From Anaerofustis stercorihominis (GTDB lineage: Bacteria > Bacillota > Clostridia > Eubacteriales > Anaerofustaceae), in the NCBI RefSeq assembly GCF_024623185.1, contig NZ_JANJZK010000010.1:1-64000 (forward strand): DNA of 64,000 bases. Direction: 5' to 3'. The translations under genes and the position numbers were made by a program. Shown here piece after piece: positions 1-64,000 of this stretch (within the stretch, counting starts at the first letter, position 1; every line of letters starts with the position of its first letter). The notes beneath the pieces are model-generated. The model saw only the letters and a program-made list of their open reading frames with translations. It made no database searches and had not been told where the DNA came from.

Positions 1-53
1 CTTATTTAAAATAATTATCTCCCATTTCCTAACCTGCTCCCTTTCTTATCATT

Positions 54-82
54 AAAAAAAGTCCTTTAGATGGACTTTTTTA
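54..82 (-). terminator. Intrinsic terminator
   Basis: The stem AAAGTCC/GGACTTT with a 7-nt loop is flanked by A and T runs. It lies just downstream of the minus-strand Cys-motif gene that ends at 90. Bases 1-53 hold nothing I can recognise. Confidence 0.7.
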
Positions 83-89
83 CCTTATT

Positions 90-515
90 CTATTCGAAAT
101 ATTTCTTTAATAAATATTTTTCTATTATTTCGGCACTGTCATGAACACATCCGTCACAGCTTCTGATTGGAGGTCTGTCCATACCTACGCTTTTTAATTC
201 CTTACATCTAACTGTAGTATTCATTTCTTTAAACTTGTCAGCCAATTCCTTACCTAATGTAAGTGATTTGATTTTTGTTTTAGGTTCTTTTAAATTCTTA
301 TCGCTGTTTAAAAGTCCGGCAAGCATGATCATACCGCACACACTTCCACATGTTTCCTGCATCCTTGCAATACCCGTTCCGAAAGCTTCAGACATAGCAA
401 AGGCTGTTTCTTCATCAAGCCCAAGCAAATCACAATATGTACATACTACCGCCTGCGCACAGTTATAACCGCTTTTAAACTTATCTACCGCAATATCAAC
501 TCTTGATTTTTCCAT
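90..515 (-). CDS. C_GCAxxG_C_C family redox protein
   Basis: This is a small soluble protein of 141 residues with the spaced cysteines of the C_GCAxxG_C_C family: GYNCAQAV near the N-terminus, ETCGSVCG in the middle, then RCKEL and RSCDGC near the C-terminus. Members are thought to be redox or metal-binding proteins of anaerobes, but the biochemical role is unknown. I chose ATG at 515 because an AAGGAG lies 10 nt upstream; a longer reading from TTG at 536 would start inside that ribosome binding site. A second, more diverged member lies at 2612-3055, on the other side of the LysR/YeiH pair. Confidence 0.8.
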   Translation of the reverse strand: MEKSRVDIAVDKFKSGYNCAQAVVCTYCDLLGLDEETAFAMSEAFGTGIARMQETCGSVCGMIMLAGLLNSDKNLKEPKTKIKSLTLGKELADKFKEMNTTVRCKELKSVGMDRPPIRSCDGCVHDSAEIIEKYLLKKYFE

Positions 516-559
516 AAACTTTTTACTCCTTTTCAATTGCCCTTTTTAATATTCTATAC

Positions 560-1438
560 CTATTTAATAAAATCTTCAAATATTTTATAATAATAATTTT
601 TGTATTTACTGTTTTTTCTCCAAATCAAATTAAAATCATGTTCTATCTTAAAGTCTTTGATATGTAATTTAACAAGTTCATTATTCTTGAGTTCATTTTT
701 GACAGCGGCTTCATACAAAAAAGTTATACCAATATTACTTTTTACTAATTCTTTTATTGTATTAATGTTATTAATCTCAATCGTATTACTAAAATCATTT
801 ATACTTATACTTCTGTTTTCCAAATATTTTTCAATCAGTTCTCTGCTCCCCGAACCTGTTTCTCTTATTATAAGTCTTTGATTTAATAAATCCTCCAAAG
901 ATAAGTTTTTACTATATATTTTATTCTTTTTACTGCAAACTCCTATATAGTTTTCAGCAGATACTTTTATATAGTCAAACTCATTTTTCGGAAAATTACC
1001 TTCGATAATCGCAAAATCAATATTTCCATTATTGATATAATTTAAAAGTTCATTCGTATTAGCAACGAGAACCTTCATATTTACATTATCATTATCCTTT
1101 AAATACTTCCTTATCTTATCCGGCATAAGATATTCGCCGATTGTCAAAGTTGTACCAAAGTTTAATTGTAAATTTTTATTACCAATCAAACCTATTTCAC
1201 TTCTTAATTTCAAATCATCATGCTTAAGAGTTGTTATATAATTTAGGAATACTTCCCCTTCTTTCGTTAAAGAAAGCTTTTTAGATTTATAGTTAAATAG
1301 TTTAATATTATAACTGCTTTCCAAAAATTTAATATGCTGAGTAGCCGCAGGCTGAGTGATATTCAAACTTTTAGCCGCCTTGGTTATGTTCATTTGTTTG
1401 CAAACTTCCAAAAAAGTATCAATCCTAAAATCTAACAT
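560..1438 (-). CDS. LysR family transcriptional regulator (YeiE/CysL-like)
   Basis: At 292 residues this has the usual LysR length. An N-terminal winged helix-turn-helix (about residues 1-60, with NITKAAKSLNITQPAATQHI as the HTH core) is followed by a periplasmic-binding-like effector domain. It is divergent from the YeiH-type transporter at 1576, the arrangement seen for yeiE/yeiH in enterobacteria, so control of that transporter is the likely job. The 137-bp gap between them is very AT-rich and should hold both promoters, but I cannot place an operator with confidence. The effector is unknown; sulfite or sulfate-related anions are possible by analogy. Confidence 0.88.
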   Translation of the reverse strand: MLDFRIDTFLEVCKQMNITKAAKSLNITQPAATQHIKFLESSYNIKLFNYKSKKLSLTKEGEVFLNYITTLKHDDLKLRSEIGLIGNKNLQLNFGTTLTIGEYLMPDKIRKYLKDNDNVNMKVLVANTNELLNYINNGNIDFAIIEGNFPKNEFDYIKVSAENYIGVCSKKNKIYSKNLSLEDLLNQRLIIRETGSGSRELIEKYLENRSISINDFSNTIEINNINTIKELVKSNIGITFLYEAAVKNELKNNELVKLHIKDFKIEHDFNLIWRKNSKYKNYYYKIFEDFIK

Positions 1439-1575
1439 TTTATATAATTCTCCTTTAAAATATCATAACATATTTTTATATATAAATAAATATTTATAAT
1501 TTTAAATTATTTATAAATAATGGTAAAATATCAAAGTAAATCAAAAATCATATTAAAATAATCAAAGGAGAAAAT

Positions 1576-2583
1576 ATGGCATTTATAAAACAAAACATCA
1601 AAGGAATAATTTTATGTCTGATCATTGCTGTTCCCGCCTGGTTTTTGGGAAAACTTGTTCCCGTAGTGGGAGGTCCTGTATTTGCAATACTTATGGGAAT
1701 GGTGATAAATTATGTTATAAAAGACAAATCTTCATATAAGTCGGGAATAACTTTCACATCAAAGAAGATACTTCAGTACGCGGTTATACTGCTTGGATTC
1801 GGCATGAACTTAACGGATATATTAATGAAAGGAAAACAATCCCTTCCAATCATTATAGCAACTATCACAACTTCACTTGTCATTTCATATGTAATATGCA
1901 AACTACTGAAAATACCTTCAAAAATATCTACTTTGGTAGGTGTGGGTTCTTCCATATGCGGAGGTTCTGCAATTGCTGCAACGGCACCTGTAATAGATGC
2001 AAACGACGAAGAGATAGCCCAGGCTATATCAGTAATATTTTTATTTAATGTGATAGCTGCCTTGATATTCCCAGCACTGGGGTCATTTTTAGGCTTATCC
2101 AACGAAGGGTTCGGATTATTCGCAGGTACCGCAATAAACGATACATCATCGGTAACCGCGGCTGCCGCAGCATGGGACGGGATACACATGAGCAATACTT
2201 TGGAAGCGGCAACGATAGTGAAACTAACAAGAACGCTTGCAATAATTCCTATAACATTAGTACTGGCTTTTATAAGAACGAGAAAAGAAGAAAAAGCAGA
2301 AGGCGGAAATGTAAGTCTAAAAAAAATATTCCCATTTTTTATTCTTTACTTCGTTTTAGCAGCTGTTGTTACCACTGTGTTCAATCTATCTCCGGTAATA
2401 ACAACTCCTCTGAAAGAACTAAGCAAATTCTTTATAATAATGGCTATGGCTGCTATAGGGATAAATACAAATATAGTACACCTAATAAAATCAGAAACGA
2501 AGCCTATTTTCATGGGTGCCTGCTGCTGGGTAGGAATAGCTGCAGTAAGTCTTATTATGCAGCATATACTGGGTATTTGGTAA
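1576..2583 (+). CDS. yeiH: YeiH/UPF0324 family membrane transporter
   Basis: This is a polytopic membrane protein of 335 residues with about ten hydrophobic segments. It carries the family's conserved [17 protein letters not shown] stretch and a [13 protein letters not shown] stretch. UPF0324/YeiH proteins are annotated as putative sulfate exporters, but direct transport evidence is thin. The start is supported by AAAGGAG a few bases upstream. It is divergent from the LysR gene at 560-1438 and ends at a bidirectional terminator shared with the convergent gene at 2612. Confidence 0.85.
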
Positions 2584-2586
2584 AAT

Positions 2587-2613
2587 AAAAAAGACGCTAA
2601 AAGCGTCTTTTTT
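2587..2613. terminator. Bidirectional intrinsic terminator
   Basis: The stem GACGCT/AGCGTC with a short A loop has an A run on one side and a T run on the other. It serves both the yeiH-like gene (+) and the converging pncB-ddl-argS operon (-), whose last stop codon overlaps the T run. Confidence 0.85.
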
Positions 2614-3055
2614 ATATATAATCTTTTATAAATCCTTCAAATAACGTTCCCGCTTCTTCCATAACTTTAAGACATCCTCTTACCGGATCCATATATCTCG
2701 GTCTTATGTATGAACAGTTTATGGAACCGAATTTTTCAGTGTAAACTTCAACCCACTTTTTTACTATTTCTTTCATCTTTTCATTTGTGGAAGGTTTATC
2801 TTCGGTAAACATAAGTCCTATTGCGGCTACTCCTCCGGCAAAAGCACCGCAGGTATTTCCGGTCTGAATACCAAATCCGTAAGGAGCAAGCATTTTAAAT
2901 ACCTTATCGTCAATATCCAGTTCATACTTTATTTTTAAAGCCTCAATCAAAGTCTCACCGCAGTTTTTATGATATAAAGCTTTTTCACTATCCGATTTTA
3001 AATTTTCCTCTTTTTTGATGTCAGCAATGACATCGACCATACTTTTATCTATCAT
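2612..3055 (-). CDS. C_GCAxxG_C_C family protein, second copy
   Basis: This protein of 147 residues has the same cysteine layout as the family (NCGETLIEA, GNTCGAFAGG, SINCSY, RGCLKV), but it is far diverged from the copy at 90-515. The GGAG ribosome binding site is 6 nt from ATG. It sits 9 nt after argS and is the last gene of the pncB-ddl-argS operon, ending in the terminator at 2587-2613. The role is unknown; the conserved Cys pattern suggests redox or metal binding. Confidence 0.78.
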   Translation of the reverse strand: MIDKSMVDVIADIKKEENLKSDSEKALYHKNCGETLIEALKIKYELDIDDKVFKMLAPYGFGIQTGNTCGAFAGGVAAIGLMFTEDKPSTNEKMKEIVKKWVEVYTEKFGSINCSYIRPRYMDPVRGCLKVMEEAGTLFEGFIKDYI

Positions 3056-3064
3056 ATTTTACTC

Positions 3065-4738
3065 CTACATTTTTTCGGGAGCACTTACACCTAATATATC
3101 AAAAGTATTTTTAAGGACATCCCTTGCTCCGGTAATGAGAGCAAGTCTTGCATTCATTAATTTTTCATCATCTACTATGACTCTGTGTGCGTTATAGAAA
3201 GAATGGAACGAACCCGCTAGATCCATTGCATATTTGGTAATTTTACTTGGATCTAGATCCTTGCTTGCTTTTAAGATTTCATCGCTGAAATTAGAAATTA
3301 GTTTAAGCAAGTTTATTTCTTCTTTTTTATCGAGAAGTTCAAAGTTTTCTGTTTTAACTTCCTTACCAATATTTCTTATGATACTGCAAATCCTTGCATG
3401 AGCATACTGCACATAGAAAACAGGATTGTCGCTGGATTTCTTTATTGCAAGGTCGAGGTCAAAATCCATATGAGTATTAGGCTTATTATAATTAAATACA
3501 AATCTTGCGGCATCTTTGCCAACTTCGCCTACCAAATCGGAAAGAGTATAAATATTTCCCTTTCTCTTTGACATTCTGAAAGCTTCATTGTTCTTAACCA
3601 AATGTACAAGCTGCATTAAAATCACATCCAGTCTGTCTTCGCTTACGCCCAGTGCAACCATTGCCTTTTTAAGTCTTGCAACGTGACCGTGATGGTCTGC
3701 TCCCCAAACATTTATTGCATAATCAAAATTCCTCTTGACTAATTTATCATAATGATAAGCTATATCCGCAGCATAGTAAGTAGGCACTCCGTTTTGTCTT
3801 ATAAGTACTTCGTCTTTTTCAAGTCCGTAATCAGTACCTTTGAACCATAACGCTCCCTCTTTTTCGTATACACTGCCATCTTTTTTCATCTTAGAGATTA
3901 CGTCATCTATCGCTCCCGAATTATGAAGAGTTCTTTCGCTGAAGAATACATCGTAATCAATTCCGTAATCCTTAAGGTCATTAACCATGTTCGAAACATT
4001 TTTATCAAGAGAATATTCCACGAGTTCGTGCTGTCTCTCTTCTTCACTTACATTTAAAAGCTTATCTTCGTTTTCTTCGATATAACTCTTTGCAAGTTCT
4101 GTGATATCCTCACCTTTATAGCCGTCTTCGGGGAATGTGACATCTTTACCAAGCTCCTGTAAATATCTGGCTTCCAAAGACTGACCGAATTTAATTATTT
4201 GATTTCCCGCATCATTCAAATAAAATTCCTTTGTAACTTCACATCCTGCCCATGTAAGGATATTGCTTATCACATCACCTATAGCTCCTCCTCTGGCATT
4301 CCCTATATGAAGAGGTCCGGTAGGATTAGCACTTACATATTCAACATTTACTTTTTTAGGATTTTCTTCTATGATTTTTCCATATTTATCTTTTAAAGTA
4401 ATAACTTTCTTTAACTCGTCATAAAGCCATTTATTATCCAAAGTAAAATTAATAAATCCGGCACCTGCAATAGAAATATCTTTTACATAAGAATTTTTCG
4501 TATCAATATTTTTAATTATATTTTCGGCAATAATTCTTGGGTTGCATCTGGCAGCTTTTGCAAGCTGCATAGCAGTATTTACACTAAAATCCCCAAACTT
4601 TTCTTCCCTTGGTACTTCGACCCTGATTTCAGGCACATCTTCTTTTTTTATTTCAAGCAGCCCTTGTTCAATACATTTATCTATCGCATCATCGACTAAT
4701 TTAATAATTTCTTTTTCTCTTGTTATTTTCCCGAACAT
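3065..4738 (-). CDS. argS: Arginyl-tRNA synthetase
   Basis: At 557 residues this is full length. It is a class I synthetase with the HIGH-type signature in ANPTGPLHIGNARGG and the KMSKS-type loop MSKRKGN. An N-terminal Arg-specific domain (about residues 1-110) and the C-terminal anticodon-binding DALR domain ending in GVSAPEKM are both present. It charges tRNA-Arg in the cytoplasm. The gene lies 14 nt after ddl and 9 nt before the Cys-motif gene on the same strand. Confidence 0.97.
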   Translation of the reverse strand: MFGKITREKEIIKLVDDAIDKCIEQGLLEIKKEDVPEIRVEVPREEKFGDFSVNTAMQLAKAARCNPRIIAENIIKNIDTKNSYVKDISIAGAGFINFTLDNKWLYDELKKVITLKDKYGKIIEENPKKVNVEYVSANPTGPLHIGNARGGAIGDVISNILTWAGCEVTKEFYLNDAGNQIIKFGQSLEARYLQELGKDVTFPEDGYKGEDITELAKSYIEENEDKLLNVSEEERQHELVEYSLDKNVSNMVNDLKDYGIDYDVFFSERTLHNSGAIDDVISKMKKDGSVYEKEGALWFKGTDYGLEKDEVLIRQNGVPTYYAADIAYHYDKLVKRNFDYAINVWGADHHGHVARLKKAMVALGVSEDRLDVILMQLVHLVKNNEAFRMSKRKGNIYTLSDLVGEVGKDAARFVFNYNKPNTHMDFDLDLAIKKSSDNPVFYVQYAHARICSIIRNIGKEVKTENFELLDKKEEINLLKLISNFSDEILKASKDLDPSKITKYAMDLAGSFHSFYNAHRVIVDDEKLMNARLALITGARDVLKNTFDILGVSAPEKM

Positions 4739-4752
4739 TATTTTCTCCCATA

Positions 4753-5829
4753 TTATTCTTTTATAGTTAATCTATGTTTTATTTCATATCTTTCAAAACC
4801 TAAGTCAATCAGTCTTTCAATCAAATCTGAATAACCAATGCCCATATAATCCCACATTTTAGCATACATACTTATATTTGTAAAACCGGGAAGAGTGTTA
4901 GCCTCATTTAAATAAATATCTCCGCTATCTCTGTCAAGGAAAAAATCAACCCTTGATAAACCGCCGGCACCTACTGCTTTAAATGCTTTTACCGCATAAT
5001 TCCTTATCTTTTCGATTATCTTATCATCTATTTTTGCGGGGATATCTATCCTGCTTCCGTCCCCTGAAAGATATTTAGCTTCATAATCATAGAATTCTTT
5101 ACACGATACGATTTCTCCCGGATAAGAAGCTTCGGGATGAGAATTACCCAGTACCGCAACTTCGATTTCCCTTGCGTTTATACCTTTTTCAACTAATATT
5201 TTAGTATCAAATTTAACTGCTTTTAGAAGTGCTTCTTTAAGGCTGGCTCTATCTTTAGCCTTTGATATACCAACACTTGAACCCATGTTAACCGGCTTTA
5301 CAAACATCGGATAAGGAAGGGTTTCTTCACATCTGTCAAGAGTATCCGTAAGCAGTTTATCTGTTTCTATATCCGTGTTAAAAACAAGAACATCGTCTAC
5401 GACGGGAATACCAACGCTTCTGAATATCCTTTTTGCTATATCTTTATCCATACATACGCTAGAAGCGAGGACTTCACAGCCTACATAAGGCTTATCCATC
5501 ATTTCAAAAAGACCTTGTATCCTTCCGTCTTCTCCGTTTTGTCCATGCAAAACAGGGAAAATAATATCAACTTTATTTATTATATCTCCGTCAAACAATG
5601 AAAAATCGCTTATTAAATTTTCACTGTCGTTTATCCATTCGTTAGTCTTTATTTTCTCAACATCACCTTTATAAATATAAAATTTCCCTTCCAATGTGAT
5701 ACCTATCATAGTAATATCGAACTTTTCCTTGTTTATGCCCTTTATTACATTATAGGCAGATAAAAGGGAAACATCATATTCTCCGGATTTACCTCCGAAT
5801 ACGACGCCTACATTTTTTTTCTCACTCAT
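4753..5829 (-). CDS. ddl: D-alanine--D-alanine ligase
   Basis: This ATP-grasp ligase makes D-Ala-D-Ala for peptidoglycan. The N-terminus has VGVVFGGKSGEYDVSLLSA, followed by the ATP-binding KPVNMGSSVGISK and the C-terminal metal-binding INEANTLPGFT. I chose ATG at 5829, giving 358 residues, because AGAGGAGA lies about 7 nt upstream. A longer reading from 5868 would overlap pncB by 20 nt and has no ribosome site. It sits between pncB and argS in a minus-strand operon. Confidence 0.96.
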   Translation of the reverse strand: MSEKKNVGVVFGGKSGEYDVSLLSAYNVIKGINKEKFDITMIGITLEGKFYIYKGDVEKIKTNEWINDSENLISDFSLFDGDIINKVDIIFPVLHGQNGEDGRIQGLFEMMDKPYVGCEVLASSVCMDKDIAKRIFRSVGIPVVDDVLVFNTDIETDKLLTDTLDRCEETLPYPMFVKPVNMGSSVGISKAKDRASLKEALLKAVKFDTKILVEKGINAREIEVAVLGNSHPEASYPGEIVSCKEFYDYEAKYLSGDGSRIDIPAKIDDKIIEKIRNYAVKAFKAVGAGGLSRVDFFLDRDSGDIYLNEANTLPGFTNISMYAKMWDYMGIGYSDLIERLIDLGFERYEIKHRLTIKE

Positions 5830-5848
5830 AAAACGTTCTCCTCTTAAA

Positions 5849-7300
5849 TTATTTTTGTACCGATGCAAGTAAATCTTTCTTTATATCAAATAATTTATCA
5901 GAAACATCTACATGATATTCACTTGGATTTATAAGTCTTAAGAATTCAGGCCAAAATGTACTTCTGGCAACCATGTGGTTTTCTCTGATTTCAGAAAGCT
6001 TAGGTGAATAATATACTTGTTTTCCATCTACAAATATAGGTTTTAACAATTCTTTTACATGAAAATTTTCTATCGTTCTCTTTTTCCAGGTGTGAACAGG
6101 ATGATATATTGTAAGCGGTTTTGTATCGTCGATTACTTCATCATTTAATGTTATTAAATCCGCTATGGCAACATTCGTAAGATTGTCATAAAATCTTAAA
6201 ACTTTTTTATATCCCGGGTTAGTAATTTTTATTGGATCATTGGAAACTTTTATTTTAGGAGATAATTTGCCGTCTCTCTCTATTGCTGCAAGCTTATATA
6301 CTCCGCCTAAAGCACTGGTACCGTCAGCGGTTATCATTTTGGTACCTACTCCGTACATACCTATTTTTGCCCCCTGATTTCTAAGGTCGGAAATAATGAA
6401 TTCGTCAAGATCGTTTGAAGCACTTATAACGGCACTTTCAAATCCCGCCTCATCAAACATCTCTCTGGCTTTTACGGATAAATAGGTAAGGTCTCCGCTG
6501 TCAAGACGGATACCGTAACTGCCTTTCAATCTCCCCGCTTCTCTTTCTTCATTAAATACTTTTATAGCATTTTTTATCCCGCTGCCTAAAGTATCATAGG
6601 TATCAGCAAGGAGTATCAAATTATCGGGATTATATTTTGCATATGCTCTGAAAGCTTCAAGTTCACTGTCGAAGGCCATAATAAAAGCATGAGAAATAGT
6701 ACCTTTTGATACGGTATCCCACTTATATTCAGCCTCAACGTTACTCGTACCTACACATCCGCCTATTATACATGCTCTTGAACCGTACAGTCCGGCTTCC
6801 GTTCCGTGAGCTCTTCTAAGCCCGAAGTCAAGCACCGGTGCATAAGTACCTGCGGCGGAAACTATCCTAGAAGCCTTTGTAGCTATAAGACTTTGATGAT
6901 TGATTATTGCGAGTATCGCAGTTTCGATTATCTGCGCTTCAATCAAGTTTGTCTTTACTCTAAGTACAGGTTCCGATGGAAAAAATATTTCTCCTTCTTC
7001 CATTGCATATATTTCACCGCTGAATTTAAATTCTCTTAAATAATCTAAAAATCCGTTTGTAAGTTCGGGATGATTTTCTCTAAGTAAAGCTATATCATCT
7101 TCTTCAAATCTTAGATTATTGATATATTCTATTACCTGCTCAAGTCCCGCAAAAACAGAATATCCTCCTTCAAAAGGATTTCTCCTGATAAAGACATCAA
7201 ATACGGCTTTTCTGTCTTTAAATCCTTTTTCGAAATATACATTGCTTACGCTCAACTGATAAAAATCAGTAGCTAATTGAAGTTTCCTTTGCTCTTCCAT
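5849..7300 (-). CDS. pncB: Nicotinate phosphoribosyltransferase
   Basis: This enzyme of 483 residues is in the NAD salvage pathway and joins nicotinate to PRPP with ATP hydrolysis. Family signatures include the N-terminal ATDFYQLSVSNVYF, the phosphorylatable His in GTISHAFIMAFDSE, and RLDSGDLTYLS near the PRPP site. GGGAG precedes the ATG. It is the first gene of the pncB-ddl-argS-C_GCAxxG operon; the promoter must lie in the 115-bp gap shared with the divergent PBP gene. Confidence 0.95.
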   Translation of the reverse strand: MEEQRKLQLATDFYQLSVSNVYFEKGFKDRKAVFDVFIRRNPFEGGYSVFAGLEQVIEYINNLRFEEDDIALLRENHPELTNGFLDYLREFKFSGEIYAMEEGEIFFPSEPVLRVKTNLIEAQIIETAILAIINHQSLIATKASRIVSAAGTYAPVLDFGLRRAHGTEAGLYGSRACIIGGCVGTSNVEAEYKWDTVSKGTISHAFIMAFDSELEAFRAYAKYNPDNLILLADTYDTLGSGIKNAIKVFNEEREAGRLKGSYGIRLDSGDLTYLSVKAREMFDEAGFESAVISASNDLDEFIISDLRNQGAKIGMYGVGTKMITADGTSALGGVYKLAAIERDGKLSPKIKVSNDPIKITNPGYKKVLRFYDNLTNVAIADLITLNDEVIDDTKPLTIYHPVHTWKKRTIENFHVKELLKPIFVDGKQVYYSPKLSEIRENHMVARSTFWPEFLRLINPSEYHVDVSDKLFDIKKDLLASVQK

Positions 7301-7415
7301 TTGTTACTCCCAATCATTACTTTTAAATGTTATATTCAATTTATTATTATAACACTTTTTACAGAAAAATCACTAAAAATAGTATATTTTTCCTCATTAT
7401 ACCAATACTTATAAT

Positions 7416-8924
7416 ATGTTTAGAGATACTTTAGAAAAAAGAATTAAAATGTTATCTATTTTTATAATATTTCTATTTATATTACTTACAGCTTTTGTGA
7501 TAAAAGCATTCATGTTTCAAGACGAGGATAACATAAAAAAACTTGCATCGCAATACGAAAAGACAATACAGACATATTATCCGAGAGGAGCAATACTGGA
7601 CAGGAACGGCATCAATTTTGCGGATAATTCCGCAAATAAAAAGCTGAATGTAAGTCTTCAAAACAATACTTCTTTTAATGTTGGAAAAACCTTTATAGGA
7701 AACATAAGAATAAATGAAGACACCACTACAAAAGATGCGGTAGAAGGGCTAAGCGGTCTTGAGTTATATTATAATGAACTTCTAAACGGAGGGACACCGA
7801 TAAATATAATTTCAAGCATAGACGCCACAGGAAGTATAATCAACGAAGAAAATTATACTGCGGTTAATGACCATTTAAATGAAGGGAATACTGTAAATAC
7901 AACCGTGGATTATCATCTTCAAAAATATACAGAAGAATATTTAAAGAAGTTCCTAAAGGAAAATAACTTTAAAGGCGGAAGCGTGGTAGTAACCGATGTT
8001 AAAACCGGAGAGATACTAACCATGGTATCAAGTGACGAAACGCTAAATAAAAATGTTCTATCTTATCAGCCGGGAAGTGTGTTTAAAATACTTACTTTGG
8101 CACAGGCACTTGAAAATAACGCAGTAGATTTAAAAGAAGAATTCAACTGTACAGGAAAAATCAAAATCGACGGAGTTACAAGATATTGTCATGAAGGAGA
8201 AGGTCACGGGAAAATAACCGCATTGGAAGGCTTAAGTAAATCATGTAATGAAGTTTTTTACAGACTTGCAAAAAGATTAAATATTAAAGATGATAAAGGA
8301 AATATAATTTCAAACAAAGTAATCGATTATGCCAAAGAGCTCGGATTTGGAAGTAGTGACGATAAAACAAATAAGAACAAAAAATTTATTTTGGAATACG
8401 ATGACTATTATTCCTTTGTTCCGGATAATATTTACAATAACTTAGATACTTTCAACTTGGCTTTGGGACAGGGAAAAGTCCAGGCTACACCTTTAATGTT
8501 AAATACTATAATGAGCGCCATAGCAAACGGAGGGATAGGTTATCAGCCTTATATCGTTGAAAGTGTAAAAAACACGAGTGATGATATAGTTGATATAAAA
8601 CAAAACCAAATATTTGATTTAAAACTTAAAGAAAGTACAGTAAAGACACTTCAAAAGGCGCTTAGAATGGTTTGCGTCGACGGTACGGCAAAAAGTAATT
8701 CACTGGACAGTTACGGAGGACTTGCCGGTAAGACGGGAACAGCAGAAAATCATGAAAAAGAATCTCCTCATGCATGGTTCTCGGGATATTTCCCATATAA
8801 CAATCCCAAATATGCTATGACTGTTTTCATAGAAAACGGAGGATACGGTTCGGGACCTGCCCTTAAAGTATTTGACAGCGTCGCCCTTGAAATGATGAAT
8901 ATAGAAAATGATAAAGGAATTTAA
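7416..8924 (+). CDS. Class B penicillin-binding protein (transpeptidase)
   Basis: This protein of 502 residues has one N-terminal membrane anchor (about residues 12-32) and a transpeptidase domain. The catalytic motifs are S221-V-F-K224, S275-C-N277 and K439-T-G441. It is shorter than PBP2/FtsI because the N-terminal dimerisation region is small, resembling PbpA-type proteins. It would cross-link peptidoglycan on the outer face of the membrane. No good ribosome binding site precedes ATG at 7416; an internal ATG at 7449 has only a weak purine stretch, so the start is uncertain. No FtsW/RodA partner is nearby. Confidence 0.88.
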   Translation: MFRDTLEKRIKMLSIFIIFLFILLTAFVIKAFMFQDEDNIKKLASQYEKTIQTYYPRGAILDRNGINFADNSANKKLNVSLQNNTSFNVGKTFIGNIRINEDTTTKDAVEGLSGLELYYNELLNGGTPINIISSIDATGSIINEENYTAVNDHLNEGNTVNTTVDYHLQKYTEEYLKKFLKENNFKGGSVVVTDVKTGEILTMVSSDETLNKNVLSYQPGSVFKILTLAQALENNAVDLKEEFNCTGKIKIDGVTRYCHEGEGHGKITALEGLSKSCNEVFYRLAKRLNIKDDKGNIISNKVIDYAKELGFGSSDDKTNKNKKFILEYDDYYSFVPDNIYNNLDTFNLALGQGKVQATPLMLNTIMSAIANGGIGYQPYIVESVKNTSDDIVDIKQNQIFDLKLKESTVKTLQKALRMVCVDGTAKSNSLDSYGGLAGKTGTAENHEKESPHAWFSGYFPYNNPKYAMTVFIENGGYGSGPALKVFDSVALEMMNIENDKGI

Positions 8925-8931
8925 ATGAACG

Positions 8932-8961
8932 AAAAAAAGAAGGGGATCCCCTTCTTTTTTA
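8932..8961. terminator. Bidirectional intrinsic terminator
   Basis: A perfect 16-nt palindrome GAAGGGGATCCCCTTC is flanked by an A run and a T run between the converging PBP gene and the minus-strand gene ending at 8959. Confidence 0.85.
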
Positions 8962-9294
8962 CTCTTCCTTAATACCTGTCATCAAGTACATAAGATTTTT
9001 AACGGCTTTTACTTTTTTTCTTGAACAAACACTGGTAGCATAATTAGTTTCTTCGGCTATCTTAACCATACTAATTTTTTCTATATAATTAGATTCAATA
9101 ATATTCTTATCCATATCTTCAAGTGAATCTAATGCACTTTCAAAAAATGAAAGTTCTTTGGAAATCCTATCTCTTTCGTTTAAAATTTCCTCATCTAAAG
9201 AATCCAATTGTTCAAGAAGAGATAATCTTTTCTTTTTAGAATTTACATCTTTTAATTTTCGTTCAAAAATCTTATAATTTTCGCTTTTTGCCAT
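8959..9294 (-). CDS. Small sigma-region-4-like HTH protein
   Basis: This protein of 111 residues is very charged, with a long N-terminal helical part (about residues 1-60, likely coiled coil). Its C-terminal half reads like a sigma-70 region 4 HTH: LEDMDKNIIESNYIEKIS, then MVKIAEETNYATSVCSRKK. Such proteins resemble ArpU-type phage late regulators and short sigma-like factors. No phage genes surround it. Its target is unknown. Confidence 0.6.
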   Translation of the reverse strand: MAKSENYKIFERKLKDVNSKKKRLSLLEQLDSLDEEILNERDRISKELSFFESALDSLEDMDKNIIESNYIEKISMVKIAEETNYATSVCSRKKVKAVKNLMYLMTGIKEE

Positions 9295-9683
9295 AAGTCT
9301 AAATCTCCCCTTAAAAATTAAAAAGATTAAGTAAGAATATTAAAGATCAATACTTTCAAATTCTTTATGTATCAAATAAAAATAATACTTTTAAATCAGG
9401 TCCCACATCCAGTCATATACCCTTTAATATCCCTACTATGCAAAAAAGGATATCCTTAAAGTTAATGTAACTTAATCATCAAAAACAACAAACAACAAAT
9501 ATAGTTACAATAATTTAAAAAATATTCTTTTCCTACATAATCCTGTAACTAATATTATATATAATAAAAAGAAAAATACAAGGGTATATTTCCAAAATTT
9601 TCATACTATTTAATACGACATTATATTATATATATGGTATATAACATATGTTAATTTACATATAATTTTATTTTATGTTTCAA
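9295..9683. other. Gene-free AT-rich stretch
   Basis: About 390 bp without a convincing gene. It would contain the leader and promoter of the minus-strand gene at 8959-9294. It includes a 12-nt perfect palindrome AAGGATATCCTT at 9446-9457 and several low-complexity A/T runs. I see no riboswitch or RNA fold that I can name. Confidence 0.5.
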
Positions 9684-9715
9684 ATAAAAAAGAAAACCCT
9701 TATGAAAGGATTTTC
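9684..9715 (-). terminator. Intrinsic terminator
   Basis: An imperfect stem (GAAAATCCTTT on the minus strand pairs with AAGGGTTTTC) is followed by a T run. It overlaps the stop codon of the activase-like gene at 9700. Confidence 0.65.
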
Positions 9716-10584
9716 ACATCATCACATATTCTTTTAAATAGGTTTGATATATTTAGTAATGTTTTTCTGTTCGGAGCCTTAAATTCATATTCTCTGATTT
9801 TACCAAGCAGTCTGTACATATATTCATTGGTATTATTATAACCCTTAATGATTATGCCCTCAAGTTCAAGTTTTGAAAGAAGAGATACAATAAGTTTAAG
9901 TTCATCCATATTGCAGTTTACTTCGCTTACGAATGTAACATTTACAATAACCTTCGACATACTGAAGGATACCTTTTTTAAATTTTCTATGATAAGCTCA
10001 TTACTGACACCGGTAAATCTCTTATGTACATCATCATTTACCAAGTCTAAATTATATAAAAAATAATCCGTATAAGGTATCAATTTTTCAAATACTTTAT
10101 AATCGACATAACCGTCTGTCTCTATTGCAACATTGACATCATTTTCTTTTAAAAGCTTAATCACCTCAAGTAAAAAATCAGCCTGCATCAAAGGCTCTCC
10201 GCCTGAAAATGTAACACCTCCCCCGCTTGTTTTATAATACTCCATTTCAGGCATTATTCTGTCAACAAGCTCCTTCGGAGTAATATATTCACCTATCAGC
10301 TCTCTGGCTCCGTTTGGACATGCTTCTACACATTTACCGCACTTTGTACATTCAAATACCTGATGTTCAGCTTCTGCTACTATCCTTTGATTACATGCCT
10401 GTGTACATTTATAGCACATTTTGCATTTTTCTTTATCAAAAAGCATCTCTATATCATTTTCCTGTGCTTCGGGAAATTCGCACCATGGATACTCAAGAGG
10501 TGTACCTTTCATATATACGACGGTCCTAAATCCGGGACCGCACTGAGTGGTATATTTCTCTATTTTATATATTAACCCTTTCAT
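9700..10584 (-). CDS. Degenerate glycyl-radical-enzyme activase-like protein
   Basis: At 294 residues this has the full fold and order of a glycyl radical enzyme activase: an N-terminal GPGFRTVVYMKG, two ferredoxin-type 4Cys sets (C54/57/60/64 and C79/82/85/89), the SAM-binding SGGEP (127-131), and the HKRFTGVS region. The radical SAM motif CxxxCxxC is however T28-x3-Y32-x2-C35, so two of three cluster ligands are gone. The family DxK motif reads N178-L-D180, and the conserved Arg of the RVP segment is N215. It should not cleave SAM normally. The intact relative at 43411-44322 shows what is missing. No glycyl radical enzyme is adjacent, and the role is unknown. Confidence 0.85.
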   Translation of the reverse strand: MKGLIYKIEKYTTQCGPGFRTVVYMKGTPLEYPWCEFPEAQENDIEMLFDKEKCKMCYKCTQACNQRIVAEAEHQVFECTKCGKCVEACPNGARELIGEYITPKELVDRIMPEMEYYKTSGGGVTFSGGEPLMQADFLLEVIKLLKENDVNVAIETDGYVDYKVFEKLIPYTDYFLYNLDLVNDDVHKRFTGVSNELIIENLKKVSFSMSKVIVNVTFVSEVNCNMDELKLIVSLLSKLELEGIIIKGYNNTNEYMYRLLGKIREYEFKAPNRKTLLNISNLFKRICDDVKILS

Positions 10585-10752
10585 TTTATCTCCTTACAGT
10601 ATTATGTTCATTTATTGATTATTATTTTTATTATTAATATCGATCATTAAACATAGATCATTTTCAAAATTATTATTCTTTTATTTAAATTATATTGCAT
10701 ATTCCATACTATTATAATACATTTCGGGAAAATATCAAATAAATTAACTAAA

Positions 10753-11760
10753 CTACTTATTTATTGCAAAAAAATGTTTTAAAATATATTCCATTTCAAA
10801 AAATCTATTACCAGAACTATAAAGTAATAAATGTCTAAAGTCCATATCATATAAATACCTCACCTTTTCTATAATGTCCAGAATATCTTCATTTCCAGCA
10901 TTATTTAAATTAAATCCCGCTACAACTTTATTTTTATCAAAAACAGAGATTTTATTTAAAAATGAAAGATATTCATCCTTTGAAGTATATAAAACATCAC
11001 TTATAAAATTTGGCAAAACAAATACTTTATTTGCATTTTTATTTATAATTTTTATTATTTCTTCATTATTTGAAATACCGGAAAATAAATATTCATCCAG
11101 CAATATATTTGTTTTTATATTTTTGCTGTTCAATATGTCAAAAAGTAAATTTAAATCTATTCCCGCTAAATCATAATATAAAGTAACGTCGTCATAATAA
11201 ATACTTTCAGTTATATTCTTACATATATAATCAGCCAAAAATTCATAAGTATCACATTTTATGCTATTGATAATCAGACTTGTAGAGACTTTATCCACAT
11301 CATGAATCATCCTTAAATAATAGTCCTCTACATACAAGGGAGCATCCTTATTTCCAATCCCATTATACCCAAGTACGGAATTTACATATCGGCTTTCCAA
11401 ATCCAGCTCTATAAAAGCATTGCTCTTTAAATTTAAATCTACAAGAGAATACACTTCAAGATCCTTCTTATGCGTATCTATCCTTAGCCTTATACTCCCG
11501 TCATTAAAACATAAAGGATTTATATTATTTTTATAAATTTCTTCCTTTGAAATATTGAATTTTTTTCCTATGTCTTCCAAATTTTCTTCCTTTCTTTTAA
11601 AATAATAAAAATCATCGATGGGGATTATTATTTTCTGTCCTACTTGGATTTTACTATTCTCATTCATTCGATTTATTTTTAAAATTCTTTCCTTGCTTAT
11701 CGAATACAATTTACATAAATCTTCTATATTTTCATTTTTTCTAAGTATATGAACTAACAT
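10753..11760 (-). CDS. LysM-domain protein with unrecognised C-terminal domain
   Basis: This protein of 335 residues begins at ATG 11760, which has a near-ideal AGGAGG upstream; the extra ten residues from 11790 are not needed. Two LysM domains come first (about residues 1-47 and 51-95, each with the SISKERI or NISKEEI helix and an IIIPI-type end). The rest, about residues 105-335, alternates short strands and helices like the GH18-type barrel of spore-lytic LysM proteins such as YaaH/SleL, but I cannot find the GH18 DxxDxDxE catalytic motif. There is no signal peptide. Peptidoglycan or chitin-type binding is likely; catalysis is doubtful. Confidence 0.7.
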   Translation of the reverse strand: MLVHILRKNENIEDLCKLYSISKERILKINRMNENSKIQVGQKIIIPIDDFYYFKRKEENLEDIGKKFNISKEEIYKNNINPLCFNDGSIRLRIDTHKKDLEVYSLVDLNLKSNAFIELDLESRYVNSVLGYNGIGNKDAPLYVEDYYLRMIHDVDKVSTSLIINSIKCDTYEFLADYICKNITESIYYDDVTLYYDLAGIDLNLLFDILNSKNIKTNILLDEYLFSGISNNEEIIKIINKNANKVFVLPNFISDVLYTSKDEYLSFLNKISVFDKNKVVAGFNLNNAGNEDILDIIEKVRYLYDMDFRHLLLYSSGNRFFEMEYILKHFFAINK

Positions 11761-11773
11761 TTTTCCTCCTAAA

Positions 11774-11810
11774 TAAAAAAGACTACTCATAAATACTTAT
11801 GAATAGTCCT
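11774..11810 (-). terminator. Intrinsic terminator of the hyd-like operon
   Basis: On the minus strand GACTATTCATAA pairs with TTATGAGTAGTC (one mismatch) around a 4-nt loop, followed by a T run. It lies 16 nt after the HydA-like stop codon and just upstream of the LysM gene. Confidence 0.8.
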
Positions 11811-11825
11811 AATATTTTATTTAAC

Positions 11826-13286
11826 TTATTTTGTTATAACAGGTCTTCCTCCTCCGAATTCACACCCTCCTTCGCAAGGAATGACGCAAAGGAAATTGTA
11901 TTCACTTTCACCGTCCAATATTCTTTTAACTTCCTCTTTGGAAGCCTTAAGTCCGTTTACAACGGCACATTTGATTTCCTTACCGTCGGATAAATCAAAT
12001 GAAAATTCTTTGATATTTCCTTTATCATTTTTTATTGACGCTCTTTCACCAAGCCTTATAATAGCATATGCGGTATTTACGCTCAAGAAATATGGATTGA
12101 ATACCCCCGTATAATCCAGGTTATCAAGTGGTTTATTATCAGCCTTGTTCAAATCAATACCGCTTGTTTTAATAAGTTTTGCAAGCTGTCTTGTAGTTAT
12201 CGAAATATCGATACCCGATGTCTCATTGGTTTCGGGGAGAAAAGCTGTACAGTTTTCAACTCTCGTTAAATGAACGTCCTTGTCGATATTCCTGTCCAGA
12301 TAGCCTTCTTTAAACCTAGTATTTATATCCTTTCTTATTTTAGAAAGATTAACAAAAAGATTATCAGCCTCAGGATAAACATCTTCGATTTCTCTACGTA
12401 TGCCGGATGAGCAGGAATAAATCAACGGTTTTCCTTCAAGCATATTTTCTTTAAGCAAATATGCAACGGCATTCATTTCCTTTATCAAATACTCTTCATA
12501 ATCTATTACTTCAGAAAATCCCAGCTTATTTAAAACATCTACGACCTTTGCCTTCATAAGCGCATTATCTACACCAACACCTTTAGCTAACGTTTCATAT
12601 GCACCGTGTGACAATAAACAGATATTATAATATGTATCTTCACCAAGTAAATCGTACAATTCTTCCGTAGTACCTCTCTCAATCAAAGCACCCGTAGGGC
12701 AAACCGTTATGCACTGTCCGCAGCCGATACAATCACTGTGAATGATAGGCATATTGAAAGGAGTTGCAACAGTGGTTTCTTCACTTCTGTTAATAAGTGA
12801 AATTGCTGACGCACCAACCTTATCTCTGCACATGCTGACACATCTGTTACATTTTATACACTTGCTTAAATCCCTAGTAACAGCACTTGAACTGTTATCT
12901 ATCCCCTTTTCGAACTCTGTTTCGAACTCACTTGGACCTGTAAGATATTTATTTGCCATAGTCTGAAGCTTGCAGTTCCCGCTTTTTTCACAAGTCGTAC
13001 ATTCACAGTTATGATTGGCAAGAGTAAGTTCAATTATAGTTTTTCTTATATTTCTAAGCCTTTTGGTATGCGTCTTTACATTCATACCTTCCGCAGCATG
13101 AGTTACACATGCGGGGAATAATTTACCTCCCACATCTACCATGCACATCCTGCATGATGCGGGTCTGTTAAGATCTTTTAAATAGCAAAGTGTAGGGATT
13201 TCAATTTTGGCTTTTTTTGCGGCGTCTAAAATCGTCGCCCCTTCCTTTACTTCTACTTTTATATTATCAACAGTTAAATTAATCAC
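11826..13286 (-). CDS. HydA-like Fe-S subunit with degenerate H-cluster domain
   Basis: This protein of 486 residues has an intact NuoG/HydA N-terminal half: a [2Fe-2S] site (C34, C45, C48, C60), a His-Cys [4Fe-4S] site (H92, C96, C99, C105) and two ferredoxin clusters (C143/146/149/153; C186/189/192/196). The C-terminal half aligns to the [FeFe]-hydrogenase domain but is much shorter. Motif L1, usually TSCCPxW, reads YSC292-S293-SG, so the ligand Cys is Ser. L2, usually MPCTxKK, reads ENC346TAFL. L3 keeps C471EGGC475 and GGGRP. Hydrogen activation is therefore unlikely; electron transfer with the NuoF/NuoE partners is the safer reading. It lies 2 nt after the NuoF-like gene. Confidence 0.85.
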   Translation of the reverse strand: MINLTVDNIKVEVKEGATILDAAKKAKIEIPTLCYLKDLNRPASCRMCMVDVGGKLFPACVTHAAEGMNVKTHTKRLRNIRKTIIELTLANHNCECTTCEKSGNCKLQTMANKYLTGPSEFETEFEKGIDNSSSAVTRDLSKCIKCNRCVSMCRDKVGASAISLINRSEETTVATPFNMPIIHSDCIGCGQCITVCPTGALIERGTTEELYDLLGEDTYYNICLLSHGAYETLAKGVGVDNALMKAKVVDVLNKLGFSEVIDYEEYLIKEMNAVAYLLKENMLEGKPLIYSCSSGIRREIEDVYPEADNLFVNLSKIRKDINTRFKEGYLDRNIDKDVHLTRVENCTAFLPETNETSGIDISITTRQLAKLIKTSGIDLNKADNKPLDNLDYTGVFNPYFLSVNTAYAIIRLGERASIKNDKGNIKEFSFDLSDGKEIKCAVVNGLKASKEEVKRILDGESEYNFLCVIPCEGGCEFGGGRPVITK

Positions 13287-13288
13287 TT

Positions 13289-14539
13289 TTATTCCTCCCT
13301 CTTAAGTGCATTTTTGAATTCTTGAGAAAAATTCGTATACGCACTGATAAACGGAATTATTTGAGTTTTGCCGCTGCCGCATAAAGAAGCGTCAAGGGCA
13401 TTTACTATTCTTACATAATTTTTAAGATCCGCTAACGTTCCTTGTTTTATCTTAAATCTATCCATTATTTTCTTTAGTTGTCTGTTACCTTCCCTGCATG
13501 GAACGCATTTACCGCAGCATTCATGAAAGAAGAAATCTTCAACGACAGATAAATAATCTATTACACCGTCATCTTCATCCGCTACTACGATTGCTCCCGA
13601 ACCGATATTTCCTTTTACTTTCTTCATACCGTTATAAGTATAAGGGATATTTAATTTTTCATATGGTACTATTACTCCGCTTGCCCCTCCGATTTGTACA
13701 AATTTAGCTTTTTTACCGCCTTTTATACCGCCTGCGATTTTTATTATATTTTGTACGGTGGTTCCGAACTCAACTTCGTAAACTCCCGGATGTTTGACTT
13801 TTCCGCTTACACATACCATTTTTGTTCCCGGACAGTCTTCCACTCCGTATTTAAGCACACTTTTAAAACCATTTTGCATCATAGTTGCTATGACACTTAC
13901 GGTTTCCACATTTATAACAAGAGTAGGTTTATTATGAAGCCCGCATTCCTTTACGTAAGGCGGTTTACTCCTTGGTCTACCGCTCTTTCCTTCAATACTT
14001 TCGCACATGGCAAAACCTTCACCGCAAACATAAGACCCGCCTCCTGAAAATAAAGACAAGTCAAAATCAAACCCGCTCGATAGGATATCCTCACCTAAAA
14101 ATCCTTTGTCATAAACCTGCTTGATTGCAAATTCGATGTCTTTATGCATGAAAGTATATTCTTCTCTTACATATATATAGCCTTTATTTGCTCCCGCACA
14201 AAATGCAGAGATTATTATACCTTCTATGACTTTATATATCCCGTTTTGAAGAAGATATTTATCTTTAAATGTTCCGGGTTCACCTTCGTCGGCATTACAT
14301 AAGATATATCTGTCCCCTGTCCCTTTAGCTTCTCTTGCCTGAGCAAGTTTTACTCCGGTTGGATAATTTGCACCGCCTCTGCCCTGAAGTCCGCTGTCTG
14401 AAACATTTTGAACGGTTTTCTCATATCCTTGAAGTATAGCTTTTTTAAGTCCCTTAAAACCGCCTCTTTTTATGTATTCATCTATATTAAAACCGTCATA
14501 AGTCCCATAGTCTTTTGTGATATATTTTACCGTTCCCAT
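13289..14539 (-). CDS. NuoF/HydB-like flavoprotein subunit (short form)
   Basis: This protein of 416 residues matches the NuoF core: FMN site GRGGANYPTGVK, CNADEGEPGTFKDK, SLBB-type middle region, and a C-terminal [4Fe-4S] site (CCGKCVPCREG plus SLCGSGKT). It lacks the N-terminal thioredoxin-like [2Fe-2S] domain and the C-terminal ferredoxin domain found in bifurcating HydB. The usual CGEETAL stretch near the NADH site reads CGEGFAM, so the second Glu and the Thr are changed. It would oxidise or reduce a nicotinamide cofactor for the complex, but cofactor use is uncertain. Its ATG overlaps the stop of the NuoE-like gene (TAATG), implying translational coupling. Confidence 0.87.
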   Translation of the reverse strand: MGTVKYITKDYGTYDGFNIDEYIKRGGFKGLKKAILQGYEKTVQNVSDSGLQGRGGANYPTGVKLAQAREAKGTGDRYILCNADEGEPGTFKDKYLLQNGIYKVIEGIIISAFCAGANKGYIYVREEYTFMHKDIEFAIKQVYDKGFLGEDILSSGFDFDLSLFSGGGSYVCGEGFAMCESIEGKSGRPRSKPPYVKECGLHNKPTLVINVETVSVIATMMQNGFKSVLKYGVEDCPGTKMVCVSGKVKHPGVYEVEFGTTVQNIIKIAGGIKGGKKAKFVQIGGASGVIVPYEKLNIPYTYNGMKKVKGNIGSGAIVVADEDDGVIDYLSVVEDFFFHECCGKCVPCREGNRQLKKIMDRFKIKQGTLADLKNYVRIVNALDASLCGSGKTQIIPFISAYTNFSQEFKNALKREE

Positions 14540-15021
14540 TATTTAGCCCCCCTCAGCTTAGATAACAAAGCTTTTATTTTTTCTTCGTTCAATCTTCCGA
14601 CCACATTATCATTCACTCTTACCGCAGGAGCTATATCACATGCACCGAAACAAGGCACAAGTTCGAGAGTAAATAATCCGTCCTCTGTGGTTTCACCTTC
14701 TTTTATCCCAAGTTCTCTTTCAAAAATTTCTTTTATCTCATCTTTGCCGTTTAAACTGCAAGATGTCGCATTACAAAGACCAAGAATATATTTCCCTCTT
14801 TTTTTAGTACTCAATGCGTCAAAATAAGTAACGACTTCAGAGACATTACTTAGTGGGATTTTCATTTCATCTGCTATGTATTTTGCAATATCGAAATTTA
14901 TAAATTTCCCGGGGATCTGTCTTTGTATTTTCAAAACTATCTGCAGTAAATCAGATGGATTATTGTCATAATATTCAATGATATTTTTACATACCTTTTT
15001 AATTTCTTCTGGTAACTTCAA
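14539..15021 (-). CDS. NuoE/HydC-like [2Fe-2S] subunit
   Basis: This protein of 160 residues has a helical N-terminus followed by a thioredoxin-like [2Fe-2S] fold. Candidate ligands are C in LGLCNATSCSLNG (two Cys five residues apart) and LVPCFGACDIAPAV (two Cys four residues apart), the normal NuoE pattern. It is the first gene of the three-gene operon and passes electrons between the flavin subunit and a partner. The promoter lies in the 190-bp gap shared with nfo. Unlike the other two subunits it looks orthodox. Confidence 0.9.
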   Translation of the reverse strand: MKLPEEIKKVCKNIIEYYDNNPSDLLQIVLKIQRQIPGKFINFDIAKYIADEMKIPLSNVSEVVTYFDALSTKKRGKYILGLCNATSCSLNGKDEIKEIFERELGIKEGETTEDGLFTLELVPCFGACDIAPAVRVNDNVVGRLNEEKIKALLSKLRGAK

Positions 15022-15210
15022 AATAGTATACCTCCCAGTATATAGTTTAAGTATTATATCAAAAAAGCGTCAAATATTCAATTAATACATTTTGGTAATA
15101 AATTATTTTTACTTATAAAAATGTTTAAAAAAGCAAAATACTTAATATAACATTGATTTTTAATTAATTTTACTTATACTTAATATATAAAACAGTTAGG
15201 AGAAATATAT

Positions 15211-16044
15211 ATGTTAAATATCGGAGCACACATGTCCATAGCAAAAGGTTATGAGGCAGCGGGAAAAGACGCACTAAGCATCGGAGCAAATACATTTCAG
15301 TTTTTTACACGTAATCCAAGAGGCGGAAAAGCAAAAGAACTAAGTGAAAAAGATATTGACGGGCTGAGAAAAATAATGGAAGAAAATAATTTTTCTGATA
15401 TACTTGCTCATGCACCATATACTCTTAATATGGCGTCGGCCAAAAAAGACACAAGAGAATTCGCCAAAGAACTATTCAGAAAAGACCTTGATATAATGAA
15501 CAAAATACCTTCACATTTATATAACTTTCACCCCGGAAGTCATACCACAGATACTTTGGAAGAAGGTATATCAAGGATACAGGAAACATTGAATGAATGC
15601 ATAAAGGAAGATGATGACACCTTCATACTGTTAGAAACAATGTCAGGTAAAGGAAGTGAGATTGGAAAAACATTTGAGGAGTTAAGAGAAATTTTAGATA
15701 GAGTAAATTTAAAAGATAAAATGGGCGTATGTCTTGATACATGCCATGTTTACTGTGCAGGATATGATATAGTAAGTGATTTGGACGGAGTTCTTACAAA
15801 ATTTGATAATATAATAGGTCTTGATAAATTAAAAGCTGTACATCTAAATGATACTATGAATGACTTTAACACAAATAAAGACAGACATGCAAAAATAGGA
15901 GAAGGATTTTTAAAGACAGAACCTCTTATAAACTTTATTAATCACCCTGCAATAAAAGATTTACCTATTTTCCTCGAGACACCCAACGAACTGGAAGGTT
16001 ATAAAAAAGAAATAGAACTTCTTAGAGAAAATTATAAATATTAG
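15211..16044 (+). CDS. nfo: Endonuclease IV
   Basis: This enzyme of 277 residues has the standard length. It is the AP endonuclease of base-excision repair, a TIM barrel with a trinuclear zinc site. Visible signatures are IGAHMSIAKG at the N-terminus, NFHPGSH, ILLETMSGKGSEIG, GVCLDTCHVYCAGYD, HLNDT and RHAKIGEG. TTAGGAG precedes the ATG. The downstream cyclo-ligase gene follows after 8 nt and is probably cotranscribed. Confidence 0.96.
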   Translation: MLNIGAHMSIAKGYEAAGKDALSIGANTFQFFTRNPRGGKAKELSEKDIDGLRKIMEENNFSDILAHAPYTLNMASAKKDTREFAKELFRKDLDIMNKIPSHLYNFHPGSHTTDTLEEGISRIQETLNECIKEDDDTFILLETMSGKGSEIGKTFEELREILDRVNLKDKMGVCLDTCHVYCAGYDIVSDLDGVLTKFDNIIGLDKLKAVHLNDTMNDFNTNKDRHAKIGEGFLKTEPLINFINHPAIKDLPIFLETPNELEGYKKEIELLRENYKY

Positions 16045-16052
16045 AGGACCAA

Positions 16053-16601
16053 ATGGATAAAGTAACACTCAGAAATAAGATTTTAAAAATACTTAATAAT
16101 ATCGATACAGACGCAAAAAATAACAAAAATATCGAAATTTATAATAAATTAATTTCCAACGAAGATATCATAAATGCAGAAAATATAATGTGCTTTGTGA
16201 GTTTCAAAGATGAGGTCGACACTCATAAATTTATAAAATATTTAATAAAAAACAATAAAAATGTCTATATTCCGATAATAGACAATAAAAATAAAGCAAT
16301 GCATATTTCTAAACTTAATTCTTTCGATGAGCTTGAAACCGGTTTTTATAATATCTTAGAACCTAAAAAAGAATATGTAAGGATCTGTAATCCCGAAATA
16401 TTGGATGTGATTATCACTCCGGGAGTTGTATTTGATAAAGATAATTACAGAGTCGGTTACGGAGGAGGATATTATGATAAATTTTTCTCAAATAAAAATC
16501 TTGATGCCAAAAAAATCGGACTTTGTTATAAGGAGCAAATAACCCCCAAAGTGCCGAGAGAAGATTTTGATATCCCTGTAGATTATATTATCTCGGATTA
16601 A
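16053..16601 (+). CDS. 5-formyltetrahydrofolate cyclo-ligase
   Basis: This protein of 182 residues has the family's C-terminal signature GYGGGYYDKF and the VIITPGVVFDKDNYRVG stretch. It uses ATP to convert 5-formyl-THF to 5,10-methenyl-THF, recycling a storage or inhibitory folate. The start follows GAGGACC closely. It is second in a two-gene unit with nfo and ends at the hairpin at 16621-16661. Confidence 0.92.
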   Translation: MDKVTLRNKILKILNNIDTDAKNNKNIEIYNKLISNEDIINAENIMCFVSFKDEVDTHKFIKYLIKNNKNVYIPIIDNKNKAMHISKLNSFDELETGFYNILEPKKEYVRICNPEILDVIITPGVVFDKDNYRVGYGGGYYDKFFSNKNLDAKKIGLCYKEQITPKVPREDFDIPVDYIISD

Positions 16602-16620
16602 AACAGTTATTTAATATACC

Positions 16621-16668
16621 AATAAAACAGACGGAAGAAAAAAATTCATGTCTGTTTTATTTTTATTC
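16621..16668 (+). terminator. Intrinsic terminator
   Basis: A 12-bp stem (AATAAAACAGAC/GTCTGTTTTATT) with a 17-nt loop is followed by a T-rich tract. It lies 20 nt after the cyclo-ligase. Confidence 0.75.
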
Positions 16669-16711
16669 TATTATTGATTATTTAAGTTCGTAAATCATAT
16701 ATTTACCGGTA

Positions 16712-17251
16712 TTAACCAAATATTAAAGATTTATCCTGCTTTACTGATTTTATCCATTCTTCAATAGCCTCAACCAACATGATTTGTTGGTACAAAACAG
16801 CCTTTCCCATTTCGGGTACATTTGAAAGATTTTTTTTAGCTTCTAAATTCTCTCTCAAATATGATTTTAAAGTCGTAACATTTGCTTCTATTCTATTTAT
16901 ACATTCCTTTTGTTTATCTATTGGAAGATTATCTAAATTTACGATTACCGAATTAAAATCTAATAATATATTTATTGGTTTTGAAGAAATATCAAACATC
17001 AAATTTTCAAATTCTTCTTCGCCTTTCGATGTTAAAGTATAAACCGCTTTTTCGGGCATATTCCCTTCTTTGGTTGTCTTACCTAAAATGTATCCCTTTT
17101 TCTCCAGCTGAATAACCTTTTTGTATATTGAAGGTATACTGATTTTAACCCATTTTGATATATTTCTATATTCCACAAGTTTTTGAATTTCATAAGCACT
17201 TAAAGGTTTATCCTTTAACATTCCAAGTACGATTAAATCAATAGTAGCCAT
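16712..17251 (-). CDS. PadR family transcriptional regulator
   Basis: This protein of 179 residues has an N-terminal winged HTH (LIVLGMLKDKPLSAYEIQKL, then a KPINIL-type wing with MPEKAVYTLTSKGEEEF). A C-terminal helical dimerisation region follows (about 110-179), as in two-domain PadR proteins. It is divergent from a MATE exporter, a common pairing. Two identical dyads in the shared promoter are its likely operators, so it is probably a repressor of the exporter relieved by a drug-like ligand. Confidence 0.88.
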   Translation of the reverse strand: MATIDLIVLGMLKDKPLSAYEIQKLVEYRNISKWVKISIPSIYKKVIQLEKKGYILGKTTKEGNMPEKAVYTLTSKGEEEFENLMFDISSKPINILLDFNSVIVNLDNLPIDKQKECINRIEANVTTLKSYLRENLEAKKNLSNVPEMGKAVLYQQIMLVEAIEEWIKSVKQDKSLIFG

Positions 17252-17279
17252 AAAAATAATTCTCCAATCTAAAACATTA

Positions 17280-17308
17280 TTGACAATTACTATATTTTAT
17301 AGTAGTAT
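17280..17308 (+). promoter_or_regulatory. Promoter of the MATE gene
   Basis: TTGACA (17280-17285), a 17-nt spacer and TAGTAT (17303-17308) form a near-consensus sigma-A promoter facing the MATE gene. The first operator dyad fills the spacer. Confidence 0.7.
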
Positions 17309-17334
17309 GTATTATTGTACTATAATTTATAGTA
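17288..17334. promoter_or_regulatory. Tandem operator dyads (probable PadR sites)
   Basis: Two dyads TACTATA-N3-TATAGTA lie at 17288-17304 and 17318-17334, with identical arms and centres exactly 30 bp apart, about three helical turns. The first covers the promoter spacer and the second lies just past the expected transcription start. A degraded third copy may sit near 17344-17363. The position suits repression by the adjacent PadR protein. Confidence 0.7.
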
Positions 17335-17403
17335 ATTAACTTTATACTGATATAAATTATGGTAACTTATATAAATATATTTGTCAAGAAAAGGAGAGTA
17401 ATA

Positions 17404-35327: not shown

Positions 35328-35549
35328 TTACATAATATCATAATCAGTATATCCGCTTTCATTAGAGCTTGGCATAATAACAGCTAAAAGGATATACAAA
35401 ATAATCGCAGGAAAACTATGAACAAACAATCCAAGAATTATATAAATAAGTCTCACAACTGACGCATCTACGCCTAAAAAATCCGCAAAGCCGTTTAAGA
35501 CCCCGCATATCATAGCTCCGTTTTTCTTTTTGTAAAGCTTTTTCTTCAT
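35328..35549 (-). CDS. PspC-domain membrane protein (copy 2)
   Basis: This protein of 73 residues aligns along its whole length with copy 1 at 35092-35313 (shared KKNGAMI, GVL, VRLIYIILG and the GYxDYxI tail). It has one PspC domain with two membrane helices. It is first in the pair and probably carries the promoter in the 150-bp gap upstream. A function beyond envelope-associated is not supported. Confidence 0.9.
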   Translation of the reverse strand: MKKKLYKKKNGAMICGVLNGFADFLGVDASVVRLIYIILGLFVHSFPAIILYILLAVIMPSSNESGYTDYDIM

Positions 35550-35703
35550 TGACTCCCTAATCCTTATTTATCTTATACTGTCATAATATATAATATACAT
35601 TATTTGGTGATTATTATATCATTAAAATTTTATTAAAACAAGCATATATTTTGATGTACAAAGTAATAAAGGCATTAAAGCAGAAATATTTTATAATATC
35701 ATA

Positions 35704-36333
35704 TTAAAACGAATTTAAGTATTCATTTAGTAACTCATAAAATTTACCTACATGGACACCGTCAACAAAAGAGTGGTGAGCATGGACGGACATAGGTATA
35801 ATTAATTTCCCCCCTTTTAACTCATATTTACCAAAGTCAAAAATAGGTACTGCATTATTTTTATTTCCTGAATTTGTGTGAGATATATTTAAAAAAGAAA
35901 TCCACGGGAAAGGAGAAAACTGAAATATATCATTCCCCGGAGGAGATACAAAATATTCTTCTTGTTTATTTGCTTTCTCATATGCTTTTTTAACATATTC
36001 ATCTATTGTATCGGTAAGCTCCATATCTACCATTTTAAATAACTCTGTCTCTTTATTCAAATATGTAAAAGAAGTATCTATTTTATCGTATATGACAACC
36101 TTTTCGTCTAAAAATCTATACCTGAACTCTTCTATCTCGTTTGCACACTTTGCCAAAGCATAAATAAAAGCAATGGTAAAAGAATAATTATTACTTTTTA
36201 CCATACTTAAAAACTTTGTTATATCAACTTCAAAACTAACGCAGAAAAAGGGTTCTACACTGTTTCTAAAAATATCATGATGCATCTTCCTGTCCCAAGT
36301 ATTTAAATCAACTTCTCTGTAATTATTTGACAT
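35704..36333 (-). CDS. Chloramphenicol acetyltransferase family protein
   Basis: This protein of 209 residues starts at ATG 36333 with GAGGTAAGG close upstream; the 25 extra residues from 36408 are hydrophobic noise. It has CAT-family features: an N-terminal YREVDLNTWDRKMHHDIF, FPWISFLNISHTNSG, and the catalytic HHxxxDG in SVHAHHSFVDGVHVGKFYELL. The fold is a trimeric acetyl-CoA-dependent O-acetyltransferase. Many clostridial members have no proven resistance role, so chloramphenicol as substrate is uncertain. It stands alone. Confidence 0.8.
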   Translation of the reverse strand: MSNNYREVDLNTWDRKMHHDIFRNSVEPFFCVSFEVDITKFLSMVKSNNYSFTIAFIYALAKCANEIEEFRYRFLDEKVVIYDKIDTSFTYLNKETELFKMVDMELTDTIDEYVKKAYEKANKQEEYFVSPPGNDIFQFSPFPWISFLNISHTNSGNKNNAVPIFDFGKYELKGGKLIIPMSVHAHHSFVDGVHVGKFYELLNEYLNSF

Positions 36334-36371
36334 GACCTTACCTCTAAAAAATATTATATATTTGATTTTAC

Positions 36372-36412
36372 CATAAAAATAGCTTATGATAAAATATATT
36401 TCTATCATAAGC
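36372..36412 (-). terminator. Intrinsic terminator of the M24 peptidase gene
   Basis: A ten-base stem GCTTATGATA/TATCATAAGC with an 11-nt loop is followed on the minus strand by TATTTTTA. It lies 19 nt after the peptidase stop. Confidence 0.6.
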
Positions 36413-36430
36413 CATTCACTAAATAGTTTA

Positions 36431-37621
36431 TCAAAAAATATCTATTATATCTTTTGCTCCGCCGGTGACACATTCTCCGCCGTTTTTAGTTACTATAAAA
36501 GTCTCTTCGACACCGACTACTCCTCGGTTTTCCACTCCGTATTTAGGCTCTGCTGCAATGACCATATTTTCTTTAAGAGGTTCATCAAATCCATTTGCAA
36601 TGACCGGATAACCGTCAAGGAACAACCCAACGCCATGTCCTAAAAAAGATACTTTTCTATCTTTATAACCCATAAAATTCTTTTTTAAATCATTGCTTAT
36701 ACCATTTATGACTTCATTATAAATCTCGCTTGGTATACTTCCCACGGTAAGAAGTTTACTTACCTTGTCCAGTATTTCCATACATTCATGATGAAGTTCT
36801 CTCTCTTTATTTGAAACTTGCCCCTTAAAATTATAAATCTGAGCCTTATCCGTCTGGTATCCTTTATATATCGGAGAGGTATCCACAAAGACGAACTCAC
36901 CTGCATTCAGTTTATCCTCTGAACCTATAATGGGAATAACAGGACTTAACCCTTTCATTCCTCCCGGACCGTCATGATTTGTATTATAAAGAGAGTTTAC
37001 TCCAAAACCGAATTGCCCCATAGATCCCTCATTATATGGATTATAAAACCTTAAAAGACCGTGAGAACCTGCCTTAATAAATTCATTATACAACTCTCCC
37101 TGAAATTCTCTTTCGCTTATCCCCTCTCTTAAAAGTTTTGGAACCACCTCATTTAAAACATGACCATGGATTTCTCCGCATTTTTTTATACATGCAAGCT
37201 CATATTCGCTCTTAACGCTCAGTAATCTTTCCAGTATACTGTCCGCGTCAAAAAGCTTTTCTATATCAAAATATTTCTTTATCCTGTTCATGACTAGCAT
37301 ACTCATTTGAGACATTTCGATATAAGTTACACCTAAATTACTGCCAAAAAATTTAAGTATCCCGCCATATGATTTGATTTTATGAACTTCTTCGATGACC
37401 GCTTCATCTTTTGCTCTGTCATAATCTCTTCTGACGAATAAGTACGGCTTTCTTGATTTTTTGTTAAATATCAATAGTCCATCCTGCATCGTCCCCGTAA
37501 AGTAATATTGATGAACTCTGTTGATTATAATAACATTATCCCAATCCCCTATTTCATCCATCATATTTAAAAATTTATCTATTCTGTTTTTGCTTTCTTC
37601 TTTAGGTAATAATTCGTACAT
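36431..37621 (-). CDS. M24 family metallopeptidase (Xaa-Pro aminopeptidase-like)
   Basis: This protein of 396 residues has a creatinase/prolidase-type N-terminal domain (about 1-140) and a pita-bread metallopeptidase domain. Likely metal ligands are D in FVDTSPIYKG and TDKAQ, H in FLGHGVGLFLDGYP, E in IAAEPKYG and E in GVEETFIV. It would trim proline-containing peptides in the cytoplasm. The start at ATG 37621 is preferred (AGTGAG upstream) over GTG at 37633. It is transcribed alone. Confidence 0.87.
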   Translation of the reverse strand: MYELLPKEESKNRIDKFLNMMDEIGDWDNVIIINRVHQYYFTGTMQDGLLIFNKKSRKPYLFVRRDYDRAKDEAVIEEVHKIKSYGGILKFFGSNLGVTYIEMSQMSMLVMNRIKKYFDIEKLFDADSILERLLSVKSEYELACIKKCGEIHGHVLNEVVPKLLREGISEREFQGELYNEFIKAGSHGLLRFYNPYNEGSMGQFGFGVNSLYNTNHDGPGGMKGLSPVIPIIGSEDKLNAGEFVFVDTSPIYKGYQTDKAQIYNFKGQVSNKERELHHECMEILDKVSKLLTVGSIPSEIYNEVINGISNDLKKNFMGYKDRKVSFLGHGVGLFLDGYPVIANGFDEPLKENMVIAAEPKYGVENRGVVGVEETFIVTKNGGECVTGGAKDIIDIF

Positions 37622-37767
37622 AAATAATCTCACTTCACTGTTTATAATGTTATATTATGAAAATTTTGTTTTATTATAACTATTCTTTTATTTTATTGCA
37701 ATACCGAAAGTATATAAATAAATTATGAATAATTAAATATTATAGTAAATAAAAAAATGCAAATAAA

Positions 37768-37793
37768 CAAAAAGAACCTCTAAGGTTCTTTAA
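37768..37793 (-). terminator. Intrinsic terminator
   Basis: AAAGAACCT/AGGTTCTTT with a 3-nt loop lies directly downstream of the small HTH gene at 37795. Confidence 0.75.
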
Positions 37794-37794
37794 T

Positions 37795-38022
37795 TTATTT
37801 TTTTGTCCATTTAATTTCAAATCCGATAATATCGGCAATTTCTTTGACTTCTTTATATTTAATTGTACCTCTGGTAAGTTTATTTGAAATATTCTGAGGA
37901 GTTACATTAACGTCAGGATTTTTCTTATTCATTTCATCCGCTACATCTGTAAGAGTCCACCCACTTGCTGCAATATAAGATTTAATTTCATTTCTTATAT
38001 TATTTACTTCTTCATTATTCAT
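37795..38022 (-). CDS. Small HTH protein (XRE/lambda-repressor-like)
   Basis: This protein of 75 residues is nearly all one HTH domain: GWTLTDVADEMNKKNPDV, then TPQNISNKLTRGTIKYKE. It resembles the LLM-class phage-lambda-like repressors. It is divergent from an XRE regulator at 38231, and the 208-bp gap between them is the likely control region for both. The target genes are unknown. Confidence 0.7.
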   Translation of the reverse strand: MNNEEVNNIRNEIKSYIAASGWTLTDVADEMNKKNPDVNVTPQNISNKLTRGTIKYKEVKEIADIIGFEIKWTKK

Positions 38023-38090
38023 CTTAGCACCTCTACTAAACTATAGTATATAATTTTATACTTAAACGTATATTTTTATCTATTTAAGTA

Positions 38091-38119
38091 TTGACTTTTG
38101 TTTCATTATAGTGTAAGAT
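38091..38119 (+). promoter_or_regulatory. Promoter of the XRE gene at 38231
   Basis: TTGACT (38091-38096), 17 nt, then TAAGAT (38114-38119). This leaves a leader of about 105 nt before ATG at 38231. Confidence 0.5.
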
Positions 38120-38230
38120 AAAACTATAAAAAAACAAATATTACTATACCGTGTATTATAACATTTTTTTGATTAATATTACAAATATTAATTATATTTT
38201 ATTACTTAATTTTAATATAGAGGTAAAATT

Positions 38231-38620
38231 ATGGACACAAACTTAAAAAATATAGGAAATAGACTAAAAGAAATAAGGAAAAGAGAAAGATACACACAAG
38301 AAAATATTGCAGAGTTTGCAGATATTTCCACAAGCCATTATAGCCATATAGAAAACGGAACAACAAAACCTTCATTAAATACACTTATTAGAATAGTCAA
38401 TGTACTAAATGTAAGTATGGATGAAGTATTGGATATTGAATTAAATAAAAAGTCCTTATACATAACGTTGGAAGAAATAAACAAAATATTTAGAAACTGC
38501 AATATTAAACAAAGAAATCTATTAATAAACAATATGATTTATTTACAAAACAATAAATTTCCCGAATGTATTATAGAAGAAATACAAAATAGCAGAAAGC
38601 CTAAATGGCACAATAGATAA
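38231..38620 (+). CDS. XRE family transcriptional regulator
   Basis: This protein of 129 residues has an N-terminal XRE HTH (NIGNRLKEIRKRERYTQENI, then ISTSHYSHIENGTTKPSLN) and a C-terminal helical part of unknown role. AGAGGTAAA lies 5 nt from ATG. It faces a smaller HTH gene at 37795-38022. It is a DNA-binding regulator; no clear target is adjacent. Confidence 0.82.
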   Translation: MDTNLKNIGNRLKEIRKRERYTQENIAEFADISTSHYSHIENGTTKPSLNTLIRIVNVLNVSMDEVLDIELNKKSLYITLEEINKIFRNCNIKQRNLLINNMIYLQNNKFPECIIEEIQNSRKPKWHNR

Positions 38621-38730
38621 GTAAGTATGTATAATAAATACTTAAAATAAAACTAAACAATAAACTTCTGAGACTTTAGTGACTGAAATTTATAGGATTT
38701 TTATTTAGTTAAAACTCTAAATATTAAAAT

Positions 38731-38757
38731 AAAAAAGTCGCTTAAAGAAGCGACTTA
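38731..38757 (-). terminator. Intrinsic terminator of hydF
   Basis: AAGTCGCTT/AAGCGACTT with a 4-nt loop and a T run on the minus strand overlaps the hydF stop codon at 38755. It ends the hydE-hydG-hydF segment. Confidence 0.85.
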
Positions 38758-39939
38758 TAATTTTATCCCCAGCGGTTCTACAGCTCTTTTAAGTATCCCA
38801 TTCATATATGCAATCAATATCCCGTAGTTAACGATATTCACATCATTATCAACAGCATATTTTATCCTATGCTTCATTTCCTTTTCATTCAGCATACACC
38901 CTCCGCAGTGAATGACAAGAGCATATTTACTTAAATCTCTCGGGAACTCCGTTCCGCTTGAAAATTCAAACTTAAGGTCTTTACCCGTAAACTCTTTAAA
39001 CCATTTAGGTATCTTCTCGCTTCCGATATCTCCGCACTGTCTGTGATGAGTGCACCCTTCGCTAATCAAAATGGTATCTGAGTCATTTAGGTCTTTTACC
39101 TTTCTAACCCCGTCAATCAAAACATCTATTTCTCCTTTAAATCTAGCAAAAAGGATTGAAAATGAGGTAAGAGGGATATCTTTTGGGGTATCTTTATCCA
39201 CATTTTTGAATGCCTGAGAATCTGTTATTACAAGTGCGGGTTTTTCTTTTAGAGAATTAATCGTAGTCTTAAGCTCGTCTTCCTTACACATAATAGAAAC
39301 CCCGCCTTTATCCAGTATATCTCTTATGGTCTGCTGCTGAGGTAAAATAAGTCTTCCTTTCGGAGCCGCCTTATCTATGGGAATGACTAAAATGACCTTA
39401 TCTCCTTTATTTATTAAATCCGATACGATTACCTTTTCATTTTCCTTAGGAGTTTTCTTTGCAATCAACTCTTTAAGTTCTTTTATGTTTTCCCCGGTCT
39501 TTGCACTTACATATATAAACTCATTATTTTTCTTATCATCACTTAAAATATCCGCTTTATTCATTACGACGATATAAGGGATATTCTTTTCCTTTATGAG
39601 ATTTAAAAGTTCTTCATCTACATCTGTAAGTCCATATTCGCTGTCCAAAATAAGCAATGCTATATCCGTCTTATTTAAAACCTGATAAGCCTTTTCTATC
39701 CTCTTTTCTCCGAGACTTCCAATATCGTCAAGCCCCGGAGTATCGATTATAACAACAGGTCCCAAAGGAAGAAGCTCCATTGCTTTACTTATCGGGTCTG
39801 TGGTAGTACCTTTCACATCGGAAACTATTGCCAAATTTTGATTGGTTATTGCATTTATAATGCTGGATTTCCCTGCATTCCTTCTGCCGAATATACCTAT
39901 ATGAATTCTCTCTCCCTTTGGTGTATCATTAAGTCCCAT
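38755..39939 (-). CDS. hydF: [FeFe] hydrogenase maturation GTPase HydF
   Basis: This protein of 394 residues has an N-terminal GTPase (G1 GRRNAGKSSIINAI, G3 IDTPGLD, G4 NKAD), a dimerisation domain and a C-terminal [4Fe-4S] domain with the CxH...HCxxC set (EGCTHHRQCGD and IHCGGCMLN). HydF is the scaffold that carries the 2Fe precursor of the H-cluster and delivers it to HydA. It lies 9 nt after hydG. A matching functional HydA is not in the window. Confidence 0.96.
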   Translation of the reverse strand: MGLNDTPKGERIHIGIFGRRNAGKSSIINAITNQNLAIVSDVKGTTTDPISKAMELLPLGPVVIIDTPGLDDIGSLGEKRIEKAYQVLNKTDIALLILDSEYGLTDVDEELLNLIKEKNIPYIVVMNKADILSDDKKNNEFIYVSAKTGENIKELKELIAKKTPKENEKVIVSDLINKGDKVILVIPIDKAAPKGRLILPQQQTIRDILDKGGVSIMCKEDELKTTINSLKEKPALVITDSQAFKNVDKDTPKDIPLTSFSILFARFKGEIDVLIDGVRKVKDLNDSDTILISEGCTHHRQCGDIGSEKIPKWFKEFTGKDLKFEFSSGTEFPRDLSKYALVIHCGGCMLNEKEMKHRIKYAVDNDVNIVNYGILIAYMNGILKRAVEPLGIKL

Positions 39940-39948
39940 AAAATACTC

Positions 39949-41376
39949 CTATACCCTAAAGTCTCTTTTGCCTTCTCTTATGTTCTTTAAATTTTTTCTT
40001 ACTAGTTCTCTCATTTTATCATTTGGGATTTTTTCTATTTCTTTCTTAATAAGTTCATAACCGTCTTTTTTTGTCTTTTCGCTTGCATAATCTTCAAGAT
40101 ACTCGGCTAAAGTCATTATTGCATTAGGCTGACAGCAGTTTGCTATTTGTTTGCTTTTTACAAGCTGCATAAACCTATCCCCTGTCCTGCCCTCTCTGTA
40201 ACAAGCGGTACAGAAACTTGGGATATAATCCATACCAATAAGCCAGTCTACGACTTCATCGAGAGGTCTGTTGTCGCTGAGTTCGAATTGAGCCGAGTTT
40301 TCGTCTTCCTCTTCTCCGTCAGCATACCCTCCTACACTGGTTTTGCTTCCTCCGCTTATTTGAGATATACCAAGATTTAAAACTTTTTCCCTGCATTCCT
40401 TGCTTTCTCTGGTAGATATTATCATTCCCGTATAAGGAACCGCTATTCTAAGACACGCCACGATTTTTGCGAATGTATCGTCATCAATTCCGTTATCAAA
40501 ATCATCAGGGTCTATATCATCAGCACTTCTAAGTCTCGGAACTGATATCGTATGGGGTCCCACTCCTTTATACGCTTCCAAATGCTCTGCATGCATAAGT
40601 ATTCCGGTAAAGTCATATCTATATAGATTAAGTCCGAAAAGAACCCCTACTCCCACATCGTCTATACCGCCGTCCATTGCTCTGTCCATTGCTTCGGTAT
40701 GATATGCATAGTTATGCTTCGGTCCTGTCGGATGAAGCTCTTCATAAGCTTCTTTATTGTAAGTTTCCTGAAATAAAATATATGTACCGATACCCGCTTC
40801 TTTAAGCTTTCTGTAATTCTCCACGGTAGTAGCGGCAATATTTACATTTACTCTTCTGATAGAACCATTTTTATGCTTTATGGAATAAATAGTCTTTATA
40901 CTTTCCAAAATATATTCTATAGGATTATTTACAGGGTCTTCTCCCGCTTCAAGAGCAAGTCTTTTATGCCCTAGATCCTGAAGAGCGACCACTTCTCTTT
41001 TTATTTCTTCCTGAGTAAGCTTTTTTCTGCAAATATGTTTATTTTTATAATGATATGGACAATATGTACATCCGTTCACACAGTAGTTTGATAAATATAA
41101 AGGTGCGAAAGTAACTATCCTGTTGCCGTAAAATTCTTCTTTTATTTCCTTAGCAAGCTTGAATATCTCTTCATTCTTTTCTTCGATATCGCAGTCAAGC
41201 AATACCGTAGCCTCTCTGTGAGTAAGACCTTTTTTCTTCCTTGCTTTTTCAAGGATTTCATCAATCAATTTTTCATTATGTTTATTTTCTTCAGCAAACT
41301 CAAGAGTTTTTTGAATTTCTTCATCATTTATAAACTCTTCCGCTGTTGGTGACATTACGTCATATTTTATACTCAT
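39949..41376 (-). CDS. hydG: [FeFe] hydrogenase maturase HydG
   Basis: This radical SAM protein of 475 residues has CxxxCxxC in NYCVNGCTYCPYHYKN and the C-terminal auxiliary cluster site CTACYREGRTGDRFM that marks HydG over ThiH. It splits tyrosine to give CO and cyanide ligands on iron for the H-cluster. GGAG lies 7 nt before ATG. It is followed by hydF after 9 nt and preceded by the repeat region separating it from hydE. Confidence 0.96.
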   Translation of the reverse strand: MSIKYDVMSPTAEEFINDEEIQKTLEFAEENKHNEKLIDEILEKARKKKGLTHREATVLLDCDIEEKNEEIFKLAKEIKEEFYGNRIVTFAPLYLSNYCVNGCTYCPYHYKNKHICRKKLTQEEIKREVVALQDLGHKRLALEAGEDPVNNPIEYILESIKTIYSIKHKNGSIRRVNVNIAATTVENYRKLKEAGIGTYILFQETYNKEAYEELHPTGPKHNYAYHTEAMDRAMDGGIDDVGVGVLFGLNLYRYDFTGILMHAEHLEAYKGVGPHTISVPRLRSADDIDPDDFDNGIDDDTFAKIVACLRIAVPYTGMIISTRESKECREKVLNLGISQISGGSKTSVGGYADGEEEDENSAQFELSDNRPLDEVVDWLIGMDYIPSFCTACYREGRTGDRFMQLVKSKQIANCCQPNAIMTLAEYLEDYASEKTKKDGYELIKKEIEKIPNDKMRELVRKNLKNIREGKRDFRV

Positions 41377-41448
41377 ATTTTTTCTCCTTATTTACATTTA
41401 AATATTTACATATTAAATTACAAATTATTTTTTTAACACTGGGAGGGG

Positions 41449-41571
41449 TAGCAACTGTTCCAAAATTTTCGGGAAGAAAATTTTAGTAAATCCAGTTGCG
41501 TTCAAGCCCTAGTGGCGTTTGAACGTAAAGCCTTTTTGGGTTCTTTTGTGGCTTTGGACAAAAGAACCTCG
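41449..41571. repeat. Intergenic repeat, copy R3, running into hydE
   Basis: Three hairpins follow each other: GCAACTG/CAGTTGC around AAAATTTTC/GAAAATTTT (41450-41504), GTTCAA/TTTGAAC around CCCTAGTGGC, then GGTTCTTTTGT/ACAAAAGAACC (41539-41569). The last parts share the GGC, TTTTTGGTTCTTTT, AAAAGAACC layout of copies R1 and R2. The last 60 bases are translated as the C-terminal tail of hydE. Confidence 0.6.
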
Positions 41572-42609
41572 CTCTCTAACATTATCTCCTCTGTCAACAA
41601 CGACCTCATATCCTATCTTTTTCATACTTTCCTTAAGATGATTTAAACTTTCCGCAGCTTCATCTCCTGTACTTACTTTTCCGTCATAAAGCATATATTT
41701 TTTTCTTACATTCATAGGAGATAAGTTCGGCATAACTACATTCGCCCCCGCCAAAATCCCCTTTTCTCTGCCCATTTTATCGATGGTTGCAAGAGAAGTT
41801 GTCGCGGGAAGGAGTACTGTAGGTATCATAAGCCTTATAATTCCTAAAAGAAACAATGTAAGTTCAAAACTTCCGTTTTTCTTATCTTTAAAAGGTGTAT
41901 CTTTGTGTGCTATAAATGGTCCTATCCCTACCATTTCCGGATTTAATTCTTTTATAAACAGCAAATCGTCTGCAAGATTTTCTGCACTTTGATAAGGAGA
42001 CCCCACCATAAATCCCGTACCGACCTGATAACCTATATCCTTTAAATCATAAAGACATTTTTTTCTGTTTTCTAATGACAGACTTGCCGGATGAAGCTTT
42101 GAATAATGATTACTATCGGCAGTCTCATGACGAAGAAGAAATCTGTTGGCTCCCGCGTCATAATATTTTTTATAGCTGTCATAACTCTTTTCACCGATGG
42201 ATAAGGTTATGGCACAGTCGGGATATGATTTTCGAAGCGTAGATATTATATCTACCATTTTCTCATCGGTAAAATATGGATCTTCACCTCCCTGAAGAAC
42301 GATAGTCCTAAAACCTAGATTATAACCTTCTTTTGCACAAAGAAGTATCTCTTCTTTTGTTAGTCTGTACCTATCCGCATTTTTATTTGAACATCTTATA
42401 CCACAGTAATAGCAATCATTTTTACAATAATTGGTGAATTCAATAAGTCCTCTTATGTAGACATCTTTCCCGTAATATTCTTCCCGCCTTTTCCTTGCGA
42501 GATTAAATAAATATTCATCTGTCTCTTCATTTCTGTTATTTATAAGATATATAAATTCATCTTTTTTTAAAGTTTGTTTATCATATAATTTATCGATTAT
42601 TTCTATCAA
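41509..42609 (-). CDS. hydE: [FeFe] hydrogenase maturase HydE
   Basis: This radical SAM protein of 366 residues has CxxxCxxC in NYCKNDCYYCGIRC and the HydE-type VLQGGEDPYFTD and LRHETADSNHYSKLHP. It helps build the dithiomethylamine-bridged 2Fe unit. The start is TTG at 42609, with GGAGG 5 nt upstream; the nearby ATG is out of frame. The last about 22 residues (from RERGSFVQ to TFKRH) are encoded by the intergenic repeat R3 and have no counterpart in usual HydE proteins, which end near the GYEVVVDRGD segment. Confidence 0.94.
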   Translation of the reverse strand: MIEIIDKLYDKQTLKKDEFIYLINNRNEETDEYLFNLARKRREEYYGKDVYIRGLIEFTNYCKNDCYYCGIRCSNKNADRYRLTKEEILLCAKEGYNLGFRTIVLQGGEDPYFTDEKMVDIISTLRKSYPDCAITLSIGEKSYDSYKKYYDAGANRFLLRHETADSNHYSKLHPASLSLENRKKCLYDLKDIGYQVGTGFMVGSPYQSAENLADDLLFIKELNPEMVGIGPFIAHKDTPFKDKKNGSFELTLFLLGIIRLMIPTVLLPATTSLATIDKMGREKGILAGANVVMPNLSPMNVRKKYMLYDGKVSTGDEAAESLNHLKESMKKIGYEVVVDRGDNVRERGSFVQSHKRTQKGFTFKRH

Positions 42610-42620
42610 ACATACCTCCG

Positions 42621-42651
42621 AATAAAAAATCTCATACCTAAAGCATGAGAT
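42621..42651 (-). terminator. Terminator-like hairpin in the hydE leader
   Basis: On the minus strand ATCTCAT/ATGAGAT with a 9-nt loop is followed by a T run and then directly by the GGAGG of hydE. It could end an upstream transcript or act as an attenuator. Confidence 0.5.
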
Positions 42652-42664
42652 AAATATACATAAA

Positions 42665-42751
42665 TTATTTTATATAAATTTCATCTTTACCTTTAGAATA
42701 ACGCTTCGGGTTTAGAACTATATTTAAATGCTCATTATCAGAACTTGTCTT
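42665..42751 (-). pseudogene. Possible C-terminal gene remnant
   Basis: An open stretch of 28 codons with no start codon ends at TAA; its translation ends LNPKRYSKGKDEIYIK, which reads like a protein C-terminus. A stop precedes it. It could be the remnant of a deleted gene or chance. It lies between the hypothetical membrane protein gene and hydE. Confidence 0.25.
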
Positions 42752-42812
42752 CTAACTTGCAAAAAGATTATAACACATAGGAATTTCATTTACAATGGAT
42801 ATAATTTGGCAT

Positions 42813-42845
42813 AAAAAGAAGAAGCCTTTTATATAAGACTTCTTT
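42813..42845 (-). terminator. Possible terminator of the glycyl radical operon
   Basis: AAAGAAG/CTTCTTT with an inner CTTTTATATAAG element lies 36 nt after the stop of the membrane protein at 42881, on the minus strand. The T run is only moderate. Confidence 0.5.
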
Positions 42846-42880
42846 AAACAATTTTAATTAAAGGATTTTATTAAAACATA

Positions 42881-43408
42881 TCAAATATGTTTTATTGCAC
42901 TTATTATTTTTTTAGTGTCCTCTTTATTAAGACACTTTCCGAAACGTATCTTCCTAAGTTTATTTTTCTTATTTAATATATTTAAACTTATCCTTCCTCT
43001 GTCGTAATAAAATATATATCTGTTATGCTCCAAGGCATTAAAAAGTATTAAGTCTTCAGAACTTGAAAATATCTTTTTTACTTTTTTTCTATCAACTTTA
43101 TAAGATGTAAAATTAGATTTTATAATCATTTCACCGTTTGATATCTTTATGTATTCATTTTCGCATACCTGACTTATAAAGCCCTTAAATAAAGGATAAA
43201 AAATCACCATAAGCCATATAAAAGCAACAAAACTTCCGGGAGATACAGCCTTTTGATAATTAAAAGACCAGTAAAACAATAAATATATTAACGATATGAT
43301 TAGTGACATACCAACAATAAATATAAATATCTTCTTTTTATTTCGTTCACTTTCAATATTTATATCCACTTCATTTCCATTGGAAATGATATTTACCCTG
43401 CTATTCAT
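42881..43408 (-). CDS. Hypothetical two-helix membrane protein
   Basis: This protein of 175 residues starts at ATG 43408, which has AGGAGG 6 nt upstream; that site overlaps the end of the activase gene. It has two hydrophobic helices (IFIFIVGMSLIISLIYLLFY and VAFIWLMVIFYPLFKGFI), then a C-terminal cytoplasmic region like a small PH-type domain (YIKISNGEMIIKSNFTSY, then the DRGRISLNI strand). I recognise no named family. It is the last gene of the glycyl radical enzyme operon. Confidence 0.7.
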   Translation of the reverse strand: MNSRVNIISNGNEVDINIESERNKKKIFIFIVGMSLIISLIYLLFYWSFNYQKAVSPGSFVAFIWLMVIFYPLFKGFISQVCENEYIKISNGEMIIKSNFTSYKVDRKKVKKIFSSSEDLILFNALEHNRYIFYYDRGRISLNILNKKNKLRKIRFGKCLNKEDTKKIISAIKHI

Positions 43409-43410
43409 GT

Positions 43411-44322
43411 TTAACCTCCTATTTGACACTCTAAACCATTTTCTTCAAACATCTTTAAAATACTATTCATTTGATCATCTTTAGGAGGAGTTATATCTTT
43501 TAGTTCATACTCCTTTTTTAAAACTTCGTATTTATATAAACCAAGTCTATGATAAGGAAGTAAATTCACTTCATATTTATTTTTTAAACTCTTTATAAGC
43601 TTTATGATATATAACATATCTTCTTTGCTGTCATTTAAAGAAGGTATGACAGGAACCCTTATAATGATATTTTTATTATGTTCATCAAGATATCTTAGAT
43701 TATCATGGATTTTATTATTGTCCACTCCCGTCAGCCTTTTATGTTTATCATTATCGACAGCCTTGATATCAAACAAAAATAAATCCACATACTTCATTAT
43801 TTTATTGATATTTTCTTTACTAACATATCCCGTCGTTTCGATTGCCGTATTTATATCACGGGATTTTAATCTCTTTAAAATTTCATATGCCGCTTCAAAC
43901 TGAAATAAAGGTTCTCCTCCCGAAAGAGTTACTCCTCCCTTTGAGGTTTCATAAAAAATTTTATCTTCCATACATTTAGTAATGATTTCATCTATGGATA
44001 AATTTTTGCCATATACTCTAAGAGCAGTAGCGTAGCAGTTATCTACACACAGCATACATTTAGTACACTTATCCTCATTTATATTTATACCTTCTTTATC
44101 AACGGTTATTGCACCCTTGGGACAAACTTTTTTGCAGTTCAAATCTCCGATACATTTATCTTTAAAATAAACGATTTTAGGTTCTAATAATTGTGATTCG
44201 GGATTTGCACACCATGGACATCTTAATGGGCAGCCTTTTAAAAATACAACCGTCCTTATACCGGGACCGTCATGTATACTATATTTTTGTATATCAAATA
44301 TAACAGCCGATTTTTCTCCCAT
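43411..44322 (-). CDS. Glycyl radical enzyme activating protein
   Basis: This radical SAM protein of 303 residues has the intact motif GPGIRTVVFLKG followed by CPLRCPWC. A ferredoxin insert with two [4Fe-4S] sets (CIGDLNCKKVCPKGA and CTKCMLCVDNCYATA), the SAM-binding SGGEPLF, LFDIKAV with D and K, and the RVPVIPSLND Arg are all present. It removes a hydrogen atom from the glycine of its partner, clearly the enzyme at 47312 in the same operon. It starts 5 nt after the DUF362 gene. The degenerate relative is at 9700-10584. Confidence 0.95.
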   Translation of the reverse strand: MGEKSAVIFDIQKYSIHDGPGIRTVVFLKGCPLRCPWCANPESQLLEPKIVYFKDKCIGDLNCKKVCPKGAITVDKEGININEDKCTKCMLCVDNCYATALRVYGKNLSIDEIITKCMEDKIFYETSKGGVTLSGGEPLFQFEAAYEILKRLKSRDINTAIETTGYVSKENINKIMKYVDLFLFDIKAVDNDKHKRLTGVDNNKIHDNLRYLDEHNKNIIIRVPVIPSLNDSKEDMLYIIKLIKSLKNKYEVNLLPYHRLGLYKYEVLKKEYELKDITPPKDDQMNSILKMFEENGLECQIGG

Positions 44323-44327
44323 ATTGG

Positions 44328-45563
44328 TTACCTATCCGTATCCAGACCTTCGTCTTGTTTGTATATATCCAAAGCTCCTATAGATTGAATAAACTGCCTT
44401 CTGGACCTTGGAGGACATCCGGGGACAAAACCTCCTCCGTAAATATGACTTCCCGCACAATTACCGTAATAAATATGCATCCTTCTGTCAGACGGATGTT
44501 TTTTATCTTCAAAATATTTCCCTACATACACATTTATAGGAATTTCCATTTTTTCTATATCATCTTTATGCCTGCTTAAAACATAAGTTATCGTCGATAA
44601 ACAAGCTTTGCAGTTCTTACATCCGTTTATAACAGTAACGTTACTTGGAATGCCATTAAGGGAAGTATTATAGGACTGATTGATATCAAATTTAAAATCC
44701 GATATTTTATCTCCTACTACCTCGATTTTATCTAAGTCTATTTCTCCCATGCCCCTGTTATAAGAGTTTCTTATATGATGAACATCCACTGCATCATGAC
44801 CTAAGATCTTACTTCCAACACTGTCAATACTTACTCTGTCAGGAGAAGTCATGATCAAATTAGTATTGATTTTATCTCCAAAAAGAGGTGCCCCCTTTCC
44901 ATGAAGACCATATATGCCGTCGACTACAGTAAGCGTAGTCTTTGTATTCGAGTTTATATCACATATAGCTTGGTCTAACCAAGAACCGTTTTCTTCCATT
45001 TCATCGCTTAAAGGAGGATAGAGCCCTATCCTGTGAAGTGAATGCTGTTTATCTTCATCGGAAGAAATCCCTACAGACAAATTTTTAATTCCTATGGTTA
45101 CTTTAGTCATGGTGTGTGCTTTAAGCACGGGACAGTTTATAACAGCGTCAGCATCACATAATACCTTCGGTATATTGATACTCTTAAGGACCAAGCCGTC
45201 AATATCCTTTTTAACGAATTCACCTTTTTTTAAATCCATTAAGACGATTTTTTCTCCGTCAGCAATTTTATCATATCCGCATTCTTTCATTGCTTCCATT
45301 GAATCTATTCCCCAGTTGGAACTCTCCGCAACTATAACCTTTTTAGCTCCGACATCAAGACACATATCCGCAATTGTTTTTACCAAAACGGGAGATGTTG
45401 TCGCTCCCGTTTCGTGGTCTTGAGCACAAAGAACATTAGGTTTTATAACTACCATATCATCTATTTTAACAAAATCAGAAATACCCCCGAGTAAATCTAA
45501 TGCTTTATGTACTTTGTCTTTGATTTGGTTCGGTTTACACTTTAGTAATGCTACTTTTCCCAT
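44328..45563 (-). CDS. DUF362 family Fe-S protein
   Basis: This protein of 411 residues has the DUF362 fold (VVIKPNVLCAQDHETGATTSP, NCPVLKAHTMTKVTIGIKN) and a C-terminal cluster-type INGCKNCKACLS plus FVPGCPPRSRR. The enzymatic role of the family is unsettled; an electron-transfer or oxidoreductase function is often assumed. In this operon it sits between the PTS genes and the activase. It could deliver electrons to the activase or act on the eliminase product. Confidence 0.8.
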   Translation of the reverse strand: MGKVALLKCKPNQIKDKVHKALDLLGGISDFVKIDDMVVIKPNVLCAQDHETGATTSPVLVKTIADMCLDVGAKKVIVAESSNWGIDSMEAMKECGYDKIADGEKIVLMDLKKGEFVKKDIDGLVLKSINIPKVLCDADAVINCPVLKAHTMTKVTIGIKNLSVGISSDEDKQHSLHRIGLYPPLSDEMEENGSWLDQAICDINSNTKTTLTVVDGIYGLHGKGAPLFGDKINTNLIMTSPDRVSIDSVGSKILGHDAVDVHHIRNSYNRGMGEIDLDKIEVVGDKISDFKFDINQSYNTSLNGIPSNVTVINGCKNCKACLSTITYVLSRHKDDIEKMEIPINVYVGKYFEDKKHPSDRRMHIYYGNCAGSHIYGGGFVPGCPPRSRRQFIQSIGALDIYKQDEGLDTDR

Positions 45564-45648
45564 AATTTACCTCTTTATGATTGTTTTTTAGCTAGAAAAT
45601 TAGTATAATTTAATATATTTCTTTCAATATTCTTATATTGATTGACAT

Positions 45649-45681
45649 AAAGGGAATGTTACGCATATTAACATTTCCTTT
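45649..45681. other. Hairpin inside the operon
   Basis: AAGGGAATGTTA/TAACATTTCCTT (one mismatch) with a 7-nt loop lies between the PTS IIC stop and the DUF362 gene. On the minus strand no T run follows, so it is not an obvious terminator in the operon direction. It may process or stabilise the upstream mRNA. Confidence 0.5.
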
Positions 45682-45686
45682 TTTAT

Positions 45687-46988
45687 TTAAAAGATACTTG
45701 ATATACCTTTGAATATATATCCAAGTAATGTACCCCATACACCAAAGTCACTTTCACCCCATGTAAGTCCGGTACCAATACATACGCTTCCCGTTAACGG
45801 AATAAGTAACTGTATACCAAAACTTAGGATAAGTGAAGAAACTATTGATGCAATAACAGCACCCTTGACACCGCCTGTCGCATTACCGTAAACAGCTGCA
45901 GGTCCGGAACCAAAGAAGTGAGGGATAACACCGGCAATAAGCACATACTGTACGCTTAAAGGTCCCGCAGAAATCAATGTACAAATAATACCTATAGGGA
46001 AACTTATCAAGAAACCTAAAAGCCAAGCAGTAGGAGCGTAAGGCATAACTATCGGACAGTCAAGCCCCGGTTTGGCGTTAGGTACGATTTTATCCGCAAA
46101 ACCTTTAAATGCCGGTACGATCTCTGCAATAAGCATTCTAACACCGGATAACAAAATAGTTATTCCGGCACCAAAGTTAAGACCGTTCATTACAGCCCAC
46201 ATAAACCTGCCTTGTTCGCCTACCTGCTCTAATATGTAATCTTTCGGAGCTATAAAAGCTACGACCAAGAATACCAAAAACATCGTTATTCCGGTAGCAA
46301 GTGTTGCATCTCTGAAAATACTCGCCCATTTAGGCAGTTTTAAATCTTCTGTAGATTTGCTTGGATCTCCAAACCTTTCACCTATCCAACCGCCTATAAA
46401 TGCCTGCAAACATGATGAATGAGCAAGCCCAACTCCGGCATTATTTGTAACTTTATCGGTGTACTTCTGACAAAGAGCAATAGCTAACGGACAGTATATA
46501 CCGCTTATCAAACCGCTTAACAGTACTATCTGCCATGTGCTTGTAATACCTAATTGTACTTCTATAAGTACACATACCAACATATTTATGAATAGTAACA
46601 TGTGACCTGTTAAGTATACATATTTAAATTTGGTAAATCTCGCAACGATCAAATTTACCATAAAGCATACTACCATCGATAGAACAGCTACTTTTCCGTA
46701 AGTTCCCATTACAGCTGCGATTATTGATTCGTCGTTAGGGAAAAATCCTTGAAAACCAAATACTTCGTTCATTATGCCCCCAAGGGGTACCATGCAGCTT
46801 ACAAGTATTCCTGCTCCCGTACTTAAGATCAAATACCCCATAGCTGATTTCATCGTTCCCGACAAAATATCAGGCAGAGATTTTTTTTGAGCAATAAGTC
46901 CTATCATAGAAACAAGAGCAATCATAATAGCCGGAACGCCCAGAACATAATTTGCCATATAATCTACAAAATTTATTAAAAAATTCAT
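45687..46988 (-). CDS. PTS IIC component, ascorbate (UlaA/SgaT) family
   Basis: This protein of 433 residues has about ten to twelve membrane helices and UlaA-type features (GVPAIMIALVSMIGLIAQKK, VGLAHSSCLQAFIGGWIGER, GLDCPIVMPYAPTAWLLGF). It would carry a substrate across the membrane while it is phosphorylated by the neighbouring IIB. Known family members take up L-ascorbate, but the rest of an ascorbate pathway (UlaD/E/F/G) is missing, so the substrate is open. It starts 20 nt after IIB. Confidence 0.9.
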   Translation of the reverse strand: MNFLINFVDYMANYVLGVPAIMIALVSMIGLIAQKKSLPDILSGTMKSAMGYLILSTGAGILVSCMVPLGGIMNEVFGFQGFFPNDESIIAAVMGTYGKVAVLSMVVCFMVNLIVARFTKFKYVYLTGHMLLFINMLVCVLIEVQLGITSTWQIVLLSGLISGIYCPLAIALCQKYTDKVTNNAGVGLAHSSCLQAFIGGWIGERFGDPSKSTEDLKLPKWASIFRDATLATGITMFLVFLVVAFIAPKDYILEQVGEQGRFMWAVMNGLNFGAGITILLSGVRMLIAEIVPAFKGFADKIVPNAKPGLDCPIVMPYAPTAWLLGFLISFPIGIICTLISAGPLSVQYVLIAGVIPHFFGSGPAAVYGNATGGVKGAVIASIVSSLILSFGIQLLIPLTGSVCIGTGLTWGESDFGVWGTLLGYIFKGISSIF

Positions 46989-47008
46989 TTTGACCTCCTA
47001 TTTATATT

Positions 47009-47299
47009 TTATTTTTCATTTTCTTCTAAAAATTTTTTCACAATAGGTAATACTTTTTCTCTTACGCCGTTTTCATCAAATACACTTTGTACGGCAACAT
47101 AAGTTTTGCCTGAATCTTCAAATGCACTTATCATATCTACCGAAATTGCAAATAAATCAGCATTTAAAGCTTTAGCCGAACCTAAATCCGAATGAACTAC
47201 TTCTGCACTCAATCCTTCTTTTTTCAGTACAGATTCGATAGTCATCTTTAAAATCAAAGACGTACCCATCCCCATTCCGCAAACTGTAATAATTTTCAT
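47009..47299 (-). CDS. PTS IIB component (UlaB/SgaB-type)
   Basis: This protein of 96 residues has the phosphocysteine loop at the N-terminus, ITVCGMGMGTSLILKM, and the small Rossmann-like fold of lactose/ascorbate-type IIB. It accepts phosphate from an EIIA and passes it to the substrate held by IIC. The gene lies 12 nt after the glycyl radical enzyme. No separate IIA gene is present; the only IIA domain is at the end of the regulator at 49689. Confidence 0.93.
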   Translation of the reverse strand: MKIITVCGMGMGTSLILKMTIESVLKKEGLSAEVVHSDLGSAKALNADLFAISVDMISAFEDSGKTYVAVQSVFDENGVREKVLPIVKKFLEENEK

Positions 47300-47311
47300 A
47301 TTTTCAACCTC

Positions 47312-49696
47312 CTATAATTCATATTCCATTCTGCTTATTATGTCGTCCTGAGTAATTTTGTCCAAAGAAGTAAATAAAGCACTATATCCTGCAACCCTTA
47401 CAACTAAATCTTGATATTTCTCGGGTTCTTTCTGGGCCTTGATTAAAGTATCCGTGGATATCATGTTAAACTGAACATGCCATCCGTTCTTCTTGAAAAA
47501 TGCTTCTATCAGTGCATAGAATTTTTCTTCATCTTTTTTAGTCTTTACCGTAGTCGGATTAAATCTCATATTTAAGAGCTGTCCTCCGGTCATCTTTCTT
47601 GTTTCCAATTTGGAAACAGAATTGATAACACTGGTCGGACCGTTTTTTTCTGTTCCGTGCATAGGCGACACGCCTTCCGCAGTAGGTTCTTCATCTTTTC
47701 TTCCGTCGGGAGTCGCACCTACTTTTGCTCCGTCGGGAACATTTGAAGAAATAGTAACGGTGGAAGGAATGAACATACCCCCTATAGGACCTCTGCCAAA
47801 TCTGGTATTTTTATATGAAGCTATATTATCTATGTAAGGCTTATAAATCTTTACGACCATATCATCCGCTTCATCATTATCATTTCCGTATTTATCTATT
47901 TTGTTTTGAAGAAGCAGCCTTATTTTTTCTCCTTCGATACCTTCATAATTGCTTCTTACAGCATTTTGAACATCTTCCAAAGTCAGCAACTTATCTTCAA
48001 AGACAGCTTTCTTTAAAGCATATAGAGAATTACCTACATTAGGTCCTCCGACCAACGCTCCGCTTATCATATCGTAAACGGCACCGCCTTCTTTTATGGT
48101 CTTTCCTCTTCCTATACAGTCCTCTACAAGCCCCGAGCAAAACGCATCCGGAACAAGCTCTTCCATAGCAATGTCATTGATATTATCCGCAGTGACCTGA
48201 AGACGCATATAATGTATCATTGCTTTACAGTAAGCTTCATACACTTCATCAAAATCAGTAAACTTTGTAAATTCGGGAATACCTTTTATTGTCTTGATAC
48301 CGCTTTTGGGATCTACTCCTCCGTTTAGTGCAATTTCCATTATTTTTAAAACATTTACTTTAGTCTTACCGTTCGCTCTGTATCCCCATTTACCAGGAAC
48401 CTGAACTTCAAGACAACCCATTGTGGAATAGTCATAAGCGTCTTCTTTGCTCACACCCCTATCGATTAAAGAATTTATGATAACATCATCATTTACAAGA
48501 GCCGGCATACCAAATCCCATTTTTATAACTTTTATCATTAAATCCACAAAATCTTTAGGCATATCTTCATGACACCTTATATAAAAGTTAGGTTCGGATA
48601 ATTTGATATCTCCCAGAGCTTCGAGGAGTATATACGACATTTCATTCAAATCACTTTCTCCGTCTATATTCTTCCCGCCTATAATAATATTTTGATATGT
48701 AGGATATCCGGCAACAAACCTCGTGTGAGACCAAGGTCTTATCTTTATTACTGTGAATAGTTTTAAATAAAAACACTCTATATATTCTTTTGCTTCATCT
48801 CTGTTTAAAATCCCTTTATCGATATCTCTCTTGTAAAACGGATAAATATATTTATCTACCCTGCCCATCGACATTGAATGACCGTTTGCTTCTATCTGAG
48901 AAATCAGCTGAACGAACCAAAGGAGCTGAACCGCACTTTTGAAAGTTGTAGGAGGATTATATTCAATATTTTCTATAGTTTTCTTTATTTGCTTTAGCTC
49001 CTTCTTCCTCTGTTCATCCTTTTCTATAATAATTTTCTCCTGAAGCAAATCTATATATCTTTCAACAAATTCGCTTGAAGCGGAGTATACTATTTTTACA
49101 GCCTTATAAAAAGATACTTTTCTTAAATCATCAGGGTCGGTATAGTCAAGGTTTAAAAGTTTATCGTCGGCTTCATTTACTATACCTCTGAATCCAACTT
49201 TTAACACTTTTTCAAAGTCCATGATTATATGTCCTTCTCCGGCTGTTACATTTCCCTCCCAACCGAGGACTCCGACTTTTTTATCTTCCAAAACTTCTTT
49301 TGTCTGAGTTTTGAGAACTCTGTCTTTTAGTGTCATACCTTTCCATAAAGGTAATATTTCTCTCATTATTTTTTTATTTTCTTCGCTTACATAAAAGACA
49401 TCGCTTGGTCTTTTTTCAAATTCATCTATTTCTTTAAAAATCCAGTCCCAAGAATATTCGGGAAACAACGGAGCTCTTCTGATTCCCGAGGATTGATTGC
49501 CTATGATGAGCTGTTCATCTTCCAGATAAATACTCATATTAAGAAGTATATCTCTAAGTGACAATGCTCTTTTTACTATGATAGGTTCATCTTTGTATTT
49601 TTCATAAGACTCCGTTATTATTCTCAGTCTCTCGGTACATACTTCAGGTTTTACACTGACCACACTTTTCTTGATTTTTTTGATTCTGTCATTCAT
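47312..49696 (-). CDS. Glycyl radical enzyme (PflD/YbiW-like eliminase)
   Basis: This protein of 794 residues starts at ATG 49696. It has a ten-strand barrel with the active-site loop STMGC428-L-E430, followed by PGKWGYR, and the C-terminal glycyl motif RVAG770Y. Cys-x-Glu rather than the Cys-Cys of pyruvate formate-lyase indicates an eliminase (dehydratase or C-X lyase type). The PGKWGYR signature recalls the uncharacterised PflD/YbiW branch. The activase at 43411 and PTS genes follow in the same operon, so the substrate is likely a phosphorylated polyol or sugar acid. Its start overlaps the regulator's stop by 8 nt. Confidence 0.93.
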   Translation of the reverse strand: MNDRIKKIKKSVVSVKPEVCTERLRIITESYEKYKDEPIIVKRALSLRDILLNMSIYLEDEQLIIGNQSSGIRRAPLFPEYSWDWIFKEIDEFEKRPSDVFYVSEENKKIMREILPLWKGMTLKDRVLKTQTKEVLEDKKVGVLGWEGNVTAGEGHIIMDFEKVLKVGFRGIVNEADDKLLNLDYTDPDDLRKVSFYKAVKIVYSASSEFVERYIDLLQEKIIIEKDEQRKKELKQIKKTIENIEYNPPTTFKSAVQLLWFVQLISQIEANGHSMSMGRVDKYIYPFYKRDIDKGILNRDEAKEYIECFYLKLFTVIKIRPWSHTRFVAGYPTYQNIIIGGKNIDGESDLNEMSYILLEALGDIKLSEPNFYIRCHEDMPKDFVDLMIKVIKMGFGMPALVNDDVIINSLIDRGVSKEDAYDYSTMGCLEVQVPGKWGYRANGKTKVNVLKIMEIALNGGVDPKSGIKTIKGIPEFTKFTDFDEVYEAYCKAMIHYMRLQVTADNINDIAMEELVPDAFCSGLVEDCIGRGKTIKEGGAVYDMISGALVGGPNVGNSLYALKKAVFEDKLLTLEDVQNAVRSNYEGIEGEKIRLLLQNKIDKYGNDNDEADDMVVKIYKPYIDNIASYKNTRFGRGPIGGMFIPSTVTISSNVPDGAKVGATPDGRKDEEPTAEGVSPMHGTEKNGPTSVINSVSKLETRKMTGGQLLNMRFNPTTVKTKKDEEKFYALIEAFFKKNGWHVQFNMISTDTLIKAQKEPEKYQDLVVRVAGYSALFTSLDKITQDDIISRMEYEL

Positions 49697-51851
49697 TCTT
49701 ATCACTCTCCTCACATATTTGTTTAATATATTTTGATATTTCCTTTTTAGACTTAAGTGAAATTAAAGTTGAAAAATTATCTTCATTAACGGCAAACTTT
49801 CCAAGATCCGAAAGAGCCCTTAAATGAGTATGATTATCAACGGCACAAAGTCCGAACACCGCCTTTACCGGATCGTTGTTTTTATTACCGAAATTTATGG
49901 GATTATTTAATATCACAAGACTCATTGCAACTTTCAATGCTCCGTCTTCAGGTCTCGCATGGGGTAAAGCGATCCCCTTTGTTATTACTATATATGAACC
50001 AAGTTCTTTGACGGTATCGATCATTTTATCAACATACCCGTTTTTGGCACATTTGGTATCCACCAATAGTCTCCCGGCCTCCCTCACCGCGTCCTCCCAA
50101 TTTTTTGCGTCATAAAATGAAATTCTCTTTTCGTCAATCAACTCCGATAGCATAGGTAAAATCTCCTCTCCTGTATTGTTGTTATCTATTAATATTTCAT
50201 ATAAAACATTTTTAAATTTAATTTCATCTAAATTAGTACTGTTATCTTTTGCTGCTTTTACAATTATGTCTATTTTTTTATCTAAATCACCAAGTATTTC
50301 ATAGTTTGGAACTACCCTTTTTATATCAAGGAAATCTTCTATTTTTTTTATATCTTTACTATCAAGTAAAGGCGTTACCTTTATAATAGGAATCTCGGTT
50401 TTTATATAAGTATCTATGGTTGAAATGATTACATCTGCTTTTTTATATTTGGAAGCATCGAATATTGATATTTCTCCTATGATTTCTATCATAGGGAATT
50501 CTCTTTGTATCCTGCTGGAAAGCATTTTGGAAGTCCCGAGACCGCTAGCACACATGGTTATTGCTTTTATCTTTTTATTTTTAATAACTCTGGATTTCTC
50601 TAAACTTGCCCCGATATGCATCGTTATATAAGCTATCTCGTCATCAGGGATATTATCTATATCATATTTTTCTTTTATGATAAAACATGACTTTTCCACC
50701 GCCGAAAATATATCCATATATTTTCCTTTTATGGTATCCAGTATGGGATTTTCAATCATTAAAGAATTTTTAAGCCTTGATATTGCCGGTTTTAAATGAA
50801 CAGTCAAGTCTTTTATCAAATCATCGATATACTTATCATCAATACTTTTATTTAAAATCTTCTGAACGTTATCTATGATTTTTATTACAACTTCTTTTAA
50901 CCCTTTGTCATCATTTGCCAAAATAAAAAATCTTCTTGCCCCCATAAGATGTATGGTTATATAGCCTATTTCTTCATCGGGAATATCAATATCGAAAATG
51001 GTATTTAAATACTTAGCAAAACTTTTGGAAACAGGATATTCATCTTCATTTTTAAGCTGCTCAAGCTGTTCATTCGACATTAAAATCTTGTTCCCGTTTT
51101 TAAGCCTTTTCATTGCTATTGCTAGATGTATCAATAAAGATACATAACTGGAATCATCAAATTTTGTTTCAAGTAAATCTTCTAAATAAGAAATCGAATC
51201 TATGATTTTAAATAAATCGTCTTCATCAAATAAAGCTTCTTTATATAGCGGAAGAATGTAATTGGTGGGGTTTAAATAATTATCGTCACTGTCATTGGAT
51301 ACTTTATGAAGAAGACTGTAAAAGTAACCTCGGTGTTCTTTGTTATTGCTTAATTTTATTACCGCCTTTCTCCATCTGTTTTCCGAACAATTTAACAGTA
51401 TCCCGTAATTGGTTTTACTTATAACATTTATACCTTGTTCATCGAACCATTCATAAACCTTTTTCATAGTCTTATTCAAAGAACTTCTGCTTACGTAAAG
51501 TTCTTCGGCTATGGATGAAATCGTTATTGGTTTATTTGCCGTTAGAAGTTTTATAATTATATAATTAAACCTGTCTTCTTCCGTAAGATAAACATCCGTA
51601 ACCGCAAAATTATTTATCTCTTCTTTTAACTTGAATATATCTTCTTCTTTTATATTTAAAATAAAATTTCCATTTCTATCTTTATCTATAAAAGCATTGA
51701 TACTTTTAAGAAAATAATTTATATTATCAATGTCATATCTTATCATTCTTTCCGATACCTTGAATTTATTTGTCAAATCCGATATTTTGATACCTTTATC
51801 GGCTAACATCAAACTTTTGAGTATCAATAGTTCTCTTCTTTTTAGAAACAT
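49689..51851 (-). CDS. PRD-type PTS-regulated transcriptional regulator with EIIB and EIIA domains
   Basis: This protein of 720 residues has two N-terminal HTH domains (about 5-55 and 90-130), two PRD domains (about 185-400), a Gat-type EIIB domain with CASGLGTSKML (about 430) and an EIIA-type domain (about 575-720) with the phosphohistidine in ITKGIALPHARPEDG. The plan is that of MtlR/LicR activators, which are controlled by PTS phosphorylation. It heads the glycyl radical operon and overlaps the next gene. As it carries the only EIIA, it might also feed the IIB of this system. Confidence 0.92.
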   Translation of the reverse strand: MFLKRRELLILKSLMLADKGIKISDLTNKFKVSERMIRYDIDNINYFLKSINAFIDKDRNGNFILNIKEEDIFKLKEEINNFAVTDVYLTEEDRFNYIIIKLLTANKPITISSIAEELYVSRSSLNKTMKKVYEWFDEQGINVISKTNYGILLNCSENRWRKAVIKLSNNKEHRGYFYSLLHKVSNDSDDNYLNPTNYILPLYKEALFDEDDLFKIIDSISYLEDLLETKFDDSSYVSLLIHLAIAMKRLKNGNKILMSNEQLEQLKNEDEYPVSKSFAKYLNTIFDIDIPDEEIGYITIHLMGARRFFILANDDKGLKEVVIKIIDNVQKILNKSIDDKYIDDLIKDLTVHLKPAISRLKNSLMIENPILDTIKGKYMDIFSAVEKSCFIIKEKYDIDNIPDDEIAYITMHIGASLEKSRVIKNKKIKAITMCASGLGTSKMLSSRIQREFPMIEIIGEISIFDASKYKKADVIISTIDTYIKTEIPIIKVTPLLDSKDIKKIEDFLDIKRVVPNYEILGDLDKKIDIIVKAAKDNSTNLDEIKFKNVLYEILIDNNNTGEEILPMLSELIDEKRISFYDAKNWEDAVREAGRLLVDTKCAKNGYVDKMIDTVKELGSYIVITKGIALPHARPEDGALKVAMSLVILNNPINFGNKNNDPVKAVFGLCAVDNHTHLRALSDLGKFAVNEDNFSTLISLKSKKEISKYIKQICEESDKNE

Positions 51852-51904
51852 TTAAATCACCTTATTTATTGATTCTTCCTTAAATATATCTTAGCATATA
51901 TTCT

Positions 51905-51918
51905 CTAAAACGATTTCA
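51905..51918. promoter_or_regulatory. Possible cre-like site
   Basis: CTAAAACGATTTCA matches much of a CcpA cre box except its first two bases. It lies 54 bp upstream of the PRD regulator gene, in the 307-bp divergent region (51852-52158) shared with larA. Confidence 0.3.
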
Positions 51919-52024
51919 ACACTTTCTTTCAAATTTTTACTGAAATAATTGTCTAATTAATTTATTATTTTCTTCCCTTTTATGATTTCCAAAATTAAAC
52001 TGTTGATTGCATAATATTTAAAAA

Positions 52025-52038
52025 TTAAAACGTTTTAA
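52025..52038. promoter_or_regulatory. Perfect palindrome TTAAAACGTTTTAA
   Basis: This 14-nt dyad lies in the divergent region between the PRD operon and larA. Its 12-nt core TAAAACGTTTTA also occurs at 62512-62523, upstream of the ABC permease gene. It may be a global-regulator or CcpA-like site. Confidence 0.35.
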
Positions 52039-52094
52039 AATATAGTAATAAAAGACTTTTTGTGATAAAATGTGAAAATAATATTTTATATAAA

Positions 52095-52132
52095 CTTATT
52101 AAACTTTTAATAAGAATTAAATCTTTAATAAG
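52095..52132. promoter_or_regulatory. TAATAAG repeats in the larA leader
   Basis: A near-perfect 20-nt dyad CTTATTAAACTTTTAATAAG (52095-52114) is followed by a direct copy of its right arm (TCTTTAATAAG, 52122-52132), ending 26 nt before the larA start. It is a candidate operator for the PRD regulator. Confidence 0.35.
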
Positions 52133-52158
52133 CTTATATAAGTAAGGAGAATTAATAA

Positions 52159-53454
52159 ATGGGTTACAAATTAAGATATGATAAAACAGAATTTGATGTA
52201 AATTTAAAGGATGAAAATATTAAAGAAGTCCTTGAATCCAACGATTTGGGACTAATAAAAAAGACACCCAAAGAACATATAAAAGACGCTTTAAATAATC
52301 CGATAGGAAGCGATAAACTAAATGAAAAGATAGATAAAGATGATAAAGTCTGTATTATAATATCCGATATAACAAGAAAGTGGCAGTCATCTAAAATGTA
52401 TCTTCCAATTTTGGTGGACGAATTAAACAAAGCAGGAGTAAAAGATGATAATATAACCATTTTAAGTGCAACGGGAACACATAGAAAACAGACTGAAGAA
52501 GAGCATAAAGAACTTATAGGTGAACTCTACGGAAGAATAGAAATAATAGATCATGTTTGTACTGATGATAAAAACATGGTTTATATGGGAACGACTTCAC
52601 ATGGTACACCAATCAAATTAAATAAAATCGCCGTAGAAGCTGATAAGGTTATTATAACCGGCGGAGTAGTATATCATTTTCTTGCAGGCTTCGGAGGAGG
52701 CAGAAAAAGTATAGTTCCGGGGATTGCAGCAAGAGAAACGATAATGAAACACCATTCACTATCATTAAATAATGGACTTGGGAGCGGTTCAAATCCATTT
52801 GTCAGAAGTGCAAACATGAGCGAAACAAATCCATTCCATATGGATTTAATGGAAGCGGCAGAAATGCTTAAACCTACATTTTTACTGAATGTCGTAGTGG
52901 ACGGAGATTTTAATATAATTAAAGCATTTGCCGGAGATTATGTTGAAGCCCATAGAGAAGCATGTAAAATGGTCGATGAAATGGAAGGAGTATATGTAGA
53001 TAAAAAATATCCTTTTGTTATTGCTACTGCGGGAGGGTTTCCAAAAGACATAAATCTTTATCAAGGTTCAAAGACTCTCTGCAATGTTATGGAAATAATA
53101 GAAGACAATGGAACCGCTATCATATTATTTAAATGCGGGGAAAAATTCGGAGATGAAGACTGCGAAAAACAAATTAAAGGTTATGATAACATGTACGACA
53201 GAGAAGTTGCACTCAGAAATGATTTTTCCATAGGTGCATACGTAGGATACTTATTCGCCGATTTCGCAGATAAATATAATTTGATACTCGTAACAAGCAT
53301 ACCAAAGGAAGAGTTTAAAAATACAAAAGCATATGTAACAACAACATTAGATGAAGCACTTGAAATAGCAAAAGACTTAAACGGAGGCAGTCTTGATATG
53401 GAAACAGTATTACTTCCTCACGGAGCAAATACACTTCCCAAAATAAGAAAATAG
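52159..53454 (+). CDS. larA: LarA-family nickel-pincer racemase/epimerase
   Basis: This protein of 431 residues matches LarA. Counterparts of H108 (GTHRKQT), H174 (VVYHFLAGFGGGRK), K184 (GGGRK) and H200 (MKHHS) are present, so it should bind the nickel-pincer nucleotide and move hydride at an alpha-hydroxy acid. LarA homologues act on lactate, malate, phenyllactate, hydroxyglutarate or gluconate, so D/L-lactate is not certain. LarB, LarC and LarE, needed for the cofactor, are not in the window. It is divergent from the PRD/glycyl radical operon. GGAG lies 9 nt before ATG. Confidence 0.87.
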   Translation: MGYKLRYDKTEFDVNLKDENIKEVLESNDLGLIKKTPKEHIKDALNNPIGSDKLNEKIDKDDKVCIIISDITRKWQSSKMYLPILVDELNKAGVKDDNITILSATGTHRKQTEEEHKELIGELYGRIEIIDHVCTDDKNMVYMGTTSHGTPIKLNKIAVEADKVIITGGVVYHFLAGFGGGRKSIVPGIAARETIMKHHSLSLNNGLGSGSNPFVRSANMSETNPFHMDLMEAAEMLKPTFLLNVVVDGDFNIIKAFAGDYVEAHREACKMVDEMEGVYVDKKYPFVIATAGGFPKDINLYQGSKTLCNVMEIIEDNGTAIILFKCGEKFGDEDCEKQIKGYDNMYDREVALRNDFSIGAYVGYLFADFADKYNLILVTSIPKEEFKNTKAYVTTTLDEALEIAKDLNGGSLDMETVLLPHGANTLPKIRK

Positions 53455-53458
53455 TTTT

Positions 53459-53487
53459 ATCCCTGATTAATATCAGGGATTTTTTAT
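53459..53487 (+). terminator. Intrinsic terminator of larA
   Basis: ATCCCTGAT/ATCAGGGAT with a 4-nt loop is followed by a T run, 4 nt after the stop. Confidence 0.85.
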
Positions 53488-53573
53488 ATTAATATAAATT
53501 TGTTAATTGTCTTTTAGGATATTAAATACTATAATTAATATAATTTTATTAATTAAACATTGAGAGCATAACA

Positions 53574-54047
53574 TTGATAATAAAAAAAGCCGATAAAAGC
53601 GATATAAAAGAACTTATAGATATAAGGATTAAATTCCTTAAATACGGATTTAAAGAAACTATTAAAAATAATGAAAGCAATATAAAGAGAGAATTATTAT
53701 CATATTTTAAAGAACACTTAAACAAAGACTTTTATGCTTATATAGCACTAGACGAAAACAAAATAATTTCATCTGCATTTATTTCCATTTCCAATATTCC
53801 CTCAGGAGTAAATTTTATAAACGGTAAAATAGGAACGATACTCAATGTATTTACAGTAGATAACTTCAGAAGGCAGGGAATTGCAAATAAACTTATAGAA
53901 AAATTAATAGAAGATGTTAGCTATATGAACCTTGATTATATCGAGCTAAACTCAACAAAAGAAGGTTATGAATTATATAAAAAACTTGGATTTAAAGAAA
54001 TCAAGACAAACTATGTCCCCATGAGATACGATTTTAGCAACAAATAA
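53574..54047 (+). CDS. GNAT family N-acetyltransferase
   Basis: This protein of 157 residues has a GNAT fold with the acetyl-CoA motif A in LNVFTVDNFRRQGIANKLIEKL and motif B in LNSTKEGYELYKKLGF. The start is TTG at 53574 (the protein begins MIIKKADKSDIKELIDIR, typical of GNAT N-termini); GAGAG lies 8 nt upstream and no ATG fits. It is first of three closely spaced plus-strand genes. The acceptor is unknown. Confidence 0.85.
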   Translation: MIIKKADKSDIKELIDIRIKFLKYGFKETIKNNESNIKRELLSYFKEHLNKDFYAYIALDENKIISSAFISISNIPSGVNFINGKIGTILNVFTVDNFRRQGIANKLIEKLIEDVSYMNLDYIELNSTKEGYELYKKLGFKEIKTNYVPMRYDFSNK

Positions 54048-54065
54048 GAAAAGGAATTAATAAAA

Positions 54066-54551
54066 ATGAATAAACAGGAAACATACGAATACCTCAATAA
54101 ATTAAATATAGATTATGAAGCAGTGGAACATGAAAAAGTATATACGATCAATGAAATTGATAATCTTAATATACCGGGAAAAGAAAAAATAGCTAAAAAT
54201 TTATTTTTAAGAGACGATAAAAAGTTAAATTATTACCTTGTCACATTGCCCGGACATAAAAAAGCCGATTTGAAGAGTTTAAGAAAAGAAATCGGGAGCA
54301 GAAGACTAAGCTTTGCAAACAATAAAGATGTTGAAAATATATTAGGAGTGTCGGCAGGAAGTGTGACTCCGATTGCGGTAATAAACGACAAAGAAAATAA
54401 AGTGATTTCAGTATTTGACAAAGAACTTAAAAATAAAATAATAGGAATTCACCCAATGGAAAATTCAGCTACGATATTTATTTCTTTTGATGATTTAATA
54501 AAGTCAATAAAAGATCATCAAAACAGAATTATTATAAGTGAAATAAGATAA
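54066..54551 (+). CDS. YbaK/ProX-type aminoacyl-tRNA deacylase
   Basis: This protein of 161 residues is a single YbaK/INS domain: IAKNLFLRDDKKLNYYLVTL with the catalytic Lys, then PGHKKADLKSLRKEI and GVSAGSVTPIAVIND. It belongs to the PrdX/ProX group that clears mischarged tRNA-Pro in trans. Members often sit near proline metabolism or ProRS genes, but none is here. It is 18 nt after the GNAT gene and 11 nt before the flavodoxin-ferredoxin gene. Confidence 0.9.
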   Translation: MNKQETYEYLNKLNIDYEAVEHEKVYTINEIDNLNIPGKEKIAKNLFLRDDKKLNYYLVTLPGHKKADLKSLRKEIGSRRLSFANNKDVENILGVSAGSVTPIAVINDKENKVISVFDKELKNKIIGIHPMENSATIFISFDDLIKSIKDHQNRIIISEIR

Positions 54552-54562
54552 GGGAAACAAAT

Positions 54563-55327
54563 ATGATAGGGATTTATTTCAGCGGAACCGGAAATACAAA
54601 ATATTGCATTGATAAATTTATAAACAATATTGATAATAATTCAGATATTATATCTATAGAAAGCAAAGATATAAAAGAAAAGTTACTAAAAAATAAAGAT
54701 ATAGTATTTGCTTATCCAATATATTACAGCAATCTACCCAAAATAGTCAGAGAATTTATCATAAATAATAAGGGATTATTTAAAAACAAGAATGTAATTA
54801 TTATTGCAACTATGGGACTATTTAGCGGAGACGGTGCGGGATGTTCTGCCAGATTGCTTAAAAGATATGGTGCGAACATTATAGGAGGACTTCATGTAAA
54901 AATGCCGGATTGTATTGCAGATGTTAAGGCATTAAAAAGAAGTGAAGAAAAAAATAAACAAATAATATTAAAAGCAGAAAATAAAATTATCAGTTCAGCT
55001 CAAAGATTGAAAAACAATAATCCAACAAAAGAAGGGCTAAATGTATTTTATCATATAGCTGGGTTATTAGGACAGAGACTTTGGTTTTATAATAAAACTA
55101 AGGAATATTCATCAAAGCTTAAAGTGGATAATAACAAATGCATAAAATGTAAAAAATGTATTTCTTTATGCCCAATGAATAATTTAGAAATTATTGATAA
55201 CAAAATAATTACAAAAAACAAATGTACCATGTGCTACAGATGTATAACTAATTGTCCTGCCAAAGCCATAACGCTTCTGGGTAAAAAAGTTATCGAACAA
55301 AATAAAATAGATAATTACATAGATTAA
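54563..55327 (+). CDS. EFR1 family flavodoxin-ferredoxin protein
   Basis: This protein of 254 residues starts with a flavodoxin-like domain (GIYFSGTGNTKYCIDKF, VFAYPIYYSNLP, IATMGLFSGDGAG) and ends with two [4Fe-4S] ferredoxin sites (CIKCKKCISLCPMNN and CTMCYRCITNCPAKA). EFR1-type proteins are presumed electron carriers of anaerobes. It is the last of a three-gene set with GNAT and the deacylase, and stops at the hairpin at 55326. Confidence 0.9.
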   Translation: MIGIYFSGTGNTKYCIDKFINNIDNNSDIISIESKDIKEKLLKNKDIVFAYPIYYSNLPKIVREFIINNKGLFKNKNVIIIATMGLFSGDGAGCSARLLKRYGANIIGGLHVKMPDCIADVKALKRSEEKNKQIILKAENKIISSAQRLKNNNPTKEGLNVFYHIAGLLGQRLWFYNKTKEYSSKLKVDNNKCIKCKKCISLCPMNNLEIIDNKIITKNKCTMCYRCITNCPAKAITLLGKKVIEQNKIDNYID

Positions 55328-55352
55328 AAGAAGGTTTTCTCCTTCTTTTTTA
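55326..55352. terminator. Intrinsic terminator
   Basis: AAAAGAAGG/CCTTCTTTT with a 6-nt loop and T run follows the EFR1-type gene. It may also serve the converging HTH gene. Confidence 0.8.
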
Positions 55353-55373
55353 TGTACAATTTTATTATAATTT

Positions 55374-55754
55374 TTATTTGTTTTTTATTTGAATAATAAC
55401 ATAACCTATAATATATCCGATTATTCCGAAACCTATCCCCCATGCTCCCATATTATTTACTCCAAAATCTCGGAATAAAAATCCCAAGACTAACCCTACT
55501 CCTACACCTGCACCCGCAATCTTAAAACAAAAACCTTCTTCTGTAGTTTCGATATCTTCTTCATCCCTGATAAGAGAATCGATAGTGACATCAAATATCG
55601 AGGCAATCATCTTTAAATTATCCAAATCGGGCATACCGTTTGCATTCTCCCATTTTGCAATGGCTGAACGCGATACATTTAAAAGTTCTGCTAAATTCTC
55701 CTGTGACATTTCATTACTTATTCTTAATTTCTTTAACTTTTCTGCAAATTTAAT
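55374..55754 (-). CDS. HTH protein with two membrane helices, probable ATT start
   Basis: This protein of 126 residues begins with an XRE HTH (KFAEKLKKLRISNEMSQENL, ELLNVSRSAIAKWEN) and ends with two membrane helices (GAGVGVGLVLGFLF and MGAWGIGFGIIGYIIGYVII). The first in-frame ATG falls inside the HTH and would delete helix 1. The reading frame continues upstream to ATT at 55754, with AAGGAGG exactly 6 nt before it and no ATG, GTG or TTG in frame between. I therefore infer an ATT start. It is probably a membrane-tethered regulator. Confidence 0.65.
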   Translation of the reverse strand: MKFAEKLKKLRISNEMSQENLAELLNVSRSAIAKWENANGMPDLDNLKMIASIFDVTIDSLIRDEEDIETTEEGFCFKIAGAGVGVGLVLGFLFRDFGVNNMGAWGIGFGIIGYIIGYVIIQIKNK

Positions 55755-55834
55755 AACAAACCTCCTTAAAACATTATAACAAATTATTTTAAATACTGAT
55801 GTTACTGCTCGTATCTATATAGTTACTTACAATA

Positions 55835-55871
55835 AAAAATATTACTTGAAGTTTAATCAAGTAATATTTTC
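55835..55871 (-). terminator. Intrinsic terminator
   Basis: AAAATATTACTTGA pairs with its perfect complement around a 7-nt loop, with a T run on the minus strand. It overlaps the end of the hypothetical membrane protein at 55871. Confidence 0.75.
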
Positions 55872-56221
55872 TAATTTGTATCTATATCTTTATTTTTATT
55901 TTCGTCTTCAATATAAAGAATTTTACCGTCCTCTATCCCCGCAATATCTCTTCCTTCAATTATATGTTCCAATTTTATTTCTTCTTTAATATTTATATCC
56001 AGTATCGGCAAATCAAATATGCTATCTACTTTATATTTTCTTCTTACAATATAGAAAAACAATTGACCTATAAAGAAACAGGCAAGTGCATAAAAAATTA
56101 TCAAAAATAATAAAAATAGATGAGTCCCATTAAAAATCACCCTTTTAAGAGCATAGAATAAAGATATGAATACTAAAGCTGATTCAAATGAAAAACATAT
56201 CCCGAGTATTAAGCTTATCAT
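55871..56221 (-). CDS. Hypothetical membrane protein
   Basis: This protein of 116 residues has two N-terminal membrane helices (SLILGICFSFESALVFISLF and LFLLFLIIFYALACFFIGQL), then an acidic cytoplasmic tail (DINIKEEIKLEHIIEGRD, ending ENKNKDIDTN). No known family is recognised. It is transcribed alone upstream of the HTH/membrane protein gene, with a terminator between them. Confidence 0.65.
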   Translation of the reverse strand: MISLILGICFSFESALVFISLFYALKRVIFNGTHLFLLFLIIFYALACFFIGQLFFYIVRRKYKVDSIFDLPILDINIKEEIKLEHIIEGRDIAGIEDGKILYIEDENKNKDIDTN

Positions 56222-56411
56222 TATACCCTCCTTATTATGTAAAATACATTATATCACATAATTCGACAATATCAAATTTTTTCAAAAAGTTAAACATCAC
56301 CACCTTAATATATTTTTTCATAAATTTTTAAAAAATACTTTACAAAAAGGTAATTACCTGTTATTATAAAACCATAAAAGATAATGATGTTTATTCATCG
56401 GAGGTTAAATA

Positions 56412-57104
56412 ATGAAAAAAGAAGTAGATTTAAAGAAAATTAGCAGAATGATTGATGTCAGTACGGTAAGAACTGATATCGTAATGGATGAAGTTGAAGA
56501 AATGATCGATACAGTCATTAAGTACAATTGTATTTGTGCATCACCAATGCCTTGGGTAACCAAGTATACTATCGACAGATTAAAAGATTATCCGGATATA
56601 GTAACGACAGGTGTCGTAAGTTTTCCAAGCGGTGCTGCAACAACAGCAAATAAGATAATAGAAGCTAAAGAAAATATTGCTATGGGCTGTGAAGAACTTG
56701 ACATGGTAAGTAATGTCAGTGCACTTAAATCAGGTAAATACGATTATTTCGTTGATGATATCAAAGCAGTAGTAGAAGCAGCAGACGGAGTACCTGTAAA
56801 ATCAATTATTGAAATTTGCTATCTTACAGATGATGAAATCAAAAAGGCAAGTGAATTATGCGTAAAAGCCGGTGTTACATACGTTAAAACAGGTACGGGA
56901 TGGGGACCAAAACCAACAACAGTGGAAACTATCAAACTTATAAAAGAAACTATCGGTGACGATGCGTTAATTAAGGCTGCAGGCGGAGTAAGAGATTTAG
57001 ATACTCTTATTGCTATGGCAGAAATCGGATGTAACAGATTTGGTCTTGGAGTAAGATCAGCGGGAACAATTTTAGAAGAAGCAAAAAAAAGAGTTAACGG
57101 TTAA
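56412..57104 (+). CDS. deoC: Deoxyribose-phosphate aldolase family protein
   Basis: This protein of 230 residues is a class I TIM-barrel aldolase. D102-type Asp is in CEELDMVSNV, the Schiff-base Lys in TYVKTGTGW and the relay Lys in LIKAAGGVRD. Usual DeoC proteins read KTSTGF; here it is KTGTGW, so substrate preference may differ. It normally splits deoxyribose-5-phosphate to acetaldehyde and glyceraldehyde-3-phosphate. GGAGG precedes ATG. No nucleoside genes are adjacent; it converges on fba. Confidence 0.87.
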   Translation: MKKEVDLKKISRMIDVSTVRTDIVMDEVEEMIDTVIKYNCICASPMPWVTKYTIDRLKDYPDIVTTGVVSFPSGAATTANKIIEAKENIAMGCEELDMVSNVSALKSGKYDYFVDDIKAVVEAADGVPVKSIIEICYLTDDEIKKASELCVKAGVTYVKTGTGWGPKPTTVETIKLIKETIGDDALIKAAGGVRDLDTLIAMAEIGCNRFGLGVRSAGTILEEAKKRVNG

Positions 57105-57128
57105 ATTATTTAATTAAATGATACAACT

Positions 57129-57158
57129 AAAAAAGACCACATATAAGTGGTCTTTTAT
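57129..57158. terminator. Bidirectional intrinsic terminator
   Basis: AAAAGACCAC/GTGGTCTTTT with a 6-nt loop lies between the converging deoC and fba genes. Confidence 0.85.
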
Positions 57159-57174
57159 TTTTTATTATATAAAA

Positions 57175-58110
57175 CTATTTAAGTCCGCCTTTACCTGCAC
57201 ATCCGAATACTTGCATTTTATGAGCAACCATATCCTTAACAGCAGTTCTTGCAGGTTTTAAATATCCTCTTGGGTCAAATACTTCAGGTTCTTCTACGAA
57301 TACTTTTCTGATAGCAGCTGTCATTGCTAAACGTATATCTGTATCTACGTTGATTTTAGCAACACCTAATTTAGCAGCCTTTGCTAACATTTCTTCAGGG
57401 ACACCTTGAGCTCCAGGTATTTTTGCACCATATTTATTGTTAAGTTCAACAAATTCCTGAGGTACAGATGAAGCACCGTGAAGTACTATTGGGAAGTTTG
57501 GAATAAGTTCGCAAACTTTTTCAAGTCTTGCATAGTCAAGACTAGGTTCACCTGAGAATTTATAAGCACCATGAGAAGTACCGATAGCTATAGCAAGTGA
57601 GTCAACACCTGTTTTTTCTACGAATTCGGCAGCTTCTTCGGGATCTGTGTAAGTAGCATCTTTAGCAGCAACTTTAACCGCATCTTCAACACCCGCTAAT
57701 TTACCGAGTTCGGCTTCTACTGTAACACCGTGGTCGTGAGCATATTCCACTACTTGTTTTGTGATTTCGATATTTTTTTCAAGGTCATATTTACTAGCAT
57801 CGATCATAACTGATGTAAATCCGTCATCAATACAAGATTTACAAAGTTCAAAACTGTCACCATGGTCAAGATGAAGTACAACATCTACTCCCGTATCTTT
57901 GATAGCAGCATCTACTAAAGATGTTAAATAAACTGATTTAGCGTATTTTCTTGCTCCTGCTGATACTTGTAAGATTACAGGCGCATTTTCTTGTTCAGCT
58001 GCTTCAACGATACCTTGGATAATTTCCATATTGTTGACATTGAAAGCACCTACTGCATATTTTCCTTCTTTTGCTTTTTGTAAAATTTCTTTACTTGAGA
58101 TTAAAGCCAT
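57175..58110 (-). CDS. fba: Class II fructose-bisphosphate aldolase
   Basis: This protein of 311 residues is a zinc-dependent aldolase of glycolysis. Metal and active-site residues are visible in LHLDHGDSFELC, EAELGKLAGVEDA, IGTSHGAYKF and VLHGASSVPQEF. Its ATG overlaps the stop of the alarmone synthetase gene (TAATG), so translation is coupled. It ends at the terminator facing deoC. Confidence 0.95.
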   Translation of the reverse strand: MALISSKEILQKAKEGKYAVGAFNVNNMEIIQGIVEAAEQENAPVILQVSAGARKYAKSVYLTSLVDAAIKDTGVDVVLHLDHGDSFELCKSCIDDGFTSVMIDASKYDLEKNIEITKQVVEYAHDHGVTVEAELGKLAGVEDAVKVAAKDATYTDPEEAAEFVEKTGVDSLAIAIGTSHGAYKFSGEPSLDYARLEKVCELIPNFPIVLHGASSVPQEFVELNNKYGAKIPGAQGVPEEMLAKAAKLGVAKINVDTDIRLAMTAAIRKVFVEEPEVFDPRGYLKPARTAVKDMVAHKMQVFGCAGKGGLK

Positions 58111-58928
58111 TATTGTTCTCCTTTGTTTTCTTTTTTTACTAAATTTTTAACTTTTGCTTCCAGTTCTTTTTCCAAAAGCATAAGCTGTAGGGTGTCATCT
58201 TTTTCCGATAACTTTGTAAATATTTTAACATATTTATTCCCTAATTCCAAATATCCCATCTTATTTAGAAGAGATATATATTGACTTGTCATAAGTGTGG
58301 CATTTTTCTTTGCCCTGAATAATTTTTGTGCATGCATTACTTCATCTCGTATTGCACTCATTTCCTGATCTAAATCTTTGACCTTTAAAGCGGCTGCTTT
58401 AAGCCTTTCGGAAATTTCCTTTGGTATATCCCCCTCATATTTATAATTTAGGGAATGTTCTATAGTAGCCCAAAAATTGATTGCCAGTGTCCTGATTTGA
58501 ATTTCACATAAGATATCCTTGACACCAAATGCAGTATGGACTTGATATTCTATTACAAGATGAACCGAACGGTATCCGCTTTCCTTCGGATTGGAAAGGT
58601 AGTCCTTTTTGATGATGATATTCATATCATTCCTGCCTGCAATATGGCTGGCAACTTTATTTATATCTTCTTCAAACTGACATACTATCCTAATTCCGGC
58701 AAGGTCTGTTATCTTGGTTTCGATATCTTCAATATTATAATCATTTTTATCTAATTTTTCCAGTATACTGCTTACTTTTTTTACTCTTCCGTGTACTTCT
58801 TCTATCTCCGAGTACTGTCCGGTTTTTAATTTTTGGTCTCGTATTGTCTTAAACTTTAAAGTAAGCTCATCTACTGCCTGCTTGTATGGGTATAAAAAAT
58901 CTTCCCAATTTACGCTGTTATCAAGCAC
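58110..58928 (-). CDS. Small alarmone synthetase (RelQ/YjbM-type GTP pyrophosphokinase)
   Basis: This protein of 272 residues has only the RelA/SpoT synthetase domain: ITDLAGIRIVCQFEEDI, SGYRSVHLVIEY and CEIQIRTLAINFWATIEHSL, with C-terminal helices (LKAAALKVKDLDQEMSAIRD). It lacks the hydrolase, TGS and ACT domains. It makes (p)ppGpp from ATP and GDP/GTP. The start is GTG at 58928 with AGGAG 9 nt upstream. It overlaps fba by one base and follows the YhcC-type gene after 15 nt. Confidence 0.92.
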   Translation of the reverse strand: MLDNSVNWEDFLYPYKQAVDELTLKFKTIRDQKLKTGQYSEIEEVHGRVKKVSSILEKLDKNDYNIEDIETKITDLAGIRIVCQFEEDINKVASHIAGRNDMNIIIKKDYLSNPKESGYRSVHLVIEYQVHTAFGVKDILCEIQIRTLAINFWATIEHSLNYKYEGDIPKEISERLKAAALKVKDLDQEMSAIRDEVMHAQKLFRAKKNATLMTSQYISLLNKMGYLELGNKYVKIFTKLSEKDDTLQLMLLEKELEAKVKNLVKKENKGEQ

Positions 58929-58943
58929 CTTATCATGCTCCTT

Positions 58944-59891
58944 TTATTTAAACTTATCAAGAAGTCCTTTTTGGTACTCATTATACTTCTTACCCTGATA
59001 AGTATTTTGTTTTTTCATTTCATCGATTATCATATCCTGAATTACCCAGTGGGATCTATCCCAATTTAGAAATAAAACATCTTCTTCCTTCGGAACTCTC
59101 GAAACCAGTCTTTCGACTGCAACTTCTTCACTTAAATTCTCCAAGAATAAAACTACTCTCCTTACAAAATCATCAAGTTTTAACATTTCGATTTTTCCTT
59201 CTTCATACATTTTACCCAAAATTGTATTTTTTTCAATATATAAAGAGTGAATTTTTACGCTGTTCGTATTTAAAATACTAAGTATTTTTGCCGCTTCCAC
59301 CAAATCCTCATCACGGTCATATGGAATGGAAGCAATTATATGCGTACAAATTTCAAAATCATAACTTTTTATAAGAAGAGCAGCTTTTAAATAATCTGCC
59401 AGAGTATGACCTCTATTTAATTTTTTCAGTGTTTCATTATTTACTGACTGTAATCCGAGTTCGATGATTATATCAAGATGATACTTATTTTCTACTTCTT
59501 TTAAAAAGTCAAGATAATCGCTGTCGATGCAGTCAGGTCTGGTAGAAACCGAAATGGCTACAGCATTATCAACTGCATTTACAGCTTCTATTATGTTATT
59601 TTTAAAAGTAGAAAGCTTTATATATGTATTAGTAAAATTTTGAAAATATAATATAAACTTTTCAGCCTTATATTTATTAACAAAAATATCTAAATTATCG
59701 TTTATTTGTTTGGTTATTGATTCTTTGCAGTCGCCGTTTTCATAGCCTGCACCTTTTTCACCACAAAATATACATCCGCCTTTAGATATACTCCCGTCTC
59801 TTACGGGACAGGTGGTATCTATACTAATTGGTATTTTATAAACCTTGGAAGAATACTTCTCCTTTAATTTAGTAGAAAATTTAGTATACAA
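58944..59891 (-). CDS. TIGR01212 family radical SAM protein (YhcC-like)
   Basis: This protein of 315 residues has the family N-terminus (YKIPISIDTTCPVRDG, then GGCIFCGEKGAGY), with the radical SAM cluster cysteines in C-x12-C-x2-C spacing. The ELGLQSVNNETLKKLNRGH segment is typical of Elp3/YhcC-like proteins. The function is unsettled, possibly RNA-related. The upstream ATPase gene ends 2 nt away, so the two are cotranscribed. Confidence 0.9.
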   Translation of the reverse strand: MYTKFSTKLKEKYSSKVYKIPISIDTTCPVRDGSISKGGCIFCGEKGAGYENGDCKESITKQINDNLDIFVNKYKAEKFILYFQNFTNTYIKLSTFKNNIIEAVNAVDNAVAISVSTRPDCIDSDYLDFLKEVENKYHLDIIIELGLQSVNNETLKKLNRGHTLADYLKAALLIKSYDFEICTHIIASIPYDRDEDLVEAAKILSILNTNSVKIHSLYIEKNTILGKMYEEGKIEMLKLDDFVRRVVLFLENLSEEVAVERLVSRVPKEEDVLFLNWDRSHWVIQDMIIDEMKKQNTYQGKKYNEYQKGLLDKFK

Positions 59892-59893
59892 TG

Positions 59894-60316
59894 TTACGCT
59901 TCTTGATATTCGTATTTTTTAAGAAGATTAAGTTCATCTTCATCTCTTGCGCCAAGAGTTAGTGTAATATCACATTCATATTCTTTAGTAAATGCTTCAA
60001 GCTGATCCAGAAAAGCTATTGCAGTTTCCAAATGTTTTGCATTTATAATAGATAGTATGTCGTCTATGTATATTTTTGTTATATCGTAGTTTCCTGCGAT
60101 AAGTCCGCATAAAAATCCGAAGAACATTTCAGAAGAAGCAATGTGAAATTCAGAAGTATTGATAAATCTGATTTGAGTCATAACTTCTCTTGAGTGGTTT
60201 AAAGTTGAATCAATATAGACTTGAAGCCCTTTCGTTTCTTTGTTTTCATTGTTAGCTAAGTCTATAAGTTTTTTTGTTTTTCCTGTGCCTTCTGCACCAC
60301 CGATAATTTTAACCAT
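59894..60316 (-). CDS. Small P-loop ATP-binding protein
   Basis: This protein of 140 residues starts at ATG 60316 with GAGGTGATT upstream. It has an N-terminal Walker A, IIGGAEGTGKTKKLIDLA, and a candidate Walker B in KIYIDDILSI. The rest looks like a trimmed RecA-type ATPase core, with no further domain. I do not recognise the family. It is the first gene of the operon continuing to yhcC, the alarmone synthetase and fba. Confidence 0.68.
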   Translation of the reverse strand: MVKIIGGAEGTGKTKKLIDLANNENKETKGLQVYIDSTLNHSREVMTQIRFINTSEFHIASSEMFFGFLCGLIAGNYDITKIYIDDILSIINAKHLETAIAFLDQLEAFTKEYECDITLTLGARDEDELNLLKKYEYQEA

Positions 60317-60583
60317 TTTAATCACCTCGTACGCTTTTTTTATTTACAATTATTCTACCACAATTTATATAAAATGTGAAGTGCATTTAGGATACAAATT
60401 TTCTTTTCCATAATATCAAAAACTTTCCTTATCTTTCATTATGCTTCATATAAACGCTTTCAGAAATTTTGACTGTTTTTTCCTATTTTCTTTTTTTATT
60501 TATTTTTTTCTTTTATTAAAAAATAATCATCTAAATTTAGGTATATAAACACATTAAAATAAAGTAACTATCATTATATAAAT

Positions 60584-60611
60584 AAAAAAGAGTGCAGTAA
60601 ATCTGCACTCC
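60584..60611 (-). terminator. Intrinsic terminator of the ABC operon
   Basis: GAGTGCAG/CTGCACTC with a 5-nt loop and a T run on the minus strand lies just after the ATPase stop. Confidence 0.85.
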
Positions 60612-60616
60612 AAAGT

Positions 60617-61411
60617 TTAAGATAATAACATCCTGTCGTTGGCGAATTCTCCGCCCGAACACATTTCAAATTTTTCAAGTAAATCTTTTACTTCAAGATT
60701 TTTCTTTTCATCTCCGCTGACATCGTATATTATATGACCTTCATACATCATTATAAGTCTGTTTCCGTATTTGATGGCGTCTCTCATGTTGTGAGTTACC
60801 ATAAGCGCTGTAAGATTATCTTTTTCAATTATCTTATCTGTTATCTTAAGTACTTTAGCCGCGGTCTTAGGGTCAAGAGCAGCAGTGTGTTCATCCAAAA
60901 GAAGTAACTCCGGTTTCTTTAAAGTAGCCATAAGAAGTGTCAAAGCCTGTCTTTGTCCTCCAGACAAAAGCCCTACTTTATCGCTTAATCTGTCCTCCAG
61001 ACCGAGGTCGAGAGTTTTAAGAAGCTCTTTATACTCTTCTCTCTCTTCATTTTTGATTCCCCAGGCAAAACCTCTCTTATCCCCTCTTCTGTTCGCCATG
61101 GCGAGATTTTCTTCTATCATCATATCGGAAGCAGTCCCTCTCATAGGATCCTGAAATACTCTTCCTATCCATCTTGCTCTTTTATGTTCATCGAGGTTTG
61201 TAATTAAATGATCCGCAAGAGTTATTTTACCGCTGTCAACGGGATATACGCCCGCTACCATATTAAGCATTGTAGATTTCCCTGCACCGTTACCGCCGAT
61301 AACAGTTACAAAATCCTGAGGGTTCAAGTGTAGATTTATATCTATCAATGCTTTCTTTTCATTTATGGTACCTTCGTTGAATGTCTTATTTATATTCTGT
61401 AATTTAAGCAT
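60617..61411 (-). CDS. ABC transporter ATP-binding protein
   Basis: This protein of 264 residues has Walker A GGNGAGKSTMLNM, signature LSGGQRQALTL, Walker B LLLLDEHTAALD and switch His in MVTHNMRDA. It pairs with the permease 3 nt upstream. The pair belongs to the group often annotated as tryptophan/tyrosine-type or uncharacterised DUF534-linked importers. The substrate is not clear from sequence. Confidence 0.94.
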   Translation of the reverse strand: MLKLQNINKTFNEGTINEKKALIDINLHLNPQDFVTVIGGNGAGKSTMLNMVAGVYPVDSGKITLADHLITNLDEHKRARWIGRVFQDPMRGTASDMMIEENLAMANRRGDKRGFAWGIKNEEREEYKELLKTLDLGLEDRLSDKVGLLSGGQRQALTLLMATLKKPELLLLDEHTAALDPKTAAKVLKITDKIIEKDNLTALMVTHNMRDAIKYGNRLIMMYEGHIIYDVSGDEKKNLEVKDLLEKFEMCSGGEFANDRMLLS

Positions 61412-61414
61412 TTT

Positions 61415-62368
61415 CTACACCTCCCCGCCGTTTATTTCTTTATTTATTTTTATTTTCTTTCTCATATTTAGTTTTGATTTAATAATAGGAAGAGAAAGAG
61501 CGAGTGCAACAATAATAGCCGTTAACAGTTTTAAATCGTTAGGGTTCATACCGAGTCTTAGTACTACGGCAATGATGACTCTGTATATAATACTTCCCAA
61601 TACTACACTGAATAGCTTTGTCTTAAAAGAATGTGCGTGGGTCAAAATAACTTCTCCGATGATAATAGAAGCAAGACCTATTACTATAGTACCTGTCCCC
61701 ATACCGACGTCTCCGTATCGCTGAGACTGTGCTACCATTGCTCCGGAAAGAGAAACGAGCCCGTTTGAAATCACAAGTCCTATAATTTTCATGGTATCGG
61801 TATTGACGCCGAGAGCCCTGACCATATCCTCGTTATTACCAGTAGCTCTGATTGCAGAACCTATTTCCGTTCCAAAGAACCAATAAAGAACTACCATACA
61901 TATAACCGCGATTATAATACCAAAAACTAATGTGGCACTTCGGTTTGAAAGTCCTGTTAGATTAGTTATCATATCGATAACAGTCTGTACATTTCCTCCC
62001 CCGATTTGAGGCATAGCCAAATTTGATTTTCCTGCTAAAACTTTTAAGTTTATGGAATAAAGCGAAAGCATTGTAAGGATACCTGCCAAGATTGCGGGTA
62101 TCTTAAGTTTTGTATGTAAGAAACCCGTGACATAACCTGCTATCATACCTGCCAAAGTTGCAGCAATCAAACTCAGAATAGGGTTTACTCCCGATACGAC
62201 CAATGTAGCGGTTATACATCCTCCCAGTGCAAATGTTCCGTCAACGGTCAAATCCGCTATATCTAATATTTTAAATGTTATGTATACTCCAAGACACATT
62301 ATTCCCCATAAAATACCTAAACTGATGGCATCGGGAAGGTTCCTCAGTATACCCATGAAAAGTTCCAT
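61415..62368 (-). CDS. ABC transporter permease
   Basis: This protein of 317 residues has about eight to nine membrane helices, of the branched-chain amino-acid/ribose permease type (SLGILWGIMCLGVYITFKIL, then LTVDGTFALGGCITATLV; GNNEDMVRALGVNTDTMK is the ATPase-coupling loop). It is cotranscribed with the ATPase. A substrate-binding protein gene fragment on the same strand at 63762-64000 is the likely third component. Confidence 0.92.
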   Translation of the reverse strand: MELFMGILRNLPDAISLGILWGIMCLGVYITFKILDIADLTVDGTFALGGCITATLVVSGVNPILSLIAATLAGMIAGYVTGFLHTKLKIPAILAGILTMLSLYSINLKVLAGKSNLAMPQIGGGNVQTVIDMITNLTGLSNRSATLVFGIIIAVICMVVLYWFFGTEIGSAIRATGNNEDMVRALGVNTDTMKIIGLVISNGLVSLSGAMVAQSQRYGDVGMGTGTIVIGLASIIIGEVILTHAHSFKTKLFSVVLGSIIYRVIIAVVLRLGMNPNDLKLLTAIIVALALSLPIIKSKLNMRKKIKINKEINGGEV

Positions 62369-62511
62369 TCTCTACCCCCTGATTATATTATTACTTATAA
62401 ATATATTTATTTTTTATAGAAAGAAACAATAATTTATTATTTTCACTATTAGTTCTATTCTACTATTAAATATAAAACTTTTCAATAAAAAAATACTTTT
62501 TTATAAGGTTA

Positions 62512-62523
62512 TAAAACGTTTTA
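62512..62523. promoter_or_regulatory. Palindrome TAAAACGTTTTA upstream of the ABC permease
   Basis: This perfect 12-nt dyad has the same core as the one at 52025-52038. It lies in the 291-bp gap between the ABC permease gene (minus) and the ArsR gene (plus). A shared regulator site is possible. Confidence 0.35.
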
Positions 62524-62623
62524 AAGTGTTTGTGAAATATTTTAGTTATAATAAAAAAATGAAAAATATAAAAACAATGGTATTGAAATTCTTTACCGAT
62601 GTATTTTTGTAAATAATATATAG

Positions 62624-62646
62624 TATAATAGTTTAAACTGTTAAAC
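62624..62646 (+). promoter_or_regulatory. Promoter -10 and operator-like dyad of the ArsR gene
   Basis: TATAAT (62624-62629) is followed directly by GTTTAAAC (62631-62638) and TGTTAAAC (62639-62646), just before AAAGGAG. No good -35 is seen. The dyad is well placed for self-repression by the ArsR protein. Confidence 0.45.
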
Positions 62647-62659
62647 AAAGGAGTTAAAA

Positions 62660-63028
62660 ATGAATGACTGTAAAAAACAAAGATTAAGCTTATCAAATAA
62701 ATTTAAGAATTGTAAAAATGCCTTTGTAGCTTTAGGAGATGAGACGAGACAAAGTATCATAGTAGCACTTTTGGAAAGTGATAATATAGGTATGAGAGTC
62801 GGGGAAATAACAAAGAAAACTTATCTTTCACGTCCCGCAGTATCACATCATTTAAAAATTTTAAAAGAAGCAAATATTATTTCCATGTATAAAAAAGGAA
62901 CAATGAATTTTTATTATATAAGTACAAACAAAACAATATGGAATGAAATAAAAAATCTAACGGACGAAGTTTATGAAGTCATTCAAAATGCTTCAGCACA
63001 TGGATATCCGGATGAAGATCAAGAATAG
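62660..63028 (+). CDS. ArsR family transcriptional regulator
   Basis: This protein of 122 residues has the winged HTH core ALGDETRQSIIVALL, then YLSRPAVSHHLKILKEANIIS and a short C-terminal helix. It lacks the CxC metal motif of ArsR/SmtB in the recognition helix, so a metal ligand is not evident. AAAGGAG precedes ATG. It sits 25 nt before the nitroreductase gene and probably controls it. Confidence 0.87.
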   Translation: MNDCKKQRLSLSNKFKNCKNAFVALGDETRQSIIVALLESDNIGMRVGEITKKTYLSRPAVSHHLKILKEANIISMYKKGTMNFYYISTNKTIWNEIKNLTDEVYEVIQNASAHGYPDEDQE

Positions 63029-63053
63029 AATTAAAAATATAAAGGAGAACACA

Positions 63054-63716
63054 ATGAATTTAAAAGAAGCTATAATAAATAGACATTCTGTAAGAAGTTA
63101 TGAAAATAAAAAAATCGAGGGAGAAATAAAAGAAAAACTCATTGATATAATTGAGGAGTGCAATAAAAAATCGGGACTTAATATAAAATTATTCTTAGAT
63201 GAACCAAAGGCTTTTGATACTTTTATGGCACACTACGGGAAATTTGAAAATGCAAATAATTATATAGTACTTATAGGTAAAAAAGAAAAAGGCATAGAAG
63301 AAAAGTGCGGTTATTACGGAGAAGAAATAGTTTTAAAAGCTCAAACTCTGGGGCTGAATACATGTTGGGTAGCACTTACTTACAAAAAAAGCAAGATACC
63401 TTATAAGATTAAAAAAGATGAAAAAATATACTGCACTATCGCGTTAGGTTACGGTAAAACAAATGGAGTAAGCCGTAAATCAAAATCAATAAAAGAAATT
63501 GTCAAGAATGATAATGATATGCCAAAATGGTTTAAAGAAGGTGTAGAAGCCGCTCTTTTAGCGCCTACAGCAACCAATCAGCAAAAATTTATATTCGATA
63601 TCAATGAAGGCAAAGTATCCGTTCGGGCTCTAAAGGGATTTTACTCAAAACTTGACCTGGGTATAGTAAAGTACCATTTTGAAATAGGCTCAAATATGAA
63701 ATGCTTTGACATCTAA
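63054..63716 (+). CDS. Nitroreductase family protein
   Basis: This protein of 220 residues starts at ATG 63054 with AAAGGAG upstream. It begins with the flavin-binding NRHSVRSYENKKIEGEI and has GEEIVLKAQTLGLNTCWVAL and APTATNQQKFIFDI. It is an FMN-dependent oxidoreductase of the TM1586/nitroreductase type, and the physiological substrate is unknown. It is cotranscribed with the ArsR gene and ends at the terminator at 63737. Confidence 0.87.
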   Translation: MNLKEAIINRHSVRSYENKKIEGEIKEKLIDIIEECNKKSGLNIKLFLDEPKAFDTFMAHYGKFENANNYIVLIGKKEKGIEEKCGYYGEEIVLKAQTLGLNTCWVALTYKKSKIPYKIKKDEKIYCTIALGYGKTNGVSRKSKSIKEIVKNDNDMPKWFKEGVEAALLAPTATNQQKFIFDINEGKVSVRALKGFYSKLDLGIVKYHFEIGSNMKCFDI

Positions 63717-63736
63717 ATTATAATTAAATATTAAAT

Positions 63737-63763
63737 AAAAAACACCCATATGGGTGTTTTTTT
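63737..63763. terminator. Bidirectional intrinsic terminator
   Basis: A perfect dyad around CACCCATATGGGTG with A and T runs lies between the converging nitroreductase gene and the ABC substrate-binding gene. Confidence 0.85.
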
Positions 63764-64000
63764 ATTTAACGAGTTTATCTTTTAGCTTATCAGGAACTTT
63801 CATATCCAAAGTCTTAAGAGTATCATCATTAACAACAAGTTTTAAATCATCTCCGCTTAAATATTCGATAGGCATATCGTTGACTTTAGCTTTGCCTTCC
63901 AAAACTTTAATAGCCTGAAGACCTGTTTTATAACCAAGGTCATAATAGTCTATACCATAACAAGCAAGTCCGCCGTCAGTAGCCATAGCCTGTGCTCCGC
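63762..64000 (-). CDS. ABC transporter substrate-binding protein, C-terminal part
   Basis: The reading frame is open to the window edge, so only the last 79 residues or so are seen. The segment GAQAMATDGGLACYGIDYYD, then LGYKTGLQAIKVLEGKAK, is typical of the C-terminal part of DUF534/TrpX-type substrate-binding lipoproteins. It probably serves the permease and ATPase at 60617-62368, although a terminator and an oppositely oriented gene pair lie between them. Confidence 0.85.
   Translation of the reverse strand, partial: GAQAMATDGGLACYGIDYYDLGYKTGLQAIKVLEGKAKVNDMPIEYLSGDDLKLVVNDDTLKTLDMKVPDKLKDKLVK

Follow-up and report, generated by a model that had tools for sequence, protein, structure and literature searches.

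The window analysed here, a stretch of 64,000 nucleotides from Anaerofustis stercorihominis, carries on its minus strand, at 9700..10584, a gene for a protein of 294 aa that is homologous to glycyl radical enzyme (GRE) activases and whose radical SAM site is dead, as assigned from a TIGR02494 match and a motif alignment. The start codon is ATG, with the ribosome-binding site AAGGAG immediately 5' of it, and this site is conserved in the Anaerofustis species compared. A promoter-like site, TTGATA-16-TATAAT (10711..10738, minus strand), is located 127 bases ahead of the ATG and is kept in three species, with diverging flanks. Judging from these signals, the gene may be transcribed on its own. 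A terminator-like hairpin lies over the stop codon (9692..9715, minus strand) in the window species, and is not clearly conserved. Upstream on the same strand are genes for a LysM protein and for three HydABC-like subunits. Much farther away, at 43411..44322 (minus strand), an intact ferredoxin-type activase paralogue is found downstream of a GRE gene (47312-49714), with two genes between them.

Altered motifs and predicted fold

The TIGR02494 profile scores 252.6 bits against the protein (cut-off 174.35), which places it in the family, and its score is far under every functional equivalog cut-off. In the alignment, the former CxxxCxxC reads T-P-L-E-Y-P-W-C (T28-x3-Y32-x2-C35; codons 28-35, 10480..10503), the former DxK reads N178-L179-D180 (codons 178-180, 10045..10053), and the former Arg of RVP is Asn (N215; codon 215, 9940..9942), all on the minus strand. 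The ferredoxin insert, residues 46-98 (10291..10449, minus strand), contains two intact CX2CX2CX3C motifs, and all eight ferredoxin Cys are present in the 294-aa ORF together with the GGEP loop. These losses, and the retention of both ferredoxin clusters and of the GGEP loop, had been described in an earlier sequence-only reading, and every residue named there is as stated. Further losses had not been named. The former His of PYH is Asn (N250; codon 250, 9835..9837, minus strand), the motif having become GYN, and both GRE-peptide anchor positions are altered. PflA Asp16 and Asn38 anchor the glycyl loop peptide (PMC9326890); their equivalents are now Cys (C15; codon 15, 10540..10542) and Phe (F37; codon 37, 10474..10476), again on the minus strand. 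With such a set of residues, the protein would be expected neither to bind the radical SAM cluster nor to cleave SAM. The paralogue at 43411-44322, which the same reading had taken as an internal control, can serve as one, with CPLRCPWC, DIK, RVP and PYH all intact. It has Asp for the second Cys of the first ferredoxin cluster motif (CIGDLNCKKVC). The GRE at 47312-49714 (minus strand) belongs to the PFL2/glycerol dehydratase-like subfamily (851 bits to TIGR01774) and scores under every equivalog cut-off.

The AlphaFold2 model of the protein (five sequences) has a pLDDT of 71, and its ferredoxin insert is poorly modelled (below 50). The top match by Foldseek is PflA (8fo0; E 1.3e-17), and VIA-align superposes the model on 3cb8 with a Z of 26.0 and an rmsd of 2.6 over 240 aligned residues, whereas other radical SAM folds reach a Z of about 16. 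The radical SAM partial barrel is thus common to the window protein and PflA (3c8f, 3cb8 and 8fo0; VIA Z 24-26), but PflA has no ferredoxin insert and its active site is intact. As modelled, the scaffold is the activase barrel minus its chemistry, and the protein would fold as an activase scaffold holding two [4Fe-4S] clusters. With the ferredoxin-type GRE activases (TIGR02494; the HypD, CutD, HpsH, Hpad and IbsAE activases) it shares full-length homology, the two CX2CX2CX3C motifs, GPGxRT, GGEP and the PflA fold, but it lacks their Cys triad, DxK, Arg, anchor Asp and Asn, and adjoining GRE. The two motifs and the proposed function are also common to 2x[4Fe-4S] ferredoxins and polyferredoxin-like domains, whereas here the motifs sit inside a large inactive radical SAM barrel.

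Orthologues and purifying selection

The orthologous clade occurs in only four of the 67 genomes of the order, namely the window genome (G000), G002, G001 (NZ_SPHL01000036.1, A. stercorihominis 1001271st1_D3, listed as 100% complete) and G004 (CAMSGF010000168.1, an uncultured Eubacteriaceae MAG of a sister genus, fragmented and 84% complete). Identity to the window protein is 95% for G002, 67% for G001 and 45% for G004. In the tree, the three dead forms are monophyletic (bootstrap 99) on a long stem branch of 0.72 substitutions per site, and G004 is their sister (bootstrap 100). The dead form is known from three Anaerofustis species, two of which are close.

At the altered sites, G002 does not differ from the window protein (T/Y/C), while G001 has S, I and G at the Cys triad, H-F-N at DxK and Ser for Arg. 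Consequently, the close homologues with shared losses that the sequence-only reading had proposed to look for do exist, G002 having the same substitutions and G001 having lost all three Cys. In the G004 orthologue (L014 142-1068, minus strand), however, the alignment shows an intact catalytic set: CPLSCAWC, DIK, RIP and PYH. The GRE anchors are lost throughout the clade, with C or N for Asp16 and F or H for Asn38 in the dead forms, and S and T in G004.

When the dead-clade profile was run against 371 genomes of the class, the next best match fell from 612 to 232 bits. A search of 398 genomes of the phylum gave nothing at E <= 1e-64 besides the window genome, and no relatives were found in viral contigs. 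In a search of genome contigs, the orthologue alignment matched G001 and G004, whereas a single-protein query matched none. No other pseudo-activase is present among the 27 best-scoring class-level relatives, though rarer independent cases may exist beyond these. In 27/27 of these nearest activases, the Cys triad, D, K and R are present, as are the anchor Asp and Asn, and each has a GRE within about 1.5 kb, whereas no GRE adjoins the pseudoenzyme gene in the window or in the G001 and G002 contexts.

The gene is under purifying selection. Between G000 and G002 dN/dS is 0.041 at a dS of 0.55, which lies within the values of its neighbours (0.01-0.15); against G001 it is 0.15-0.19, slightly higher than in the neighbours (0.05-0.14), with frames intact over a dS above 1. 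No stops or frameshifts occur in the orthologues, in agreement with the earlier statement that frame and overall length are intact. A sequencing error or local decay is excluded by the dN/dS values and by the independent genome G002, which carries identical substitutions at a dS of 0.55. It had been said that homologues with intact Cys at the same locus in close relatives, together with signs of decay, would speak against a retained pseudoenzyme; such a homologue exists, but only in the sister genus, and the signs of decay are absent.

Constraint is unevenly distributed along the protein. Among 40 columns that are invariant in 16 intact activases, the dead clade keeps 32 and changes eight, among them every one of the six catalytic positions (Fisher p = 7e-6). 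At the catalytic columns, each of the two lineages has drifted to residues of its own (T/S, Y/I, C/G, N/H, D/N and N/S). By contrast, each of the seven ferredoxin Cys that are invariant in the 16 intact activases is kept in the dead clade, and all eight are invariant across the four orthologous sequences. The ferredoxin insert is the most conserved part of the dead forms, while in real activases it is less conserved than the rest; the insert/rest identity ratio is 1.18 in the dead clade, compared with a mean of 0.79 and a maximum of 1.04 in 104 activase pairs, which are not independent, so that the ratio is descriptive. Therefore, selection seems to have moved from the barrel to the insert.

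Possible roles of the retained protein

We conclude, with a probability of roughly 0.6, that the gene encodes a pseudoenzyme found throughout the genus and descended from a ferredoxin-type GRE activase, which would still serve in electron transfer, or make redox contacts, by way of the two [4Fe-4S] sites of the ferredoxin domain. That it is a retained pseudoenzyme had already been suggested, and the shared losses in close homologues, the purifying selection and the absence of decay bear this out. Electron transfer via these two sites is, as far as the alignments go, the best reading of which residues are kept. Other uses of the scaffold, such as ligand or protein binding, are possible, because GGEP, GPGxRT, W34 and H187 are kept in the dead clade as well. 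Of the two roles proposed earlier, the electron carrier fits the data, and the G001 genome disfavours a role in regulating a real activase.

Regulation of GRE activation, in which the protein would compete with or stabilise a real activase, or dock on a GRE, deserves attention since a regulatory effect on active paralogues is known for many pseudoenzymes (review, PMC10211241), and the window genome also has a real ferredoxin-type activase and GRE. In G001, however, the gene is kept although the only GREs, PFL and NrdD, are each paired with a small activase of their own, and no ferredoxin-type activase besides the pseudoenzyme gene was found in this genome. A regulator of the real ferredoxin-type activase is therefore unlikely as the conserved role. 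With both GRE-peptide anchor residues lost and no GRE next to the gene, we regard regulation in any of these forms as unlikely. A counterpart of the 47312-49714 GRE was also sought in G001 and was not found; partnership with that GRE was accordingly rejected as a general role. The clusters could instead be purely structural, in a protein that acts as a scaffold or folding partner. Fold-defining residues are indeed kept throughout, but it is the insert and not the barrel that is most conserved, and this possibility seems to us decidedly improbable.

An active enzyme whose cluster site has been relocated or is non-cysteinyl, or one with another ligand in its GGEP pocket, would account for the invariant GGE motif and the invariant structural core of the pocket, and some SAM-cleaving Fe-S enzymes have non-canonical Cys motifs, for example Dph1-Dph2. 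Yet no relocated CxxxCxxC is present, only two Cys outside the ferredoxin insert are common to the three orthologues, which form no alternative cluster, and the SAM-contacting D, K and R are replaced, with different residues between species. Continued activity of such kinds is hence doubtful in much the same degree as regulation. Finally, the differing drift of the active site in two lineages and the long stem branch are what might be expected of a decaying gene caught before the loss of its frame. This is already contradicted by a dN/dS of 0.04 over so long a divergence, by the frames intact at still larger distances, by the invariant ferredoxin Cys and by the conserved promoter-like and ribosome-binding sites, and we give it hardly any credence.

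For the electron-transfer pseudoenzyme, the G004 orthologue suggests an order of events, in which the GRE partner was lost first and catalysis second, because in G004 the radical SAM site is whole, while a GRE neighbour and both anchors are missing. The missing GRE neighbour is weak evidence, since it concerns a 3.1-kb contig of the fragmented MAG. In the first step, the lineage would have given up its GRE partner and kept radical SAM chemistry on another substrate or on none, the state seen in G004, whose intact site is probably ancestral and which, from its motifs, may be a radical SAM enzyme acting on a new substrate. In the second step, Anaerofustis would have lost the radical chemistry. 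A surviving orthologue with a catalytic site would thus make it possible to put the stages of the loss of catalysis in order.

The gene represents a branch of pseudoenzymes within an established family; our search of open-licence papers found no description of a radical SAM or GRE activase pseudoenzyme. In most GRE activases there are auxiliary [4Fe-4S] clusters, the function of which is stated to be unknown (PMC11528403; also PMC10239695), and activation by IbsAE did not need their full reconstitution (PMC10239695). A natural protein without the radical SAM site but with a selected auxiliary domain separates the two functions, so that the domain can be studied alone.

The HydABC-like module and other neighbouring genes

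The HydABC-like genes, all on the minus strand, encode a HydA-like subunit with a divergent H-domain (11826..13286), which is a candidate electron partner, a HydB/NuoF-like FMN subunit (13289..14539) and a HydC/NuoE-like subunit (14539..15021). Of 13 family genomes, the same four contain both these genes and the activase-like gene; this is weak evidence, since the four are related to one another, and in G004 the HydABC-like genes and the activase lie on different contigs. This NADH module is the best candidate for a partner of the pseudoenzyme, as a candidate only. Since a conserved promoter-like site of its own precedes the pseudoenzyme gene, the operon link and the adjacency to the HydABC-like genes are weak evidence for joint function. 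A more specific and rather unlikely proposal would be that the activase was converted, in two steps, into a dedicated electron-transfer subunit of the module, the hydrogen site of which has diverged. If so, the auxiliary clusters of an activase could live on alone as an electron relay.

The divergent HydA-like subunit is found in two genera, at 11826-13286 in the window, at 11599-13059 in L012, at 13333-14793 in L046 and at 20-793 in L048, and each such genome has a normal HydA elsewhere. Its L1 motif has changed from TSC[CS]PGW to YSCSSGI or YACSPGI, its L2 motif from MPCTAKKFE to ENCTAFLPE or ENCTALLAE, with loss of the Lys, and its L3 motif from EIMACPGGC to CVIPCEGGC, while the H-domain Cys appear to be kept. 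A loss of an H-cluster Cys in the SCSS of L1 was considered and rejected, as TSCSP occurs in 27 of 34 normal HydA sequences; the remaining changes concern the L1 Trp, the L2 Met-Pro and Lys, and other positions of L3.

The LysM protein (10753..11790, minus strand), the upstream neighbour of the pseudoenzyme gene, has a GH18-like barrel without DxxDxDxE and resembles SleL/YaaH (LysM plus GH18 barrel), with a VIA Z of 13.2 to 4s3j and top matches that are nearly all GH18, for an AlphaFold2 model that is poor (pLDDT 50.6). The strand that should carry DxxDxDxE reads DxxTxYxD. If the tentative GH18 reading of this model is right, the protein is probably a dead glycosidase. In G004, a homologue of the C-terminal domain of the LysM protein is encoded two genes away from the activase. 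The HydA-like and LysM genes are separated by a conserved hairpin with a T run (11779-11810, minus strand), which has substitutions on both sides of the stem in G001 and is a probable terminator or attenuator. On the other side of the pseudoenzyme gene, a gene of 111 aa (8959-9294, minus strand), weakly similar to DUF1492 and sigma-70 region 4, adjoins it in all three Anaerofustis genomes. The HydA-like, LysM-GH18-like and activase-like genes, spanning 9700-13286 on the minus strand, all have altered catalytic motifs, and all are under purifying selection.
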